Of a stretch of 64,000 bases of DNA, positions 1 to 64,000 are shown piece after piece. Source of the stretch: Paraburkholderia phytofirmans OLGA172. Its GTDB lineage: Bacteria > Pseudomonadota > Gammaproteobacteria > Burkholderiales > Burkholderiaceae. The translations under genes and the position numbers were made by a program. The notes under the pieces are model-generated. The model was not told where the DNA came from. It did no database searches and saw only the letters and a list, made by a program, of their open reading frames with translations. The stretch spans positions 1,798,001 to 1,862,000 of the forward strand of contig NZ_CP014579.1 of assembly GCF_001634365.1 (NCBI RefSeq). The letters run 5' to 3'. Position 1 is the stretch's first letter. Every line of letters starts with the position of its first letter.

Positions 1-510
1 ACCTCCTGCGTATTCGCTGCAGGCGAAACCGTTACGGTTGGCGGACAGGCGATGTACCCCACCAGGGACATCGTCGACAACGCGGTCAATTCCGCGGATC
101 ACACCACGCTAGTCGCCGCGGTCAAAGCGGCGGGTCTCGTCGATACGCTCAAGAGTCCGGGGCCGTTCACCGTCTTCGCGCCGACCAATGAAGCGTTTGC
201 GGCATTGCCGGCCGGTACGGTCGACACGCTCGTCAAGCCTGAAAACAAGGCGATGCTCACCAGCATTCTCACCTATCACGTGCTCACCGGCCGTTACGAC
301 TTCAGGAAGCTGGACACGGCGATCAAGGCAGGCGGCGGCAAAGCGTCGATCAGGACGGTCAACGGCGAGATGCTCACCTTCACGGAAAACGGACCACGCA
401 ATATCGTCGTCGCCGACGCAGCGGGCCACACCGCAGACATCTCCACCTACGACGTCTACCAGAGCAACGGTGTCATCATGGTGGTCGACAAGGTGCTCAT
501 GCCGAAGTAA
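1..510 (+). CDS. Fasciclin-domain protein, 5' end cut by window edge
   Basis: The reading frame is open from the first base, so the N-terminus, probably a signal peptide, lies outside the window; the first internal ATG is at 52. The visible part is one FAS1 domain: the conserved H1 block contains FTVFAPTNEAF near residue 55 of the visible frame, and the H2 block ends with VIMVVDKVLMP at the C-terminus. Bacterial single-FAS1 proteins are usually secreted or periplasmic adhesion-type proteins of about 180 residues, which fits a short missing N-terminus. The role in this strain is unknown. The domain call is firm; the true start cannot be seen. Confidence 0.9.
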   Translation, partial: TSCVFAAGETVTVGGQAMYPTRDIVDNAVNSADHTTLVAAVKAAGLVDTLKSPGPFTVFAPTNEAFAALPAGTVDTLVKPENKAMLTSILTYHVLTGRYDFRKLDTAIKAGGGKASIRTVNGEMLTFTENGPRNIVVADAAGHTADISTYDVYQSNGVIMVVDKVLMPK

Positions 511-636
511 CGGGCAGCACCGGCAGGCACGGGATGCCGTCCGATGACGCTATGAATCCGCCGAAAACCGCGCCTTGAATCGCGCCCCGCAGTGCGCGTC
601 AGGCGTCGCTCAACCAGTCGACACGCGGAGAGCCGT

Positions 637-1176
637 TCACATGCCGCAACCGCACTGTATGACGGGGCTCGTTGGGCCGCTCATTGACGCGCGCGATGCG
701 TCGCCGGCTTGCGCCGGCGACGCCGCGGCATACTGCGGCAATTCGATAAACGTGCTGACCTGCCGGACGATTTGCCAGAATACCTTTTCAAACACGCGGA
801 CGCGCTCCGGCTCGGGCATTCCGTCGGTAAGCGGATCGGCAAAGATCCAGTTGCACAACGCAGGCGTTCCGGGAAAGAGCGGCGCATGATGCCCGGCGAC
901 GCATTCGTCCATGGCGATGACGAGGTCCATCCGCGGCGCCCATTCGCCGGTGAATTCCAGCCAGCTTTTCGGGCTGAGCACGCCGAGGTCCGATATGCCC
1001 GGCCGCAATTGCGCGACCGCACTGGGATGAACCCGCGCGGCCGGCTCCGGCCCGGCGCTGAATGCGTCGAACCGGTGTCCCGCCAGTTCGCGCAGTAAAG
1101 CCTCGGCGATGATGCTGCGTGCTGAATTCTCGCGACAGAGAAACAGCACCTTGTATTTTTTTCTGGTCACGCTCAC
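637..1176 (-). CDS. ArsC-type arsenate reductase / low-molecular-weight phosphatase family protein
   Basis: A 179-residue protein starting at GTG. The N-terminus carries the P-loop motif C-x5-R as CRENSAR (residues 14-20) after a beta-strand VLFL, typical of thioredoxin-coupled ArsC and LMW tyrosine phosphatases. The block LSPKSWLEF and the later MDECVAG and DPL segments follow the betaproteobacterial ArsC pattern. No arsR, arsB or acr3 gene is adjacent, so arsenate reduction is inferred from family only. The last ~20 residues are low complexity, and their codons lie over a perfect 11-bp inverted repeat (698-708/713-723, loop TTGC) that may act as the terminator; the native protein may once have ended earlier. 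Confidence 0.8.
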   Translation of the reverse strand: MSVTRKKYKVLFLCRENSARSIIAEALLRELAGHRFDAFSAGPEPAARVHPSAVAQLRPGISDLGVLSPKSWLEFTGEWAPRMDLVIAMDECVAGHHAPLFPGTPALCNWIFADPLTDGMPEPERVRVFEKVFWQIVRQVSTFIELPQYAAASPAQAGDASRASMSGPTSPVIQCGCGM

Positions 1177-1408
1177 CCCGTACCCGTGTTTTTTTAGCTC
1201 TCAGTGACATTCTGCCGGCCCAGTCTTGCGCCCCCGTGACACTACGATGTCTTTATTTGTTGCGCCACGAGAATTTTTACCAGGTCGGTCAAGACTCGGA
1301 CATCGGGCGTCGCATTTGCGACGAAGCGTAGCAGCGCAAATTCTCGCCTTTCAATATGCCGTCAGTCACGCGCGCCGGCCAGGCGACCATCGCGGCAACG
1401 GCGTCTGC

Positions 1409-1609
1409 TCAGCCGGAAGCCTCGCTGTCGCGCCGCTCGGACACGATCCGATTCGCCGCGTCGTTTGCGCCGCCAGACGCCGCCGGTGGGGTTTCGAACA
1501 GCATCGCCGCAGGCTGCGTACTGACCGCCTTGACGCCGTTCACAATGCCGGGCGTCGCGACGTATGGGACAAATGCCGCCATTGCAACGACAAAAATAAA
1601 AGTAACCAT
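1409..1609 (-). CDS. Small hypothetical protein with N-terminal membrane segment
   Basis: A 66-residue frame. I prefer the ATG at 1609, about 10 bases after GAGAGG, over the upstream ATG at 1681, because it places a hydrophobic stretch (TFIFVVAMAAFVPYVA, residues 3-18) at the very N-terminus as a signal anchor or signal peptide. The rest is Ala/Ser/Pro-rich with a charged C-terminus. No family is recognised. A frame also exists on the opposite strand, so coding status is uncertain. Confidence 0.4.
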   Translation of the reverse strand: MVTFIFVVAMAAFVPYVATPGIVNGVKAVSTQPAAMLFETPPAASGGANDAANRIVSERRDSEASG

Positions 1610-1788
1610 GGCCGTCGTGCCTCTCGGAATCTGCAACATGGAGGTCAAGCGAAATGGGGCTTTTTCGCAATCGAACGACACATGTCACGAACGTGACTTT
1701 AATTTTAGAGGGGGATACCTAATCGCTGAAGGCCGCTCTCTATATCAATTCGGTCTACGTCTCTGGTCTAGCGGCCAAAATCATCTGT

Positions 1789-2466
1789 TCAAAACCGCAA
1801 ACCGTTCAGGAACTGAAACCAGAGTCCGCCCAGTACGCCGGCCGGGTGGGCATCGTTTGCGCTTTCTTCGCGCTTGCCTGGGTTGCCGTGGTTAGCCGGC
1901 GCGCCACGATTGGCGGCATTATCGTCCACGGCAGCCGCCCCCGCCTCGGCTGAAACGTCAGGGACGTCTGCCGCGGCTGCCGCCTCGGCGGCGGCAACGG
2001 CCTTCTCCGCCTCGCGCCGCGCCGCCTGCAAGGCCGACACACTGTCGGCGATCTGCGCGGCCCGCCGCGCCTCGCATCGACGTCCTAGCAGCACGCCAAA
2101 CAGCACATCGCGATTGTGGCCGTCGTCGGCGAAACGCATGGCGAGCGACACCATCTCGGCATAGGCCGCTTCGTCCGCCGCGCGCGCCACCGCCTCGCGT
2201 TCAGCTTGCGCTTTTTGCTGGCGGGCATGCTGCGCTTCCCAGCCGCGCATCTGCTCGGAATAAACCGTGTCATACACCTTGCGCTGCGCGGCGTCGGAGA
2301 GGATCGCATACGCGTCCTTGATTTCCTGGAAAGTGGCGCGCGCAACTTCTTCGGCGCCGCTGTTGCGATCCGGATGCCATTTCATCGCGGCCTTGCGGTA
2401 GGCCCGCTTGATTTCTTCGTCTGTGGCGTGCGCATGCACACCGAGCGTGTCATATAGGGTTGCCAT
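1789..2466 (-). CDS. DnaJ-domain (J-domain) protein
   Basis: A 225-residue protein. The J domain spans residues 2-65 and starts directly with LYDTLGV; helices II and III flank the HPD motif (KWHPDRN near residue 32) needed to stimulate a DnaK-type Hsp70 ATPase. Then comes an Ala/Glu/Arg-rich helical segment (about 75-180) and an Ala-rich, disordered tail. The Gly/Phe and zinc-finger regions of true DnaJ are absent, so this is a class C J-protein. The ATG at 2466 is chosen over one at 2505 because the J domain begins there and GAGG precedes it. The client or location is unknown; there is no membrane segment. Confidence 0.88.
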   Translation of the reverse strand: MATLYDTLGVHAHATDEEIKRAYRKAAMKWHPDRNSGAEEVARATFQEIKDAYAILSDAAQRKVYDTVYSEQMRGWEAQHARQQKAQAEREAVARAADEAAYAEMVSLAMRFADDGHNRDVLFGVLLGRRCEARRAAQIADSVSALQAARREAEKAVAAAEAAAAADVPDVSAEAGAAAVDDNAANRGAPANHGNPGKREESANDAHPAGVLGGLWFQFLNGLRF

Positions 2467-2766
2467 TGCTTGCTCGACCTCGTCGGGAATCGCTTCGCGG
2501 ACCATCGTAGCATGCGAAAAACGGCTCTATCGTGAAGTGGCACGCGCTTACGCCACTGAAAGGCCAGACGAAAAAAAGCCTCGCCGCTGGCGGACAGGCT
2601 GCTGAGCCGCCCAAAACCCGCGCGGTTATATCGTTAGAACAAAAAGTCGCTTCGCCCGGGTCGCGGCGGTCATTAAGATGACATTTCAAAGTCCGGTTCG
2701 CCCCGGTTTGTCTCTCGCGCAGCCCCGCGCCAGCGTCCCGTGAGCCGCTACCGAAGGAGCATTTCG

Positions 2767-3453
2767 TTGACCAGTTTCGATCATCAGCGCCGGCCACTCG
2801 TCATCGGCATCGGCGGCACGACACGCGCGGCGTCGTCGACCGAGCGCGCGCTCGGCTTTGCGCTGCGTGGTGCGCAGGCCGCGGGCGCGAACACCCGCCT
2901 GTTCGGCGGCACCTTCCTGCATAGCCTGCCCCACTACGCACCGAAGGACGTCCTCTTGGGGGACGCCCCGGAAAACCCTCAACGCACCGACGAACAGCTG
3001 GAACTGATCGAGGCCGTGCGCCATGCGGACGCGTTGATCATCGCGACGCCCGGCTATCACGGCGGCGTCTCGGGTCTCGTCAAGAACGCGCTGGACACGC
3101 TCGAAGAGTTGCGCGCCGATGAGCGGCCGTATCTGGATGGCCGCGCGGTCGGTTGCATCGTCACCGCTTATGGCTGGCAGGCTGCCGGCTCGGTGCTGAC
3201 CTCGCTGCGCTCGATCGTCCACGCGTTGCGCGGCTGGCCCACGCCGTTCGGCGCCGGAATCAACACGCTGGAAACGCGCTTCGACACCGTCGGCACCTGT
3301 TCCGACGCCAAAGTTGTCGATCAGCTCGCCACGGTCGGCCAGCAGGCCGCGCAATTCGCCCTGGCGTTCAACGCGCATCGCACGCCGACGGCCGCGCCGC
3401 TCAGTCATGCAGTCAGGGAAGCGGAACCCGCCCGCTTGCTGCACGCGGTTTAA
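2767..3453 (+). CDS. NADPH-dependent FMN reductase family protein
   Basis: A 228-residue flavodoxin-like protein. The phosphate-binding loop GIGGTTRAASST is near the N-terminus, and TPGYHGGVSGLVKNALDTL near residue 90-110 is the signature of NADPH-dependent FMN reductases (the P-GYHGGxSG-KN block). An in-frame ATG occurs at 2740, but TTG at 2767 is preceded by AAGGAG at good spacing, so a TTG start is preferred. The protein probably reduces free FMN or quinones with NAD(P)H. It is monocistronic and followed by a hairpin at 3474-3496. Confidence 0.87.
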   Translation: MTSFDHQRRPLVIGIGGTTRAASSTERALGFALRGAQAAGANTRLFGGTFLHSLPHYAPKDVLLGDAPENPQRTDEQLELIEAVRHADALIIATPGYHGGVSGLVKNALDTLEELRADERPYLDGRAVGCIVTAYGWQAAGSVLTSLRSIVHALRGWPTPFGAGINTLETRFDTVGTCSDAKVVDQLATVGQQAAQFALAFNAHRTPTAAPLSHAVREAEPARLLHAV

Positions 3454-3473
3454 ACCGCGAAGCGTATGACATC

Positions 3474-3496
3474 GTGGAGCGCCGCTTGCGCTCCAC
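3474..3496. terminator. Hairpin downstream of FMN reductase gene
   Basis: A perfect 9-bp stem GTGGAGCGC / GCGCTCCAC with a CGCTT loop lies 20 bases after the stop codon. No strong T-run follows, so it is a probable but weak intrinsic terminator. An 11-bp direct repeat of CTCCACGAATC overlaps its right arm (3492-3513). Confidence 0.5.
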
Positions 3497-3818
3497 GAAT
3501 CCTCCACGAATCCTGTTTGCCGGCTGGTTTTCTCGACCCGGCCGCCGCCCTCGTTCGAAACCGTGCGCCACATAACAGACCACTCGCCCGCCACGCCGGA
3601 TAGTGTGTCTGAGCACTGCGACCGTAGCCCGATCCGGCCTTCTGAAGACCGTTCCCGAACCTCGCTGATTTGCTTACGACGAAAGATTGGTTCACCCGCT
3701 GCGCGGCGCGGCTTACGCTTGATCCTGCCCGCTCACTCACCGGTTGCCCGACGCACAGGGTTGCGTCCCGCGCGCCGGCTCCTTGGCAATACACGCGGGC
3801 ATACTCAATGCCACGATC
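3497..3818. other. Gene-free interval
   Basis: About 320 bases between the FMN reductase terminator and the 71-residue small gene. Apart from the short direct repeat at its left edge I see no gene, hairpin or convincing promoter. Frames here lack family similarity and start signals. Confidence 0.4.
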
Positions 3819-4034
3819 ATGAATTCACATATCCGCTACAAGGGCTACGAAGTCGCACCAGCTGCACAACGGCTGCCCAACGGCTTGTTCGCCGCCAACC
3901 TGACCATCGAGAAAACCACCGCAAGCGAGGCTCAAGCCTACTCGTTCGACGCGCTCGATTACTTCTTCGACGAAGAACACGCGCTCGCCTATGCGTTCCG
4001 CTGGGGACGCATGTGGATCGACAGCCACCAATAA
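3819..4034 (+). CDS. Small conserved-looking hypothetical protein (71 aa)
   Basis: The frame starts at the ATG at 3819; an upstream ATG at 3744 would add 25 residues of unlikely composition. The protein is compact and acidic, with an aromatic-rich core (ALDYFFDEEHALAYAF) and the C-terminal pattern GRMWIDS. Composition looks like a genuine folded small protein of the kind seen as unnamed Burkholderia families, but I recognise no named domain. No membrane segment is visible. Confidence 0.6.
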   Translation: MNSHIRYKGYEVAPAAQRLPNGLFAANLTIEKTTASEAQAYSFDALDYFFDEEHALAYAFRWGRMWIDSHQ

Positions 4035-4236
4035 CCCGCGCCGCCCCACCCGATAACGCCCACGGACTCCATCGCAGCGATCACGTCAGTCAGGCGCGCA
4101 GAGTCCAAAAGCCAATCGCCCTGCGCACGCGCGACCTGGCACTGCGGCAAACGCAGATCACTTTGCGCCATTTGGCGTCGGTTATTAAACGGCTGTGCCA
4201 GAATAGGCGACACTTCAGTTCAAGGAGACGCCTGCA

Positions 4237-5691
4237 ATGACATGGACCGTCGATGAACAGTTGGCCCTAACCGCAACGGAAGCGGTCGCTGCGATCCAGT
4301 CCGGGCGCCTCAAAGCCGCCGACTATATGGCCACGCTGCTGGCGCGCGCGGCGTCGCTCTCGAGCCTCAATGCGCTCACCTCGCTCGACCTCGACGGCGC
4401 GCTGGCCGCCGCGCGGCGCATCGACGCGTTGCCGCCCGAAGCAAAAGCGCAATTGGCGCTCGCCGGTTTGCCCATCGTCGTGAAGGACAACATCAACACG
4501 GCCGGCATGCAGACCTCGGCGGGCACGCCCGCTCTGGAGGGCTTCGTGCCGAAGGCGAACGCACCGTCGGTACAACGGCTTCTCGATGCCGGCGCGATCG
4601 TGCTCGGCAAAGCCAACATGCACGAACTCGCGTTCGGCATCACCAGCACGAACTTCGCCACGCACGCCGGGCCGGTGCGCAATCCGTACGACCCCACCCT
4701 GATCCCCGGCGGCTCGTCGGGCGGCACCGCCGCCGCGATCGCCGCGCGCATCGCGCCCGCTGGCCTCGGCACCGACACCGGCGGCTCCACCCGTATTCCG
4801 GCCGCGTTGACGGGCATCGCGGGGTTTCGTCCGTCAGTCGGGAACGGCGCCGCCGAGCGGCGCTATCACGACCCGAATGCCGTCGTGCCGATCAGCCATA
4901 CGCGCGACACGGTGGGGCCGATGGCGCGCACAGTCGCCGATATCGCGTTGCTCGACGCCGTGATCACCGGAGCAGGACCGTTGCCCGCCATCACCTTGAA
5001 CGGCTTGCGCATTGGCTTGCCCGCGCCGCTCTGGGAAGGACTCGAAAGGCAGGTGGAAGAAGTCGCGCGCGCCGCCTTGCGCCGGCTCGAAGCAGCGGGC
5101 GTCACCTTCGTGCCTGTCGCGATGGGCGAACTGGAAACCTTGAACAGCCGGGTAGGCGGTCCGATCGCGATCCATGAGCCGCGCGAGGACGTACTCGCCT
5201 GGCTCGTCGCCAACGACGCGCCGGTCAAGACCGTGGCTGAAATGGCGGCCCGCATCGCGAGCCCGGACGTGCGCGCGATTTACGACAGCGTGCTCGCCGA
5301 CGTGCTCGGCGCCCATTACGACGCCGCCCTGCTGCAATGGCGGCCGCGCTTGCAGCAGTATGTCGCGGCGACTTTTGCCGATGAGCGGCTCGACGCGCTG
5401 CTGTTCCCGACCACGCGCCTCGCCGCGGTGCCGATCGACGACCTGAACGGTTCGTCGACAGTCTCGATCGATGGCGCCGCGCCGATCGATACGATGGACG
5501 CGTTCCTGCGCAATACCGACCCGGCCAGCACGTCCGGCATTCCGGGCTTGTCGCTGGCGGCCGGGATGAGCGCCGGCGGCCTGCCGGTCGGCCTGGAACT
5601 GGATGGGCCGCTCGGCGAGGACCGGCGCTTGCTGGCGATCGGCGTCGCCTTCGAGCAATTGCTCGGCGTGCTGCCGGCGCCGATGCTCTGA
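4237..5691 (+). CDS. Amidase signature family hydrolase
   Basis: A 484-residue amidase-signature enzyme, hydrolysing a C-N amide bond in the cytoplasm. The Ser-cisSer-Lys triad is visible: K83 in VVKDNI, S160 in PGGSSGGT, and nucleophile S184 in GTDTGGSTR. The spacings of 77 and 24 residues match the family (75 and 24 in FAAH). AAGGAG precedes the ATG at good distance. No GatB or GatC gene is nearby and the C-terminal half is not GatA-like, so this is a catabolic or detoxifying amidase rather than a tRNA amidotransferase subunit. Substrate unknown. Confidence 0.92.
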   Translation: MTWTVDEQLALTATEAVAAIQSGRLKAADYMATLLARAASLSSLNALTSLDLDGALAAARRIDALPPEAKAQLALAGLPIVVKDNINTAGMQTSAGTPALEGFVPKANAPSVQRLLDAGAIVLGKANMHELAFGITSTNFATHAGPVRNPYDPTLIPGGSSGGTAAAIAARIAPAGLGTDTGGSTRIPAALTGIAGFRPSVGNGAAERRYHDPNAVVPISHTRDTVGPMARTVADIALLDAVITGAGPLPAITLNGLRIGLPAPLWEGLERQVEEVARAALRRLEAAGVTFVPVAMGELETLNSRVGGPIAIHEPREDVLAWLVANDAPVKTVAEMAARIASPDVRAIYDSVLADVLGAHYDAALLQWRPRLQQYVAATFADERLDALLFPTTRLAAVPIDDLNGSSTVSIDGAAPIDTMDAFLRNTDPASTSGIPGLSLAAGMSAGGLPVGLELDGPLGEDRRLLAIGVAFEQLLGVLPAPML

Positions 5692-5776
5692 GCGCTTTGA
5701 AGATGGCGCCGAAGTGGCCGCTAAGGGGGCCATTGAATATCTTGCTGAAACCTCCGTTAAAAAAACCCCGATCCGC

Positions 5777-6559
5777 ATGCCGATAACCGTGCCAAAACCG
5801 TCCCGCCTGCGGCAAACGCTGCTGCGAACCTTCGCCGCAGTGGCGCTCGCCATGATTGCCAACGCCTGCACGCACCTTGCCGCAGTCGATTCGAACGCGC
5901 TCTGGAAAATTGTCGATCAGCGCTGCGTGCCGTCGCAACAGGCCACCGGCACGCCGGGCCAGTGCACGCTCGTCGACCTCGACAAACGCTATGTAATCCT
6001 GAAGGACATTGTTGGCCGTTCGCAGCATCTGCTGATTCCAACCGACCGCGTCACCGGCATAGAAAGCCCATTCGTGCTGGCGCCGAATGCACAGAACTAC
6101 TGGGACGACGCGTGGGCGTCGCGGCTTTACGTCGAGGAGTCCGTCAAGCGGACCTTGCCCGACAATCAACTCGGCCTCGAGATCAACTCGCAGTACCGCC
6201 GCTCGCAAAACCAGTTGCATATCCATATCGATTGCATGCACGGCAACGTGAGCGACGCACTCGCGCGTCACGCGAAGGACACGCCAGGCGAGTGGCATTG
6301 GGATACGCTCGACGGCCAGCGCTACCGGATCATGCGCGTCACCTCGCTCGCTCAGGCGAACAATCCGTTTCGCATCGTCGCGCGCGACGACCGGGACAGC
6401 GAGGCGATGGCCATGCAAACCATCCTCGTGACCGGCGCGGGGCCATCGGCGCAGAAGGACGGCTGGCTCGTCGTGAATAGCGCCCTGGATGTCGACAATG
6501 GCAGCGGCACGGCGGAAGGCTTGCTCGATCATGCCTGCCGTGTGGCGGACGGCGGTTGA
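5777..6559 (+). CDS. cdh: CDP-diacylglycerol pyrophosphatase
   Basis: A 260-residue protein of the Cdh family (CDP-diacylglycerol to CMP plus phosphatidate), a HIT-clan enzyme. The catalytic pattern QLHIHID places H148 and H150 with Asp152, followed by CMHGNV. The N-terminus has basic residues and a hydrophobic stretch (TFAAVALAMIANAC), so it is exported or membrane-anchored; the Cys is not in a perfect lipobox. LDKRYVILKD and RTLPDNQLGLEINS are further family blocks. ATG 5777 is preferred because it places the signal sequence at the N-terminus. It follows the amidase by 85 bases, and co-transcription is possible. Confidence 0.88.
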   Translation: MPITVPKPSRLRQTLLRTFAAVALAMIANACTHLAAVDSNALWKIVDQRCVPSQQATGTPGQCTLVDLDKRYVILKDIVGRSQHLLIPTDRVTGIESPFVLAPNAQNYWDDAWASRLYVEESVKRTLPDNQLGLEINSQYRRSQNQLHIHIDCMHGNVSDALARHAKDTPGEWHWDTLDGQRYRIMRVTSLAQANNPFRIVARDDRDSEAMAMQTILVTGAGPSAQKDGWLVVNSALDVDNGSGTAEGLLDHACRVADGG

Positions 6560-6811
6560 GCGTCGATTGCCTATCGCGCGGACAGGATCCGCGTGGACCC
6601 TGGGAGGCTTCATAGTCTTCCGTCAAGGTACGTCACACAATCTGCCCAGTTGGAATAACTGATATTCCTGACACCCGCAGTGTAGGGCTATACATCAGTA
6701 TAATTCCTGCCCTGCCCCGCCTCGCGTGAGCTACTCTACGTTAGAGGCAGCCTCGCGCATGCAAGACTGTATTTTCACGCCCGATGTATTGGAAGAACCG
6801 AGGTTCATTGC

Positions 6812-7195
6812 TTGTGCGCCGATCACATAGCTTCCATTGTCGACGATGACGAGGCTGTTCGCGTCGCTACTGCGAGCCTGGTTCGCTCTTTCGGCTGGCA
6901 GGTGCACGCGTTCGCATCGGCGGAAGCTTTTCTACACTCCGGCCCCATCGAAGAGACGTCATGCCTGATCTCCGATGTACAAATGCCGAACATGTCTGGC
7001 ATCGAGATGCATGATCGTCTTCTCGAGCTCGGGTGTGCGCCGCCAACCATCTTCATTACGGCCTTCCCAACGGTTGCCCTACAGGCGAAAAGCGAGAGAA
7101 ACGGCGCGCTGGCATTCCTCGAAAAGCCGATCGACGCCGAGGTCATGGAACGCTACCTCAACCTCGCGTTAGCCAAACAGGTGGGCGATCCATAG
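6812..7195 (+). CDS. Receiver-only response regulator
   Basis: A 127-residue single receiver domain of the FixJ/NarL type: acidic pocket D11-D13, phosphoacceptor D55 in LISDVQMPN, T83 in FITAF and K105 in LEKPID. No output domain follows; a stop comes right after the last helix. The likely start is TTG at 6812, with GAGG eight bases upstream, since no ATG precedes the conserved IASIVDDD strand. It sits 87 bases before a histidine kinase on the same strand, so it probably takes phosphate from that kinase and acts through protein contacts or as a phosphate sink. Confidence 0.82.
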   Translation: MCADHIASIVDDDEAVRVATASLVRSFGWQVHAFASAEAFLHSGPIEETSCLISDVQMPNMSGIEMHDRLLELGCAPPTIFITAFPTVALQAKSERNGALAFLEKPIDAEVMERYLNLALAKQVGDP

Positions 7196-7282
7196 GCCAA
7201 TCGCGGATGCGCGAGACGCTATTTCAGATGGCGGCCACCGATCTCAGCGCTGCGGCCTTTCGATCGACTCTATGCATGTATC

Positions 7283-9205
7283 GTGACCGAATTATTGAAA
7301 CCCGCAGAGGAAGTCGCGCGGATTCAGGACCTGCCGCCCGCTTGCGCCTCGCGATCAAGCATGAACGCCGATCGGCTCGCTCGACTGCGGTATCTGGTCA
7401 TGCTGTGGATTTCCGGCTGCATCGCCTTGGGAGCCGTCACATGGGCGTGCTTCGCGCTTCGATGCGGCATGGCCACGACCAGCTTCATCTATCTCATGGT
7501 GATCGTGTTGCTGTCCTTTCTGGACAGCTTCGTTTCATCCACCGTTTTCTCTATCTTCTGCGCCGGTTGTCTGAACTACTTCTTTACGGCACCGTTGTTC
7601 AGCTTCCGGGTAGCCCACACGCAGGATTTCCTGGCGCTGGCTACTTTCCTGATTACCTCCCACGCTATCACTGCGCTGGTCAGGCACACGCGCCGACTGG
7701 GCGAAGCACAGCGCGAGCAGGCACGGCTGCTCGATCTTACGCACGACACGATTCTGGTTACCGACATGACTCGCGTGATCAGCTATTGGAATCGCGGCGC
7801 CGAGGAGCTCTACGGATGGAAAAGAGAAGAAGCGATCGGCAAAGTCGCCCACCAGCTTCTGCAAACGATATTTCCAGTTGCGCTCGATGACATCAACGAA
7901 CAGTTGTCGCGCACCGGGCGCTGGGAGGGAGAGCTTGTCCATACCAAACGGGATGGCTCCAAGGTTGTAGTGGCCAGCCGCTGGTCGCTGCAACGAAGCG
8001 AAAGCGGGCGGCCGCTCGCTACGCTCGTAACCAACAACGATATTTCGGAACGCAGGCGGGCCGAAGATGAACTGCGCCGCAGTCAGGCCGAATACCTCGC
8101 CGAAGCACAGAGACTGAGCCTCACAGGCAGCTTTGGCTGGCGCGTGTCGAACGGAGAACTCTTCTGGTCCGACCAGAGCTTCAGGATTTTTGGCTACGAT
8201 CCGGAAATCACGCCATCCCGGGAGATGGTGCTGCAACGCACCCATCCGGACGATGTCGCGCGTGTCAAGCAGTTGTTCGAACAGGCAGCGACAACCGGGC
8301 GCGACTTCGATTTCCAGCATCGGTTGCTCAGCCCCGACGGGTCCATCAAACATCTCCACGTTGTCGCCCATGCGGTAATCGACGAACAGGGCAGCCACAA
8401 GTTCGTCGGCGCGATCCAGGATATAACCGCGGCCACGCTTGCAGACGAGCAGTTACGCGAGGCACAGACTGAACTCGCGCGTATGAGTCGCGTGATGGCG
8501 CTCGGCGAGTTGAGCGCATCCATCGCACACGAGGTCAACCAGCCTCTGGCAGCTATCGTTACCAGCGGTGCGGCCTGTTTGCGCTGGCTAGGTCACGCGA
8601 CGCCGCAACCGGACGAAGTGCGGGCCTGCGTGCAGAACATGATGGCCAACGGCAAGCGCGCGGGTGAAATCGTCCGGCGTATCCGCACGCTCACCAAGCG
8701 GGACACACCTCAGAAAATGCGCCTCGGCCTCAACGAGGTCGTCACCGAAGTTGCATCTCTGGTACAGCATCAGGTCCTTACTCATCGGGTTAAGTTGCGC
8801 GTCAAACTCGCATGCGGGTTGCCCCGGTTGGCCGCCGATCGGATCGAACTTCAGCAGGTGATCCTGAATCTCGTGATAAACGGCATTCAGGCAATCGATG
8901 AAACCGACGACGGGTTACGCGAACTATTGATCGAAACGCGTCAGGACGAGGACGGATGGGTGGTCGTCGCGGTACAGGATTCGGGACCCGGCATCAAGGC
9001 GGAAAACGTCAACCACCTGTTCGACCCTTTCTTCACCACCAAGTCCGATGGCATGGGCATGGGGCTCTCGATCTGCCGTTCTATCATCGAAGCCCACGGA
9101 GGACGGGTGTGGGCGTCCAGCCATGCAGCGCGTGGCGCGGTCTTTCAGTGCAGCCTGCCCGCCCTCGGCGAGAGTGACCTCACCGAGCCCGCCCGCTGTC
9201 GATAA
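7283..9205 (+). CDS. Membrane PAS-domain sensor histidine kinase (DUF4118-PAS-PAS-HisKA-HATPase)
   Basis: A 640-residue hybrid of a KdpD-like four-helix DUF4118 membrane region (about 38-130) and two PAS domains (about 150-258, ending in NNDISERRRAEDEL, and 282-385, ending in GAIQDIT), followed by HisKA and HATPase. The H-box is ELSASIAHEVNQPLAAI with phosphoacceptor H416; the N-box is NLVINGIQAI, and DSGPGI, FDPFFTTK and GMGMGLS give the G and F boxes. This layout is common in FixL-like kinases of Burkholderia, but no haem-ligand pattern is obvious in either PAS. The GTG at 7283 has a poor ribosome site; ATG 7361 is an alternative. Partner: the receiver protein just upstream. Confidence 0.9.
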   Translation: MTELLKPAEEVARIQDLPPACASRSSMNADRLARLRYLVMLWISGCIALGAVTWACFALRCGMATTSFIYLMVIVLLSFLDSFVSSTVFSIFCAGCLNYFFTAPLFSFRVAHTQDFLALATFLITSHAITALVRHTRRLGEAQREQARLLDLTHDTILVTDMTRVISYWNRGAEELYGWKREEAIGKVAHQLLQTIFPVALDDINEQLSRTGRWEGELVHTKRDGSKVVVASRWSLQRSESGRPLATLVTNNDISERRRAEDELRRSQAEYLAEAQRLSLTGSFGWRVSNGELFWSDQSFRIFGYDPEITPSREMVLQRTHPDDVARVKQLFEQAATTGRDFDFQHRLLSPDGSIKHLHVVAHAVIDEQGSHKFVGAIQDITAATLADEQLREAQTELARMSRVMALGELSASIAHEVNQPLAAIVTSGAACLRWLGHATPQPDEVRACVQNMMANGKRAGEIVRRIRTLTKRDTPQKMRLGLNEVVTEVASLVQHQVLTHRVKLRVKLACGLPRLAADRIELQQVILNLVINGIQAIDETDDGLRELLIETRQDEDGWVVVAVQDSGPGIKAENVNHLFDPFFTTKSDGMGMGLSICRSIIEAHGGRVWASSHAARGAVFQCSLPALGESDLTEPARCR

Positions 9206-9428
9206 CCTTGGTTTAGACGACTGTCGGCGTCGCCCGACGGGGATATTTCAGATATCTCGTACGCGGCGAACTCCGGAGAATTGCCGGCACGACGGTATCG
9301 GCCTCATCACAGCGTGCTGCTTCATCGAGCCCATTCCGCCCAGGAATCGTTGATATTTCGAGGGGATATCTTCCGTCAGCCCATACTCCATGCAATCCTT
9401 TGCTTCATCGTTCACGGAGCAAACCATC

Positions 9429-10178
9429 ATGAGTAGATTGCTTAACAAGACTGCAGTGATTACTGGCGGAAACAGCGGCATCGGCCTGGCAACGGCCAAA
9501 CGATTCGTCGACGAAGGCGCGCACGTCTTCATCGTCGGCCGACGTCAGGCAGAACTCGATCAGGCGGCCGCTCAGATAGGCAAGAACGTCACTGCCGTAA
9601 AGGCGGACGTCACCAAACTCGAGGACCTCGACCGCCTGTATTCAATCGTTCGGGAACAGCGTGGACAGATTGACGTTCTGTTCGCCAATTCTGGATCGAT
9701 CGAACACAAGACACTCGAACAGATTACGCCGGAACACTACGACAGGACGTTCGATGTCAACGTGCGAGGTTTGATTTTTACCGTGCAGAAAGCACTTCCC
9801 CTGTTGCGCGAAGGCAGTAGCGTTATTCTCACCAGTTCGATCGCCGGTGTATTGGGGCTTGAGGCACACGATACCTACAGCGCAGCCAAGGCAGCGGTCC
9901 GCTCCCTGGCCAGAACCTGGACGGTCGAGCTAAAGGGAAGAGGTATTCGAGTCAATGCCATTAGTCCGGGGGCAATCGACACACCCATCATCGAAAGCCA
10001 GGTAACCACTCCGGCCGAGGCGGATGCATTGCGTGCCAAGTTCGCCTCGGTGACACCTCTGGGCCGCGTGGGGCGCCCTGAGGAATTGGCGGCTGCCGTA
10101 CTCTTCCTGGCTTCGGAAGACAGTAGCTACGTGGCAGGCATAGAGCTATTCGTGGACGGCGGATTAGCGCAAGTCTGA
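9429..10178 (+). CDS. SDR family oxidoreductase
   Basis: A 249-residue classical short-chain dehydrogenase. Cofactor motif TGGNSGIG (12-19), NSGS block (87-90), catalytic S136/S137, Y150 and K154, and C-terminal FVDGGLAQV. Two arginines after the second strand (GRRQ) suggest NADP(H). GGAG precedes the chosen ATG; an upstream ATG at 9390 has none. The gene is convergent with the LysR gene at 10271-11194, so the two may be unrelated. Substrate unknown. Confidence 0.9.
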   Translation: MSRLLNKTAVITGGNSGIGLATAKRFVDEGAHVFIVGRRQAELDQAAAQIGKNVTAVKADVTKLEDLDRLYSIVREQRGQIDVLFANSGSIEHKTLEQITPEHYDRTFDVNVRGLIFTVQKALPLLREGSSVILTSSIAGVLGLEAHDTYSAAKAAVRSLARTWTVELKGRGIRVNAISPGAIDTPIIESQVTTPAEADALRAKFASVTPLGRVGRPEELAAAVLFLASEDSSYVAGIELFVDGGLAQV

Positions 10179-10270
10179 CACAGCCAGGACTCCAGACCGT
10201 CCGCGAGTTATCCAGTCCGCCGATGTGTTCAAGCCTGGAACGTGACCGCCGTCGCGGCGGCCGCGTCGCA

Positions 10271-11194
10271 TCACGCGACGTCGAGCTGATCCGAGTCGTC
10301 GGCAATCCCGAGTTCGTTCAGCGAGTATTCGATGAATGCCCGGACCTTCGGCGCCAACGCACGCGCCGCTGGATATAGCAGATGAATCGAACGCTCGGGC
10401 GTCGAGAAATCTTCCAGAACCCTGACGAGGGTGCCATTGCGCAGATACGGTTCGACAACGTAATCGTGCAGGTAGACGATGCCCGCTCCCGCCAGCGCCG
10501 CATCGACAATCACGTCGCAATGGTCGATCACCTGCCGTGCCATGCCCCCTATCCTGATGGTCCAGCTTCTGCTTCCGTACCAGAACTGCCAGTCATGGTG
10601 CCGCCGCGACTCGGCCGACTGATACGCCACGCAGTCATGAAGCGCAAGATCGTCGGGCGACGCGGGAGACCCGTGTTCGTCCAGGTATTCCCGGCTCGCG
10701 CACGCCACCCATCTTGCGATACCAATTCTGCTTGACGTCAGTTTCGGCGGGACAAGCTCGCCAATTCGGATAGCCAGATCGAAACCGTCGTCAATCAGGT
10801 CGACGACGGCGTCCGACAGGCTCGTCTCCACGACGATATTGGCATGAAGCCGGTGAAACTTCGGCAGCATCGGCACCAGCACGGAACGGGCATACCCAAT
10901 GGGCGCCGTGATCCTCAACCGTCCCGACGGTACGCTCGCAGCGTCCAGTAGCTCGGTCTCCGCCAGCTTCAAGTCGGCGAGAATGTCGCGGCACCGTTCA
11001 TAGAATGTCGCGCCTTCCGCAGTCAGCCCGACGTTTCGCGTCGTCCGGTTCAGCAGCATGACGCCCGTCTGACCTTCCAGACGGCTGATGGCCCGGCTCA
11101 CGCCCGAACCGGTCAGCCCCAGCACCCGGCCGGCCTCCGTAAAGCTCTTCGTCTCCGCAACCCGCACGAAAGCCTCAACAGCGGAAAGATCCAC
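10271..11194 (-). CDS. LysR family transcriptional regulator
   Basis: A 307-residue LysR protein. The winged helix is at residues 1-60, with a recognition helix variant LTGSGVSRAISRLE where most family members have S-QPAVS. The effector domain starts near residue 88 with SGRLRITAP. Its own promoter must lie in the 474-base gap at 11195-11668, which it shares divergently with the large glycosidase gene, so that gene is a possible target. This resembles the CrgA-like AaeR/DhcR subgroup; the inducer is unknown. Confidence 0.9.
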   Translation of the reverse strand: MDLSAVEAFVRVAETKSFTEAGRVLGLTGSGVSRAISRLEGQTGVMLLNRTTRNVGLTAEGATFYERCRDILADLKLAETELLDAASVPSGRLRITAPIGYARSVLVPMLPKFHRLHANIVVETSLSDAVVDLIDDGFDLAIRIGELVPPKLTSSRIGIARWVACASREYLDEHGSPASPDDLALHDCVAYQSAESRRHHDWQFWYGSRSWTIRIGGMARQVIDHCDVIVDAALAGAGIVYLHDYVVEPYLRNGTLVRVLEDFSTPERSIHLLYPAARALAPKVRAFIEYSLNELGIADDSDQLDVA

Positions 11195-11668
11195 TCGTTC
11201 CTCCTACTGCGGGCGCGCGCAACGCTCGACGGGGCACCTCGTCGGGTAGGTTCATCGAAGCGTCTCCCTGGTTCGCAGAACCATTGAATATTGGCTCATT
11301 TTATCGACAACATACACCGCCGAACAATCGCCAACAATATTCATTTCTGCCGTGACCAATAGTCAATAAACATCACGTCGGGCGCGTTCCCGATGCGTCG
11401 AAGCAACGGGACCCGCAATTTACGCGTTCCCTGGATTCACTTCGGATTCGGCGACGCCATAATCATCATACAAAAGGTGAGGCAAGGCGCTCGCGATCGG
11501 CGTCGAGTCCTTGGACGGAGCCTATAATGACTGTCCGGCTGTTCCTCGAAGCCTCATTGCCACGCGCAGCGAAGCAGGTCTTCCCGACGTGCCCGGCTTC
11601 GAAAGAGCGCGAGTGTTTTTCTCTCGCATCGACCGCCCTGGATGATCGATTTGAGGTCGGGAGGTTCC
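11195..11668. other. Divergent intergenic region between LysR and glycosidase genes
   Basis: A 474-base, partly AT-rich stretch (11280-11370) between divergent genes. It must hold both promoters. Short frames here look like noise. I could not place a -35/-10 pair or a T-N11-A operator with confidence. Confidence 0.4.
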
Positions 11669-14422
11669 ATGCGACCACGACGCGCAATCAATCAGCTCCA
11701 ATCGAAGGAAGGGTCCCGCCTCCACGGTCACGAACTCGACCGATGGCGCCGCTGGGGGCCTTATCTGAGCGAGCGTCAATGGGGCACCGTTCGCGAAGAC
11801 TACAGCGAATACGGCACCGCATGGGATTACTTTCCGCACGATCACGCGCGCAGCCGCATGTACCGTTGGGGTGAAGACGGCATCGCTGGATTCGGCAACG
11901 ATCCGCTTGACTGGTGCGTGTCGCTCGCGCTCTGGAATGGGCATGACCCGATCATCAAGGAACGGCTCTTTGGGCTAACGAATGAGCAAGGCAATCACGG
12001 CGAGGACGTGAAGGAGCTTTACTTCTATCTCGACGGCACGCCGACTCATTCGTACATGAAGATGCTCTACAAATATCCTCACGAGGCGTATCCGTACCAG
12101 GATCTGATCGACGAAAACCGGCGGCGCGGCGCCGATCAGCCGGAGTATGAAATCCTCGATACGGGCGTGTTCGACGACAACCGCTACTTCGACATCGTCG
12201 TCGAGTATGCGAAGCACACACCCGACGATATCGTGATGCGCGTCACCGTCGAAAACCGCGCCGATCAGCGGGCGGCGCTTCATGTCTTGCCGCAATTCTG
12301 GGCGCGCAACAGGTGGCAATGGTCGGGCAAGCCGGGCAAGCCGTCGCTGACGCTGGAGCCCGGCACGGAAGAAGGCGTGCGCGTCGTCGCCCGCAATCCC
12401 GCGCTCGAAACGATCATCGTGACGGCGTCGGCGCAACAGCCGGTCGAATGGCTATTCTGCGAAAATGAAACCAACGTGCGGCGCATTTTCGGCCTCGAAG
12501 GAACGGGACCCTTCAAGGACGGTTTCAATGACTTCCTCATTGCTCGCGACGAGCAGGCAATCCGGCGCGACAAGGGCACCCGCGCCGCTGCGCATGTGTA
12601 TCTCCAGCTCGCCCCTCATGAGAGCTCGGTGCTCTATCTGCGCTGGCGTCCAGAATCGTCTCCGGCTGCGGCTCCAGAGACTGTGCCGCTCGATATGAAA
12701 GCGCTGTTCGCGCGCCGGCAAGCGGAGGCTGACGAATTCTATGCGGTACTTCAGCACGACATCGCCGACGCCGATATGCGTCTCGTGCAGCGTCAGGCGC
12801 TCGCCGGGATGCTGTGGTCGAAGCAGTACTACCAGTTCGACGTGACGCGCTGGCACGACGGGGACCCCGGTCAGCCCAATCCGCCGAAAGCACGCAGACA
12901 CGGCCGTAACGCCGACTGGCGGCACATGTGCAACGGCGACATCGTGTCGATGCCCGACAAGTGGGAGTACCCGTGGTACGCCTCGTGGGACCTTGCCTTT
13001 CATGCGGTCGCGTTCGCGGTGATCGATCCCGACTTCGCCAAGAAACAATTGCTGCTGCTCGTGAAGGACCGCTACATGCACCCGAACGGGCAATTGCCCG
13101 CCTACGAGTGGGCGTTCAGCGACGCGAATCCGCCGGTTCACGCATGGGCAACATGGCGTGTGTACGAACTCGACCGCGAAGTGACAAGCGTTGGCGACCT
13201 CGGGTTCCTTGAAATGATGTTCCACAAGCTGCTGCTCAATTTCTCGTGGTGGGTCAACCGCAAGGATGCCGATGACCGCAACATTTTTCAGGGCGGCTTC
13301 CTTGGGCTCGACAACATCGGCATCTTCGACCGGTCTTCATCGCTGCCGACTGGCGGCCGCATCGATCAGGCCGACGGCACTGCATGGATGGCCTCGTACG
13401 CACTCGATCTGATGCAGATTGGCCTCGAACTGGCGATGAAAAATGACTCGTACGTTGAAATCGCCGTGAAGTTCTTCGAGCATTTTCTCTATATCGCGGA
13501 AGCGATCAATTGCAGCGACGGCTGCGGTACAGGGTTATGGGACGCACACGACGAATTCTTCTACGACTTGCTACACCTTCCAGATGGAACCCAGGTGCCG
13601 ATGCGGATTCGCTCGATCGTCGGGCTGATTCCGCTGTTCGCCGTACACGTGCTCGAAGATCGCGTGTACGGTCATCTGCCCGGCTTGCGTGAACGCCTGG
13701 CATGGTTTCTCGATCATCGGCCGAATCTGGCCAAGCTGGTGTCGCGCTGGACCGAACCCGGCAAAGGCAACACTACGCTGCTCTCGCTGTTGCGCGGGTA
13801 CCGGATGACCGCGCTGTTGCGCCGCGCGCTCGATGAAACCGAATTTCTGTCTGAGTATGGTGTGCGGGCGCTGTCCCGTGTGCATCGTGACACGCCGTAC
13901 GTCTTCGACCACGACGGTGCGAGCTTCCATGTCAACTACTTGCCTGGCGAATCCGACTCACGTGTGTTCGGCGGCAATTCGAACTGGCGCGGCCCGGTCT
14001 GGATGCCGGTCAATTACCTGCTGATCGAATCGCTGTATGAGTTTCATCGCTACTATGGCGACGAGTTTCGCATCGAATATCCAACCGGTTCGGGCAACCT
14101 GCTCTCGCTGAGCGAGATTGCCGACAAACTGGCGCGGCGCGTCACTGCCCTCTTTCTCAAAGATGCGCACGGCGTGCGGCCCGTGATGGCCGCCTATCCG
14201 ATGCTGCAAGCCGACCCGCGCTCGCAGGATCTCATGCTCTTCCATGAGTACTTTCACGGCGACAATGGCCGCGGCGTCGGCGCTTCGCATCAGACCGGCT
14301 GGAGTGGCCTCGTCGCGCTGCTGCTCCAGCCGCGCATGATGAAGCTCTCCCACGCGCAACCCGATACCGCGTCGATAGTCGAAGCAATCGCCGAAGACAC
14401 GGCACCCGTCATGGGCCGTTAG
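11669..14422 (+). CDS. GH63-like / MGH1-type glycosidase
   Basis: A 917-residue cytoplasmic protein of the bacterial glucosidase group related to mannosylglycerate hydrolase and GH63 ((alpha/alpha)6 barrel). The N-terminal beta-sandwich begins SERQWGTVREDYSEYG and continues WDYFPHDHARSRMYRWGEDG; the barrel contains YPWYASWDLAFHAVAF, with an Asp typical of the general acid, and GNSNWRGPVWMPVNYL near the C-terminus. I chose ATG 11669, after GGGAGG, over ATG 11642; both are in frame. No transport or other sugar gene is adjacent, so the substrate (perhaps an alpha-glucoside or compatible solute) is inferred only from family. Confidence 0.85.
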   Translation: MRPRRAINQLQSKEGSRLHGHELDRWRRWGPYLSERQWGTVREDYSEYGTAWDYFPHDHARSRMYRWGEDGIAGFGNDPLDWCVSLALWNGHDPIIKERLFGLTNEQGNHGEDVKELYFYLDGTPTHSYMKMLYKYPHEAYPYQDLIDENRRRGADQPEYEILDTGVFDDNRYFDIVVEYAKHTPDDIVMRVTVENRADQRAALHVLPQFWARNRWQWSGKPGKPSLTLEPGTEEGVRVVARNPALETIIVTASAQQPVEWLFCENETNVRRIFGLEGTGPFKDGFNDFLIARDEQAIRRDKGTRAAAHVYLQLAPHESSVLYLRWRPESSPAAAPETVPLDMKALFARRQAEADEFYAVLQHDIADADMRLVQRQALAGMLWSKQYYQFDVTRWHDGDPGQPNPPKARRHGRNADWRHMCNGDIVSMPDKWEYPWYASWDLAFHAVAFAVIDPDFAKKQLLLLVKDRYMHPNGQLPAYEWAFSDANPPVHAWATWRVYELDREVTSVGDLGFLEMMFHKLLLNFSWWVNRKDADDRNIFQGGFLGLDNIGIFDRSSSLPTGGRIDQADGTAWMASYALDLMQIGLELAMKNDSYVEIAVKFFEHFLYIAEAINCSDGCGTGLWDAHDEFFYDLLHLPDGTQVPMRIRSIVGLIPLFAVHVLEDRVYGHLPGLRERLAWFLDHRPNLAKLVSRWTEPGKGNTTLLSLLRGYRMTALLRRALDETEFLSEYGVRALSRVHRDTPYVFDHDGASFHVNYLPGESDSRVFGGNSNWRGPVWMPVNYLLIESLYEFHRYYGDEFRIEYPTGSGNLLSLSEIADKLARRVTALFLKDAHGVRPVMAAYPMLQADPRSQDLMLFHEYFHGDNGRGVGASHQTGWSGLVALLLQPRMMKLSHAQPDTASIVEAIAEDTAPVMGR

Positions 14423-14457
14423 AGTCCGCTTGTTGGAAAGCCATCGAAGAACAATGC

Positions 14458-15426
14458 GTGATGAACTATTCAACCCCTTATTCCGGCAGCATCGAGAACC
14501 CTGTTTTCTCGGAACACAGGTTGTCGATTGGACTGACGCTGCCCTTGTTACGTCGAGGCGAAATCGTTGCGGACTTTCACGAGCAGCTGAAGCTCGCCGA
14601 ACTTGCTGATACGCTCGGATTTCGCGCGTTGTGGATCCGGGACGTTCCGCTCAACAGCGCCGACTATCCCGATCCCGTCGGACATCTCGACCCGTGGGTC
14701 TTTCTTGGCGCGCTGGCATCCCGAACCCAGCGCATCGCCTTCGCAAGCGGCGCTATCGTGCTACCGCTGCGCCACCCGTTACATGTAGCGAAAGGCGCCC
14801 TATCCGTCAGCGCACTCTCGGGTGGCCGGTTCATCCTGGGCCTGGGCTCGGGAGACCGTCCGCACGAATACGCGGCGTTCGGCAAGGATTCCGGCGAGCG
14901 TCGCGAGTTGTTTCGACGCCATTGGGAAATTGTCGCCGCAGCCGTCGGGTCGTCTGCTCGCGTGATTCCCGACCATGCGCCGCCTGATGCCGCGGAATTC
15001 ACGCTATTGCCTCGCGGTACCCGCGAAATTCCCATGCTCGCTGTGGGCTCCGGCGGACAAAGCGTTGACTGGATCGCTCGCAACGCGATCGGCTGGATGA
15101 CCTACCATCGTGACCCGGATGTGCAGCGGTCTCGCCATTCGATGTGGCTAGCCGCTGTCAATCGGCTCCATACTCCTGCATTCCGAGCCTTCGGCGTGGC
15201 GATGCAGCTCGAATTGAGTGCGCATGCCGAGACACCGGCCACAGCGCTTCCGCTTGGCTATTCGACCGGCCGACATGCGCTAGTGCGCTCGCTACAGGAC
15301 ATGCGCGCGGCCGGTACGCATCACGTCAGTCTGAACCTCAGCTCCGAACGTCCGGTGCGTGACGTGCTCGAAGAGATCGCAGCACATGTGTTACCGGAGT
15401 TTCACGAAGGTCGTGGATCTGAATAG
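14458..15426 (+). CDS. Luciferase-like (LLM class) flavin-dependent oxidoreductase
   Basis: A 322-residue TIM-barrel flavoprotein of the bacterial luciferase superfamily. LSIGLTLPL opens strand 1, then GFRALWIRDVPL, and SGGRFILGLGSGDRPHEYAAFG is the phosphate-binding region characteristic of the family branch that acts without an obvious partner oxygenase. The start GTG at 14458 is immediately followed by ATG, either of which could be used. It lies 35 bases after the glycosidase on the same strand. F420 or FMN use cannot be told from sequence; FMN with a separate reductase is usual in this phylum. Confidence 0.85.
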   Translation: MMNYSTPYSGSIENPVFSEHRLSIGLTLPLLRRGEIVADFHEQLKLAELADTLGFRALWIRDVPLNSADYPDPVGHLDPWVFLGALASRTQRIAFASGAIVLPLRHPLHVAKGALSVSALSGGRFILGLGSGDRPHEYAAFGKDSGERRELFRRHWEIVAAAVGSSARVIPDHAPPDAAEFTLLPRGTREIPMLAVGSGGQSVDWIARNAIGWMTYHRDPDVQRSRHSMWLAAVNRLHTPAFRAFGVAMQLELSAHAETPATALPLGYSTGRHALVRSLQDMRAAGTHHVSLNLSSERPVRDVLEEIAAHVLPEFHEGRGSE

Positions 15427-15827
15427 CTCTTATGCTGCGGCACATTACTGTGCTGACTCCTGATCAACAATCTCATGCGCAAGCGCCGCAACAGACATTC
15501 TTCAGGGCAGGCTATCCGCCACGAATGGCCGTGCCGCGCATCCCGAACCGTATTGCCCTGCCCCGTTCAAGGCCCGCGGGAGAGCGCATCTGCAGGTTTG
15601 CGCGTTGAGCGACTGCGGACGCCGATGCACGTCTGGACGAAGCGACCCGCCATGCCTGCCAGCGCGATGGGACTCACTATAATTCTCCGTGATGGGACTC
15701 ACTATAATTCTCTTCATTCAGAAGGTGGTACGTACAGGGCGTATCCGGCCGGACCCAGCAATCGAAAACACATCGCCGGACGCTCCTCCTCCCAATGCGT
15801 TGCTCAATCGGTTCAAGAGGCTTCTTG
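15427..15827. other. Intergenic region upstream of FixJ-type regulator
   Basis: About 400 bases with no supportable gene. The only structure seen is the tandem repeat at 15666-15712, described separately. Translation of the flanks gives Arg-rich noise. Confidence 0.45.
15666..15712 (+). repeat. Tandem 25-bp-period repeat containing TATAAT
   Basis: The 22-base unit GATGGGACTCACTATAATTC plus TC occurs twice, at 15666-15687 and 15691-15712, separated by CGT. Each unit holds a perfect -10 hexamer TATAAT (15678-15683 and 15703-15708) and the 11-mer GACTCACTATA. No good -35 lies 17 bp upstream of either. The pair sits 116 bases before the ATG of the FixJ-type regulator and may be its promoter or a duplicated operator. 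Confidence 0.7.
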
Positions 15828-16493
15828 ATGACTCCCATCTTCGCTGAACGAGGCGGCGGCGCGACGAACACCACGATCGTATACGTGATCGACGACGATG
15901 AATCGATGCGGTTTTCGTTAAGCACTCTGCTACGCTCGATCGGATTGCGGGTCGAGACATTCGCTTCACCACAGGCATTTCTCGAGTTCAAGAAGTCCAA
16001 CATCCCGAGCTGCCTGATTCTCGACATCAGGCTGCGAGGCGAGAATGGGCTCTCGTTTCAGCAGGAAATGCTCTCACGCGGCTTGCGCATGCCCATCCTC
16101 TTCATGACCGGTTACGGCGACATGGCGATGTGCGTGAAAGCAATGAAAGCGGGAGCGCTTGATTTCTTTCCAAAACCCTTTCGGGATCAGGACATGCTGG
16201 ACGCCGTCACGCAGGCGTTGGCGCGCGACAGCAAGCGCCTCGCAGCGGAGGAATCGGTCGCGGCGTTGCGCGCTTCCTATACATCGTTGACGGGACGCGA
16301 ACAGCAGGTCATGGCTCTTGTCACTGCCGGTTTGATGAACAAGCAGATCGCCGCTGAAATGCATCTCAGCGAGATCACGGTGAAAGTCTATCGCGGTCAG
16401 CTGATGAAGAAAATGATGGCAAGGTCGGTCGCGGATCTCGTTCGTAAAGCGGAGGCGCTGCGCATAGAGTCGTATCACGAAAAGACACTCTGA
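15828..16493 (+). CDS. FixJ/NarL-type response regulator
   Basis: A 221-residue two-domain regulator. Receiver: acidic pocket D22-D24, phosphoacceptor D66 in LILDIRLRG, T94 in FMTGYGD, K116 in FPKPFRD. Output: LuxR-type helix-turn-helix at about 155-215 (LTGREQQVMALVTAGLMNKQIAAEM, then SEITVKVYRGQLMKKM). ATG 15828 is preferred because GAGG lies about eight bases upstream; ATG 15795 would add 11 residues. No kinase is adjacent, so it is an orphan here; the nearest kinase is at 7283-9205. Confidence 0.92.
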   Translation: MTPIFAERGGGATNTTIVYVIDDDESMRFSLSTLLRSIGLRVETFASPQAFLEFKKSNIPSCLILDIRLRGENGLSFQQEMLSRGLRMPILFMTGYGDMAMCVKAMKAGALDFFPKPFRDQDMLDAVTQALARDSKRLAAEESVAALRASYTSLTGREQQVMALVTAGLMNKQIAAEMHLSEITVKVYRGQLMKKMMARSVADLVRKAEALRIESYHEKTL

Positions 16494-16602
16494 AACGCAA
16501 ATTGCGCCTCACAACCAGAAAGAGAATAGAATTCACCTGCAAAATCGTTCGGATTCCATTGTAATATTTCCGTATCACTGGCGCTCCAGGGCGACCATAA
16601 TT

Positions 16603-16674
16603 CAGGTCGATATGCTGTTCGAGGAGACGCCCGCGCATTTCCATGCCGGACATCCGAGGCATGCGAATGTCCGA
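16603..16674 (-). pseudogene. Fragment of a response-regulator receiver domain
   Basis: On the minus strand the segment reads SDIRMPRMSGMEMRGRLLEQ, followed by HIDL. This is the phosphoacceptor strand and following helix of a FixJ-type receiver, close in sequence to residues 54-73 of the receiver protein at 6812-7195. No start, acidic pocket or conserved Lys region is present around it. It is a decayed fragment lying between the FixJ-type regulator and the next LysR gene. Confidence 0.7.
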
Positions 16675-16769
16675 CTTCCGGAAGTTCCGACGCGACAACA
16701 GACCGCGACTGGGAAGCACCACAACCTGCCTCGTGCCACGCTGTTTGCCAGAATCAAGGAGAAAAGATA

Positions 16770-17729
16770 GTGGATCAATTGACGGCACTGGCAACCTTCG
16801 TGCGCGTAATCGAAACCGGTTCCTTCTCGACCGCTGCACGTTCGCTCGGCGTGAGTCAGCCCGCTGTATCGAAAGCCATCGCGACATTGGAAGAACGTCT
16901 TGCAGTCCGGCTACTGCTTCGATCGACGCGCGGCTTGACCCCGACCGACGCGGGTGAGGCATTCTACGAACGGGCGAAGCGCGTGATGCTGGAAGTGGAG
17001 CAAGCTGAGTATGTGGCGCGAGGGGCCAGCACACGCTTATCCGGGCGAGTACGTGTGAGCGCAGACGTTACGTTTACGCGATTGCACCTCATGCCCGCGC
17101 TCAACGGATTTCTCGACACGTACCCGGATCTTGCACTTGATATTCTTCTGGACGATCGCAATGTCGACCTGCTTGAGGAGGGCGTCGACGTCGGCTTGCG
17201 AACGGGAACGCGCGACACTTCAAATATGCCGGCACGCAAGCTCGGCGAGGCACTTCGGTATGTCGTCGGTTCCCCAGCCTATTTCGAGCACGCCGGCATC
17301 CCCTGTACGCCTGGCGAATTGAGCTGCCATCAATTCATCAACTATAGCCAGCAAGGTGGTGGACGCGTCTGGACGTTTAGACGAAACGATACCGAGTCGT
17401 CCGTTTCCCTGAATGGCCGGCTGTCGGTGAGTGCACTTGAAGCGGTACGCGAAGCAGTTCTTGCAGGTATGGGTATAGCGGTCGCGCCAGAGTGGCTGTT
17501 TTTGCCCGAATTGAAGAGTGGTCAGGTCAGGACCGTACTAACGGACTGGCGCCTCCCCCCATGTGAGCTATGGGCGGTCATTCCCGCGGGCCGGATGGCC
17601 AGTAGAAAGACGCGTGCTTTCATCAGCTTCGTGCAGGAAGCGCTCGGACAGGCGAATGCTTCGGTAGCGGCGCCACAGCCATGCGGCGGCTATTTTTCCG
17701 CGCCTATCCAGGAGGCACTGACTTCATGA
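16770..17729 (+). CDS. LysR family transcriptional regulator (GTG start)
   Basis: A 319-residue LysR protein with GTG start, AAGGAG at good distance upstream. Winged helix 1-60 with SQPAVSKAIATLEERL; effector domain from SGRVRVSADVTFTRLHL. It is strikingly similar, block for block, to the LysR protein at 23204-24157 (shared RLLLRSTRGL, DDRNVDLLEEG, ELKSGQV/EV, DWRLPP, ELWAV), so the two are paralogs of the same recent family. Convergent with the hydrolase gene at 17858, with a shared hairpin between them. Confidence 0.92.
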   Translation: MDQLTALATFVRVIETGSFSTAARSLGVSQPAVSKAIATLEERLAVRLLLRSTRGLTPTDAGEAFYERAKRVMLEVEQAEYVARGASTRLSGRVRVSADVTFTRLHLMPALNGFLDTYPDLALDILLDDRNVDLLEEGVDVGLRTGTRDTSNMPARKLGEALRYVVGSPAYFEHAGIPCTPGELSCHQFINYSQQGGGRVWTFRRNDTESSVSLNGRLSVSALEAVREAVLAGMGIAVAPEWLFLPELKSGQVRTVLTDWRLPPCELWAVIPAGRMASRKTRAFISFVQEALGQANASVAAPQPCGGYFSAPIQEALTS

Positions 17730-17819
17730 GGCTCTGACTCCGCCAATGCCGCACGAGCGGCTTCCGCTTGCCACGCGGCTACCCCTGTTTGTCAATCGAA
17801 TGAGCCAAAGAGCGAAACA

Positions 17820-17848
17820 GCCGGCAAGCGATCTCCGTCCTTGCCGGC
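17820..17848. terminator. Bidirectional hairpin between convergent genes
   Basis: A perfect 9-bp stem GCCGGCAAG / CTTGCCGGC with an 11-base loop lies between the LysR gene (ends 17729) and the hydrolase gene (ends 17858 on the opposite strand). Position and symmetry fit a two-way intrinsic terminator. Confidence 0.65.
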
Positions 17849-17857
17849 CGCGCCGCA

Positions 17858-18673
17858 TCAGGCGAAGAACCCGGCCAGCACACGAGCTACTGTGGCCGCG
17901 TCATTTTCCATTGGAATGTGTCCAGCTTTCGGAATGCGGACGAGTTGCGTATTCGGAATCTCCCTGGCGAACTTCTCCGCGTACTCGACAAGCTGGAAGC
18001 TGTCGTCTTCGCCCCAGACGAGCAGCTTCGGCGTCTGCGACGCACGAAGGCTCGGCAACAGATCCATCGTATAACGACTGTCCGCCGCGCCGGCAAGGGC
18101 CACCCAGGACCGTGCTACGCGCGGATCGGTCCACGGCTCGAGATACTCCTCTACTTCGCTTTCCGTTGCCGGGCGGGCCAATGCCGTGAGCACGGACTTG
18201 CGACGAGCGGCGAGGACGTCCTCCGTAGTCGTTGCAGCGGCGACCGCCGGATCGCGGAACCGGGCAACGCCAGGCACGGGCCACGAATCGAACATGACTG
18301 CGTTGACGAGTGCGAATTTGCTGATCGCAATTTTCCCATCCACCAGGACCTGCTGTGCGATGCCGCCGCCAATATCGTGCCCTGCGAGACCCACAGACCC
18401 GTCGATATGCAGTGCTGCGAGAAACTGCGGCAGCCAACCCGCCAAGGCGGGGATCGAGGCACTGGCAATAGTCAGCTCGCCGCCGGAACGGCCAAATCCA
18501 GGGAAATCCACAGCGATGGGGCGTAGACCGGCGCCCGCCAGACCGTCGAGCACCGGCTGCCATACCCGGCTCCAATAAGTGCCGTGCAGTAGCAATAAAA
18601 CAGGCCCAGTCTGGTCCCCTGCAGTAAGGTAGCTAACCGGTACGCCAGCTACGTCGACGGTACGTCGTTCCAT
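17858..18673 (-). CDS. Alpha/beta hydrolase with Asp nucleophile
   Basis: A 271-residue alpha/beta hydrolase. The nucleophile elbow reads AGHDIGGG, so D100 replaces the Ser of esterases, as in haloalkane dehalogenases and epoxide hydrolases. The oxyanion loop is LLHGTYWSRVW (W34 could be halide- or substrate-binding), and the C-terminal catalytic His is in KAGHIPME. ATG 18673 follows GAGGAAAATCACC; the longer frame from 18787 is rejected. It follows the dioxygenase-like cupin gene (18797-19339) on the same strand, 123 bases apart, and is probably in one transcript with it. Confidence 0.85.
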   Translation of the reverse strand: MERRTVDVAGVPVSYLTAGDQTGPVLLLLHGTYWSRVWQPVLDGLAGAGLRPIAVDFPGFGRSGGELTIASASIPALAGWLPQFLAALHIDGSVGLAGHDIGGGIAQQVLVDGKIAISKFALVNAVMFDSWPVPGVARFRDPAVAAATTTEDVLAARRKSVLTALARPATESEVEEYLEPWTDPRVARSWVALAGAADSRYTMDLLPSLRASQTPKLLVWGEDDSFQLVEYAEKFAREIPNTQLVRIPKAGHIPMENDAATVARVLAGFFA

Positions 18674-18796
18674 GGTGATTTTCCTCGGTTGTCGGCGGCG
18701 CCCAGGCGACTCGCTGCATCTGGGCACCGACCTGCCTTCGATACGTCTTCGTCCGTGCCCCGGAAGCCCCGATGGCTCGCACGTCAATGAATTGTC

Positions 18797-19339
18797 CTAG
18801 CGAATAAACTGCTTGACGTAGTCAGCGCCCAGGCCAATTTCTTCGTAATGTTTACGAGCCGCTTCGATCTTCGTGAATACGTCTTCATATCCCACCGCTA
18901 CACCTTGCGGATCGACGTAAGTGTAGCCACCTGTGACGTGGAACCACGTGATCATCTCTTCGACGTCCTCAGGCACGTACAGCGTATGGGTTTCGCCTGC
19001 CGGCTCGTGCGCATACCCGCCCTGCTCCGCGACCCAGTCATGCTCCAGGTAGTACCATCGCCCCCTCAGAACGATTGCGTGGACAGGCCCAGTGTGGCGG
19101 TGACGCGAAAGCACACCAGACTGCCGAACCCGGAGGAGATTGACGTAATAACCTTGGCTTGCGCTGAGAAGCAGTGGTTTGAAAGACACAGTCCCGGTCA
19201 TGGGTACCCACAGGTTATCGTCCTCCAGCCATTTGTCGAGGATCCCCGGATGCACGAGGTCGCGTGACATGTCTGCCGGTTGCGGCAGCTGATAGGGAAT
19301 CGCCTGCTCATCAGGCGTTCTTGCGGTTGCGCTGGTCAT
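18797..19339 (-). CDS. Cupin protein of the 2,4'-dihydroxyacetophenone dioxygenase family
   Basis: A 180-residue cupin. The metal motif appears as SRHRHTGPVHAIVLRGRWYYLE, with H-x-H and later Glu/His, and EPAGETHTLYVPED gives the second cupin motif. The C-terminal pattern TWFHVTGGYTYVD is typical of the 2,4'-dihydroxyacetophenone dioxygenase-like family (Fe(II) C-C bond cleavage to a carboxylate and an aldehyde or acid). ATG 19339 follows GGAG. It lies upstream of the hydrolase and divergent from the GST gene at 19598, suggesting a small aromatic-ketone degradation unit. Substrate not shown by sequence. Confidence 0.75.
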   Translation of the reverse strand: MTSATARTPDEQAIPYQLPQPADMSRDLVHPGILDKWLEDDNLWVPMTGTVSFKPLLLSASQGYYVNLLRVRQSGVLSRHRHTGPVHAIVLRGRWYYLEHDWVAEQGGYAHEPAGETHTLYVPEDVEEMITWFHVTGGYTYVDPQGVAVGYEDVFTKIEAARKHYEEIGLGADYVKQFIR

Positions 19340-19597
19340 GCTCGAAATCTCCAAAGAAGTGCAGTGCATCGGACACTACGTTCAGGCTATTGACAAGCCG
19401 ATGATGCGCGCGGCGTCACGCCAGCGGAAGACGCCGCGAGTACATAACATTCATTCCCGCCAGGCATACAGCGCTCGATGCCGCCGCGACGCCCTATTCC
19501 CCTTTGGAATTTCAGTTATGCGTCCGCGAACTCTACCTCCCTCCGAGCGTTGCAAGCATGATCTGACGATCAGTTACTCTGACCTTGCCAAACAATC

Positions 19598-20236
19598 ATG
19601 ATCGAAGTCTATGCATTTTCTACCCCCAACAGCGTCCGGGTTCCGGTTGCCCTGGAAGAGATGGGCATCGCATACGAGCTGAAACCCGTCAACGTCCGCA
19701 AAGGCGAGCAGAAGGAAGCGAGCTTCCTGTCGCTCAACGCAAACGGCAAGGTTCCAGTACTCGTTGACCCTGACGGTCCCGATGGAGATCGCTTCGTCTT
19801 GACCGAGTCGACCGCCATCCTGATCTATCTTGCGGAGAAGTCGGGAAAGCTGCTCCCGGCCAAGGGCAGCACTCGCGCCCGGGTGTTTGAGCAGCTTTCG
19901 TTCCAAATCTCCGGAATTGGTCCAGCGTTTGGCCAGTTAGGCTATTTTCTCAAGCAGGCGCCCGAGCCCGTACCGGCGGCGGTCGCTCGCTTCAGCGCGG
20001 AAGCACAACGCGTAATGAAGGTGTTTGATGGTGTTTTGGCGCGTTCTGAGTTCGCGGCGGGAGATGAATTCACGATCGCCGACGTCTCTCACTTCGGTTG
20101 GTTGTGGAGACGGCAGTTTGCGGACATCGAATTGCAGGCGTTCCCCAACGTACGAAGATGGTATGACGCCGTTGCAGCGCGCCCAGCCGTGGAGAAGGCC
20201 GTTGCACGGGTGAGCGCGCTGGTGCCTGCGGCGTAA
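19598..20236 (+). CDS. Glutathione S-transferase family protein
   Basis: A 212-residue GST. N-terminal thioredoxin fold with FSTPNSVRVPVALEE (the TPNS motif of Nu-class/YghU-YfcG-type GSTs), NANGKVPVLVDPDG with the cis-Pro, and LTESTAILIYLAEK for the glutathione gamma-glutamyl contact; the helical C-terminal domain contains EFTIADVSHFGW with the N-capping Ser/Asp. Cytosolic, probably acting as a disulfide-bond oxidoreductase or conjugating electrophiles. Divergent from the cupin-hydrolase pair. Confidence 0.93.
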   Translation: MIEVYAFSTPNSVRVPVALEEMGIAYELKPVNVRKGEQKEASFLSLNANGKVPVLVDPDGPDGDRFVLTESTAILIYLAEKSGKLLPAKGSTRARVFEQLSFQISGIGPAFGQLGYFLKQAPEPVPAAVARFSAEAQRVMKVFDGVLARSEFAAGDEFTIADVSHFGWLWRRQFADIELQAFPNVRRWYDAVAARPAVEKAVARVSALVPAA

Positions 20237-20297
20237 CCGTTCCCGGTGCCAGGTTCTGCTTGCATGTATAGCGCGTCAAGCACTTTCGGAGCAAGCT

Positions 20298-20342
20298 GGG
20301 CAGGAGCGCTTCTGCAAAAGCAAAGTAGACTGCCTCCTGCCC
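20298..20342. other. Long-loop hairpin between GST and dehydrogenase genes
   Basis: Nine perfect base pairs, GGGCAGGAG (20298-20306) and CTCCTGCCC (20334-20342), enclose a 27-base loop that itself contains GCTTCTGCAAAAGC. It lies 62 bases after the GST stop and 50 bases before the dehydrogenase ATG, so it could be a terminator or leader element. Confidence 0.4.
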
Positions 20343-20391
20343 GACAGCACCGCCCCGTTTCAATCTTGCAGGCAAAACAGGAGGGAGCAAC

Positions 20392-21357
20392 ATGAACACG
20401 AATTCCCACGTCAAGGTAGCCATACTCGACGACTATCAAAACGTATCGCTTAGCCTCGCGGACTGGTCACCGCTGGATGGACGCGCAAGCATCACTGTGT
20501 TCAATGATCACGTCGCCGATACCGACGCCATAATCAATCGGTTGAAGCCATTCGACGTCGTATGTGTGATGCGCGAGCGCACGCCGTTACCGCGCGCGAT
20601 CCTCGAAAAACTACCGAACCTCAAGCTCATTGCTTCAACCGGCCTCGCGAATGCAGCGATCGACGAGGACGCTGCCGCTGCTCTGGGCATCGCCGTTCTC
20701 CACACGGGCTACTCGTCCAACCCGACAATCGAGTTTACGTGGGCGCTGATTCTATCGATGGCACGAAACGTTCCGCAGGAAAATCAGTCCCTGCGTAACG
20801 GTGGATGGCAGCTCTCAGTAGGCGAGGAACTGGCAGGCAAGACACTTGGCCTGTTGGGCCTGGGGCGAGTCGGATCGGCGGTCGGCCTGATCGGCCGGGC
20901 ATTCGGCATGAAGGTCGTTGCATGGAGCCAGAATCTCACACCAGCGGTCGCCGCGGAACACGGCGTTGAGTACGTCACGAAAGACGAGTTGTTTTCGACG
21001 TCCGATGTCCTGTCCATTCACGTCCGCCTCAGTCCTCGCACTCATCATCTCGTCGGCGCCGCAGAGTTAGCGAAGATGAAGCCGACGAGCCGGCTGATCA
21101 ACACCTCCCGAGGTCCGATAGTCGACGGTGCCGCGCTCCTCGAAGCACTCAGGACAAACCGGATTGCCGGCGCAGGCCTGGACGTATACGACGTCGAGCC
21201 GCTTGAAAAGCCACACCCGTTACGCGAACTTTCCAATGTACTCGCCACGCCACATATCGGCTATGTGTCTAAGGAGTTGTACCGAACGTTCTACGGCGAC
21301 ACCGTCAAAAACATCGCTCACTGGCTGGACGAAACCGGTCGCACCGCGCAGATCTAG
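20392..21357 (+). CDS. D-2-hydroxyacid dehydrogenase family protein
   Basis: A 321-residue NAD(P)-dependent dehydrogenase of the 3-phosphoglycerate dehydrogenase-like family. Rossmann motif LGLLGLGRVGSAVG near residue 150; catalytic Arg in INTSRGPIVDG, Glu in DVYDVEP, and His in ATPHIGYVS are all present. No ACT or serine-binding domain, so it is not the full-length SerA regulator form. Strong ribosome site AGGAGGGAGCAAC. It ends 49 bases before the flavoprotein gene at 21407 and may be co-transcribed. Confidence 0.92.
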   Translation: MNTNSHVKVAILDDYQNVSLSLADWSPLDGRASITVFNDHVADTDAIINRLKPFDVVCVMRERTPLPRAILEKLPNLKLIASTGLANAAIDEDAAAALGIAVLHTGYSSNPTIEFTWALILSMARNVPQENQSLRNGGWQLSVGEELAGKTLGLLGLGRVGSAVGLIGRAFGMKVVAWSQNLTPAVAAEHGVEYVTKDELFSTSDVLSIHVRLSPRTHHLVGAAELAKMKPTSRLINTSRGPIVDGAALLEALRTNRIAGAGLDVYDVEPLEKPHPLRELSNVLATPHIGYVSKELYRTFYGDTVKNIAHWLDETGRTAQI

Positions 21358-21406
21358 TAAGATAACACCCTCTGGTTGGCCAGTATCCGCCGCGACGAGG
21401 ACCACC

Positions 21407-23143
21407 ATGAATAGCGACTCCGATTTGACCAGCGGTGCATCGCCTCGCAATGATGCTGTCGATTCGAGCGGATTCTCGGGTGACCTGATAAACGAGAATC
21501 CCAGCGCACGGGAAAACCCTCGGTACTATCAACTGTATCCCACGCTAACGGACGCAGAAATCGACAGAATGCGGCGCTTCGGAACGCTACGTCACTGTGC
21601 CGCAGGCGACTATCTGTACCGCGTAGGAAGCGTGAGTCCCGGCATGTTCGTGTTCCTGTCGGGAACGGTGCGCGTCGTCGGCCGCGATGGCCTGGGGCGC
21701 GAGCGCATGGTGCGCGCGAACATGCAGCGCGGTGAATTCAGCTCCGACATCGGCCAGTTGTCCGGCAAGCCCGCCCTGGTCGAGGCACGTGCGATCGAGG
21801 ATGTCGAAGCGCTCGTGCTTCCTGCGGAAGGTCTGCGGGCATTGATGGTGGCCGAGGCTGAACTCGGCGAACGGCTCACCCGCGCCCTGATCCTACGGCG
21901 CGTCGCCGCCATCGAACGCGGCGACGGGCCCGTCCTCGTTGGCGCAAGTGACAATCCTCGCCTCGTGTCGCTGAGCAATTTCTTGCGACGAAACGGCCAT
22001 CCGCATGTCGCACTCGATGCCCAGCAGGATGCGGAAGCCGTCGCGCTGATCGAACGGCTCGCTCCGAAGCTCGACGATTTTCCTCTGGTGATATGTCCCA
22101 ACGGCGCGTTGCTGCGCAATCCCGATGAACTGCAACTGGCCTCGTGCCTCGGGTTGCTGCCTGAGTTCGACCCTGCGCATGTCTACGATCTGGTCATTGT
22201 CGGCGCCGGTCCCGCCGGGCTTGCAGCGGCCGTATATGCGGCATCCGAAGGCCTTTCCGTGGCCGCCCTGGATTGCCGGGCGCCAGGTGGCCAGGCCGGC
22301 GCCAGTTCACGCATAGAAAACTATCTGGGCTTTCCCACCGGCATTTCCGGCCAGGCGTTGGCCGGGCGCGCCTTCCACCAGGCCCAGAAGTTCGGGGCTC
22401 ATATCGGGATTCCGTGTGAAGTCAAAACGCTGCATTGCAGCAGGCATCCCCTCTCCGTCGAACTCGCCGACAACCGTCGCATCATGACGCGCTCCGTCGT
22501 CATCGCCAGCGGCGCTGAGTACCGACGGCCACCTTTCGAGGGACTCGATCGATTCGAAGGTCGTGGGGTCTATTACTGGGCGTCGCCAATCGAGGCGAGA
22601 TTGTGCCGCAATGAGCCGGTACTGCTGGTTGGCGGCGGCAATTCGGCCGGCCAGGCTGCGGTATTTCTCGCCTCGCACGCCGCGCATGTCCATCTGTTCA
22701 TCCGCGCCGCCAACCTCGACCAGAGCATGTCGCGCTACCTGATCGAACGCGTCACGTCGTTGCCAAACGTGACACTTCATCCACGCGTGGAAATTATCGC
22801 TCTCGAAGGCAGCGAGCGACTCGAACAGGTTCGCTATCGCTGCCGCATCCGGGATACCGAAGCAACGATTCAGTCGGGTCACCTTTTCCTGTTTACTGGT
22901 GCGGATCCCAATACGGACTGGCTGCGTTCATGCGGCGTTTCGCTAGACCGCAAGGGGTTTGTCCTGACTGGAACCGATATCGGCGAAGGGGGCATCCGAT
23001 CGCTTCCGCTGCAAACCAGCGTCGATGGCGTATTCGCGATCGGTGACGCTCGCGCCGGCTCGGTCAAACGGGTCGCCGCAGCGGTAGGTGAAGGTGCGGC
23101 CGTTGTGGCACAAATCCACCGGTTTCTCAGCGCTGAGCGGTAA
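21407..23143 (+). CDS. cNMP-binding domain / thioredoxin-reductase-like flavoprotein fusion lacking CXXC
   Basis: A 578-residue fusion. Residues about 40-155 are a cyclic nucleotide-binding domain (MFVFLSGTVRVVGRDGLG, RGEFSSDIGQLSGKPALVEA), then a link of about 100 residues, then a thioredoxin-reductase-like FAD/NAD(P) module: VIVGAGPAGLAAA (about 262), GGQAGASSRIENYLGFP, VLLVGGGNSAGQAAVFLA (about 406), and C-terminal VFAIGDARAGSVKRVAAAVGEGA. Where TrxR has the redox CXXC, this protein reads YYWASPIEARLC, so it cannot reduce thioredoxin by the usual dithiol. The effector domain may bind cAMP or another small ligand and gate flavin activity. GAGG precedes the ATG. Confidence 0.9.
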   Translation: MNSDSDLTSGASPRNDAVDSSGFSGDLINENPSARENPRYYQLYPTLTDAEIDRMRRFGTLRHCAAGDYLYRVGSVSPGMFVFLSGTVRVVGRDGLGRERMVRANMQRGEFSSDIGQLSGKPALVEARAIEDVEALVLPAEGLRALMVAEAELGERLTRALILRRVAAIERGDGPVLVGASDNPRLVSLSNFLRRNGHPHVALDAQQDAEAVALIERLAPKLDDFPLVICPNGALLRNPDELQLASCLGLLPEFDPAHVYDLVIVGAGPAGLAAAVYAASEGLSVAALDCRAPGGQAGASSRIENYLGFPTGISGQALAGRAFHQAQKFGAHIGIPCEVKTLHCSRHPLSVELADNRRIMTRSVVIASGAEYRRPPFEGLDRFEGRGVYYWASPIEARLCRNEPVLLVGGGNSAGQAAVFLASHAAHVHLFIRAANLDQSMSRYLIERVTSLPNVTLHPRVEIIALEGSERLEQVRYRCRIRDTEATIQSGHLFLFTGADPNTDWLRSCGVSLDRKGFVLTGTDIGEGGIRSLPLQTSVDGVFAIGDARAGSVKRVAAAVGEGAAVVAQIHRFLSAER

Positions 23144-23203
23144 GCTACCTGATTTGACGTTAAACCACGGGTGCTTCACTATTCGCCCAGCCAGGAGGAT
23201 GCA

Positions 23204-24157
23204 GTGGACCGGTTAACAGCGATGGAAACCTTTGTATGCGTGGTGGAGTCGGGTTCATTTTCGGCTGCTGCGCGACTATTGAATGTAGGGCAGCCAGCCG
23301 TATCCAAGACCATCGCACTGCTCGAAGAACGACTCTCGGTGCGCCTGTTGCTGCGCTCGACGCGCGGCTTAATGCCAACCGAGGCGGGTCAGGCATTTTA
23401 CGGGCGGGCAAAACGCGCGATCGAAGAGGCAGAAGAAGCGGAGCTCGCAGCCCGCGGAACTGGCACCAACCTCACGGGACGCCTGCGCGTGTGCGCCGCC
23501 GTTACGTTTGCCCGGCTACACATCGTGCCTGCCATCGGACGGTTTCTCGAAGCACATCCTGATCTCAACATCGACATGGTTCTCGACGATCGCAATGTCG
23601 ATCTGCTTGAAGAAGGCATCGACATCGCATTGCGCATGGGACGACTCGAGGACTCGAGCATGACCGCACGCAAGATCGGTGAAGTCCCACGTCTTGTGGT
23701 AGGCACGCCTGCCTACTTCAACCGCGCCGGAATCCCCGTTTCCCCGGCGGACCTGTCGTCCCATCAGGCAATCGTATATAACCAGCGAGGTGGCGGCGGC
23801 ACGTGGACCTTTCGACGCGAAAGCTCGGAAGTTGCCGTCGTCGTATCCGGACGCGTTGCCACTACGGCGGCTGAAGGAATCCGGGCGGCGGTTCTCGCCG
23901 ATCTCGGGTTAGCGGTGGTATCCGAATGGATGTTTTCCCCGGAACTGAAAAGCGGCGAAGTCTGCTCGGTGCTCAACGACTGGCGCCTGCCTCCCATCGA
24001 GCTTTGGGCCGTGTTCCCGAGCGGCCGCATGGTCAACGCCAAAACACGCGCATTCCTCAACTTCCTCGCAGATATCCTGGACTTCCGCACAGATCCCGTA
24101 GACACGGGCGATCACCCGCAAGCCGGCAGCCCTGACGCCCCCGGAAATGTGCAGTGA
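23204..24157 (+). CDS. LysR family transcriptional regulator (GTG start, paralog of 16770-17729)
   Basis: A 317-residue LysR protein; start GTG at 23204 with AGGAGG six bases before it. Helix-turn-helix VGQPAVSKTIALLEERL; effector domain from TGRLRVCAAVTFARLHI. Close relative of the LysR at 16770 across the full length. It follows the flavoprotein gene by 60 bases and may be co-transcribed. Its targets could be the flavoprotein operon or the beta-propeller gene downstream. Confidence 0.92.
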   Translation: MDRLTAMETFVCVVESGSFSAAARLLNVGQPAVSKTIALLEERLSVRLLLRSTRGLMPTEAGQAFYGRAKRAIEEAEEAELAARGTGTNLTGRLRVCAAVTFARLHIVPAIGRFLEAHPDLNIDMVLDDRNVDLLEEGIDIALRMGRLEDSSMTARKIGEVPRLVVGTPAYFNRAGIPVSPADLSSHQAIVYNQRGGGGTWTFRRESSEVAVVVSGRVATTAAEGIRAAVLADLGLAVVSEWMFSPELKSGEVCSVLNDWRLPPIELWAVFPSGRMVNAKTRAFLNFLADILDFRTDPVDTGDHPQAGSPDAPGNVQ

Positions 24158-24420
24158 TACCCTCGCGCATTCGATCCCCGATGCGGTTGCCGTTCGGTCT
24201 CTCAACGCGTGGCCGCAGACTCTCGCTTCGCTGAAGACGGCATTTCGTGCGTGGATGATCGATAGGCTGCGAGACGGCTTGCGGTCAGCATCGGCCAGAC
24301 CGGGTCGCAAACGCTATTCCCGCAGGGGATAACTACTATGCCGCGAGGCGCGTGGTGCCGCGCGCCCGACGTAGATAGACTGCTGCGAACCACAACAGAC
24401 TATCTTCACAGGATTCCAAA

Positions 24421-25266
24421 ATGCAAATCCTCGTCACCAGTGCGTCCGGCGCCAACGGCGACGGATATGGTTCGCTTCTTTCTTTTTCCCTCGACGGAAC
24501 AGCACGCGGTACGTTCAGCGCGGATCCCCGCATCACGGATCCCCGCGGCCTGAGCGTGAGCGCGAATCGACGGCTTCTCTATGTAAATAGCGGCAGCGAT
24601 CGAATCCTCGCACTGGACGCCGCTGGAAATGTGGTACGGGACACAGGAGAGATTCCGGGGCTCAATGCGGGAGGCGGCAACCTTGCACCCGACGGCACAT
24701 ACCTGGTCGGAATGCGCAGCGCACGGACCATCGTCGCGTTTGACGCCGATCTTGCCGGCGCGCCGCAAAACGTCCTGCCTGCGGGGGTTGTGCCGTTTCC
24801 CCGCGGTTTCGCGTCGGCCGAAGACGGAACCCTCTATCTGGCCTCGGGCATCGGCCCGGGGGGCGAAGGGGAAAACAGCATTGCAGTATTCGACGCAGAC
24901 GGCACGCCGCTAGCGTCCCGATTCATCAGCGACGATGCACTGAGTCCATTAGATCTCGCGATCGCGCCCAACGGAAACATCATCGTCTCCAGCGAGTTTC
25001 CGTTTCGCGCGCCCGACGCCGTGACGAGCATTCGTGAATATGACCGCTCGAGCGGCAACCTGGTGCGTGTATTTGCCCCTCCACCAGGAGTCGGCTTCCA
25101 TCAACCTCGAGGCTTACGGTTCGGTCCCGACGGACATTTGTATTGCGTTGCGCGCGACAACGTCATGGCATTCGACTTTGGCGACGGACGCTTCCTTGAT
25201 TCCGTGGTGCATATGCCACGGCTCAATGGCCAGGCCATCGTCTTCTTTCCACTCCTCGCGGATTGA
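24421..25266 (+). CDS. Beta-propeller (NHL/SMP-30-like) protein
   Basis: A 281-residue protein made of repeated propeller strands: RGLSVSANRRLLYVNSGSD, PRGFASAEDGTLYLASG, LDLAIAPNGNIIVSSEF and PRGLRFGPDGHLYCVA each give the x-P-x-G-L-x-V-x-x-G-x-L-Y-V pattern of NHL/SMP-30 blades. No signal peptide is visible. Similar proteins include gluconolactonase-like lactonases and uncharacterised propellers; the metal-binding residues of SMP-30 cannot be assigned, so enzymatic activity is uncertain. Confidence 0.75.
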   Translation: MQILVTSASGANGDGYGSLLSFSLDGTARGTFSADPRITDPRGLSVSANRRLLYVNSGSDRILALDAAGNVVRDTGEIPGLNAGGGNLAPDGTYLVGMRSARTIVAFDADLAGAPQNVLPAGVVPFPRGFASAEDGTLYLASGIGPGGEGENSIAVFDADGTPLASRFISDDALSPLDLAIAPNGNIIVSSEFPFRAPDAVTSIREYDRSSGNLVRVFAPPPGVGFHQPRGLRFGPDGHLYCVARDNVMAFDFGDGRFLDSVVHMPRLNGQAIVFFPLLAD

Positions 25267-25359
25267 ATTCGCCAGTCCTGGCCATAAACAGCTCGACCTT
25301 CAGATCGGGGCGACGGAGTCGACAACCCCGCCGCCCAGCTCGCGTCCCTACGAATTCAA

Positions 25360-26475
25360 TCAGGCCGCGACATCTTCAGACAGCGACTCGTAGTCGGTAT
25401 AGCCGCGGGCGTCACCACCGTAAAACGTTGTGCGGTCGTATTGATTGAGCGGCGCACCGCTACGCAGCCGTTCCGGCAGATCGGGATTGGAGATGAACAT
25501 CCGGCCGAATGCAACAAGATCCGCGTGGCCGTCGACAATAATCTGCTCGGCATTCTCACGCGTGAAGCCACCTGCAGCGATGATCGTGCCTTTGTAGATC
25601 CGGCGAATGTCCTTCGACGTAACGTCGGAATCGCTCGTCTCCTTCTCCACGATGCCCCGAATGCGAGGCTCAATCACATGCAGGTAGGCGAGATCATACT
25701 GATTCAGCCGCTCTGCCACGTAACCGAACGTCGCATGCGGGTTGCTATCGGACATCGTGCCGTACGTACCGCTCGGCGAAAGACGGACGGCCACGCGGCC
25801 CGGACCCCAGACGGAAACGACCGCGTCGAGCGTATCGAAGAGGAAACGAGCGCGATTTTCGATCGGACCGCCGTACACGTCGTCTCGGTGGTTCGTCCCA
25901 TCGAGCAGAAACTGTTCAAACAGGTAACCGTTCGCCGCGTGAAGCTCAACGCCGTCAAATCCGGCCTGCTTCGCAAGCTCGGCACTGCGACGGAATTGCT
26001 CGACAATGCCTGGAATCTCATTCGTTTCGAGCGCGCGGGGAACGGGCAGTTCCGCCTCGGCAATCTGGCCGTTCTCATCGCGAATCGCAGCGTGCTCAAG
26101 CGAACGCAAAGCGGACGGCGCAACGGGCGTGACGCCGTCGGTATTGGCCGGATGCGCCTGACGTCCTGCATGCCACATTTGCAGGAATATGCGAGCACCC
26201 TTGGCATGGACGGCGTCGATCACCCGCTTCCAGCCCTTGACGTGTTCCTCAGTATAAATTCCGGGCGCCTCAACGTAAGCAATGCCGAGCTGGGCTACGG
26301 CCGTTGCGTCGCTAATGAGCAGCCCGCCGTCCGTCGCACGTTGCGTGTAGTACTCGACCATGAGATCACCCGGGACGTTGCCCGGCGCAGTTCGCATTCT
26401 CGTGAGCGGCGCGAGCACGACACGGTGTTGCAGATGGAAATGTCCGACTTTCGTATGGCTGAAAAGCTTGCTCAT
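25360..26475 (-). CDS. Old Yellow Enzyme, NemA-type alkene reductase
   Basis: A 371-residue FMN-dependent ene-reductase (NADPH-dependent reduction of activated C=C, nitro esters or maleimides). The FMN-site Thr is in LAPLTRMRT (T25), so it belongs to the classical OYE class; the substrate-binding pair His/Asn is in GVELHAANGYLFEQF, followed by Y and the GGPIENRARF block. C-terminal phosphate site AAGGFT and VAFGRMFISNPDLP. It is downstream of the TauD and CMD genes on the same strand, in a run of minus-strand genes from 28295 to 25360. A second, different OYE lies at 35781-36914. Confidence 0.93.
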   Translation of the reverse strand: MSKLFSHTKVGHFHLQHRVVLAPLTRMRTAPGNVPGDLMVEYYTQRATDGGLLISDATAVAQLGIAYVEAPGIYTEEHVKGWKRVIDAVHAKGARIFLQMWHAGRQAHPANTDGVTPVAPSALRSLEHAAIRDENGQIAEAELPVPRALETNEIPGIVEQFRRSAELAKQAGFDGVELHAANGYLFEQFLLDGTNHRDDVYGGPIENRARFLFDTLDAVVSVWGPGRVAVRLSPSGTYGTMSDSNPHATFGYVAERLNQYDLAYLHVIEPRIRGIVEKETSDSDVTSKDIRRIYKGTIIAAGGFTRENAEQIIVDGHADLVAFGRMFISNPDLPERLRSGAPLNQYDRTTFYGGDARGYTDYESLSEDVAA

Positions 26476-26743
26476 GATTTCATCCTCAAAAGAGTATTGG
26501 GTGAAGACATAGTGGCTGCAAACGCCGCCAGGCAGTAGAGGCTACTGAGCGATAATTAGAATTCCGGCACGGAATAGGGAAAACGGCAAGCGCGGTTGCA
26601 ACGGCGCCCAGCTCGACACGCAGCCTGCCGCCTGAACCGTTGAAAATGGCTGAATACGCGTATCCGCAGAGCGCCTGAGAGGCCGCGAACACGGTGGTGG
26701 CGCGGCCTTCACGAATCTCCCGTCGACTCGTCGACTCGATCTA

Positions 26744-27535
26744 TCACCGCTCTGACGCGTCGGCACGCGAATAGCCGTCTCTCCAGAACACACCGTCAGC
26801 CCGTATCGTCGTTCGATCGAGAATACGATGCTGATCCATGGAGATCGGCGTAGCACGATGGGCAACCCTGAAGTTGTCAGCGATGACGACATCGCCTTCG
26901 AGCCAATGATGCACGTAAGAAGCGCCTGCGCGAGAAAGGTGCTCGTTCAGATGGTGCCGCAATGCCATGAACTCTTCGTTCGTATAGCCAACGATGCCGT
27001 GAGTAAGGCCGACATTGAAGTACAGCGACGGGTCGCGGGTGGCGGCATGACGGATGACGAGCGGGTGTTCTACTCCATTTCTATGGAGCGTGATGAGGCC
27101 ATCGATCGAGGCCTTCCGGTCGTCTGGAAGGGTCCTGTAGGCTTCCCGCAGATCTGTAAATAGCGTCTCGCCGCCATCGGCCGGCCGTGCAACCAGATAC
27201 CAGATCGAAATGGGCGTCGCCTGTGCGCGAAACGAGCCGTCGGAATGCCAGTAGCGGCCAACGTTTGTGTGGCCATTGGAAGGACGGCTAGCCACGCGGA
27301 AAATTTGAGGAGAATCGGCCAACTGGCCTTCACCGGGGGGGAACGTCTCAAGGGTTCCAAAGATCTCTGACATCCTGACCTGATCGGCGGGCGAGAGCTT
27401 CTGATTCCGTATGGCCAGCAAGCCATGCTCGAGAAGTGCCGTGTGCAAGAGATCGGTATCCCTTTGCGTCAACGAGACCAGATCGACCTCTTCGACCCGC
27501 GCGCCAAAACTCGCATGCATCGCGCTGATCTTCAT
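26744..27535 (-). CDS. TauD/TfdA family Fe(II)/2-oxoglutarate dioxygenase
   Basis: A 263-residue dioxygenase. The facial triad is H97-x-D99 in RYWHSDGSF and H226 in VAHRATP; the 2-oxoglutarate Arg is in the HRILDR segment (R237/R241). TLETFPPGEG and DGGETLFTDLREAY are family blocks. GGAGGAAACG precedes ATG 27535; the longer frame (27604) lacks a site. Members hydroxylate taurine, 2,4-D, alkyl sulfates or similar acids, and there is no sulfonate transporter nearby to suggest taurine. Same strand as the OYE and CMD genes, but spaced by over 180 bases from each. Confidence 0.9.
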   Translation of the reverse strand: MKISAMHASFGARVEEVDLVSLTQRDTDLLHTALLEHGLLAIRNQKLSPADQVRMSEIFGTLETFPPGEGQLADSPQIFRVASRPSNGHTNVGRYWHSDGSFRAQATPISIWYLVARPADGGETLFTDLREAYRTLPDDRKASIDGLITLHRNGVEHPLVIRHAATRDPSLYFNVGLTHGIVGYTNEEFMALRHHLNEHLSRAGASYVHHWLEGDVVIADNFRVAHRATPISMDQHRILDRTTIRADGVFWRDGYSRADASER

Positions 27536-27722
27536 CGTTTCCTCCGATTGTTGCAGCCGTGCCAGATATCTCCCGCTGGAAGTCCGCCTTAAGTGCCTCG
27601 ACACGTCCAGTCAAAGAAGCGACGCACCTTCGCAAGAGCGGCTCGCCTGGGAGAGACGCTCCCGGCTGATGGGGTGCGGGGAACGGCCGATACCGACCAT
27701 TCCCCGTTTTCGTTCACGCAGA

Positions 27723-28295
27723 TCAGGCCGCCGCGCCCGCGTCGACCGGCTTCGTCCATTCGTTGCCTTTCATGAACGGATCGTATTGGGTATGAACGAT
27801 GTGATTCGTGTAGTTGCTCATGACCTTCGTTGCCACGCCGAGGATAACTTCGAGCACGTTTTGCCGCGTATATCCGGCGGCGAGGAACGCGTCGACATCG
27901 GCGTCCGAAGCGAACCCGCGTTCGCGAACGACGATCGTCGCGAAACGGTGCAGCGCTTCAAGCTTCGCGTCAGGCAAAGGCTTGCCTTCGCGCAGCGCCG
28001 CGATGACGCCGGCGTCCATCTTGATCATCTTCGCGAGAGCGGAATGACCGGCCATGCAGTAATGGCAGTTGTTCTCGAAGTTCGAGGTCAGATAGACGAC
28101 CTGCTGTTCGTGTGGCGTCAGCGTGCTTTTTGCAAAGAGGTCCCACAATGCCGAGTAGCCCGCCAGAAGCTCCGGAGACTCGGCCATGTGGGACTGCAGG
28201 TTCGGCACGAAACCGAAAGTCTTTTTTGCGTCTTCCAGGCCCGCTTTTGAGGCGGCCGGGGCTGTTTCGATGGTGTACGAATTGAAGGTGCTCAT
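27723..28295 (-). CDS. Carboxymuconolactone decarboxylase / AhpD-like family protein
   Basis: A 190-residue all-helical protein. The peroxidase-type motif CHYCMAGHS (C77, C80, H84), preceded by LTSNFENN, is that of AhpD-like alkylhydroperoxidases rather than of true PcaC, which lacks the Cys pair. GGAGCAGACG precedes ATG 28295; the frame upstream to 28463 is rejected. Likely a thiol peroxidase or disulfide reductase handling organic peroxides, consistent with the electrophile-stress enzymes around it. Confidence 0.88.
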   Translation of the reverse strand: MSTFNSYTIETAPAASKAGLEDAKKTFGFVPNLQSHMAESPELLAGYSALWDLFAKSTLTPHEQQVVYLTSNFENNCHYCMAGHSALAKMIKMDAGVIAALREGKPLPDAKLEALHRFATIVVRERGFASDADVDAFLAAGYTRQNVLEVILGVATKVMSNYTNHIVHTQYDPFMKGNEWTKPVDAGAAA

Positions 28296-28633
28296 CGTCT
28301 GCTCCACTGGGTGAAATTGATAATGAGCAGATGCTACGCGAGGCGCCAATGCCGCAGAAGACCGCCTTGCGGCATAACGTTCATTCCTGGCACGCATAGG
28401 TCGAACGCGCCTGGTGGCGTCCGATTCGTCCAGCTTTGCGCCGCGCGCAATGGACGATTGCACAGTAGCCGTATTCTGCGCGGCGCGGTGAATGCTTAAG
28501 CTTTGGACAGTCGACGTCGGATGGCAGCACCTCGCGTCGCCGGAGTCGGGGTCACGGAAGTGGTCTTGCCTGGGTCCCGCACACTGGACCAGACCTTCAG
28601 GTCTGAAGTGATCTCATTGCTCAAGGAACCAAC

Positions 28634-29848
28634 ATGTCTACTCCCTCGCGCCCGCTCACCGGACGCCAGCACTCCGCCCAGCTCACACAGGGGCTAATCG
28701 CCCTGTTTGCCTTCAGTTGCGCAACGATCGCCGCCAACCTCTACTACGCACAACCCATCACCGAGTTGATTGCCCCGGCACTCCGCATGTCCGCCGGAAC
28801 AGCGAGCCTCATCGTTTCGCTCACGCAGATCGGCTATGCGCTGGGCCTGTTCTTCATTGTGCCGCTCGGCGACCTGCTCGAGAACCGCAAGCTGATGATC
28901 GCCACTGCCATCGTGTCGATCGCAAGTCTTGCGGGGGCATCCGTCATGCACTCGTCGGGCGGGTTACTCGCCATGTCGTTGCTGATCGGTTTCAGCTCGG
29001 TCGCAGTCCAGATCCTGATTCCTCTCGCCGCGCATCTCGCGCCAGACCACTCTCGCGGACGTGTGGTCGGCACAATCATGGGTGGACTCCTGCTCGGCAT
29101 TCTGCTGTCGCGGCCGCTCTCGAGCGTGGTGGCCGGTTACTTCGGCTGGCGCTTCGTATTCGCAGCCGCCGCTGTACTAATGACCCTCGTCACCGCGGTC
29201 CTCGCGCTGACGATTCCGCAGCATCAGCCCAGTCATCGCGCCACGTACTTCGAACTCATCGGCTCGTTGCTGCATCTCGTCCGTACGACGCCAGTGCTGC
29301 GTCACCGCTCGGTCTATCAGGCGTTGATGTTCGCGTCGTTCAGCCTGTTCTGGACGGCAGTGCCGATCGAACTGACACGCCACTATGGATTGTCGCAATC
29401 CGCTATCGGGCTGTTTGCCCTGGTCGGCGCCATCGGCGCCACGTCCGCGCCAGTGGCGGGCCGCCTCGCTGACGCTGGCCATTCGACCCAGGCAACCTTT
29501 ATCGCGCTCATAGCTGGCGCCCTGTCCTTTGCACCCGCGCTCGTGCACCCTGCCTGGGGCGTCTACGGGCTCGTTGTCACCGGTATCGTGCTCGACTTCG
29601 CCGTACAGATGAACATGGTCGTTGGGCAGCGCGAAATCTATGCCCTGCCAGCGGCAAGTCGCAATCGCCTTAACGCACTGTACATGACAAGCATTTTCTC
29701 CGGCGGCGCAATCGGCTCCGCGGTCGCCAGTGTCCTGTACGAGCATGGCGGCTGGACGCTGGTAGCGAGCACTGCCACCGTGTTCCCGGTCATCGCGTTC
29801 GTGCATTTTCTGGCCATCGGCCGCCCGCATGCACTGCGTCGCAGTTAA
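28634..29848 (+). CDS. MFS transporter (DHA1-like exporter)
   Basis: A 404-residue inner-membrane protein with about 12 hydrophobic segments. The loop 2-3 motif appears as FIVPLGDLLENRKLM, and motif C-like GLLLGILLSRPLSSVVAGYFGWRFVF follows helix 5, a pattern of proton-driven drug antiporters. AAGGA precedes the ATG. It stands divergent to the CMD gene, with a 340-base gap between them, and is followed by a hairpin at 29903. Substrate unknown; export of a toxic aromatic or electrophile would fit the context. Confidence 0.9.
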   Translation: MSTPSRPLTGRQHSAQLTQGLIALFAFSCATIAANLYYAQPITELIAPALRMSAGTASLIVSLTQIGYALGLFFIVPLGDLLENRKLMIATAIVSIASLAGASVMHSSGGLLAMSLLIGFSSVAVQILIPLAAHLAPDHSRGRVVGTIMGGLLLGILLSRPLSSVVAGYFGWRFVFAAAAVLMTLVTAVLALTIPQHQPSHRATYFELIGSLLHLVRTTPVLRHRSVYQALMFASFSLFWTAVPIELTRHYGLSQSAIGLFALVGAIGATSAPVAGRLADAGHSTQATFIALIAGALSFAPALVHPAWGVYGLVVTGIVLDFAVQMNMVVGQREIYALPAASRNRLNALYMTSIFSGGAIGSAVASVLYEHGGWTLVASTATVFPVIAFVHFLAIGRPHALRRS

Positions 29849-29902
29849 GCCAGCGCAGCCGTCTCGTGGCCTGCACGCGGCAAGTTGGAGAGACACATGG
29901 TT

Positions 29903-29931
29903 GCAGGGCGCGGAGTCGAACCGCGCCCTGC
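29903..29931. terminator. 11-bp perfect hairpin after MFS gene
   Basis: The arms GCAGGGCGCGG and CCGCGCCCTGC pair perfectly around AGTCGAA. It lies 54 bases after the transporter stop and is the likely terminator for it. On the minus strand it also reads like the T-arm and CCA end of a tRNA, discussed as a finding. Confidence 0.6.
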
Positions 29932-30061
29932 CGTGTGATCAAGACAGCTGAATGACCCAAAGGCCGGCCGCTTCAGAAGCCCAAAGTTGTATCGCCGGAA
30001 TTCTACCGTCCCTCTCCTACTGCGACACAACCCCTCCGTATACCACTTGACATGCAACGTT

Positions 30062-30826
30062 TTAGCTCGCCGCCAGATAGCGCTCGCTCCATGCCGCAAT
30101 GATATTTGCTATATAAAGCGCGTCTTCTTTTTGTGTGACCAGATGATCCGCCTTGTCCAGAGAGAGAAAGCTCTTGGGGTGCTTTGCAGCTTTAAAGATG
30201 GCGTTGGCATTCTCGATTCCGACTGTTGTATCTCCGGGTGCGTGCATGACCATTAGAGGCAGTTTCAGCTGCGCAACGCGGTCTGCCAGGCGCTGTTTGT
30301 GCACATCGGTGATGAATTGCCGTTTTATTTTGAAGACTCGACCAGCAACACGGATCTGTGCTTCACCGAACGCATCGATTTGCGAGAGGTGCTCGCCAAA
30401 TTGGCCTGTCACATGCGCCGGGTCGCTAGGCGCTGCAATGGTTACGACCGCGCGAATTTCAGGGATGCTTGACGCCGAAGCGAGAACTGCCGCGCCTCCC
30501 AGGCTATGCCCGATCATAAGGGTTGGAGCACAGTGGCTGGTACGCAAATAGTTTGCTGCGGCGATGAGGTCGAGGCAGTTTGAGGAAAAGTTAGTCTCGG
30601 AAAACTCACCTTCGCTTGCACCGATTCCTGTGAAGTCGAACCGAAGGACGGCTATGCCGTGCACCGTAAGTGCCTGCGCAATCCGGTGTGCAGCCACGAT
30701 GTCTTTTCCGCATGTGAAGCAATGTGCGAACAGTGCGTAGGCGCGCGGGGGCGTATCCGGACTATCGAGGCGTCCTGATAGTTTCTGGCCGTTAGGTCCC
30801 GGGAATTCCAACTTCTCGGTTAGCAT
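30062..30826 (-). CDS. Alpha/beta hydrolase
   Basis: A 254-residue serine hydrolase. Oxyanion region ALFAHCFTCGKD, nucleophile elbow MIGHSLGGAAV, Asp in MHAPGDTTVGIENA, and catalytic His in DKADHLVTQKEDALY. The sequence closely follows the N-terminal hydrolase half of the two-domain hydrolase-OsmC proteins common in proteobacteria, but the OsmC half is absent and a stop follows YLAAS. GGAGTAACGAAA precedes ATG 30826. Substrate unknown. Confidence 0.88.
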   Translation of the reverse strand: MLTEKLEFPGPNGQKLSGRLDSPDTPPRAYALFAHCFTCGKDIVAAHRIAQALTVHGIAVLRFDFTGIGASEGEFSETNFSSNCLDLIAAANYLRTSHCAPTLMIGHSLGGAAVLASASSIPEIRAVVTIAAPSDPAHVTGQFGEHLSQIDAFGEAQIRVAGRVFKIKRQFITDVHKQRLADRVAQLKLPLMVMHAPGDTTVGIENANAIFKAAKHPKSFLSLDKADHLVTQKEDALYIANIIAAWSERYLAAS

Positions 30827-31180
30827 TTTCGTTACTCCGTTTCCCTCGCCGTTTGGTGCCCGTCGCAAGGCTGACGAAGTCTTTGTAGACAGCGCCTTCG
30901 TTGTGACACCTTCACTGATTCAAGGGTGTGGGTCGCCGCTCATGCGGCCAGCCAGGATGATGTGATCGAATCGATCGTTGCGCGTGTTCGGAGGGCTAAG
31001 CAACTGCCGTAATGTGCGGCATCAACCTGCATGTCCTGGCAAAACGTAGCGGGACGATGTCTCAGTTGATGGAATCAAGTTTGAAGATAAATGCCGAAAA
31101 GAAAAATACCGTTCCGCGTGATTGTGTATTCGTCCTGGAGCAACGAACCTTGAGGCGGCTGCAGCAGATTCTTTCGTCGG
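30827..31180. other. Gene-free interval beside IS6 remnant
   Basis: About 350 bases. The right part borders the IS6 remnant. A short in-frame stretch ending at about 31008 (VWVAAHAASQDDVIES, then IVARVRRAKQLP and stop) has coding-like composition and may be the tail of a lost gene. No start codon and no recognisable family. Confidence 0.35.
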
Positions 31181-31392
31181 CCGATCCGGATCCGCGAGTC
31201 CAAACATCTCAACGACCTCGCCGAGCAGGACCATCCGGCGATCAATCGGCGCACGCGACCCATGCTGGGGTTCAAGTCTTTTCGCTGCGCCCGGATTCTG
31301 CCGGGCGGCATCGAAGTCATGCATATGATCGCCAAAGGACAGATGAAGCGTGCTCGCGGAATCCATCCGTCCGCCGCCGATCAATTCTACGT
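31181..31392 (+). pseudogene. IS6-family transposase, 3' remnant (left copy)
   Basis: In the plus frame the segment reads SKHLNDLAEQDHPAINRRTR, then PMLGFKSFRCARILPGGIEV, MHMIAKGQM and AADQFY. This is the C-terminal part of the IS6 DDE domain, including the catalytic Glu region (EQDH) and K-R type positions. The N-terminal half, with the first two Asp, is missing. The matching remnant at 37018-37432 is in the opposite orientation. Its 3' end abuts the stop codon of wrbA. Confidence 0.85.
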
Positions 31393-31998
31393 CTATCGGG
31401 ACACGAGCTTGGCCGCCAGCTCGGTGACGTGCTTACCTTGATAGCGTGCGATGTCCAGTTCGTTCGCGCTGGGTTGACGGCTGCCGTCTGCGCCGGCGAG
31501 CGTCGTCGCACCGTAAGGCGTGCCGCCGGTGATTTCGTCCATCTTCGTGAGGCCAGCACATGCGTACGGCACACCGACGACAACCATGCCGTGGTGGAAG
31601 AGCGTGGTGTGGAACGACGAAATCGTAGTCTCCTGGCCGCCATGCTGCGTGCCGGTGGAAACGAACACGCTGCCAATCTTGCCGACCAGCGCGCCCTTCA
31701 TCCACAGGGCGCCGGTTTGGTCCAGGAAGTTGCGCATTTGCGCGGCCATGTTACCGAAGCGGGTCGGCGTACCGAAGATAATGGCGTCGTAGTCCGCGAG
31801 TTCATCGACCGTCGCAACGGGTGCAGACTGGTTCAGCTTGATGCCGGTCGCCTTCGCCTGCTCGGCGGGAATCGTCTCGGGCACGCGCTTGAGCGTCACG
31901 GTCGCGCCAGCGACTGATTTCACGCCTTCAGCGATAGCGTTCGCCATCGTTTCGATGTGTCCGTAGGACGAGTAATACAGCACCAGAATTTTGGTCAT
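31393..31998 (-). CDS. wrbA: NAD(P)H:quinone oxidoreductase, WrbA
   Basis: A 201-residue flavodoxin-fold quinone reductase (two-electron reduction of quinones, FMN). FMN phosphate loop [13 protein letters not shown], the family signature [31 protein letters not shown] and GVPYAC complete the site, and the length is that of E. coli WrbA. Very similar to the WrbA half of the fusion at 33288-34478. A 15-bp palindrome (32022-32036) lies in its leader. Its 3' end touches an IS6 remnant. Confidence 0.95.
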
Positions 31999-32516
31999 TT
32001 GGGTTCTCCAGGTTTACAAGGCGACCTAAAAGGTCGATTAGCACCGCTGTCCGGCGCACTGCAATGCCGTGCGTAGCGCTGCGAGTGCGCAGAAGCGCAC
32101 CGTTCGCACCGCCAGCATCGCGTTGTTGATGCTCATGACTCGACAGAGTTAAAACCTATGACGTCGGTTCTACCGCCGAGGACTTGCTGCAGCAGGTTCG
32201 CCGATACCCGCGCCTTCACGCTTCATCGGTAAGGTCCCGCATGCATGCCGAAGACAGCGAGCGATACCCAGGAAGCTTACGCGAACACCGTCGGGAGTCA
32301 ATTGCGTCTCGCGTTACTTTCTGTCGCGTTTTAGTTGACGAAAGGCCATTTGGCAAGCACCACGCAACTTTTCATTGAGTTTGCGGCGCCGAGCCGTCAC
32401 GCCCTGGTTGCGTCAACAAAATTGCGACTGTGAATATCAGCGTACCTGCTTGTTCGCGCGAAGCGTTCACGTAAACTTCGGATCACTTCGTACCACCATC
32501 GCTCAAGGAGTACACG
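31999..32516. other. Divergent intergenic region, wrbA / pirin
   Basis: A 518-base region between divergent genes, so it holds promoters for both. A palindrome CGACCTAAAAGGTCG lies at 32022-32036, 24 bases upstream of the wrbA ATG, in a position where a bound repressor could block translation or transcription. Otherwise no gene is recognised; the small frames have no family similarity. Confidence 0.45.
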
Positions 32517-33239
32517 ATGATTCAAGTAAGAGCGGCCAGTGAACGAGGCCGCGCAGAACACGGATGGCTCAGCTCACGCCATACCTTTTCGTTCGCAAGC
32601 TACTATGACCCCAAGCAACTCGGCTACTCCGATTTGCTCGTCATCAACGACGACCGGGTAGCACCATCTCAGGGCTTTGGCACCCATCCTCATCGCGATA
32701 TGGAGATTCTCTCCTACGTGCTCGAAGGCGCCCTTGAACATCGCGACTCCATGGGCACTGGTTCAGTCATCGTGCCTGGAGATGTACAGCTCATGAGCGC
32801 AGGCTCCGGCGTGACTCATAGCGAGTTCAACCATTCGAATCGCGAGCGAGTGCATTTTCTCCAGATTTGGGTCGTCCCGGCCGAGCATGGCGGAAAGCCG
32901 CTCTACCAGCAGAGGAACATCCCCAGCGCCGAAAAGCGCGGTCGACTTCGACTCATCGCCTCGCCGGACGGCTCCGATGAGTCGCTCGTCATCAGACAGG
33001 ACACCCGTATCTATGCGGGGCTGCTCGACAAGGACGAACGCGCCACATATCACCTCGCACAGGGCAGGTATGCCTACGTGCACATCGCAAGTGGTTCGGT
33101 GAAGCTGAACGGCTCGACTCTTCAAGAGGGTGATGGCGCGAGGATTCATGCGGAATCAGCACTCGAATTCACAGAAGGCGAAAACGCAGAGGTCCTCTTG
33201 TTCGACCTGCGTCCGCTCGATAAAACCATCCGCGGTTAA
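32517..33239 (+). CDS. Pirin family (YhhW-like bicupin) protein
   Basis: A 240-residue bicupin. N-terminal cupin carries GFGTHPHRDMEILSYVLEG (H-x-H and Glu metal ligands) and SAGSGVTHSEFN, the pirin hallmark with the last His ligand. This is the YhhW-type length, and E. coli YhhW has quercetinase activity; physiological substrate unknown. The gene is 48 bases upstream of the WrbA-DoxX fusion and shares its strand, so an operon is likely. Pirin, WrbA and DoxX are all repeatedly linked with quinone or flavonoid stress. Confidence 0.93.
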   Translation: MIQVRAASERGRAEHGWLSSRHTFSFASYYDPKQLGYSDLLVINDDRVAPSQGFGTHPHRDMEILSYVLEGALEHRDSMGTGSVIVPGDVQLMSAGSGVTHSEFNHSNRERVHFLQIWVVPAEHGGKPLYQQRNIPSAEKRGRLRLIASPDGSDESLVIRQDTRIYAGLLDKDERATYHLAQGRYAYVHIASGSVKLNGSTLQEGDGARIHAESALEFTEGENAEVLLFDLRPLDKTIRG

Positions 33240-33287
33240 ATAGCCCAGCGCCGCAACACTTGTGGCGCAATACCTTGAGAAAGCAGC

Positions 33288-34478
33288 ATGTCGAAGATTC
33301 TTGTTCTTTATTACTCGTCGTACGGTCACGTCGAAAAACTTGCGCAAGCCGTCGCAGAAGGTGCCCGCTCCATCAACGGCACACAGGTCACGATGAAGCG
33401 TGTTCCCGAGACCATCCCCGCTGAGCAGGCGAAGGATGCTGGCATCAAAATGAACCAGAAGGCGGAGATTGCAACCGTCGCTGAACTCGCCGAGTACGAC
33501 GCCATCATCTTCGGTACGCCTACGCGCTTCGGAGATGTGGCGGCGCAGATGCGCAATTTCCTCGACCAGACTGGAGCTCTCTGGGCAAAGGGAGCATTGG
33601 TTGGCAAGCTGGCGAGCGTGTTCATCTCGACCGGCACTCAACACGGTGGACAGGAAACGACGCTACGCTCGTTCCATACCACGCTCCTCCACCATGGCAT
33701 GGCAATCGTCGGTGTTCCCTATGCGTGTCAGGGCCTCACCAAGATGGACGAAATCACCGGCGGCTCGCCGTACGGTGCCACGACGCTCGCAGGCGCAGAC
33801 GGCAGCCGTCAACCCAGCGCGAACGAGTTGGACATCGCGCGATACCAAGGGACATACATCGCAACTCTCGCTGCGCGCCTCACCGTGCAGCCGCCTCAGA
33901 ATGCGACTTCGACCCAGGCGGCGGCCAACCCGGCTGGCAAGACCGCTTCCGCAACCAGCAAAGTCGAGTCGACGAGTACGACGCGTGCGAGCCGCGAAAA
34001 TGAAGGACGCAAAGAAGCAGTACGCGCGGAGCCAAAGCGCGCGAACGCTGCAAACAACAGTCACGTGCCGGAGAGCTGGTTGAGCAGAAACAGCGATACG
34101 GCGCTGCTCGTCTCCCGTGTTCTGATGATGGTCCTCTTCCTCCTGTTCGGGTGGCAGAAGCTGACCGGGTTCAGCGGCACCATTGGGTACATGGCAAGCG
34201 TCGGCAGCCCGGCTCCGGGCCTTGCGGCGGCGGTCGCCGTGATTATGGAGCTGGCCGTTGGGTTACTCATCGCCGTGGGCTTCTATACCCGGCCGCTGGC
34301 TCTGCTGCTCGGCCTGTACACGCTCGGCACTGCATTGATCGGTCACCACTACTGGACGATGAGCGGTATGGAGCAGTACGCGAACATGATTAACTTCTAC
34401 AAGAACATCAGCATCATGGGCGGCCTGCTTCTGCTCGCGGCCTCCGGTCCCGGCCGTTTCTCCTTCGACAAGAAGTAG
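33288..34478 (+). CDS. WrbA-DoxX fusion protein
   Basis: A 396-residue fusion. Residues 1-200 are a complete WrbA quinone reductase ([41 protein letters not shown]), close to the separate WrbA at 31393. Residues about 200-265 form a polar Ala/Thr/Ser/Lys linker. Residues about 266-396 are a DoxX-type four-helix membrane domain ([59 protein letters not shown]). No frameshift or stop separates the halves. The product would tether quinone reductase to the inner membrane, where it could reduce membrane quinones. Follows pirin. Confidence 0.92.
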
Positions 34479-34506
34479 CCGGCAAGTCCGGCAGTACATG
34501 ACACCC

Positions 34507-34545
34507 GCAGGCGTCCCACGCGGCATTCCCGCGTGGGACGCCTGC
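34507..34545 (+). terminator. 17-bp perfect hairpin terminator
   Basis: GCAGGCGTCCCACGCGG (34507-34523) and its exact complement (34529-34545) enclose CATTC. It begins 28 bases after the wrbA-doxX stop and is followed by a T-rich stretch (GTTCTGTTG). This is one of the strongest hairpins in the window. Confidence 0.75.
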
Positions 34546-34571
34546 GTGCGTTCTGTTGCCATCAGACGCGC

Positions 34572-34691
34572 CGGTTTCCAGCCCATGATGCTGAGCGACG
34601 CCTTCGAAACGTCCAACGCCTCTGCGACGCGCGTGAAGTTCCGATGCTTATGGACCGCCGCCAATGCCCGCGGCGAATCCGCTCACTGCAT
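34572..34691 (-). pseudogene. LysR helix-turn-helix remnant
   Basis: The minus strand reads LAAVHKHRNFTRVAEALDVS followed by KASLSIMG. The spacing of FT-x-VAE-AL-VS-ASLS is that of the LysR winged helix. A stop codon interrupts the few codons upstream (MQ, then stop, then ADSPRAL), and downstream the wing is lost. The fragment would have faced away from the LysR gene at 34793, so it may be a degraded neighbouring regulator. Confidence 0.5.
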
Positions 34692-34792
34692 CGTCCTCTG
34701 GATAGCACTGAAGAAGTACGGCAGCCTACGTCGATGCGAGGCTGCTTCAAGTATCATAGCGACTACTCTGAGTCACAGATTGGTTGACACCC

Positions 34793-35710
34793 ATGCAACT
34801 TGAGGACGTTCGAATATTCGTTGCCACGGTTAACGCAGGCAGCTTTACCGCGGCAGCGGACCAGTTGCAGCAATCAAAGCAATACGTCAGCCGGCGCATG
34901 GCAGCACTCGAAGAGACGCTCGGCGTTCGCCTTCTGGTCCGAAACACTCGCAAGCTCACAGTCACGGAACGGGGGCGCGAATTCTATGACCACGCACAGC
35001 GAATTATCGAGGCCGTCTCGAACGCCGAGGAGGCCATCTCCGAGCGACATGGTGTGCTGCACGGCGCCCTGCGCATCAGCGCGCCCCTTTCCTTTGGCAT
35101 GCGCCACCTGTCGCCGCTGATTATCGAGTTCATGAAGCTGCATCCCCGTGTGCAGCTCAACGTCGACCTCAGCGATCGCCGTTCCGACCTTATCGGCGAA
35201 GGGTTTGACCTCGCATTGAGAATCGGTCCGCTGGCAGATTCCACGCTCATCGCCTCACGCCTTGGAGACCTGCGGACGACGGCGTGCTGCAGCCCCGCCT
35301 ACGCAAAGGAATACGGAATTCCCGCGTCTCCTGGCGAGCTTGTCCACCACACGTGCCTTCTCTACGGAAAGGAGAGCACCACGGGATGGGAGTTCGCAAT
35401 CGATGGCAACCGTCAGATGTTCGAAGTAAAGGGGATGCTCATTGCAAACAATGGTGAGCTGGTCAGGGACGCCGCGGTTGCCGATTCAGGGATTGCCCTG
35501 CTCCCGTACTTCATCGTTGGCCCGGCTATTGAAGAGGGAGCGCTCATCCCTGTTCTCGAATCGTTTGTTCCGCCGCCACTCCAGCTGAGTGCGGTGTACC
35601 CGCAGCATCGCCAGAGCTCACTCGCCATGCGAACGTTCCTCTCGTTCCTACAGGAACGCCTTGCCGGCACAGTTGCCCAACCGGTCTCCCGTCGCCCTCA
35701 GCGCGCTTGA
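34793..35710 (+). CDS. LysR family transcriptional regulator
   Basis: A 305-residue LysR protein. Helix-turn-helix NAGSFTAAADQLQQSKQYVSRRMAAL; effector domain from GALRISAPLSFGMRHL, typical of the CrgA-like single-target LysRs. ATG 34793 preferred; an in-frame TTG lies three codons earlier. A candidate regulator of the pirin/WrbA-DoxX operon or the YqjM-type OYE, which is convergent to it. Confidence 0.9.
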   Translation: MQLEDVRIFVATVNAGSFTAAADQLQQSKQYVSRRMAALEETLGVRLLVRNTRKLTVTERGREFYDHAQRIIEAVSNAEEAISERHGVLHGALRISAPLSFGMRHLSPLIIEFMKLHPRVQLNVDLSDRRSDLIGEGFDLALRIGPLADSTLIASRLGDLRTTACCSPAYAKEYGIPASPGELVHHTCLLYGKESTTGWEFAIDGNRQMFEVKGMLIANNGELVRDAAVADSGIALLPYFIVGPAIEEGALIPVLESFVPPPLQLSAVYPQHRQSSLAMRTFLSFLQERLAGTVAQPVSRRPQRA

Positions 35711-35780
35711 CCGCGCCCATGCAAGCCCACTGAATATCTTGATCCGCTGACATGGGCGGTAGGCGGCGTATCCTCCTCGA

Positions 35781-36914
35781 TCAGACACTCGCCGCGTGTT
35801 CGCGGGGGCGCAGAATCGCTGCGCCCTGCCAGTTGGGTGCGCCACCACGCTCGTACTGCGGGGGGTAGTGGATCTGGTCGACCGCACCGAGTTGCTCGGC
35901 TGCATGCCACACCCAGCGAGGGTCGTCGATGAAGGCACGCCCCAGCGCCACGAAATCCGCCTGCCCTTCGGCGAGTATTGCTTCAGCCTGTTGCGGCTCG
36001 ACGATCATGCCGACCGCCCGAGTCACTGCGCCGCTACGCGCTTTCACCTCCGCGGCAAGGTGAGTCTGGTATCCTGGGGTGACGGGAATGTTGGCGGGCG
36101 CCACGCCGCCCGATGAGAGGCATACGTAGGCCACACCACGTTGTTTGAGCGCACTCGACAGCGCCGACGCTTCGTCGATGGTGATCCCGCCGGGCAGCCA
36201 ATCCGTTCCGGTAACGCGAAACCCGAGTGCCACATTCGGAGGCAGTACGTCCCCCACAGCTTCGGCGATCTCCAACGCGAAGCGCATGCGATTCTCGAGA
36301 CTACCGCCGTACTCGTCCTGGCGCCGATTAGCAAGGGGCGAGAAAAACTGATGCAGCAGATAACCGTGAGCCGCGTGAATCTCCACAACGTCGAAACCCA
36401 GGCGGACGACGCGCAGCGCGGATGCGACAAAGCTCGCTTTTACCCTGACGATGTCCTGTGTCGTCATCTCGTGCGGCGTATGCCAACCCGCGACAAACGG
36501 AATGGCTGATGGTCCTTCCGTCGTCCACGGCTGTTCGTTTGGTCCGAGCGCTCCACGCCCTTCCCACGGACGCTGCGCGGACGACTTACGTCCGGCATGC
36601 CCAAGCTGAATCCCCCAACGCGTACCCGCCGGAGCTACTGCTCGCGCGGCCCCCATGACGCGCCCAAGTGCCTGTTCTGAAGCATCGTCATAAAGACCCA
36701 GGCAACCATAGGTAATTCTGGCATGGGGCTCGATGGCCGTTGCTTCGAGCATGATCAGGCCGGCCCCAGAAATTCCAAGCTGCATGAGGTTCATGAGGTG
36801 CCAGTTGTTGGCACGGCCGTCCACGGCGCTGTACTGGCACATTGGCGATACGACAATCCGGTTTTGCAGGCGGACTGCGCCGACGTCGAGGGGTGTGAAA
36901 AGCATTGCGGACAT
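35781..36914 (-). CDS. YqjM/XenA-type Old Yellow Enzyme
   Basis: A 377-residue FMN ene-reductase of the thermophilic-like class: C26 in VVSPMCQYSA is the redox-sensing Cys of YqjM, and the substrate pair is H-A-A-H in VVEIHAAHGYLLHQF. LGHAGRKSS and GGSLENRMRFALE are further class signatures. The frame is open upstream to 37067, into the IS6 remnant, but ATG 36914 starts the domain. The IS6 remnant begins about 100 bases upstream, so the native promoter may be displaced. Different class from the OYE at 25360. Confidence 0.93.
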   Translation of the reverse strand: MSAMLFTPLDVGAVRLQNRIVVSPMCQYSAVDGRANNWHLMNLMQLGISGAGLIMLEATAIEPHARITYGCLGLYDDASEQALGRVMGAARAVAPAGTRWGIQLGHAGRKSSAQRPWEGRGALGPNEQPWTTEGPSAIPFVAGWHTPHEMTTQDIVRVKASFVASALRVVRLGFDVVEIHAAHGYLLHQFFSPLANRRQDEYGGSLENRMRFALEIAEAVGDVLPPNVALGFRVTGTDWLPGGITIDEASALSSALKQRGVAYVCLSSGGVAPANIPVTPGYQTHLAAEVKARSGAVTRAVGMIVEPQQAEAILAEGQADFVALGRAFIDDPRWVWHAAEQLGAVDQIHYPPQYERGGAPNWQGAAILRPREHAASV

Positions 36915-37017
36915 GACAATCCCAATAGGAAATGTTGAACGTGAGGTCGAAGACCGCGGCAGGTTTTGCCGCGATAAAAATGAGAGGACGAGACGGTCCC
37001 GATATGTATCGTACTGC

Positions 37018-37432
37018 TTATATCTCCAGCAAATAGAACTGCTCGGCGGCGGTTCGCGCAACGCCATCGTCCTTCATCTGCCCCTTCCTGATCATATGCG
37101 TCACTTCGATGCCAGACAGGAGGATCCGGGCGCCACGAAAATTCTTGAATCCGAGCATCGGGCGAGTGCGCCGCTTGATCGCACGGTGGTCTCGCTCGAT
37201 GATGTTGTTTAGGTACTTCGTCTGCCGGATACTGGTGGGTATTTCCCGTTCGGCGTTGATGGCCTCGAGGCTAGCCAGATTGGCGCCACTTTCATCAATC
37301 GTCACCGTCTCGGGTTCGCCGTTATGAGCGATCGATTTTTTCGAAGTAACGCTTCGCCGCAACCGTGTCCCGATGGGCCCGCAGCAGGAAATCGATGGTG
37401 TTGCCGGCCTTGTCGACGGTGCGGTACGTACA
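37018..37432 (-). pseudogene. IS6-family transposase, frameshifted 3' remnant (right copy)
   Basis: The C-terminal part reads TSIRQTKYLNNIIERDHRAI, then KRRTRPMLGFKNFRGARILL, then AAEQFYLLE, the same blocks as the left copy. Upstream, in another frame, comes YRTVDKAGNTIDFLLRAHRD, then VAAKRYFEKI and stop, the central IS6 part with the second Asp region. The two parts are joined by a frameshift near 37345, and a one-base insertion disrupts the YLYR motif near 37432. The N-terminus is gone. Oriented opposite to the left copy, with both 3' ends facing inward. Confidence 0.85.
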
Positions 37433-37664
37433 AGGTAAAAGTGGCCATGGCGATGGGGAGTCAGATACGGCAGGGGTCAGTCTGGCAGAACTACCGCTTT
37501 CGCAGAAGGCTGCGACGAGGAATAGCAGCTATTCCTGGAGTGCATGACGATCCGAACGGACCACCTCTCCTGGGGGCCGCTTGGCACAAGCGCTTCTACC
37601 AATAGCCAACTGCGCCCCACGGGCAGTATCTTGATATGTCGCCAGTCAACGGAACAGCACATCG
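37433..37664. other. Gap between IS6 remnant and LysR gene
   Basis: 232 bases, probably containing the promoter of the LysR gene at 37665. No transposase similarity continues and no inverted-repeat end of IS6 was recognised. No gene is seen. Confidence 0.35.
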
Positions 37665-38636
37665 ATGGAATTGCGCCTGCTTGAGTATTTTCTTCGTGTG
37701 GCCGAATTCGGCAGCATCAGCCGGGCAGCGATGGATCTCGCCCTCTCTCAATCCGCGCTTTCCCGGCACATGGGTGCCTTGGAGCACGAATTGAACGTTC
37801 AGCTGTTTCTGAGAGATTCGTCTGGTGTAAAGCTCTCGGACGCCGGCGCCGAGCTGGCCGAACAAGCTCGAACTCTTTTGCTGCAGGCGGAGATTTTGCG
37901 AGAGGAGGTAGGTGCCAAGACGCTCGGAACCGTGAACTTCGCAATGCCCCTTTCAATGCAGAGAAGCGTCACTTCTCCCCTGATCGCGGAAATTGTGATG
38001 GAGCATCCGGATATTAAGGTTCGCGCTTACGAGGGCATTAATAATGTCCTGCGGGAGACGATGCGGAACGGCTTACCGGATTTGTGCGTCGTCGCGTTTT
38101 CCCCTATAGCGTCCCCCCTGTACGAGGAGGCTCCGCTACTCCGCGAACAGCTGTATTTAGTTGGTAACGCAAAGTCGGGCCTTGAACTTGACCGGTTCGT
38201 GACGGCATCCGAGATCGCTGACTTAAGAATGGTCATGCCAGGACGGCCCAACGTCGTCCGCCAGATGGTCGAGAGCCAGCTGCGGCGCATTGACCGCAGA
38301 TACCTCAACGCCGCGGAAGCGGAGACGCTGCCCCTATGTCTGGATTTGGTGGTGCGCGGACTGGGGTATAGTGTCATGCCGTTTTGCGCCTTGTTCGAGC
38401 ACCCATTACGTAGTCAAGTTTGCGCGGCTCCCATACGAGGCATGGTTCTGACGTGGGTTGTCGCTATAAACCGGAATCGAATGAATTCCGGCACCGTCGC
38501 TATCGCATGGCGGCGCATGCTGCGCCTGATCTCCATGCGAATTGACAGCGGAATGTGGCAAGGTGCTGAACTGATCTGGCGGCCCCAGGATAATAGTGAG
38601 GACAACGGGAGCACACCTCTCTCCAGAATCTGTTAG
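37665..38636 (+). CDS. LysR family transcriptional regulator
   Basis: A 323-residue LysR protein with helix-turn-helix SISRAAMDLALSQSALSRHM and effector domain from LGTVNFAMPLSMQ. It is similar throughout to the LysR at 42501-43457 (shared FLRVAEFGSI/VAEYGSI, ALEHEL, GVKLSDAG/TDAG, PGRPN, AAE-ETL-LCL-LV). This subfamily, NAC/CbbR-like in length with an extended C-terminus, probably regulates the convergent catabolic genes on its right. A decayed porin gene lies just past its 3' end. Confidence 0.9.
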   Translation: MELRLLEYFLRVAEFGSISRAAMDLALSQSALSRHMGALEHELNVQLFLRDSSGVKLSDAGAELAEQARTLLLQAEILREEVGAKTLGTVNFAMPLSMQRSVTSPLIAEIVMEHPDIKVRAYEGINNVLRETMRNGLPDLCVVAFSPIASPLYEEAPLLREQLYLVGNAKSGLELDRFVTASEIADLRMVMPGRPNVVRQMVESQLRRIDRRYLNAAEAETLPLCLDLVVRGLGYSVMPFCALFEHPLRSQVCAAPIRGMVLTWVVAINRNRMNSGTVAIAWRRMLRLISMRIDSGMWQGAELIWRPQDNSEDNGSTPLSRIC

Positions 38637-38672
38637 GCACTTCCAGCCAGACCCGGCATCCCGGCTGGAGCA

Positions 38673-38825
38673 TCAGAACTTCTGCTGCAGACCGGCCATG
38701 GCGCCAAGCTGATCCATGCCAGCTCCGACAGTACCGGCAACTGCAACCGGATTGGCAGCCAGCTTGCTGTTGAACATGTACCCGACCGACGTGTACACCA
38801 TGGTGCGCTTCGATAGCAGGTGGTC
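38673..38825 (-). pseudogene. C-terminal remnant of an outer-membrane porin
   Basis: The minus strand reads LLSKRTMVYTSVGYMFN, then a Gly/Ala segment, then MAGLQQKF and stop. SKRT-x-VY-x-x-x-GY and a final Phe are the last two strands of Burkholderia-type 16-strand porins. Upstream of about 38825 the frame no longer resembles a porin. It follows the AAHS transporter gene on the same strand, suggesting a former porin-transporter pair. Confidence 0.75.
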
Positions 38826-39007
38826 ATGCTGCGCGACTGGCAGAGCGGGGAGCCCGCTTTCGTCGAAGGCCATGGACGTGAGTTGAATGGCCGCGCCTGC
38901 TTTCGCATGAGGCGCCCCCCCGTCGGTGTGCAAACTTCCCACGCATGGCAAGAGACCCATTCAGGGCACAGTGGAAACGCCCGCCGCATCCGGCGGGCGC
39001 GAGGCGG

Positions 39008-40366
39008 CTATCCCTGCGTAGCCCGCTGGTGGCTTCCCGAACTCAGATGCTCGGTGTGGTGCGAGGCCGATCGCCGGTGATCGATCAACCCGACCGCGAT
39101 CGCTGCGGCTAGTGCGGGCAGACCGATCGTCATGAAGTTTTGCTTCAAAGGCAGGTCCATCCCCACAAGCACGCCGATCAGGATCGGCGCAAGAATGGCC
39201 CCGCTGCGACCGACGCCCAGGGCCCAGCCAATACCGGTTGAACGCACAGCCATCGGATAGAACTGGCCTGCGTAAGCGAAATTGACGATTTGCGTGCCAA
39301 TCGTTGAGGCGCCGGCGAGACCGACCAGCACGAACAGCAAGCCGGTCGGCACTTTGTAGCCCAGCAGTGAGATCGATACGGCCGCGAGCAGATACATGAA
39401 CACGAGCACAGTCTTGATGTGAAATTTGTCCGCAAGCCACCCACCGCAGACCGCGCCGATTATTGCGCCGAAGTTCAGGACGAACACGAACGTCATCGCG
39501 GATCCCAGGCTATAGCCAGCGCTCGCCATCAGTTTCGTCAACCACGAACTGAGGGCATAAGCCATAAAGAGGCACATGAAATTGGCGATCCAGAACATGA
39601 TCGTGCTGAGTCCCCGGCCTTCGGTGAAAAGATGCCGGATAGGCGCGTTGGCAGCCTTGTCTTCGCTCCGCATGACGAACCGATCGCCGTCGCGCGGCTG
39701 GTAGTCTGGGTCGAGGTAATGCGCGATGCGCGCCAGTTTCTTCGTATTGCCGCACTTGATCAGGTGCGCCATCGACTCCGGCATCCATGCCAGCAGGAGC
39801 GGCACGATGAGCACCGGCACGCCCGCGGCAATGAACACCGAAGGCCAGCCATAGCGCTCGATCATCCCTTTCCCCAACGCGGCTGCCAGCATGCCGCCGA
39901 CCGAGTAGCCAACAAACGCCAAGGTGACCATCATGCTGCGCACGCGCCGGGGCGAATACTCCGTCATCTGCGCGATGACGTTCGGCATCACGCCGCCGAT
40001 GCCGACGCCCGCGAAGAACCGGGCGATACAAAATGCCATCGGACTCGCAGCGATCCCGGCTACCGCGGTAAAGACACTGAACATCGTCAGGCTGAGCGCA
40101 GTCGCCCATCGACGTCCAATCCGATCGGCGACAGTTCCGACGACGATGTTGCCGAACATTATCCCGAAGAAAGCGGAACTCACCATGAAGCCGACCGTGG
40201 CCGGATTGACGGCCATTGCTTTCATGATTGACGGCAACGCAATACCGGCAATTGCCAGATCGTAGCCATCGAATACAATGACTAGCGCGCACCAAAACAA
40301 AACGACATAGTGCAGGCGATTCAGCTTGGCGTCATCGGCAAGTGCGTGCAACTCGATTTCCCGCAT
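39008..40366 (-). CDS. MFS transporter, aromatic acid:H+ symporter (AAHS) family
   Basis: A 452-residue inner-membrane transporter, 12 predicted helices. The AAHS signature is clear: FDGYDLAIAGIALPSI in helix 1 (the D-G-x-D motif needed for transport in PcaK), GTVADRIGRRWATAL in loop 2-3, and GWLADKFHIK in loop 8-9. AAGGAGAGTTTC precedes ATG 40366; longer frames (40480) lack a site. It lies downstream of the BKACE and MaoC genes and would import a carboxylated aromatic or similar acid for them. Confidence 0.93.
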   Translation of the reverse strand: MREIELHALADDAKLNRLHYVVLFWCALVIVFDGYDLAIAGIALPSIMKAMAVNPATVGFMVSSAFFGIMFGNIVVGTVADRIGRRWATALSLTMFSVFTAVAGIAASPMAFCIARFFAGVGIGGVMPNVIAQMTEYSPRRVRSMMVTLAFVGYSVGGMLAAALGKGMIERYGWPSVFIAAGVPVLIVPLLLAWMPESMAHLIKCGNTKKLARIAHYLDPDYQPRDGDRFVMRSEDKAANAPIRHLFTEGRGLSTIMFWIANFMCLFMAYALSSWLTKLMASAGYSLGSAMTFVFVLNFGAIIGAVCGGWLADKFHIKTVLVFMYLLAAVSISLLGYKVPTGLLFVLVGLAGASTIGTQIVNFAYAGQFYPMAVRSTGIGWALGVGRSGAILAPILIGVLVGMDLPLKQNFMTIGLPALAAAIAVGLIDHRRSASHHTEHLSSGSHQRATQG

Positions 40367-40713
40367 GAAACTCTCCTTGATTTCCATATGTGAGCGTAGG
40401 CAACAGCGCTTCGGCGTCAACCCGCGACTCCGGCTTGACATCCTTGCGGTTCTCGAACAGACGGCGAGTCCGATCACCATCAGCCCCCCATAGGGAGAAA
40501 GCAGGCGTCTCTTCGCTTTTTAATTTTTATTGCTAATCATTTGAGTGACCACCACATCGCGCAATGACCAATTCAGTGCGCGATGCCACCGGGAATTTCC
40601 CGTCGTTGTCATGCCCGGCAATGATCCGCCTCATCTGGCTAAATTGGTTTTTCACGAGTTGCGTGACCTTGCTTCTTTTAATGGTGGACCCGTGCACGAG
40701 GTGCGCGGATCTA
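40367..40713. other. Gap between AAHS transporter and BKACE genes
   Basis: 347 bases. A plus-strand frame (from about 40608) has mixed composition but no recognisable family, and the start signals are poor. An AT-rich patch near 40515-40545 could hold a promoter for the transporter. No hairpin of note. Confidence 0.35.
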
Positions 40714-41577
40714 CTAACGATCGTTCAATGCAGGTATGCCAAGCATTAGCCTCGCCTCGGCCGGCGACGCGACTTCGAGACCCAGGTCACGGATGCAACG
40801 CACCAGACGTTCAACGAGTTGCGCGTTGCTGGTGGCAAGCACCCCTTTGCTGTAGTAGATGTTGTCCTCGAAACCAACGCGAGCATTCCCCCCCATGAGC
40901 ACCGACGTTAAGGCGGCAGGAAGTTGGTTGGGGCCAATCCCCAGCGTTGAGAACCGAGTGTTTGAGGGAAGCATCGCAACATAATTCGCGATGCGTTGAG
41001 GACTGTACGCGACAGCGCCCTGGTTAACCCGATTCATTCCCATAACAAAGCTGAATGAAAAGGGCGGCTTCAACACGCCTTCGTTAATCAGCATGATCGC
41101 GTCGTCGAGTTGGGAATCGTTGAAGATCTCCAGCTCCGGCTTGATATTACGCTCGTCCATCATCCTTGCGGCCTTGCGCAGAAAGTTGCGCGTCCATTCG
41201 ATAATGATGTCTTTACCGTGCGCGGAAATAACGGATATACCCATATCCAAAGATGCCATTTCGGGCAGCGCGTCGAGTACAGCCAGTCCATCGTCCGCGC
41301 TGTTCGGGTTCGGGCCCAGCGCCGGCGCGATGCTGTTCTGGATGATGATGCTGCACTTATCGCGGACCCGCTGATTGATGTCCTTGAAGACTTCGGGGTC
41401 GTTGGTTTGGATACCATTGATATCGCGTGCATGCATATGCGCCAGCGATGCCCCCGCGTTATAGGCTTCATATACTGACTGCGCTACTTCGTCAGGTTGG
41501 ATCGGCAACGCCGGATTAGCCTCCTTTCCCTGAAAATTACTGGTTGGTGCAACCGTCACTATTACTTTGCGTTCCAT
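40714..41577 (-). CDS. 3-keto-5-aminohexanoate cleavage enzyme family protein (BKACE)
   Basis: A 287-residue (beta/alpha)8 enzyme of the BKACE family, which condenses a beta-keto acid with acetyl-CoA to give acetoacetate and a new acyl-Co[11 protein letters not shown] opens the barrel; the zinc pair H47-x-H49 is in LAHMHARD, and E in GFEDNIYYSKG is the third ligand. Upstream is a MaoC hydratase gene, 30 bases away on the same strand. A divergent second BKACE is at 49969-50859. The true beta-keto acid is unknown; without kamA/kdd genes it is not lysine fermentation. Confidence 0.93.
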   Translation of the reverse strand: MERKVIVTVAPTSNFQGKEANPALPIQPDEVAQSVYEAYNAGASLAHMHARDINGIQTNDPEVFKDINQRVRDKCSIIIQNSIAPALGPNPNSADDGLAVLDALPEMASLDMGISVISAHGKDIIIEWTRNFLRKAARMMDERNIKPELEIFNDSQLDDAIMLINEGVLKPPFSFSFVMGMNRVNQGAVAYSPQRIANYVAMLPSNTRFSTLGIGPNQLPAALTSVLMGGNARVGFEDNIYYSKGVLATSNAQLVERLVRCIRDLGLEVASPAEARLMLGIPALNDR

Positions 41578-41607
41578 GTTGATCTCTTTGGTGAAAATAT
41601 TAAGCTT

Positions 41608-42123
41608 CTAGACGTTGGTGTTCCGACCCATCAATACGTTAACCAATGCGCTCATCAGCACTTCTTCACGATGATTCCGTAGCTCGAAACTGAGCTTCAG
41701 CTTACCGGTGAGCGGCCGGGACGATGGTTCTGCGCTTACGACAGTAACCACAGCGCGGACCAGGTCCCCCGGTCGCAATGGCCGATGCCACCGCAAATAG
41801 TCCAAACCCGGGGAACCCATGTTTGCCGAGCGGTTGAATACAGACCGCACCACCAAGCCCATGCAGATCGCCCATACATGACCTCCACTGGCGATCAGCC
41901 CGCCATAGATAGTCCCGGCACAGAAAGCCTCGTCCAGATGAAACGGCTGAGGGTCGTACTGGTTGGCAAAGCCGACGATCTCTTCCTTTGTGACTTTGCG
42001 CTGACCGCATGCAAAGGAGTGCCCTGGCTGAAAGTCTTCCCAAAACAAGTCAATTTTTTCCGGCCGTACTGCATTCACCTCTGGAAGCGCATCGCGTGCA
42101 TTAATTTGATAGGCGTCCGACAT
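41608..42123 (-). CDS. MaoC family hydratase/dehydratase
   Basis: A 171-residue hot-dog protein with the R-specific hydratase motif: YDPQPFHLDEA contains the catalytic Asp and His, and GLIASGGHVWAI gives the long helix. It hydrates trans-2-enoyl-CoA to (R)-3-hydroxyacyl-CoA, or dehydrates the reverse. First gene of the minus-strand set MaoC-BKACE-(gap)-AAHS. Together with BKACE it suggests a beta-oxidation-like step on an acyl-CoA. Upstream region 42124-42500 must hold the promoter. Confidence 0.9.
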   Translation of the reverse strand: MSDAYQINARDALPEVNAVRPEKIDLFWEDFQPGHSFACGQRKVTKEEIVGFANQYDPQPFHLDEAFCAGTIYGGLIASGGHVWAICMGLVVRSVFNRSANMGSPGLDYLRWHRPLRPGDLVRAVVTVVSAEPSSRPLTGKLKLSFELRNHREEVLMSALVNVLMGRNTNV

Positions 42124-42500
42124 ATAAAAATACCGAGTTGTTTATGATGAAATTTTCGCCCTACTGCGAGTCTGCCGTTAGGAGCGGCTGGCTTGTGAAC
42201 ACATGGTAAGGACACGGATATCGATTCTCAATATAAATATCGAGATGGTCGTTACCCGTTCATTGCATACCAAGATGCTATGGGTTTTGGTGCAAATGGC
42301 GAGGGCGAATCGGTTACAGTGTCGAGCTGACCGAATTGAGAACTGGCAACGGGTAAGCCGAAGGGCGTGGTCAGGTTTACCCGCATCTGCGCAGGGATAG
42401 CGCTTGTAAGCACCTTGCGGCGGAGTTAACTAATGTTCATCGCCTTCATCAATTTCGCGCCCTTCGTCGATGGACGAAGGCAGTGTGAACACGCTCCAGA
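42124..42500. promoter_or_regulatory. Promoter region of MaoC operon with ATATCGA repeats
   Basis: An AT-rich 377-base gap upstream of the MaoC gene. The heptamer ATATCGA occurs at 42218-42224 and 42237-42243, 19 bp apart, embedded in a stretch with several T-N11-A patterns, so it is a plausible LysR binding region. I cannot fix -35/-10 boxes. The right end contains the LysR terminator hairpin. Confidence 0.4.
42461..42480 (-). terminator. Hairpin downstream of LysR gene
   Basis: A perfect 8-bp stem CCTTCGTC / GACGAAGG around a GATG tetraloop sits 20 bases after the LysR stop (minus strand). Likely terminator of that gene. Confidence 0.6.
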
Positions 42501-43457
42501 CTAATCCACAACTTCCATTGCGGCGAAACTGTTTCCCGCTTCACTCATCGACGAGGCAAAGCGCCAGCGCTGACTGCGCACCTCGTGCAGCACCCTCTCC
42601 TCCAGCGCCTTGGTCACTTGCTGCAAGCCCACGCTATGCCGGCGTTCTTCGCTGCGGAAGATCGACCACGTAATGAATAGCCCCTTGATCGGAGCAAAGG
42701 ACAGCATGTCCAAATCTGGGCATTCATGGAGGGCACAGTAGGGTACGACTGTATATCCCAGCCTGTTTTTTACAAGCGCAAGGCACAGTCCGAGCGTCTC
42801 GACTTCCGCGGCACGGATAAAAGTCTGGCCGTGGCGCTTAAGATATCCGACCACGCTGTTTCGTATAATGTTCGGGCGCCCCGGGAGAGCGAGCGGGATC
42901 GAGCCGATCCGATCAGCTGTAATCGGCGTATCCGGCTGAAGACCGTGATCGGCGGGGGCGACCAGAAGAAGCTGTTCCCGTACCAGGGGCGTTTGCACCG
43001 TTTTAGGCAGCGGCCTTTCGGAAAAATGCATGATCGACGCGTCGACGAGCCCCTGCTCCGTCCATTCGCGAAGATGATGGTTAAAGGCTTCGAAGACCTG
43101 TAGCTTAACGGTCGGCTGCTGTGCGATGGTCTCCACGGTGAACGGCACCGTAATTAGCTTGTGCATGGACAATGGCAGACCGATAGCCACCTGAGCCTGT
43201 GGCTGATGCCCGATTTCACTGCGCAAGAGCTGGGCCCGCCTCAAGATCGGCGGTGCACCCCGTACAAGTTTTTCTCCTGCATCCGTCAACTTCACACCGT
43301 GCGCATCACGAGTCAGCAACCGTACACCCAGTTCGTGTTCCAAGGCGGCGATGCGCCGCGAAAGCGCAGGCTGAGTCATGTCCAGTTCGAGTGCAGCACG
43401 GTTTATGCTGCCATATTCAGCAACCTGAAGGAAACACTCGACTTTTTCCAGATCCAT
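42501..43457 (-). CDS. LysR family transcriptional regulator
   Basis: A 318-residue LysR protein: MDLEKVECFLQVAEYGSINR, helix-turn-helix LDMTQPALSRRIAALE, effector domain from AQVAIGLPLSMHKL. Paralog of the LysR at 37665. It lies between the divergent cupin gene (43589) and the MaoC-BKACE operon, making it the natural regulator of both. Its first codons fall at the edge of the 748-bp repeat; in the other copy (about 53278) only MDLDK of this gene survives. Confidence 0.92.
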   Translation of the reverse strand: MDLEKVECFLQVAEYGSINRAALELDMTQPALSRRIAALEHELGVRLLTRDAHGVKLTDAGEKLVRGAPPILRRAQLLRSEIGHQPQAQVAIGLPLSMHKLITVPFTVETIAQQPTVKLQVFEAFNHHLREWTEQGLVDASIMHFSERPLPKTVQTPLVREQLLLVAPADHGLQPDTPITADRIGSIPLALPGRPNIIRNSVVGYLKRHGQTFIRAAEVETLGLCLALVKNRLGYTVVPYCALHECPDLDMLSFAPIKGLFITWSIFRSEERRHSVGLQQVTKALEERVLHEVRSQRWRFASSMSEAGNSFAAMEVVD

Positions 43458-44194
43458 CGTTCTCTCCCTTGATTTCGCAAATGGGTCTTAAACGGAATAC
43501 GTTGAACGGTCATGCCAATTATCGCCTAGTCGTACAGGTTAGCGAACTTTAACATTCACTCAGACTAGTCAACCATAGGAGACCTGAAGTGAATGATGCA
43601 AGCAAGCGTGTGCCGCTGCGGCGCGTGGTGACGGGATTCGACGAGGCGGGCAAGTCGGTGGTAGCTCAGGACGGCGGATGCGATTTCGTCCTGGACAAGT
43701 CGCCGGCCTGGATCGTGACCGATCTGTGGATGACCTCCGATGACGCCGCCGCCGATGCCTCGAAGAAAGAAGCCTGTACGAACGATATCAGTCTGATGCC
43801 TCCGTCCGGGGGTAGCGTGTTCCGCGTCGTCCAGTTTGCTCCGGACAAGGACTATATGGGCAAATGGGATGCGGACGCGGCGTTCGCCAGCGTGGGCCAC
43901 CACACGAACGACGCGCAGAACCGGCCGAGCGATGAGGAAGCAGGCAAGATCGCCCGGCCGAAAGGAATGCACCAGACCGACACGGTGGATTACGCGATTG
44001 TGATGTCGGGTGAGATCTGGCTCGTAATGGACGAGGGAGAAACCCTTCTGAAAGCCGGCGACATCCTGATCCAGCGCGCCACCAATCACGGCTGGAGCAA
44101 TCGCAGCGATAGCCCCGCACTCGTCGCATTCGCGCTGCTTGATCAATCGAAAAAGTAATCTCCGCGAGAACCAGTCTCATGACAGTGAGCGAGG
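43447..44194. repeat. Inverted 0.75-kb repeat, left copy (cupin gene with promoter)
   Basis: This stretch recurs in reverse orientation at 52542-53288. It includes the first codons of the LysR gene, the LysR/cupin intergenic region, the whole cupin gene and about 35 bases beyond. Within the cupin genes the encoded proteins differ by one residue (S58 here, A58 there), and the promoter regions are nearly identical; divergence is higher at the extreme left end. Confidence 0.9.
43589..44158 (+). CDS. Cupin-domain protein (copy 1)
   Basis: A 189-residue protein with GTG start, AGGAGACCTGAA upstream. The C-terminal cupin barrel (about 110-180) has MHQTDTVDYAIVMSGEIWLVMDEGE (motif 1, with His/Asp in place of the full H-x-H) and KAGDILIQRATNHGWSNRS (motif 2 His). 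An N-terminal 100-residue region has no recognised domain. It resembles the YlbA/gentisate-type single-cupin proteins found in aromatic catabolic clusters; enzymatic role unproven. Duplicate at 52578-53147. Confidence 0.85.
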   Translation: MNDASKRVPLRRVVTGFDEAGKSVVAQDGGCDFVLDKSPAWIVTDLWMTSDDAAADASKKEACTNDISLMPPSGGSVFRVVQFAPDKDYMGKWDADAAFASVGHHTNDAQNRPSDEEAGKIARPKGMHQTDTVDYAIVMSGEIWLVMDEGETLLKAGDILIQRATNHGWSNRSDSPALVAFALLDQSKK

Positions 44195-44620
44195 GAACCT
44201 GCCGACTCGTGGCCGGGCAGTTCATGCCAACGGCCGCATTGTCTGCTAAGTAGGGGCGTGCCACGCAAGGTTCGACCCTCTGGCGGGCCCGGTTGGGCTG
44301 TCATGGGTTGTCGGACGTGCCAACTCGTCAAATGCGGCGATGCAAGAGCGGTTGTCATCGACAACTGTGGCCGCATCCCACAAGTGGAGAAGCTCGCCGA
44401 AATAGTGGTTGCGGTTGGCGATTTCCTCAACATCGCATAAGCAGCACTCAAATATGCAGTCTTTTCTGAGTACTTCGATCTTGCGCAGACCTATCCTACG
44501 GACACCTACGTGAGCTATCTATGCGACAAGCAGGACACTCACACAATCACCAACAGCGAAGCCGCTGACCTGCGGCATCGCCTCTAAAGTCGCATCAACC
44601 GTAAATAAAAGGAACTTGAT
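44195..44620. other. Interval with a degenerate coding stretch
   Basis: From about 44258 the plus strand has a frame (MGCRTCQLVKCGDARAVV...) that ends at TAA 44438-44440. The same frame resumes and runs AALKYAVFSEYFDLAQTYPT, then DTYVSYLCDKQDTHTITNSE, to a stop at 44587. The second part has convincing protein-like composition, so this may be a gene broken by one stop codon. No family recognised. The promoter of the OsmC gene must lie here. Confidence 0.4.
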
Positions 44621-45817
44621 ATGAACACTACTGATAAGAAGCCGTTTGTCACGGTGCCGCTGGAAGCCAGTTCATTTCCGACGGCGTTCCCGTTTGCAGA
44701 ACGTTCGGCTTCACAAAGCCTCTCCTACGGTCATCCGGGTGCCGAAGAGTATCGGTGCGAGATTTTCGGAATCAATCATTTCCAAAAGGAAGGTCTGGTT
44801 CGCGAAGCATCGACTGGACGCACGTGGCGACTCGCCGCGGACGAAGGTAGCTACCTTCGGGGCACCGACCTGGCTCCGGCACCGCTCAGCCATTGGGGCG
44901 CAGGAATCCATGGCGACGTTGTCCTCACGATAGCGTCGTTGGCGCGAGCGCAGGGTCTGGAATTGCGAAAGCTTTCTGTGGTCGTTCAGCAAGGGTTTGC
45001 GTCAAAGGGATCGTTGGCCAAGGGTGAAGCGGTCGGCCTGGTTTTCAACTTGTCGTGCCAAGTCGAAATGGATATCGACTGTGATAGGAACACCGCCTCT
45101 AATCTCGTGAAGCAAGCATTGTTAGCGTCACCAGTAATGAATGCAATGATCACTGCGCGCGAGGGAACTTTTGCTCTCTATTTGAACAATCAGCGAACGC
45201 CGCATTCGGGTTTGCTGGACAGCAAAAATTCTCAAACGGACCCGCTAACGATCCATTCGGGTACGTTTGAACCAACGAACGAGTCGGTGTGGCCAACTAT
45301 CGTCACGCGCCGTCCTGGGACGGGGGAAAAGGGATTTGTGCTGGAAGACGACAGTGCGAGCTCGGTGAGTTGGTATGTGCAGGCAGAAGGCGAACTTGAT
45401 ATGGGTACCGGCCTCGTTCATACAACCGTGAATTTTCCCAAAACAGGAGCCAACAGTCGTTGGTCCCTTGTTAGCGATGGCTCGGGGAAGATGGCGCCTT
45501 CGCCGCGCGCCTATTTCTCTATCGGTACGGCGTTTTGCTACCACACGCAGTTCTGTCGCTATATTGATTTTCGCCGTCTCTCTGTCGGGCCGACAGTTCT
45601 CGTTCAGTCGTCGTCCTTTTCAGTAGACGACACGGGCGGCTCCTTGAAGGCCAGCGCGTCTCCCTTCGATACACACGTCTTTCTTAACGGAGACATCGAC
45701 GTCGCGGCGGCTACACCGTTGCCAAAAGTCGCCGCGAACACGTGCTACGCCCATCGTGCGCTTGAGACTGCAATTGAAATGAGCGTGGATATCAATCTCA
45801 TGCAAACCACGAATTGA
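44621..45817 (+). CDS. OsmC-like protein with two OsmC-type halves
   Basis: A 398-residue protein. The first half shows the OsmC fold order: GTDLAPAPLSHWGAGIHGDV at the helix carrying substrate contacts, then LELRKLSVVVQQGF and LSCQVEMDIDCDRNTASNLV. The second half repeats this (GTAFCYHTQFCRYIDFRR, SVGPTVLVQSSSFSVDD, ANTCYAHRALETA). OsmC/Ohr proteins reduce organic hydroperoxides with a Cys pair; several Cys are present, but the pairing cannot be assigned. It lies between the cupin and porin genes on the same strand and is followed by a hairpin. Function uncertain. Confidence 0.65.
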   Translation: MNTTDKKPFVTVPLEASSFPTAFPFAERSASQSLSYGHPGAEEYRCEIFGINHFQKEGLVREASTGRTWRLAADEGSYLRGTDLAPAPLSHWGAGIHGDVVLTIASLARAQGLELRKLSVVVQQGFASKGSLAKGEAVGLVFNLSCQVEMDIDCDRNTASNLVKQALLASPVMNAMITAREGTFALYLNNQRTPHSGLLDSKNSQTDPLTIHSGTFEPTNESVWPTIVTRRPGTGEKGFVLEDDSASSVSWYVQAEGELDMGTGLVHTTVNFPKTGANSRWSLVSDGSGKMAPSPRAYFSIGTAFCYHTQFCRYIDFRRLSVGPTVLVQSSSFSVDDTGGSLKASASPFDTHVFLNGDIDVAAATPLPKVAANTCYAHRALETAIEMSVDINLMQTTN

Positions 45818-45828
45818 TCCAGGTTGAT

Positions 45829-45859
45829 GCGCCCAATTCCACCAAAACGGAATGGGCGC
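45829..45859 (+). terminator. Hairpin downstream of OsmC-like gene
   Basis: GCGCCCAATTCC pairs with GGAATGGGCGC apart from one bulged A, around the loop ACCAAAAC. It starts 12 bases after the stop codon. Confidence 0.55.
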
Positions 45860-45985
45860 AATCCGTTCAGAGTCTTCTCGACCGGAATCAATAAAAAGAA
45901 CAGCGCCACCTACCGACAGAACAAGCGTCAAGGATACGAAATGAAGCAGTAGGAGCGCACATTTCTCAGAGTTCCTGGAAACGAC

Positions 45986-46126
45986 ATGCGATTGATGAGT
46001 TACCGAATCGTATTCGCATCGTTTATAGGCTTGGTCTGCGGTGCAAGTACTCTGATCGTTTTCGGAGTAGGTATATTCGCAGGGTCATTGAAGGCAGAAT
46101 TTTGCTGGCATACGGAGTTCGTTTAG
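45986..46126 (+). CDS. Possible small membrane protein (46 aa)
   Basis: ATG at 45986 begins a 46-residue frame with one clear hydrophobic helix (YRIVFASFIGLVCGASTLIV, then FGVGIFAG) and a polar C-terminal tail. The ribosome site is weak (GGAAACGAC). It lies in the 363-base gap between the OsmC-like and porin genes. It could be a real small membrane protein or the beginning of a lost transporter gene. Confidence 0.35.
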   Translation: MRLMSYRIVFASFIGLVCGASTLIVFGVGIFAGSLKAEFCWHTEFV

Positions 46127-46180
46127 CAATCGCAATTAAACGTAGTTACTCATCTAATAAAAAACAGGATTGGAGACGTA

Positions 46181-47263
46181 ATGAAAAAATCATCTGTTAA
46201 TCACAAAAGATTGGCATCAGGATTCGTTTTATTGATGTGGATTGTGTCAGCAAGAGCTCAAAGCGCCGTGACCCTGTATGGAATTGTCGATTCAGGTCTT
46301 CAGTATGCAAGCAAGGTTGCAACCGCGTCGGGAGGGAATGCCGGAAATTCGTTTGCCTTCAACAATGCTGGACTCGGTCTATCGACGTTTGGGCTCCGGG
46401 GACGTGAAGACCTGGGCGGGGGGCTCTCAACAAATTTCGACCTTGAAAGTGGAATTAGCACGGCGAATGGCGGATTCGCATCTTCTAACGGGAATTTCTG
46501 GGGGCGTAGGGCTTGGGTCGGCATCAATGGAGGGCTCGGTGAGATACGATTCGGGTTGCAAGCCTCTCCATTCTTTCTTACCATGTTCGACTCTGATCCG
46601 CGTAGCTTTTCCTCATTCGCGAGTGGTCTCGTCATCTATGGCGACAACGTCGCATTCACAGGCGGTATGAATTCGAACGCAATCACGTACATAAGTCCGA
46701 AGGTCGCGGGTTTCAACGCGAGCGCTATGTTCGCCCCAGGAGGGGTGGCTGGAAACTTTCAGGCCGGTCAGCAATGGTCGGCCAGCGCGAACTACGACAC
46801 TGGCACAGTGATGGTCAACGCTGCCATGTATCATGGCAACGCTGGCGGAGCCAGCACGCCGGTTCCCACAACCGTGCAGTTCGACGGGCGCACGCTCGGT
46901 GTTGCATACCGGTTCAATGGGTTCAGGCTGAAGGCGTCCATTGTGAACTACAACGTGGCCGGATCATTGAACGAGTACGTTTACGGTGCCGGCGCAGATT
47001 ATGTTGTCACGCCGAGTGTTAGTGTCAACGCGGGAGCGTGGTTTTCTATTGACCGCAACCACGAACCAAATCACTCACTGCTCGCCGGTGTGGGTGCAAC
47101 TTATCTGCTCTCCGTACGAACGGCCCTTTATGCGCAAGCCGGCATGGTGAGTAACCACGGCAAAATGAATACCGGCCTCTCGGTGACGGAGTCTTCGATC
47201 ATGCGCGAAGTACGCAATGCAACGGCATTTGGAGCCAATTTCGGCATACGGCACACTTTCTGA
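46181..47263 (+). CDS. Outer-membrane porin (Gram-negative OmpC-like)
   Basis: A 360-residue porin. N-terminal signal peptide ending at about ARAQSAVTLYG, then the standard first strand VTLYGIVDSGLQY, GREDLGGGLSTNFDLESG, WGRRAWVGINGGLGEIRFG (the eyelet and Arg-rich constriction), and final NFGIRHTF with C-terminal Phe. Length is typical for Burkholderiales 16-strand trimer porins. Position in the catabolic block suggests uptake of the substrate. A GAGACGTA site precedes the ATG. Confidence 0.93.
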   Translation: MKKSSVNHKRLASGFVLLMWIVSARAQSAVTLYGIVDSGLQYASKVATASGGNAGNSFAFNNAGLGLSTFGLRGREDLGGGLSTNFDLESGISTANGGFASSNGNFWGRRAWVGINGGLGEIRFGLQASPFFLTMFDSDPRSFSSFASGLVIYGDNVAFTGGMNSNAITYISPKVAGFNASAMFAPGGVAGNFQAGQQWSASANYDTGTVMVNAAMYHGNAGGASTPVPTTVQFDGRTLGVAYRFNGFRLKASIVNYNVAGSLNEYVYGAGADYVVTPSVSVNAGAWFSIDRNHEPNHSLLAGVGATYLLSVRTALYAQAGMVSNHGKMNTGLSVTESSIMREVRNATAFGANFGIRHTF

Positions 47264-47553
47264 CTCGCTGTGACGCCAGCGCTTTAGACCAGAAACGGTT
47301 TAAAAGCGGTACTTCGCGCGTTACACATGACGCCGTCCGTGTTCGCGTCGCGCTGGATCGTGGAAAGCAAGAAGCCGTCGGTGACGATGGTGTGCCTGAA
47401 AGCAGGGCGCGCGATCGGCAGAGTTCGTGCCGGTCGCGCTACCCGCCCCAACTGTGCGGATCGATGACGATGCGACCGCCGCACGAGGGAAGTCGAATCT
47501 CATTGAATGACTCATCAGGTTAATGATAGATACTGGAAAAAGCGCTGTCGCGC
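47264..47553. other. Gap between porin and MarR genes
   Basis: 290 bases between two convergent genes. No hairpin strong enough to call a terminator, and the frames show no recognised family. Confidence 0.35.
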
Positions 47554-47991
47554 TCACTCTTCCATGAACTTCTGCAGCAGGCGGCCAAGTTCTTCAAACT
47601 CCGTCGTGGTGAATTTCTTCAAACGTGCATTCAGCACTTCCGGCGCGATCATCGGGATCTCGGCGGTGACTTCCCCGCCCTTCTTCGTCAGCACCAGGTC
47701 GACCATCCGCCGATCGTCCATCCTTCGCGAGCGTTCCAGCAACCCCTTCGCTTCCAGCTTGTCCAGCATCCGCGTCATTAAACCCGTGTCAACGGACAGC
47801 ACCTTCGAGATCTCGAACGGCGTGGAGGCCAAGCCGCGCTGCATCGCGAAGAGAATGCCCATCTGTGGTGTCGTGATGTCGAGATCCTTGAGGGCCGCAT
47901 CCATTTCCGCAATGATCAGGTAGCGCGCCCTGGCCAGCATGACCGCGACGCTTTGCGTCAAAGAGAAACCTTCGATCGTGTAGTGCCTCAT
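47554..47991 (-). CDS. MarR family transcriptional regulator
   Basis: A 145-residue MarR protein. Helices MRHYTIEGFSLTQSVAVMLARARYL, then the winged helix: TTPQMGILFAMQRGLASTPFEISKVLSVDTGLMTRMLDKLEAKGLLERSRR, and wing DRRMVDLVLTKKG. ATG 47991 chosen; the frame extends upstream to 48135 through the left end of the IS4 element, which is unlikely to be used. The IS4 left end (48079) lies 88 bases upstream of the start and may supply or remove the promoter. Confidence 0.92.
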   Translation of the reverse strand: MRHYTIEGFSLTQSVAVMLARARYLIIAEMDAALKDLDITTPQMGILFAMQRGLASTPFEISKVLSVDTGLMTRMLDKLEAKGLLERSRRMDDRRMVDLVLTKKGGEVTAEIPMIAPEVLNARLKKFTTTEFEELGRLLQKFMEE

Positions 47992-48078
47992 GGCGCGGTC
48001 CTGTTTTCTATACGTTAGTTCTACGACCAGCTTTAATTGTCGGTGAGTCAGCCACCAATCCGAGCTGTCGCGAGCCGG

Positions 48079-49556
48079 GTATACGCATCTCGTTATACAC
48101 AAATCGACAGTTCCGGAGACGATGTTGGATAGCAAAGTAGCCGGAAGGGGGTTGTTAACAATGCGGATTTCGCGTTTACTCTCGGATTTTCAGCATGAAG
48201 ATCCGAAACGACGCGGGAGCATGGGTGGACGAAGAATTTGAGACTCTGGATTTGGGCGATCCACGGCGAGACCGGCGCGCGAAGGAACTGATCAAACGGT
48301 TTGCCAGCCGGCCCACGGCCAGCATTCCGGGCGCGTGCGAAGGCTGGGCCGAGACGATGGCAGCATATCGCTTTCTAGGCAATGAGCGCATCGACTGGCG
48401 CGACATGATGCAGCCGCATTGGGATCGCACCACGGCGCGCATGGGAGCGTTGCCGGTGGTGCTGTGCATTGCCGATACGACAGAGCTGAACTTTAACGGT
48501 CAGGACATCGAAGGGGCCGGCCCACTCAGTTATGAAGCACAGGTGGGCATGTATCTTCACGCGACTTATGCGGTGACACCGGATCGGGAGCCGCTGGGTG
48601 TGATGAATGCCTGGATGTGGGCGCGCGAGTCACGCGATGCAAACGGCAGGCGTGGCGGAGTCAGGGAAAGTGCGCGGTGGATCGAAAGCTATGAGATCGT
48701 GGCCGAACAGGCACGGGCCCTGCCAGACGCGCGGCTGGTGTATGTGGCCGATCGTGAAGGCGACATCGCGGCGCTCATGCAGCGTGCGCAGGAATTGGGT
48801 GAACCGGCGGACTGGCTGATCCGCTCGCAGCACAACCGTGCCTTGAAGGACGAAGAAAAGCTGTGGGACAAGGTGCACGCGGGTAACGTGCTCGGCCGTA
48901 TCAGTTTCGTGCTGCCCGGGCGCAGTGGCCAGAAGGCACGTGAAGTGAAGCAGGAACTGCGCAGCCAGCGCATTACGCTGCCCGGTCGCGTCAGCGTCAC
49001 GCTCACCTGCGTCGAGGCGTATGAGGTGGATGCGCCAGCGGGCGTAAAGCCAGTCATCTGGCGTCTTGTGACCAACCGCGAAGCGGGTGATGCGGATGCG
49101 CTCATCGAACTCATCGACTGGTACCGCGCGAGATGGGAAATAGAAATGTTCTTCAATGTCCTGAAGAACGCCTGCCGGGTTGAGGCGCTGCAGCTCTCGC
49201 AGATGGAACGGGTAGAGAAGGCACTTGCGCTGTACATGGTCGTATCGTGGCGTATTGCACGGCTCATGCGTGTGGGCAGAACGTGTCCGGAGCTAAACGC
49301 GTCGCTATTCTTCGCGGCTGACGAGATACATGGTGCTCACGTGCTCTGCAAGAAGGCGCGTCCGAAAAAACCACCGACACTGAACCAGATGATACGGATG
49401 ATCGCGTCACTGGGTGGATTCCTCGGGCGCAAGAGCGATGGTGAACCGGGCGCGAAGACGTTGTGGATTGGCATGCAGCGAGTCATGGATGCTGTGAGCA
49501 CCATCCAGATCTTGCGCGACGGCTACGACACTTCTGTATAACGAGATGGGGTATAC
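48079..49556 (+). mobile_element. IS4-family insertion sequence (Tn5/IS50-like group)
   Basis: An element of about 1478 bp with imperfect terminal inverted repeats: left GTATACGCATCTCGTTATAC (48079-48098), right the complement of GTATACCCCATCTCGTTATA with one extra base (49533-49556). One complete transposase gene fills it. I see no matching 9-13 bp target duplication outside the ends, so the element may have been through recombination since insertion. Confidence 0.8.
48195..49541 (+). CDS. IS4 family transposase
   Basis: A 448-residue DDE transposase of the IS50/Tn5 type. N-terminal EFETLDLGDPRRDRRAKELI is the inverted-repeat-binding helix region. Catalytic residues: D94 in CIADTTELNF, D186 in VYVADREGDI, E317 in the YREK signature, which is perfect (Y310, R313, E317, K324). 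The gene is full length without frameshift, so the element may still be active. Stop codon lies inside the right inverted repeat. Confidence 0.95.
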   Translation: MKIRNDAGAWVDEEFETLDLGDPRRDRRAKELIKRFASRPTASIPGACEGWAETMAAYRFLGNERIDWRDMMQPHWDRTTARMGALPVVLCIADTTELNFNGQDIEGAGPLSYEAQVGMYLHATYAVTPDREPLGVMNAWMWARESRDANGRRGGVRESARWIESYEIVAEQARALPDARLVYVADREGDIAALMQRAQELGEPADWLIRSQHNRALKDEEKLWDKVHAGNVLGRISFVLPGRSGQKAREVKQELRSQRITLPGRVSVTLTCVEAYEVDAPAGVKPVIWRLVTNREAGDADALIELIDWYRARWEIEMFFNVLKNACRVEALQLSQMERVEKALALYMVVSWRIARLMRVGRTCPELNASLFFAADEIHGAHVLCKKARPKKPPTLNQMIRMIASLGGFLGRKSDGEPGAKTLWIGMQRVMDAVSTIQILRDGYDTSV

Positions 49557-49727
49557 GTGCCCTTGTCTTTCCAGCCGGCCGACCACTCGCGTGACGAATC
49601 CCGTGTTGATCCCTGCAGCCATGACAACTCCACCGGCGAGCGCGCAATGCGCCGCGGATGGAGCAACGGCACGCCGACAGACGAACTGGTGACGGCGTGT
49701 TCAGGTATCGAAAAAACCTGCAATCAG

Positions 49728-49847
49728 TTGTACGACACCGGGCGGCCCCACAACTCGCTCGGCGACCTGACGCCCGAGCAGTTCGCCCGGGCTCATGAAG
49801 CTACCCAGCAGTCTTTAACCTCGGACTCTGACTGCGGTCCGGACTAA
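49728..49847 (+). pseudogene. IS3-family transposase C-terminal remnant
   Basis: The frame reads YDTGRPHNSLGDLTPEQFAR, then AHEATQQS, to a stop at 49847. The RPHNSLGDLTPEQFA block is the C-terminal end of IS3 OrfB integrases. The DDE core is absent. It begins about 170 bases after the IS4 element, which may have landed in it or beside it. Confidence 0.8.
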
Positions 49848-49968
49848 AATCGCGCGCAGGTCAGACCGGATCTTGCCGGGTCGAAAGTAGGATTCGCCAA
49901 ACATTCAGCCTCCAATCTCAAGGGTCTCCAGATCACGTTGATAACACGAAAGTTGAAATCCGATGTTG

Positions 49969-50859
49969 TCAATGCAACGGACGCAGGCCCATGATCTGAC
50001 GAGCCTCCTCAGGAGTGGCCGGCTCATAACCCAATTCGCGGACGATGCGAACCATCCGCTCGACCAGCATCACGTTGCTTGCAGGCACCCCCGGGCTGTA
50101 GAGTAGATTGTCCTCGAGCCCGACCCGCACATGACCTCCGAGAAGAATTGACTGCGTGGTTGCAGGCAGTTGCGCCGCACCGATCGCGCTGACGTTGAAC
50201 ACACAATCCTTCGGAAGGTGATCAACCATAAACTGGAGAATCTTCGGCGTGTAGGGGAGCGCGCCCTGGAACGCATTGACGCCAAGAACGATGTTCACAA
50301 AGTACGGCGGCTCGTCTAAACCTTCCGCTATGGCGCGATTGACATCCTGCACGATATCTTCGAGGCTGAAAACCTCCCACTCCGGCTTAATATTCCGAGC
50401 TTTCATCAGTTTTGCGAGGTGCCGTATACGGTTTGGCGTCGTCGCGCACAGAATCTCCGTGCCGCCAAAGCTCGCACAGACTGTCTGTGCGTCGAGCGTG
50501 CACATCTCCGCACCCGCCCCTTCAACGCCCTTCACGCGCTCGTCGAAGTTGAGTTCCAACAACCCGTTGTTGAGCTGGCGGAGCATGTCTCCGTTGATTC
50601 CACCACCGGTCGAGTTATTCAATACGATGTCACATCTTGCTCGAATCAACGCGTTCATCTCCGCGTACACGGCCGGATCGCAAGTCGCCTCATCGTCCGC
50701 CCGGCGCGCATGCAACGCCACAACGCTCGCGCCAGCGTTGTAGCAACGATATACGTCCTCGGCAATTTCACGCGGCTGGGTAGGAAGATTTTGATTCTGC
50801 TTTTTGCCTGCCATCCCGCCCGTGGGCGCAACCGTAACGATAACTTTCTGTTTGCTCAT
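49969..50859 (-). CDS. BKACE family protein with altered metal site (second copy)
   Basis: A 296-residue member of the 3-keto-5-aminohexanoate cleavage family. [10 protein letters not shown] opens the barrel, [16 protein letters not shown] is the metal loop, and [11 protein letters not shown] keeps the ligand Glu. Where the first BKACE has H47-x-H49, this one has A48-x-H50, and the following Asp is Arg. So one of the two metal-binding His predicted from the Kce structure is lost. Either a different metal geometry or an altered reaction is possible. The thioesterase at 51447 is upstream on the same strand. Confidence 0.9.
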
Positions 50860-51097
50860 ATTTCTCTCCGTTGACCACTCATTAGTAATGTCAAGCCATA
50901 AATCTGCATCTAAAGACGTGTCCGTTAAGATGCCTAATTACTTTCCATAACCATCATTCGCTGGCGATGGACTAATGGACGGTAATTCATCGATTTTTAG
51001 CTGAGCGACGTTAGAAGACCAAGAATCTTCGATCACGTACGAAAATCGTGAGTCAAAGAGTCGCGCCGGTATCCGGAATGCACGTAGCGGCTCGTTC

Positions 51098-51304
51098 TCA
51101 AGTAGGCGGATTTACATGCCAACTTCCGTCTTGATGACGAAAAAAAATCGCAATTTGCCCTCCCGCCCAGAACGCCTCGATACGTACATAACATTCGTGG
51201 GTGGAGCGCCTGTTTCTGAATTTTGTGGCTCGAATCGGTTTTTCCGGATCCCGTACAAACCAGCGTGCAATCATTGAGCGCAACGATTCATCTCCACTAG
51301 CCAT
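51098..51304 (-). CDS. Small conserved-looking hypothetical protein (68 aa)
   Basis: ATG 51304 follows GGGAGAGGCCG; a longer frame begins at 51334. The C-terminal part (KPIRATKFRNRRSTHECYVR, then IEAFWAGGQIAIFFRHQDGS) reads like a compact beta-rich domain with several aromatics. No named family is recognised. Between BKACE 2 and the thioesterase on the same strand. Confidence 0.55.
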   Translation of the reverse strand: MASGDESLRSMIARWFVRDPEKPIRATKFRNRRSTHECYVRIEAFWAGGQIAIFFRHQDGSWHVNPPT

Positions 51305-51446
51305 CGGCCTCTCCCTCAAATCGCCTGACACCACAATCCTATTGCTGCCGGATGTAGCGCACCGTCCCCCGCTGGGTCAGAAACGACGTCGTGAATAGCG
51401 TTCAATCACGACCTTATTACTCCGCGCACTCACCCCTACAATCCAC

Positions 51447-51899
51447 TCAAGCTCGCCCATCTGCCGTCTGGGCAGACACGCCAACGTCTTCAAGCAGCGC
51501 CTTGATTTCAGATGGTATGGGCACCGCTTTCAGACTGTCAGGCTGCCCCACGACGTGCGTCGTCCACACCCTCACGTCCTCGGCCTCGGCTAGCAAAGCG
51601 TCGCCACGCCGAAACTCGTGGCGAAACGAAAGCGACTTGGTCCCAACCTTCTGAACCAGGATCCGGTGGTCGACTTCCTCGTGTAGAGCCGGCGCTGCAT
51701 GAAATTTGATCGATAGCGAAACGATCGGTAGCCCTCTTCTAATATTCCCGTCGTAAATACCGGTCGGGTCGACGCCAAGCCCCAAAAACATTTCGTGCAA
51801 CCCATCCGCAACCCACCGGGCGTAGTGCGGGAAGAAAATGATTCCGACCGGATCACATTCGCTCCAGTGCAAACGACGTTGATAGCTGTACTTGTACAT
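51447..51899 (-). CDS. 4-hydroxybenzoyl-CoA thioesterase-like acyl-CoA thioesterase
   Basis: A 150-residue hot-dog thioesterase. The catalytic region WSECDPVGIIFFPHYARWVADG has the Asp of the 4-hydroxybenzoyl-CoA thioesterase (4HBT) Pseudomonas type, and KVGTKSLSFRHEF is the next strand. It hydrolyses aryl- or acyl-CoA. ATG 51899 follows GAGG at ten bases; a GTG five codons earlier is the alternative. It lies between MarR (52047) and BKACE 2 on the same strand and so supports a CoA-thioester pathway. Confidence 0.88.
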   Translation of the reverse strand: MYKYSYQRRLHWSECDPVGIIFFPHYARWVADGLHEMFLGLGVDPTGIYDGNIRRGLPIVSLSIKFHAAPALHEEVDHRILVQKVGTKSLSFRHEFRRGDALLAEAEDVRVWTTHVVGQPDSLKAVPIPSEIKALLEDVGVSAQTADGRA

Positions 51900-52046
51900 G
51901 CTGCGATACCTCACAAATTAATAGCCAGGCTACTGTCGGCGGCGGGGTCATCAGAGGTCATCCACAGATCACCGCCGCTCACAGCCGCAATCGCCAATCG
52001 ATTGAGAATGGGGAATCGGGGTGAGGGTCACCTCTAAAATGTCGTC

Positions 52047-52532
52047 TCATTGCATACGGAGCAGCATCTGCTTGAACGACGTGACCTCATCGGCACTAAA
52101 CCCGGCCAGTAGTGTACGGTGTACATCAGCGAGTATTGCGGGGATCCGATCGGCGACGCTTTGTCCCCGCTCCGTTAGCACGAGGCAGTTCACCCGTCGA
52201 TCCACAGGACTCTGGGCGCGCACGAGCAAGCCGCCCCTGACAAGCCGATCGATCAGGCGCGTGACCGCGGTGAGGTCAACGCCACACTCGCGCGAAATCT
52301 GCGTGGCGTGCCACAGCCCGCGCCGGCTCACGAGGTACAGCAGACGTCCTTGCGCGGCCGTCACGTTCAGTTCCGGAAGCAAACGATGCGAGATCGAGTG
52401 GGTAACGGCGGAATGAACACGGAAGACCAGGTGGCCGAAATCGTCGTCGAGCCAGGTCTTTTCGCTGCAGGTGAGCGGGATCGTACAGAGAGACGTCATT
52501 TCTGATACTTGATCCGAAGCCGTCATGCGCAT
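52047..52532 (-). CDS. MarR family transcriptional regulator
   Basis: A 161-residue MarR protein. Winged helix: NVTAAQGRLLYLVSRRGLWHATQISRECGVDLTAVTRLIDRLVRGGLLVRAQ, wing DRRVNCLVLTERG. AGGAAAAGGGGC precedes the ATG. Its start is 10 bases from the edge of the inverted repeat, and cupin copy 2 lies 45 bases upstream on the same strand, so the two probably share a transcript. It may control the thioesterase/BKACE genes downstream. Confidence 0.92.
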   Translation of the reverse strand: MRMTASDQVSEMTSLCTIPLTCSEKTWLDDDFGHLVFRVHSAVTHSISHRLLPELNVTAAQGRLLYLVSRRGLWHATQISRECGVDLTAVTRLIDRLVRGGLLVRAQSPVDRRVNCLVLTERGQSVADRIPAILADVHRTLLAGFSADEVTSFKQMLLRMQ

Positions 52533-52541
52533 GCCCCTTTT

Positions 52542-53288
52542 CCTCGCTCACTATCATGAGACTGATTCTCGCGGAGATTACTTTTTCGATTGATCAAGCA
52601 GCGCGAATGCGACGAGTGCGGGGCTATCGCTGCGATTGCTCCAGCCGTGATTGGTGGCGCGCTGGATCAGGATGTCGCCGGCTTTCAGAAGGGTTTCTCC
52701 CTCGTCCATTACGAGCCAGATCTCACCCGACATCACAATCGCGTAATCCACCGTGTCGGTCTGGTGCATTCCTTTCGGCCGGGCGATCTTGCCTGCTTCC
52801 TCATCGCTCGGCCGGTTCTGCGCGTCGTTCGTGTGGTGGCCCACGCTGGCGAACGCCGCGTCCGCATCCCATTTGCCCATATAGTCCTTGTCCGGAGCAA
52901 ACTGGACGACGCGGAACACGCTACCCCCGGACGGAGGCATCAGACTGATATCGTTCGTACAGGCTTCTTTCTTCGCGGCATCGGCGGCGGCGTCATCGGA
53001 GGTCATCCACAGATCGGTCACGATCCAGGCCGGCGACTTGTCCAGGACGAAATCGCATCCGCCGTCCTGAGCTACCACCGACTTGCCCGCCTCGTCGAAT
53101 CCCGTCACCACGCGCCGCAGCGGCACACGCTTGCTTGCATCATTCACTTCAGGTCTCCTATGGTTGACTAGTCTGAGTGAATGTTAAAGTTCGCTAACCT
53201 GTACGACTAGGCGATAATTGGCATGACCGTTCAACGTATTCCGTTTAACGCCAATTTGCGAAATCAAGCGGCAGAATGATGGATCTGG
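52542..53288. repeat. Inverted 0.75-kb repeat, right copy
   Basis: Reverse-orientation partner of 43447-44194. It ends on the right within ATGGATCTGGA, the start of the LysR gene of the other copy; here only MDLDK then unrelated sequence follows. On the left it ends 10 bases before the MarR start. Confidence 0.9.
52578..53147 (-). CDS. Cupin-domain protein (copy 2)
   Basis: A 189-residue protein identical to copy 1 (43589-44158) except A58 for S58. Same GTG start and same ribosome site AGGAGACCTGAA. Cupin barrel and motifs as in copy 1. The promoter region is also duplicated, so both copies are probably expressed under the same control, unless the divergent LysR operator is incomplete here. 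Downstream neighbour is MarR instead of the degenerate stretch found after copy 1. Confidence 0.87.
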   Translation of the reverse strand: MNDASKRVPLRRVVTGFDEAGKSVVAQDGGCDFVLDKSPAWIVTDLWMTSDDAAADAAKKEACTNDISLMPPSGGSVFRVVQFAPDKDYMGKWDADAAFASVGHHTNDAQNRPSDEEAGKIARPKGMHQTDTVDYAIVMSGEIWLVMDEGETLLKAGDILIQRATNHGWSNRSDSPALVAFALLDQSKK

Positions 53289-53426
53289 ATAAAGATATCG
53301 CGAGCTATCGCTCTGCGTTCTGGATGTCAGCTGTCAGCAGCTGTTCGCGAAGGCCCACTACGCTGCCGCGACAATTTCTTTCGCGAGCACAATGGAACTG
53401 GCATTTCGCAATGTGGTTCTGAGTGG

Positions 53427-53564
53427 CTAATCTTCACCATGCTTTGACGTCAGATATCCTGCCGTCATCCCACCGTCTATCTCCAGAATGGACCCATGAG
53501 AGGAAAGCAACCTCGATATTGCCCCGGCAACATCGGAGGGCGTTGCGAATCCAAGTTTCTGCAC
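53427..53564 (-). pseudogene. C-terminal remnant of an SDR
   Basis: The minus strand reads VQKLGFATPSDVAGAISRLL, then SSHGSILEIDGGMTAGYL, and stop. This is the last helix-strand unit of short-chain dehydrogenases (PSDVA-AI-LLSS---I-VDGGMTAGYL). The upstream 100 residues are not SDR-like. It lies downstream of the reductase gene at 53715, whose own 5' end is SDR-derived. Confidence 0.7.
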
Positions 53565-53714
53565 GCTGAACGACCCTGGCTGGCCAAGACCGGCGAAACG
53601 CGTTTCCAGTATCGCTGAACACGTCCAATAAACATTCCCACCCTCGTCAAGGCAAGCCTCAGTCCTTCGCATTCGTCACCGCGCCAAAACGTCGATGCAT
53701 TGACCTGCGTTGAA

Positions 53715-54731
53715 TTACAAGTCGAGCACGAGGCGTGCTGACTTTGCGCGCGAGCAGCAGGGCAGGAACTGGTTGTTGGCCGAACGCTCCTCGGGCGTGA
53801 AATACACGTCCCGGTGTTCGGGCTCGCCTTCCAGAACTCGCGTCAGGCATGCGCCACATACGCCCTGCTCGCATGAAGTCTGGATCTTCACGCCAGCCTC
53901 CGAGAGCGCCTCAACCACCGTCTTGTCCTTTGGCACCACTATGATCCTGCCTGAACTCGCAAGCTTCACCTCGAAGCTGCCATCCGCGTCGCGCTTGATC
54001 ATGTCAGAGCCGAAAAACTCGAAGTGGATCTGCGCCTCGCACCATCTGTACGCACGCGCCGTCGACAGCACCGCGTCGATGAACCCCTTGGGTCCACAGA
54101 CGTACAAGTGCGTGCCCGCCTGCTGCGCTTGCAGCACCGCCGCGATATCCAGCTTCTGCCGTGGCTCCCCGTCGTCGAAGTGAAATAGCACTTTGCTGGC
54201 GAACGCAGAGCGTCTGATGCGCTCGAAGAATGCCGTACGCCCCTTCGAGCGCGTGCAATAATGCATTTCGAATTCCTTTCCTAACGCCGCCAGACGTTCG
54301 GCCATGCACAATATTGGCGTGACACCAATCCCACCCGCGAGCAGGAGACTCTTGCCCGCCTCGTGCGCCAACGCGAAATGGTTCTTTGGAATACCGACAT
54401 TAAGAAGGTCGCCCTCTTTGACCCGCTCGTGCATGGTCTTCGAGCCACCGCGCGAGACCGGATCATTTAGCACACCGATCAGGTAGCGATGGCTTTCGGC
54501 CGGATCGTTGCACAGGGAGTACTGACGTGTCAGCCCACCGGGAAGGTACACGTCCAGGTGCGAGCCCGCCGAGAATGCCGGTAGAGAATCGCCGCCAGCG
54601 CTGACTAACTCGAAGGTACAAATGTCTACGGCCTCGAAGATCTTTCGGGCCACGCGAACACGGAGGCTGGAAACACTGCTGCCGCCGGCGACCATTGCAA
54701 CCTCGCCGTTCAAGTTGATCGATTCGTTCAT
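53715..54731 (-). CDS. PDR/VanB-type oxygenase reductase, with SDR-derived N-terminus
   Basis: A 338-residue flavin/NADH/[2Fe-2S] reductase that feeds electrons to Rieske oxygenases. FMN site R69-x-Y71-S72 in TRQYSLCN; NAD motif LLLAGGIGVTPIL (about 129-141); plant-type ferredoxin C287, C292, C295 in SCEQGVCGACL and C325. Residues 1-20 (MNESINLNGEVAMVAGGSSV) match the first residues of the SDR at 56274, including the nucleotides, and then reductase sequence begins. So the 5' end is chimeric, made by recombination inside the TGGSSG codons. Normal VanB proteins start near residue 22. M13 is a possible internal start. Confidence 0.88.
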   Translation of the reverse strand: MNESINLNGEVAMVAGGSSVSSLRVRVARKIFEAVDICTFELVSAGGDSLPAFSAGSHLDVYLPGGLTRQYSLCNDPAESHRYLIGVLNDPVSRGGSKTMHERVKEGDLLNVGIPKNHFALAHEAGKSLLLAGGIGVTPILCMAERLAALGKEFEMHYCTRSKGRTAFFERIRRSAFASKVLFHFDDGEPRQKLDIAAVLQAQQAGTHLYVCGPKGFIDAVLSTARAYRWCEAQIHFEFFGSDMIKRDADGSFEVKLASSGRIIVVPKDKTVVEALSEAGVKIQTSCEQGVCGACLTRVLEGEPEHRDVYFTPEERSANNQFLPCCSRAKSARLVLDL

Positions 54732-54898
54732 TGCTTTTCAGGTTTCCGATTCTTCGACTGATGAAGCCGGTTAACGCGGTGCTGGCTGGCCAAGATGCCG
54801 AACAACGCTTCGGCCAGCTCGCGTTCGTATGCCGGTGGCGTGAGATTGATCGTGCGATAGGTGAACTCCTGCAACTGGACTCCCTGTGGCTTTGTCAT
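54728..54898 (-). pseudogene. Truncated recombinase-like small protein (copy B)
   Basis: A 56-codon frame, MTKPQGVQLQEFTYRTINLT, then PPAYERELAEALFGILASQH, then a new tail ending at TGA 54728-54730. The first 37 residues match the full-length protein at 58573-58881; after that the sequence switches to the region preceding the SDR gene (57027-57060). Its stop overlaps the reductase start as ATGA, so it could still serve translational coupling. Evidence for an internal deletion of a duplicated operon. Confidence 0.8.
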
Positions 54899-55010
54899 GG
54901 CATCTCCTTGATGAACGGTACGGAGCGGGACACCCAGAGCGACTTCATCCTATCGTAAACGACTTCCTCAATTCGTAAATCCATCCAGTTCCTATGGTTA
55001 ATGCGAAAGG
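54780..55010. repeat. Direct repeat, copy B (promoter and first codons)
   Basis: Repeats 58768-58995 in the same orientation. It covers the leader, ribosome site (AAGGAGATGCC), start and about 37 codons of the recombinase-like gene. Differences are scattered single bases and a few small changes in the 5' leader. Confidence 0.85.
54953..54980. promoter_or_regulatory. Candidate operator, copy B: TCGTAAACGA plus TCGTAAAT
   Basis: A 10-bp palindrome TCGTAAACGA (54953-54962) followed by a half-like site TCGTAAAT (54973-54980), starts 20 bp apart, i.e. two helical turns. The same pair with the same spacing is in copy A (58935-58962). It lies between the reductase operon and the divergent IclR gene, so IclR binding is plausible. 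Confidence 0.5.
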
Positions 55011-55263
55011 TCTCGCTTCCTTCTGCAGACGAGCTTGGAGACCCGGCCATTCCTTACCTGCATTACGAAAACCGGTAACCATGTCAAATTTATGGCTTTT
55101 ACGTATTGCGGAATTCCTTTTCGCTATGATGACGGGGCCTGTCAACCGCATGTCGTCTGACCGTCATGACTGAACGCAGGATCCGATTTCCCCTTCTACA
55201 GCGCCGGGCAGGCACGCAGTGCGCCCCTGCTTCACGATACGCGCGCGGCGCAATGGGTGGCAC

Positions 55264-56130
55264 ATGACCAAAATGAGAACACTGGCTAACCAAAGCGATC
55301 CATCGCACGACGAGCAACTGGCGGAGCTTTCAGACGGCAATGCTCGCGGCGGCGTGCAATCGATAGAAGTCGGTGCATCGCTGCTGGCAGTACTCGCACA
55401 TGCCGATGCTGGACTTTCGTTGACGGCCCTCGCATCCGCGACCGGGATGCCGGCGAGCAAGGCGCATCGCTACCTGACTAGTTTCGTTCGGGCAGGCATT
55501 ATCGAGCGGGATGCCGCCAGCGGACTTTTTGACCCGGGCCCACTTGCTCGAGCGCTCGGGCTGGCGGCACTTCGCCGACAAGATACGGTGCTGGAAGCCG
55601 CTAGCGTGATGGAAGCTCTGCGGGATGAGCTGGAAGAGAATGTGGTCCTTTCCGTCTGGGACGAAGGTGCGCCCGCCATGATCAGGGTAGAAGAACACTC
55701 ACGCGCGTTCTCGATCAAGGTAAGGATCGGCGCGCGATTACCGCTATTAACATCCGCGCAAGGCCAGATCTTCGCTGCATGGCTTCCGCCTGCACTCACG
55801 AGAATTCATATTGCACGCGAATTGCAAGATAATAGCGATGCACTGCGACGCATAGGAGTGCGGTCAGAAACCGATCTCGCCAAGTTGCTTGCTAAAATTC
55901 GCCGCGACGGTGTCGCTACGTTAGTCGGCGGGATTGTCGAGGGCATTTCGGGGACGACTGCGCCGGTTTTTCGCTATCCCGGTACCCTGGCCGCGGCGAT
56001 GACGGTTCTGACTATTGGCAAATGCAGTCCCCAGTTGCAGAGAACAATTCAGACCGCGCTTAAAGCTGCGGCAGCCGAGCTTTCCGAAAGACTTGGTGCG
56101 CCAATCCCGCCGAAAACGAGCGAAGGCTGA
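55264..56130 (+). CDS. IclR family transcriptional regulator
   Basis: A 288-residue IclR protein. Winged helix about 35-95: VGASLLAVLAHADAGLSLTALASATGMPASKAHRYLTSFVRAG; effector domain from about 115 with ENVVLSVWDEGAPAMIRVEE and the C-terminal GIVEGISGTTAPVF block that shapes the ligand pocket. ATG 55264 is preferred; ATG 55273 is also possible. Divergent from the reductase operon and convergent with the Rieske operon's last gene, so a regulator placed between the two arms of the system. Confidence 0.92.
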   Translation: MTKMRTLANQSDPSHDEQLAELSDGNARGGVQSIEVGASLLAVLAHADAGLSLTALASATGMPASKAHRYLTSFVRAGIIERDAASGLFDPGPLARALGLAALRRQDTVLEAASVMEALRDELEENVVLSVWDEGAPAMIRVEEHSRAFSIKVRIGARLPLLTSAQGQIFAAWLPPALTRIHIARELQDNSDALRRIGVRSETDLAKLLAKIRRDGVATLVGGIVEGISGTTAPVFRYPGTLAAAMTVLTIGKCSPQLQRTIQTALKAAAAELSERLGAPIPPKTSEG

Positions 56131-56273
56131 TGCGAGCATTGGAAAGCGTGACTCAATGCCTTCTGGACTGCGTCGTTGCGTATGTAATCTCGTCGATCAC
56201 GTGCAAAAGCTGGCTTCAGGCTGCGTTCTCTTCGCGATGACGATTCACTCGTGCTCGACAAGCGCCATTGCAT

Positions 56274-57026
56274 TCACAAATGTCGTCCGCCATCGACCAC
56301 AATGCGCACTCCCGTCGCGACGGTCAGATGGGTCACACATGCCATGATCGCCTTCGCGACGTCTTCCGGTTCAACGACCCGCTTTAAAGGCGTCGACGCC
56401 ACAAACGTATTTAACGCTTCGCGGTCTCTGCCTGGAAGGAAGTCTGTGGCGACGGCAGCGGGCGAGACGCATAGCACTCGCACTTCCGGACCTAGCACTC
56501 GCGCAAGCGACATGGTCATCGTGTCGACAGCTGCCTTTGCCGCGCAATATGCGATGTTGCTACCAGATCCAGTAAAGGCCGATATCGACGATACATTCAC
56601 GACAACGGCATCGCCCGACGCGCGCAACAAGGGCAGTAGCGCACGAATGACCGAGTAAGGCCCGCGAGCATTCGTGACCAGCATCGAATCAAACAGCGTC
56701 TCGTCAAGCGCGTCGAGATTGGAATGCGCAATGGGTTGAGTAAAGCCGGCGGAGTTGACGAGCACATCGACCTTTCCGTATTTGTTCTGCAATTCATGCG
56801 CGAGTGCCCGAGTGGTCGTTACGTCTTCGAGCTCGACCTTCGCGATCTCGTGCCCGGTACCGGGCAAGCTCTCACATAACCGGCGCGCGCGGTCTTCGCC
56901 GTTGTTATATCCGATTACCACGCTCGCGCCGGCTCGGGCGAGCATCTTCACCGTCGCTGCCCCGATGCCGCTGCTACCACCGGTGACCATTGCAACCTTG
57001 CCGTTCAAGTTGTTCGATTCGTTCAT
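56274..57026 (-). CDS. SDR family oxidoreductase
   Basis: A 250-residue classical SDR: MVTGGSSGIG (13-21), NSAG (91-94), catalytic S147, Y160, K164; C-terminus RIVVDGGRHL. Last gene of the minus-strand Rieske operon, 54 bases after the YCII gene. In the pathway it would oxidise a cis-diol or alcohol, but substrate is not proven. Its first 57 or so bases also occur at the start of the reductase gene at 54731, a mark of recombination. Confidence 0.92.
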   Translation of the reverse strand: MNESNNLNGKVAMVTGGSSGIGAATVKMLARAGASVVIGYNNGEDRARRLCESLPGTGHEIAKVELEDVTTTRALAHELQNKYGKVDVLVNSAGFTQPIAHSNLDALDETLFDSMLVTNARGPYSVIRALLPLLRASGDAVVVNVSSISAFTGSGSNIAYCAAKAAVDTMTMSLARVLGPEVRVLCVSPAAVATDFLPGRDREALNTFVASTPLKRVVEPEDVAKAIMACVTHLTVATGVRIVVDGGRHL

Positions 57027-57080
57027 TGCTGTTCAGGTCCACGATTCTTCGACTGACGAAACTCGTTGAAGGGTTTGGCG

Positions 57081-57497
57081 CTAGCCTACCTCGATCCGTC
57101 GCTCGGTAAGGCGCACCGTCAGCTGGACGCAGCCCTCGTTCATCCACCAGGGGACGATGCGGTACGTGCGAAGTCCACTCTTGTGAAACGGACACGTATC
57201 GGCGATTTCGGCAGCTTGCTCGCGCGATTCGGCACGCAGGATGAACATCCCATCGCCATTCCAGTAGGCGGGATCGTTTTTGTCACGGAACGGTCCCGCA
57301 GCAAACGCAATTCCCTTGTGCTCCAGTCCCGCGATCCAGGCCAGATGCTCCGCCATCTTTGGCCTGAGGTTTGCCATCGGATCGCCTTCGCGCTCCGTGC
57401 GCTCAGTAAAGCAGATATAAAACTGCTGGCGCGCCAGGCGCTCGCGCAAGGCAAGTTCGTTCTCGTCGTCCGTAAGGACGTCCTGATGCTGGTTCAT
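57081..57497 (-). CDS. YCII-domain (YciI-like) protein
   Basis: A 138-residue protein. The YCII barrel spans about 30-125: QQFYICFTERT, PKMAEHLAWIAGLEHKGIAFAAGPF with the conserved His, and DGMFILRAESREQAAEIADTCPFHKSGLRTYRIVPWW. YCII-family members include dehydrochlorinating (TftG) and muconolactone-isomerase-like enzymes. Starts after the strong site GGGGGGCACGGAG; a TTG five codons earlier is in frame. It lies between the Rieske and SDR genes. Confidence 0.85.
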   Translation of the reverse strand: MNQHQDVLTDDENELALRERLARQQFYICFTERTEREGDPMANLRPKMAEHLAWIAGLEHKGIAFAAGPFRDKNDPAYWNGDGMFILRAESREQAAEIADTCPFHKSGLRTYRIVPWWMNEGCVQLTVRLTERRIEVG

Positions 57498-57539
57498 CTC
57501 CGTGCCCCCCAAGATTGGCGCTGCCTACGATGTGCTTAC

Positions 57540-58580
57540 CTATGCTTCCGCTCCGGTACGCATCCGCTCTCTGCTTTCCAGTTGCTTGCGCACCACGTCG
57601 CGCACGTGGCGACGCAGCCTCGCCAGGCCAACATCGTGCTGGTACAGCTTCTCCTGCATCGGCCACGGGGGCATTCCTTCCAGTATGTCCTTGTCTTCCT
57701 GGACAATTTCCCAGTTGAAATGCTCCAACTTCGTGTTGAACATGAAGCGAAACAGGTCCGCTTCCCAACCGGCGACATTGCGCATTCGCCAAATGGTGAT
57801 CTGGCAGGTATGCTCGTCGATCGGTGTAGCCAGCGGAAAGACGCGCCAGTTTCCGCCAGGCCCGCATTCCGGCGGCGCGTTGTAGCCGATCCGGAACCAG
57901 AACGCACCGGTATCGATAAATTCCATCAGTTCGACGTTGTCGCCCTTGCTGATCTCCCTGCGTACCGTGAAGCCGGTATCCGTCGGCGTGACTAGCACCT
58001 GATTGGCAACCCCGCTCTCGAAATACTGGGTGTCCTTGTGCAGATACTCCGGATGCATGATGTCGAGCACGTTGTCCCACATGTACTGGTAGTTCGTCTG
58101 CCAGGTCATGGAGATGGGGAATCCGGTCCAGTCAGCCGACTCGTATTCACGGGGAAAAACAAGGGGCAAAGGCTCGGTATCCTCGTCCTCGCCGAACCAC
58201 GCCCAGAGCCCCTGGAAATGTTCGACCACCGGATAGGAGCGAACCATCTTCTTGCCGACATACGCACACTGAGGGTAGGCAGGCACTGCAGTGACTACTC
58301 CCTCCCCCGACACCTCCACACCGTGATAGCGACAGCTCAGCTTCCCATCCTCAAGCCGGCCCATCGATAACGGCGCTCCGCGGTGCGGGCAGATATCCTC
58401 GATCAGGTTGACCTTTCCGCCTGTATCCCGCCACGCCACCAAAGCCACGCCCAGACGTTTGATGCCGACAGGCTGGTTACCGACCATGGCGGATGGGCCA
58501 ATGCACCACCAGCGATTGCGCACACCAGTCAAAACGCTCCGCTCGACGCGATCCTCGATTCGCTCATTCTGTTCAAGCAT
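57540..58580 (-). CDS. Rieske non-heme iron oxygenase, alpha subunit (VanA-like)
   Basis: A 346-residue Rieske oxygenase. The [2Fe-2S] ligands are C64-x-H66 in CPHRG and C83-x2-H86 in CRYHG. The mononuclear iron site is NVLDIMHPEYLH: N170, D173, H176, H181. Length and single-subunit layout resemble VanA-type O-demethylases and phthalate-type oxygenases rather than two-subunit benzoate dioxygenases. The matching reductase is at 53715. The start overlaps the preceding recombinase-like gene by eight bases. Substrate unknown. Confidence 0.94.
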   Translation of the reverse strand: MLEQNERIEDRVERSVLTGVRNRWWCIGPSAMVGNQPVGIKRLGVALVAWRDTGGKVNLIEDICPHRGAPLSMGRLEDGKLSCRYHGVEVSGEGVVTAVPAYPQCAYVGKKMVRSYPVVEHFQGLWAWFGEDEDTEPLPLVFPREYESADWTGFPISMTWQTNYQYMWDNVLDIMHPEYLHKDTQYFESGVANQVLVTPTDTGFTVRREISKGDNVELMEFIDTGAFWFRIGYNAPPECGPGGNWRVFPLATPIDEHTCQITIWRMRNVAGWEADLFRFMFNTKLEHFNWEIVQEDKDILEGMPPWPMQEKLYQHDVGLARLRRHVRDVVRKQLESRERMRTGAEA

Positions 58581-58881
58581 GATTTGCCTCCCTAAGGCTC
58601 AACCCTGGATAGCCATGCGCGCCCACACGCGCTCCCACGCTGTTGGTCCAGGACCCAAGACGCCGCATCTCCGCCCTGAAGGCGGTCGCACTCCACTGTC
58701 CGCCGCCACTCGGCTTGAAACCGGCCTCATTGAGCGCTGCTGCGATTGCTTCCGGCTCATGAACCGAACTGCCCAAGATGCCGAACAACGCTTCGGCCAG
58801 CTCGCGCTCGTATGCCGGCGGCGTGAGATCGATCGTGCGATAGGTGAACTCCGGCAACTGGACTCCCTGTGGCCTTGTCAT
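58573..58881 (-). CDS. Recombinase-like small protein, first gene of Rieske operon
   Basis: A 102-residue protein starting MTRPQGVQLPEFTYRTIDLT. The region EAIAAALNEAGFKPSGGGQWSATAFRAEMRRLG resembles the helix-turn-helix after the catalytic core of serine recombinases (N-x-x-G-x-x-x-P-x-G-G-x-W), but no catalytic Ser domain is present. It is therefore a stand-alone recombinase-like domain. It overlaps the Rieske gene and so is probably translationally coupled to it. Role unknown; it could bind DNA or help assembly. AAGGAGATGCC precedes the ATG. Confidence 0.82.
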   Translation of the reverse strand: MTRPQGVQLPEFTYRTIDLTPPAYERELAEALFGILGSSVHEPEAIAAALNEAGFKPSGGGQWSATAFRAEMRRLGSWTNSVGARVGAHGYPGLSLREANHA

Positions 58882-58995
58882 GGCATCTCCTTGATGAACG
58901 GTACGGGGTGAGGCCCCCGAGTGACTTCATCCTATCGTAAACGATTTACACCATTCGTAAATCCATCCAGTTCCTATAATTAATGCAAGTGGCCA
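58768..58995. repeat. Direct repeat, copy A (promoter and first codons)
   Basis: Partner of 54780-55010, same orientation. Intact, since the full recombinase-like gene and Rieske operon follow. Confidence 0.85.
58935..58962. promoter_or_regulatory. Candidate operator, copy A: TCGTAAACGA plus TCGTAAAT
   Basis: TCGTAAACGA at 58935-58944 and TCGTAAAT at 58955-58962, spacing as in copy B. Upstream of the recombinase-like/Rieske operon. Candidate site for the IclR regulator at 55264. Confidence 0.5.
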
Positions 58996-59104
58996 CCTTC
59001 CTTCTCCAACCACGCGCACGAACAACGGCTACTTTGGACTGTGCCGCGTCGCCCTGCCCTTACTCTTCCGATTCCTTTACCGTGCGCGGCGCATAGAGGC
59101 TGCG

Positions 59105-59350
59105 CATCGTGCAGTTGATTGCCAGCGTTTCGGCGCCGTGCTCGCCGTAGAGGTTCGGATCCTCGACGAACAGCGTTATGTGCTCGCTAACCCGTTCGCC
59201 GGCATCAAGGTACGCGGCAATCCCCGGATCGCGATGCTGGACACCTCTCGGGTTTTAGCGAAGGCGAGTGGCTACTCGTGCGTACCGTCTCGGACGGACT
59301 TGAGCACTCGTATGGCTGGTCTGATTCAGCCGCGCGGCGACTGCGGCGCT
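59105..59350 (+). pseudogene. Tyrosine recombinase (phage-type integrase) remnant
   Basis: The plus strand reads RILDEQRYVLANPFAGIKVR, and then, after a frameshift at about 59250, GFSEGEWLLVRTVSDGLEHS followed by YGWSDSAARRLRRS. These are the N-terminal core-binding to catalytic-domain transition of a tyrosine integrase (EQRYVLANPFAG-K-RG and GEWLLVRTV-DGLE-SYGW). The catalytic R-H-R-Y residues are all missing downstream, where the AEC gene's 3' end begins. Confidence 0.75.
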
Positions 59351-60307
59351 CTACAGGTGTCCCAGCAAGACGATGGTGCCGCTCAGCGTCACGGCGGACA
59401 GCAGGCTCGAAGCGACAAGGGTCGTTCCCGCAGACGTATCCCTGACGCCGTACGACAAGCCAAAAAGAATGCCGAAGGAACCGCACGGAATCGCCGCGAG
59501 CAGGACCGCCTGTCCGGCGATAGCTTTCGGCACGCCTAGCAGGCTGACGAGCACCAGCGCAATCAGCGGTTGCACAACGTTACTCAACAAAACGCCGAAA
59601 CCCGCCTGCGCGTCGAGCTTGAATGGCTGCGCCGCAAGCACGAGCCCGGTCGAGAACAACGCCAGACCGGCCGTCGTGCTGCCAATGATGTTGAGCGATT
59701 GGGATAGCAAATCCGGCAACGTCCACCCGCAGACCGACGCGAGCACACCTGCAATCGGCGCGAGTACGACTGGTTTGAGGAACGTGTTGCGCAATGCCTT
59801 GGCTAACAATCCATCGGTTCCCTGAAACTCGTTCGACGAAGCGGGCGCTGCAGGACGCGCACGCTCGAGCAGAATGAGCGCGGCGGGCGACATGACGACC
59901 GCCCCCGCCGTTACGGCGATTGCAACCGTGAGGTCGCTTTCGGGGCCATACACCGCACGCAGTAACGGCAGACCCACCGATGCGAAATTCGGCATGCCGA
60001 TCGTGACGGCCCTCACGGCGGCGTGAGCGAGATCCGATTTGAACACCGCGCGCGAAACCAGCAACGAGGCGAAATAGGGCACCAGCATCACGCCGATCAG
60101 CACCGCGATCAGCACGGCATGTTGCGCAAGACTCGCCCGCTGCATCTTCGCGGTGTAAAGAAAAAGCGCGAACGGCAGCGCATAGTCGACGAGCATCGTA
60201 TTGATCGACGACAGCGGCAGCGCTCCTTGTTTGATTCTCCCGGCGAAATATCCCGCTCCCATCGAGAACAGGAATGGGATCAGCGCACTTGCGATTTCGG
60301 AAGTCAT
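59351..60307 (-). CDS. AEC (auxin efflux carrier) family transporter
   Basis: A 318-residue inner-membrane protein with ten hydrophobic segments in two five-helix halves: ALIPFLFSMGAGYFAGR, NTMLVDYALPFALFLYTA, GMPNFASVGLPLL, then NTFLKPVVLAPIAGVLASV and AIPCGSFGILFGLSYG. Family members move malonate, auxin or other organic acids. ATG 60307 starts helix 1; the frame extends further upstream without a site. It follows the hydrolase gene by 76 bases, probably in one transcript with the DUF4148 and hydrolase genes. Confidence 0.9.
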   Translation of the reverse strand: MTSEIASALIPFLFSMGAGYFAGRIKQGALPLSSINTMLVDYALPFALFLYTAKMQRASLAQHAVLIAVLIGVMLVPYFASLLVSRAVFKSDLAHAAVRAVTIGMPNFASVGLPLLRAVYGPESDLTVAIAVTAGAVVMSPAALILLERARPAAPASSNEFQGTDGLLAKALRNTFLKPVVLAPIAGVLASVCGWTLPDLLSQSLNIIGSTTAGLALFSTGLVLAAQPFKLDAQAGFGVLLSNVVQPLIALVLVSLLGVPKAIAGQAVLLAAIPCGSFGILFGLSYGVRDTSAGTTLVASSLLSAVTLSGTIVLLGHL

Positions 60308-60383
60308 GATGGTTACCGTGTATGCAGTCCGGACGAAGCGTCGCAAGCACGCCGTGGCTGGCCGTGCTCGCGACGGATTGGCT

Positions 60384-61253
60384 TCAGCCTTTCCAGTCCT
60401 TGAGAAAGTCGACCAGAAGCCGATTGACGATTTCCGGCTGTTCTTCATGCGGCAAATGGCCGGCACGCGGAATGGCGTGCGTGACGACGTCGCGTGCCAT
60501 ACCCTTCCACACATCCGGCATGTCGAACATCTTGCCTACCGCGTAGAACTCCGCGCCCCACAGGGCGAGCGTCGGGGCCTGGATCAGCACATCGGCGTCT
60601 ACTTTGTCGTGAGCGACATCGACCGCGTTGGCACGGTAGTCCGCCATTGCACCCCGCACGGCACCCGGCGCTTCGTATGCCCGAACGTAGGTCTCGAACG
60701 CTTCGCCCGAGATCGTGTGCGGGTTGTAGGACCAGTCGGAGAACAAGTGTCGCAGCCATGCACGCTCGTTGCCCGCGATCAGCGTCTCCGGCAGATCGGG
60801 GACCTGATGGAACAGGAAGAACCAATATGCGCGCGCGATCTGTGCGTTGATTGACTGGGCGACGATGCGTGTCGGCACGTTGTCCATGACGACGAGGCGA
60901 TCGACCGCCTCCGGATGGTCCTTCGCGAAGCGCGTCGCGACCCGCGCACCGCGGTCGTGGCTCACGAGCGCAATACGCTCGATCGACAGTTCGCGCAGGA
61001 GCGCACGCAGATCGTTCGCCATCGTGCGCTTGTCGTAGCCGTCCGCGGGCTTTTCCGTCTCGCCATAGCCCCGCAGGTCCGGTGCGATCACGCGGTAATG
61101 TTGCGCGAGCACGGGAATCTGATGCCGCCACGCGTAATGCGTTTCCGGAAAGCCGTGCAGCAGGACGACGGGGGCGCCTTCGCCCGCCTCGACAAAGTGT
61201 TGGCGGATGCCGTTCGCTGTAATCGTGTGATGGGTGACGTCCAGATTGCTCAT
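60384..61253 (-). CDS. Alpha/beta hydrolase with Asp nucleophile (epoxide hydrolase/haloacetate dehalogenase-like)
   Basis: A 289-residue hydrolase. HGFPETHYAWR is the oxyanion region, SHDRGARVATRFAKDHPE has the Asp nucleophile D100, and RAGHLPHEEQPE the catalytic His. This layout is that of fluoroacetate dehalogenases and related epoxide hydrolases. In the cap, the fluoride-binding His-Trp pair is not obvious: YWFFLFHQVPDLPE replaces YWHW-like, so defluorination is doubtful. Two bases separate it from the DUF4148 gene upstream. Acts in the cytoplasm. Confidence 0.9.
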   Translation of the reverse strand: MSNLDVTHHTITANGIRQHFVEAGEGAPVVLLHGFPETHYAWRHQIPVLAQHYRVIAPDLRGYGETEKPADGYDKRTMANDLRALLRELSIERIALVSHDRGARVATRFAKDHPEAVDRLVVMDNVPTRIVAQSINAQIARAYWFFLFHQVPDLPETLIAGNERAWLRHLFSDWSYNPHTISGEAFETYVRAYEAPGAVRGAMADYRANAVDVAHDKVDADVLIQAPTLALWGAEFYAVGKMFDMPDVWKGMARDVVTHAIPRAGHLPHEEQPEIVNRLLVDFLKDWKG

Positions 61254-61255
61254 GA

Positions 61256-61585
61256 TCAGCTCCCGAAATAGATCGAGTGCAATCCGGGGATCTCTTGTGC
61301 AGGTGCGGCGCGGCCGCCGGATGAAGACGAACCGGACGTCGCCGGGCCAAAGCTGCTGTTGGCTGCATCGCTCGTCCGCGACGCGTCGCGGGCCGCAACG
61401 CGCTGTTGCGCGGCGAGCAGTTCGGACGGATACGTGGCGTCGGACGTCGTGCCGCGATATCCCGCCTGTTGCAACTCGAGCAGTTCCGCCCGCACCTGCG
61501 CGCGCGTGACGCCGGATTGAGCGAAGGCTGCGACAGGGAGGGCCATCGTGGCCGTGAGCAGTGAAGCAATGAGGATGCGTTTCAT
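61256..61585 (-). CDS. DUF4148 domain-containing periplasmic protein
   Basis: A 109-residue protein with a clear signal peptide: MKRILIASLLTATMALPVAAFAQS. Then VTRAQVRAELLELQQAGYRG, the DUF4148 hallmark of Burkholderiales, and a Ser/Gly-rich tail. Role unknown in the family. It is two bases from the hydrolase gene, suggesting translational coupling. Confidence 0.93.
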   Translation of the reverse strand: MKRILIASLLTATMALPVAAFAQSGVTRAQVRAELLELQQAGYRGTTSDATYPSELLAAQQRVAARDASRTSDAANSSFGPATSGSSSSGGRAAPAQEIPGLHSIYFGS

Positions 61586-61743
61586 GATTGATTCTCCAAT
61601 AAGGGATCCGGTCAGCGCGTTCAATGGGGTGAACGTCTACCGGTTGGGAATCAGTCTATCGAGCGATATCAGCGCAATTAAGCCGGTGGCGCAGATAAAG
61701 ATTTTTGACGGCGCTGCGTGGAATCCGCATGCGCGCCTTTTGA

Positions 61744-61788
61744 GCGGCGGCCGCGCGCAGTGTCAGGCACAAGGGTCGCGGCCGCCGC
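61744..61788 (-). terminator. 12-bp hairpin downstream of LysR gene
   Basis: GCGGCGGCCGCG (61744-61755) and CGCGGCCGCCGC (61777-61788) pair perfectly around a 21-base loop. It lies between the LysR stop (61840) and the DUF4148 start on the minus strand; a likely terminator for LysR or a leader element for the operon. Confidence 0.5.
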
Positions 61789-61839
61789 AAACCGCGGTCG
61801 AGAAAGCCATCCGCGTTGCGTGGCCCGCGCCGGAAGGCG

Positions 61840-62796
61840 TCAGGTCCGCAGCGAATCCGCGCGGGCCAGCGCCTCGATGCGCTCGATTGCATTATTCAAG
61901 GACGACGAGAGCGTCGAGCGCAGGTGCTCCAGCAGCGTGCGGACCTTGGCATCGAGATAGCGGCGCGAGGGGTAGACCGCGAACACCGTGAACGGCCTGA
62001 GGCGATAGTGCGGGAGCACGCGCACGAGCTTTCCGTCGACAAGATCGTCGACCGCGGTGTACGTCGCAAGTGTGCCAATGCCCGCCCCCTGCAGCAGGGC
62101 TGCCCGCATCACATCGGGAACATTGACTTGAAGCGGCGACTTCGAAATCTTCCAGATCTGAGCGTCCGCTCCGCTTTCGATATGCCATTCGTCAGGCGGC
62201 GACACGGGCGATTCGAGCATGAGCAACGTGTGGGCAGACAATTCGTCGCGCGTGCGTGGCGTGCCGTTTCGTTTCAGATAGTCCGGTGAAGCCACCATGA
62301 CTGCGTATGCCGCGCCGAGCGGCTGCGCGACATACACCGAGTCGGGAAGCTCCGTAGCTGAAATCAGCGAAAGGTCATACCCCTCCTCGACCAGATTGGG
62401 CATGCTTTGTTCGATCTTCAGTTCGACGAAGACATCGGGGTAGGCGTTCCGATAACTGGTCAGCGCCGCGGCCACCACGCTCTGCGCAAGGCCTGGCGCG
62501 CAATGCAGCCGCACCTTGCCGGTTGGAGACACGCCTGCGCTGCGAGCCTCGTCGGTTGCCGAGTCGATGGCTGCGAGAATCGCCTTGGCGCGCTCGTAGA
62601 AGCGTCCACCGGGTTCGGTGACAGAGAGGTGTCGCGTCGTGCGATGCAGCACGACGGTCCGCAACTGTTGCTCCAGCGCCGTGACTGCGCGCGAAACCTG
62701 CGCAGCCGTCACGTTGTTCTCTTTCGCGACGGCGGTGAACGAGCTGGTTTCGACCACGCGGACGAATATCCGCATACTGCTGACGATATCTGCCAT
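61840..62796 (-). CDS. LysR family transcriptional regulator
   Basis: A 318-residue LysR protein. Helix-turn-helix FTAVAKENNVTAAQVSRAVTALEQQL; effector domain from TGKVRLHCAPGLAQSVV. CrgA-like subgroup, as most LysR proteins here. ATG 62796 follows GGGAACAGA; longer frame (62853) rejected. Upstream of the DUF4148-hydrolase-AEC set and a candidate regulator for it, and for the divergent crotonase gene. Confidence 0.9.
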   Translation of the reverse strand: MADIVSSMRIFVRVVETSSFTAVAKENNVTAAQVSRAVTALEQQLRTVVLHRTTRHLSVTEPGGRFYERAKAILAAIDSATDEARSAGVSPTGKVRLHCAPGLAQSVVAAALTSYRNAYPDVFVELKIEQSMPNLVEEGYDLSLISATELPDSVYVAQPLGAAYAVMVASPDYLKRNGTPRTRDELSAHTLLMLESPVSPPDEWHIESGADAQIWKISKSPLQVNVPDVMRAALLQGAGIGTLATYTAVDDLVDGKLVRVLPHYRLRPFTVFAVYPSRRYLDAKVRTLLEHLRSTLSSSLNNAIERIEALARADSLRT

Positions 62797-63143
62797 TCTG
62801 TTCCCGGACGGTGAGAGCACCCATTTTTCTCCGGGGCGCTGGCTCGGAACCAAGCTTTCTCAATGTGCTGCCGCATCCTGGCGCAGTCTGCCATCAGGCG
62901 TGGCGGGGGCGTTAAACGTCTTATGCCGGCCTGGAATGGATGTTATGTGCCTGGAGGGTCTTCTGCCAGCGTGACGCCGCGCGCATCATCTGCATACCAC
63001 GAATTTCCCGTTGGGGAGAAGATCGTGAGCAACTATAAGAACCCCATCGGACATAGTGAGAAGCCCTTCGATAGTATCTAATGAAATTGGGCCGCTGCAG
63101 ACTGGCGGCTCCAATTCAGTACGTTCGGACATAGGAGAACATC
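62797..63143. other. Divergent intergenic region, LysR / crotonase
   Basis: 347 bases between divergent genes. Promoters for both should lie here. A plus-strand frame ending at 63081 has a protein-like C-terminal part (YHEFPVGEKIVSNYKN) but no recognised family. No hairpin of note. Confidence 0.35.
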
Positions 63144-63920
63144 ATGCAAACGATTCCGGATAACTATTTCACTGCCTACCGCAACCTGAAGTTGACACGG
63201 GATGAGGACGGCGTGCTGGTCGTGCAATTCCATACCAATGGAGGCCCGCTCACTTTCACGGCGGAGGCCCACACGGAGGTTGTCGATGCGTTCTACCGGA
63301 TTTCACAGGACCGGGCGAACAAGATCGTCATCCTCACGGGTGCAGGCGGGGACTTCATGACCGGGGTTGACTGGGCATCTTTCAAGGATGTCTCCGATCC
63401 CGACGTCTGGAGCCAGATCCATGACGAAGGCGTTCAGGTCCTGGAAAACATTGCCAATATACGCGTGCCGGTCATCGCGGCCATCGAGGGGCGTGCCCAT
63501 ATCCACTCGGAGTATGTTCTGCTGGCCAACGTCATTGTGGCGGCAGAGGGCGCAACCTTCCACGACATGGGCCACTATGCTGCGGGTGTCGTGCCTGGCG
63601 ACGGCATCTTTACCACCTGGAGCTATCGCGCGGGAGCGGGACGGGCGGAAGCTTTCCTGCTCAACGCGCAGCCGATTACGGCGGCTGTCGCACGCGAGTG
63701 GGGCGTGGTTGCTGAGGTCGTGTCAAACGGCCAGGCGCTTGGCCGCGCACAGGAATTGGCGAGGCAGTATTTGAAAGCGCCCGAAGTGGCACGCCGCAAC
63801 ACGCGCATACATTTTATTTGGCCCTTGAAGCAACGCATCGTGCAGGAAGTTGGCTATGGGTTGTCGCTCGAAGGCGCCTCCGCAGCCGCCCTTGTGAAGG
63901 CAATGCAAGCTGGGAGCTAA
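63144..63920 (+). CDS. Crotonase-fold 6-oxocamphor hydrolase-like beta-diketone hydrolase
   Basis: A 258-residue crotonase. It follows 6-oxocamphor hydrolase of Rhodococcus (257 aa, retro-Claisen cleavage of beta-diketones) rather than enoyl-CoA hydratase. The five active-site residues of that enzyme (His45, His122, His145, Asp154, Glu244, from memory) map to H43, H121, H144, D153 and E243 here. VPVIAAIEG and GVVPGDGIFTTW are shared blocks. The enoyl-CoA hydratase Glu pair is not present. AGGAGAACATC precedes the ATG. The next frame begins six bases after its stop. Confidence 0.8.
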   Translation: MQTIPDNYFTAYRNLKLTRDEDGVLVVQFHTNGGPLTFTAEAHTEVVDAFYRISQDRANKIVILTGAGGDFMTGVDWASFKDVSDPDVWSQIHDEGVQVLENIANIRVPVIAAIEGRAHIHSEYVLLANVIVAAEGATFHDMGHYAAGVVPGDGIFTTWSYRAGAGRAEAFLLNAQPITAAVAREWGVVAEVVSNGQALGRAQELARQYLKAPEVARRNTRIHFIWPLKQRIVQEVGYGLSLEGASAAALVKAMQAGS

Positions 63921-63925
63921 CCTCT

Positions 63926-64000
63926 ATGAGTCGCTCCGATCCCATCACCCTTCGAAGGGCCAGGATCGATCCCAAAGCAGTCTGCCGGCACGGTTGCCCG
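63926..64000 (+). CDS. Start of an open frame running off the window
   Basis: ATG at 63926 (MSRSDPITLRRARIDPKAVC...) lies six bases after the crotonase stop codon, and GGGAG at the end of that gene gives a ribosome site. The frame stays open to the window end. Too short to identify; probably a coupled second gene of the crotonase operon. Confidence 0.4.
   Translation, partial: MSRSDPITLRRARIDPKAVCRHGCP

Follow-up and report, generated by a model that had tools for sequence, protein, structure and literature searches.

Gene content of the locus

The window (the whole 64,000-nt stretch of DNA analysed) carries two similarly led units on the minus strand, separated by a divergent IclR-family gene (Table 1). 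The upstream unit, operon A, runs from a leader through HTH_62, Rieske oxygenase and YCII-domain genes to an SDR oxidoreductase gene, and no reductase gene was found in its region, either among the ORFs or by Pfam. A literature search for HTH_62 (PF20552, 'recombinase-like helix-turn-helix') found nothing. The downstream unit, copy B, consists of a second leader, a truncated HTH_62 gene, a near-copy of the stretch preceding the SDR gene, and a reductase whose first codons closely match those of the SDR. The IclR-family protein scored 87.7 bits against TIGR02431 (PcaR/PcaU/PobR), under the cut-off of 284.75, and may regulate the oxygenase/reductase locus.

Table 1. Features of operon A, copy B and the gene between them (window coordinates).
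Feature	Position	Strand	Evidence
Leader of copy A: promoter-like region and ribosome-binding site	58882..58990	-	94/110 identical to leader B
Conserved box pair of copy A	58927..58964	-	only 2 genome places at <=3 mismatches
HTH_62 small protein, 102 aa, first gene of operon A	58573..58881	-	Pfam PF20552, E 3.1e-14
Rieske oxygenase (VanA_C type), 346 aa	57540..58580	-	Pfam Rieske 1.1e-17, VanA_C 3.1e-10
YCII-domain protein, 143 aa	57081..57512	-	Pfam PF03795, 4e-10
SDR oxidoreductase, 250 aa, last gene of operon A; donor-type 5' end	56274..57026	-	Pfam adh_short_C2, 5.5e-45
IclR-family regulator, divergent from copy B	55219..56130	+	Pfam IclR_C 3.1e-18, HTH_IclR 7.4e-14
Copy B leader, ahead of the chimeric reductase	54899..55007	-	BLASTN, block alignment
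Conserved box pair of copy B	54945..54982	-	second of the 2 genome places at <=3 mismatches
HTH_62 codons 1-37, truncated	54786..54898	-	107/113 identical to 58769-58881
56-aa open frame (37 HTH codons and 19 others)	54726..54898	-	stop overlaps reductase start (ATGA)
Near-copy of the pre-SDR stretch	54732..54765	-	second BLASTN block begins at 54765
SDR codons 1-20 fused in frame to the reductase	54672..54731	-	52/60 identical to 56967-57026
Chimeric VanB/phthalate-dioxygenase-reductase-type reductase, 338 aa, native from about residue 20	53715..54731	-	PDB 2pia match

The reductase matches PDB 2pia, of the VanB/phthalate dioxygenase reductase family, over residues 23-338 (E 1.5e-72), which takes in the whole of the reductase proper. 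Pfam places NAD_binding_1 at 130-221 and Fer2 at 257-330, i.e. a flavin/NAD domain followed by a C-terminal 2Fe-2S ferredoxin domain. Residues C287, C292, C295 and C325, which we take to be the cluster ligands, are invariant in 41 sequences. In an AlphaFold2 model (alignment of 41 rows, only two others of which cover the reductase start) residues 1-19 have a pLDDT below 50, while the chain is folded from residue 23, where the first long strand begins. The reductase is whole despite its fused start, judging by the 2pia match, domain content and model. Twenty-two SDR-type residues stand where a short native N-terminus, usual but not essential, is expected. Unlike other members of the VanB family, which have only a few native residues at this point, it also lies in a separate, similarly led unit and not directly beside its presumed oxygenase gene; it is predicted to pass electrons to the Rieske oxygenase. 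An alternative start at Met13 was rejected, as this residue is not conserved (Ile in homologue P0047). The 56-aa frame ahead of the reductase is probably translationally coupled to it, and a database search with this frame gave only itself and a longer HTH_62 protein (P0167). The sequence after the reductase (53427-53672) looked SDR-like by eye, but the idea of an SDR tail was dropped, since neither Pfam (up to E 10), PDB (best E 0.25) nor a blastp comparison with the ORFs of 19 fetched loci (best E 1.1) supported it.

Extent of the match between the two copies

The sequence-only reading had described copy B as the operon A leader with 37 codons of the small gene, followed by a jump to the sequence before the SDR gene, SDR codons and then reductase, and had proposed comparing the region with itself. 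BLASTN of 53300-55200 against 56200-59300 (minus strand) bears this out, showing a chimera of several blocks and not one. Block 1, the leader and HTH_62 start (216/242 identical, E 3e-88), makes copy B (55007-54786) a near-copy of 58990-58769, and block 2 covers the SDR start (80/90 identical, E 1e-29), after which a complete VanB-type reductase follows in frame. A search of all 8.57 Mb of the genome puts the copy-B block at two places, itself and copy A (second E 1.5e-83), and chance similarity is ruled out by the E values of the two blocks together with this single other genomic place. The likeness is not confined to the promoter, but runs on into HTH_62 and SDR codons.

The blocks differ in how far they have diverged. 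The leader cores share exact runs of 25, 25 and 22 nt, with a clustering of mismatches that was equalled in 283 of 20,000 shuffles. Six codons are changed in the HTH_62 5' end, two of them silently. The pre-SDR stretch has 46/64 identical positions (54732-54794), and the SDR-like part aligns over codons 1-19, with reductase-side sequence from codon 20 onward. This divergence is uneven, with 6/113 positions changed in the HTH_62 5' end versus 18/64 in the pre-SDR stretch (Fisher p 4e-5, the smallest of four tests). Copy B is without everything from after HTH_62 codon 37 to the end of YCII, while the intact donor operon is still present at 58990-56274. Near the first join, TTGGGCAG, TAGGCTAG and TTGGCCAG have a few bases in common. 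For the 25 bases that separate the strong blocks (54766-54790), the sequence immediately following the YCII stop is only a weak match (13/25, a value reached at 1597 of 200,000 random places), so that the first join is direct or else contains other sequence, at most about 25 bp.

Both leaders carry the box pair GGATTTACGAAT-N5-AANTCGTTTACGATAGGATGA, of which the genome showed no third copy when up to 3 mismatches were allowed. The two promoter-like hexamers, their flanking blocks and the ribosome-binding block are identical in A and B. A 6+6 palindrome of leader A (ATTTAC-N7-GTAAAT), read from the alignment, is broken in leader B, which speaks against identical control of the two units. A scan for sigma-70-type sites yielded none that passed on the minus strand. 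As had been claimed, the reductase sits behind a leader of the oxygenase-operon type, and its expression is predicted to be turned on jointly with that of its oxygenase.

Reductase homologues and gene order in relatives

A homologue search with the reductase scored 8000 candidates, of which 5108 passed and 120 were listed. The SDR-type start is found in two of the 120 listed homologues and a native start in the other 118, which disposes of the idea that such reductases natively begin this way in many genomes. The two carriers, P0046 (95% identical) and P0047 (75% identical), are both 338 aa long and share with the window reductase the same 22-residue start, joined at the same residue; another listed homologue, P0001 (98% identical), may be the window's own cluster. 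The three carriers form one clade in a tree of 121 rows (SH-aLRT 99) and again in one of 43 rows (bootstrap 100, SH-aLRT 99), both built without the 22 SDR-type residues, and P0047 is sister to the window reductase plus P0046. The fused start has stayed in frame over a 75%-identity split. Among the matches listed from 144 genus genomes, with at most 14 candidates scored per genome, a start before residue 6 is seen only in the window's own, while four others, none of them of SDR type, begin at residues 6-12; two from 20 named loci begin before residue 18, neither SDR-type. Another 14 reductase-like matches occur in the genome itself at E <= 1e-5, with 57% for the best of them.

The Rieske gene lies directly after HTH_62 in 30/30 fetched genus loci (L095-L124), 26 of which also have an SDR match. 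Operon A follows this pattern, with HTH_62 directly before Rieske and SDR downstream, except for its inserted YCII gene; the oxygenases of these loci are about 38-42% identical to its own. Three loci have the order HTH_62-Rieske-[RidA-like]-reductase. Among 50 fetched reductase loci, which may overlap in genome (no two of L013-L061 are identical), an SDR gene abuts the reductase in six, always with a Rieske gene upstream, and these reductases are about 55% identical to that of the window. In three of the six, tblastn found a divergent IclR gene, and an IclR gene is likewise divergent from copy B. Reductase relatives stand beside other Rieske oxygenases in 28/50 loci. The undivided order leader-HTH_62-Rieske-YCII-SDR-reductase was found in relatives only in parts. 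No reductase match was present in five HTH_62-Rieske-SDR loci with 15-17 kb of sequence (L125, L129, L130, L132, L133), which indicates that the HTH_62 and SDR-reductase adjacencies stem from different operon types.

At E <= 1e-110 the Rieske gene appears, among the matches listed, in one of 144 genus genomes and one of 399 order genomes, in each case the window's own (the genus and order sets searched for reductase and oxygenase overlap). At most 14 candidates per genome were scored in the genus set and at most 5 in the order set. In a plasmid collection, 25 records contained an oxygenase relative (E <= 1e-60), none of them reaching 60% identity, and copy-B DNA had no match there. A viral_contigs scan with the oxygenase alignment gave no relative.

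Origin and possible role of the chimera

Sequence comparison suggests that the leader and first 19-20 codons of the reductase come from the adjacent Rieske operon, probably by duplication and two deletions in one copy, which would have given the reductase an oxygenase-type promoter. The ancestral locus would have had an IclR gene divergent from leader-HTH_62-Rieske-YCII-SDR-reductase, and duplication of the leader-to-SDR part would have produced copy A. Copy B would then have suffered two losses, one from HTH_62 codon 38 to near the YCII end and one from SDR codon 20 up to where the native reductase begins; both joins are seen, and the order of events is presumed. These losses would have kept the leader, the ribosome-binding site and the SDR start codon in frame with a whole reductase. 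The fused start was inherited, being common to two further reductases in one clade, and reductase from copy B is predicted to be made together with oxygenase from copy A and to feed it electrons.

In favour of duplication with deletion are the two-block match to copy A and nowhere else in the genome, the native starts of the other 118 homologues together with the single clade of fused ones, the wholeness of the reductase, the lack of a reductase gene in the operon A region, and the relatives' gene orders, which support the presumed ancestor in parts. Against it count the absence of the Rieske gene from the other genus and order matches listed, with the ancestor itself not found, the five long HTH_62-Rieske-SDR loci with no reductase match, the identity of only about 55% for the SDR-abutting reductases, the differing block identities, the 56-aa frame found nowhere else, the broken palindrome of B and the lack of a passing sigma-70-type site, as well as the 14 other reductase-like matches, since the oxygenase could use another reductase. 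A simple short-junction tandem duplication without deletion is disfavoured, as it would put the chimera upstream of the intact copy, and here copy A is upstream. The sequence-only account of a duplicated operon that lost its middle stands as the best reading, the chimera and the missing middle being visible, but its implied freshness is not supported. High A/B identity and, among the matches listed, no oxygenase at E <= 1e-110 in 143 other genus genomes would suit a recent, strain-specific event, which is nevertheless very improbable, and largely refuted by the clade: in P0047, at 75% identity, the fusion falls on the same residue, and this reductase is a highly supported sister to the other two carriers.

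A further point against the favoured history is that leaders A and B resemble each other more than a fusion dating back to the P0047 split would allow, unless their similarity has been maintained by gene conversion or selection. It is possible, if doubtful, that capture took place in two steps: the SDR-reductase fusion would be old, and the leader and HTH_62 block would have been added to it, or overwritten, at a later time through recombination or gene conversion with copy A. Identity is 72% in the noncoding stretch on the SDR side as against 95% for the HTH_62 5' end and 85% for the leader, the 25 bases between the strong blocks match weakly, and the fused start is older than the P0047 split while the leader match looks younger. 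However, identity over SDR codons 1-20 (87%) is close to that of the leader, the sites are few, and the differences may reflect uneven constraint. Copy B might also be a leftover, its reductase serving another oxygenase or not being expressed from leader B, with the SDR codons as harmless baggage. The predicted disorder of reductase residues 1-19, the truncated HTH_62 gene, the frequent proximity of reductase relatives to other Rieske oxygenases and the other reductase-like places in the genome would all be in keeping with this, yet it is unlikely, given that the reductase and its start were kept in frame over the 75%-identity split, that the ribosome-binding block and both hexamers are identical to those of A, and that operon A is without a reductase gene. 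Rather speculatively, and with somewhat low probability, the chimera could be a selected regulatory device, an oxygenase system split into two look-alike units flanking the IclR regulator, in which two leader copies set the oxygenase/reductase ratio. The reductase unit would then have kept the oxygenase leader, the 56-residue coupling frame ending on ATGA and the SDR start region as parts of the device, and the locus would represent a long-lived natural co-regulation made by duplication and deletion.

Under the favoured duplication-deletion origin the locus appears to be a modest, though clear-cut, natural instance of promoter capture. The literature search found no published account of such an SDR-reductase fusion. 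In PMC3486894, the nusG'-sigH and rplK'-sigH chimeras of Staphylococcus aureus arose by short-junction tandem duplication; as here, a gene's own start is replaced in frame by a neighbour's promoter, ribosome-binding site, start codon and first codons, and the donor gene stays intact. The sigH chimeras described there are unstable laboratory rearrangements made by one duplication, whereas the present chimera is natural, inherited and seems to need internal deletions; it also lies downstream of its intact donor, and its joined parts are predicted to belong to one enzyme system. PMC11111574, citing Blount 2012 and Anderson and Roth 1978, likewise covers promoter capture by duplication or deletion, in which rearrangement brings a coding region under an adjacent promoter. 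The cases named there come from experiments, while the present one is natural and old enough for a 75%-identical lineage to have it. The printed examples found of promoter capture with a chimeric start, in these two papers, are laboratory events. In the present locus one can still read off the donor operon and the joins, as well as two further carriers of the fused start. If the predicted co-regulation is true, the locus would be a concrete test case for duplication and deletion building lasting joint control over two parts of one enzyme system.

The repeated leader and its two joins

The sequence-only reading held that an oxygenase-type leader and the start of a small gene are present twice in the window, and that in the second copy the opening part of an SDR gene links these to a reductase. 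The two blocks behind this reading were confirmed by BLASTN, which returned a first block with 216/242 identical positions (E 3e-88) and a second with 80/90 (E 1e-29), and the copy B block, used as query against the whole genome, matched copies B and A only. Divergence between A and B is unevenly distributed: identities are 94/110 in the leader core, 107/113 in the HTH 5' end, 46/64 in the stretch preceding SDR and 52/60 in SDR codons 1–20. The HTH 5' end (6/113 changed) differs from the pre-SDR stretch (18/64) with Fisher p 4e-5, the strongest of four such tests on block divergence, the remaining three giving p 0.02 to 0.05.

Features of the locus and its surroundings (window coordinates)
Feature	Coordinates	Strand	Description
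Operon A	58990–56274	-	in order: leader, HTH_62 (102 aa), Rieske oxygenase (346 aa), YCII (143 aa), SDR (250 aa)
Copy A	58990–58769	-	leader and HTH_62 5' end of operon A
IclR-family gene	55219–56130	+	after operon A
Copy B	55007–54786	-	divergent from IclR-family gene; leader and first 37 HTH_62 codons, followed by the rest of the 56-aa frame and the chimeric reductase
Chimeric reductase	53715–54731		338 aa, VanB-type
81-aa frame	53427–53672		3' of reductase
Coupling-protein gene scrap	59061–59166		106 bp, just upstream of operon A
Inverted repeat, 756 bp	43442–44197 and 52539–53294		98% identical; arms enclose 8.3 kb
Inverted repeat, 464 bp	31436–31899 and 33387–33850		80% identical

The first block runs as far as 54786, within HTH codon 37, and the second strong one begins at 54765. 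The intervening 25 bases (54766–54790) agree with the sequence directly after the YCII stop at 13/25 positions in the register of repeat D2, a score attained at 1597 of 200000 random places. Because this match is weak, the first join is either direct, ending near the YCII stop, or includes other sequence of at most about 25 bp. The second join falls at SDR codon 19/20, a little past the point where the native reductase starts.

Within the leader, mismatches between A and B are clustered (283 of 20000 shuffles were equally clustered), leaving three exact blocks: one of 25 nt lying upstream, one of 22 nt spanning TTTACGATAGGATG, and one of 25 nt that covers the ribosome-binding site. A pair of promoter-like hexamers, TTTACG-N16-TACGAT, is the same in A and B, each 4/6 to consensus by eye, with a spacer that on a count by eye differs at 4 of its 16 positions; a promoter scan at 9/12 found no site on this strand. 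Leader A also carries a 6+6 palindrome, ATTTAC-N7-GTAAAT, which is broken in B, so that regulation of the two need not be identical.

The 56-aa frame of copy B combines 37 HTH codons with 19 others, and its stop overlaps the reductase start (ATGA), suggesting that the two are translationally coupled. Searched against the database, this frame matched itself and one HTH_62 protein of 88 aa, P0167; as the latter continues beyond codon 37 and there was no other match, the short frame is not known elsewhere. The reductase is whole, its residues 23–338 aligning with phthalate dioxygenase reductase 2pia. Its AlphaFold2 model has a mean pLDDT of 78, with residues 1–19 below 50 and the first long strand at 23; the low values at the start are weak evidence of disorder, because just 2 of 40 other alignment rows cover it. 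The 81-aa frame resembles, by eye, the tail of another SDR gene, an assignment unsupported by Pfam, PDB or blastp searches.

Distribution and age of the fused start

Judged against its homologues, the start of the window reductase is not native. A protein search scored 8000 entries, of which 5108 passed, and the best 120 of these were examined for starts. Native-type starts, mostly short (e.g. MNxSTLxVRVARK), were found in 118, while database proteins P0046 (MNESINLNGKVAMVTDGSSVSS...) and P0047 (MNETTNLDGNVAIVTGGGRPSR...) have a start of SDR type, joined at the same residue as in the window. Residues in common with the operon A SDR number 17/19 in P0046, 16/19 in the window and 12/19 in P0047. 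A reductase match at E <= 1e-100 is present in 80 of 144 genus genomes; among the matches listed for these 144, none begins before residue 6 except the window's own, and the four that start between residues 6 and 12 lack an in-frame SDR-type start. The 20 loci taken from named genomes include L022, aligned from residue 2, and L025, aligned from residue 11; neither is SDR-type. In L022 the reductase frame is open upstream of 10001 into an apparent oxygenase-gene tail, by eye perhaps an oxygenase-reductase fusion.

With the 22 residues of the start left out, the window reductase, P0046 and P0047 form one clade both in a tree of 121 rows (SH-aLRT 99) and in one of 43 rows hand-picked from these (bootstrap 100 / SH-aLRT 99, the bootstrap being short of full settling). 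This clade contradicts the view of the fusion as a recent event, and the simplest reading of the sequences is that the fused start had a single origin predating the P0047 split. The A and B leaders would be too alike for that age unless kept so by gene conversion or selection.

Gene order in relatives and a proposed origin

The oxygenase is rare, being matched at E <= 1e-110 in its own genome only among 144 genus and 399 order genomes; in 398 family genomes the best other oxygenases among the matches listed are about 42% identical. The protein database holds 25 entries at least 64% identical, the first perhaps the window's own cluster. One database protein, P0031, has HTH_62 and Rieske joined as one protein.

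HTH_62 is present in 104 of 144 genus genomes, and in all 30 best-scoring loci fetched (L095–L124) a Rieske gene directly follows it. HTH_62 (PF20552, named recombinase-like), on which no published work was found in the literature, could be a partner of these Rieske oxygenases that has gone unrecognised. An SDR match follows HTH_62-Rieske in 26/30 of these loci, and the order HTH_62-Rieske-[RidA-like gene]-reductase occurs in three, the RidA label being read from the translation. Among 50 fetched reductase loci, 28 have a Rieske gene upstream of the reductase at a distance of no more than 1.5 kb (34 rows, 6 of them re-fetched loci), and six have an SDR gene directly adjoining the reductase, with a Rieske gene before the SDR in all six. 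In five of these, SDR and reductase lie in one frame, separated by a single stop and a few codons, and in the sixth, L156, the same holds by reading. An IclR gene is divergent from the Rieske gene in 3/6 (tblastn), and L157 has an IclR-like ORF in that position by reading.

From these two operon types an ancestor with the order IclR-divergent-(leader-HTH_62-Rieske-YCII-SDR-reductase) can be pieced together. The whole order was not seen among the fetched loci, and five HTH_62-Rieske-SDR loci fetched with 15–17 kb, one in the window's own genome, have no reductase match at E <= 1e-3, which counts against such an ancestor. The best account of the locus is that the leader-to-SDR segment was duplicated, and that copy B would then have lost the remainder of HTH_62, Rieske, YCII and most of SDR. 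Copy B would thereby have kept the oxygenase leader, the ribosome-binding site and the start codon of SDR, reading in frame into the reductase. There is no reductase gene in operon A and no oxygenase in copy B, so that the two together would make up one working system; a further 14 reductase-like places are present in the genome at E <= 1e-5, the closest of them 57% identical.

The closest published parallel found is the chimeric activation of sigH in S. aureus, described by its authors as, to their knowledge, the first such case in bacteria (PMC3486894), and the introduction of PMC11111574 outlines how promoters are captured through deletions or tandem duplications. Unlike these cases, as presented there, the window event is natural and inherited, and joins parts of one predicted enzyme system.

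Genomic surroundings

In two genomes of the same genus, G030 (96%) and G062 (86%), the match to this side of the window is confined to the part running from 59342 and 59338, respectively, rightwards to 63031, indicating that the operon region lies outside the backbone shared there. Beyond this edge both match window 26783–27581, inverted relative to the window, and hence the locus has been rearranged. The scrap upstream of operon A derives from a TraG/VirD4-type conjugative coupling-protein gene and is about 92% identical to genes of three fetched loci (L150–L152), that of L151 having Pfam T4SS-DNA_transf at E 1.6e-93. It is a fair inference that the operon region arrived on a mobile element. 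Elsewhere, the window contains two inverted repeats (see table), the longer of which includes a cupin-like gene, whose Cupin_2 score of 26.7 bits falls slightly short of the cut-off of 27.2.
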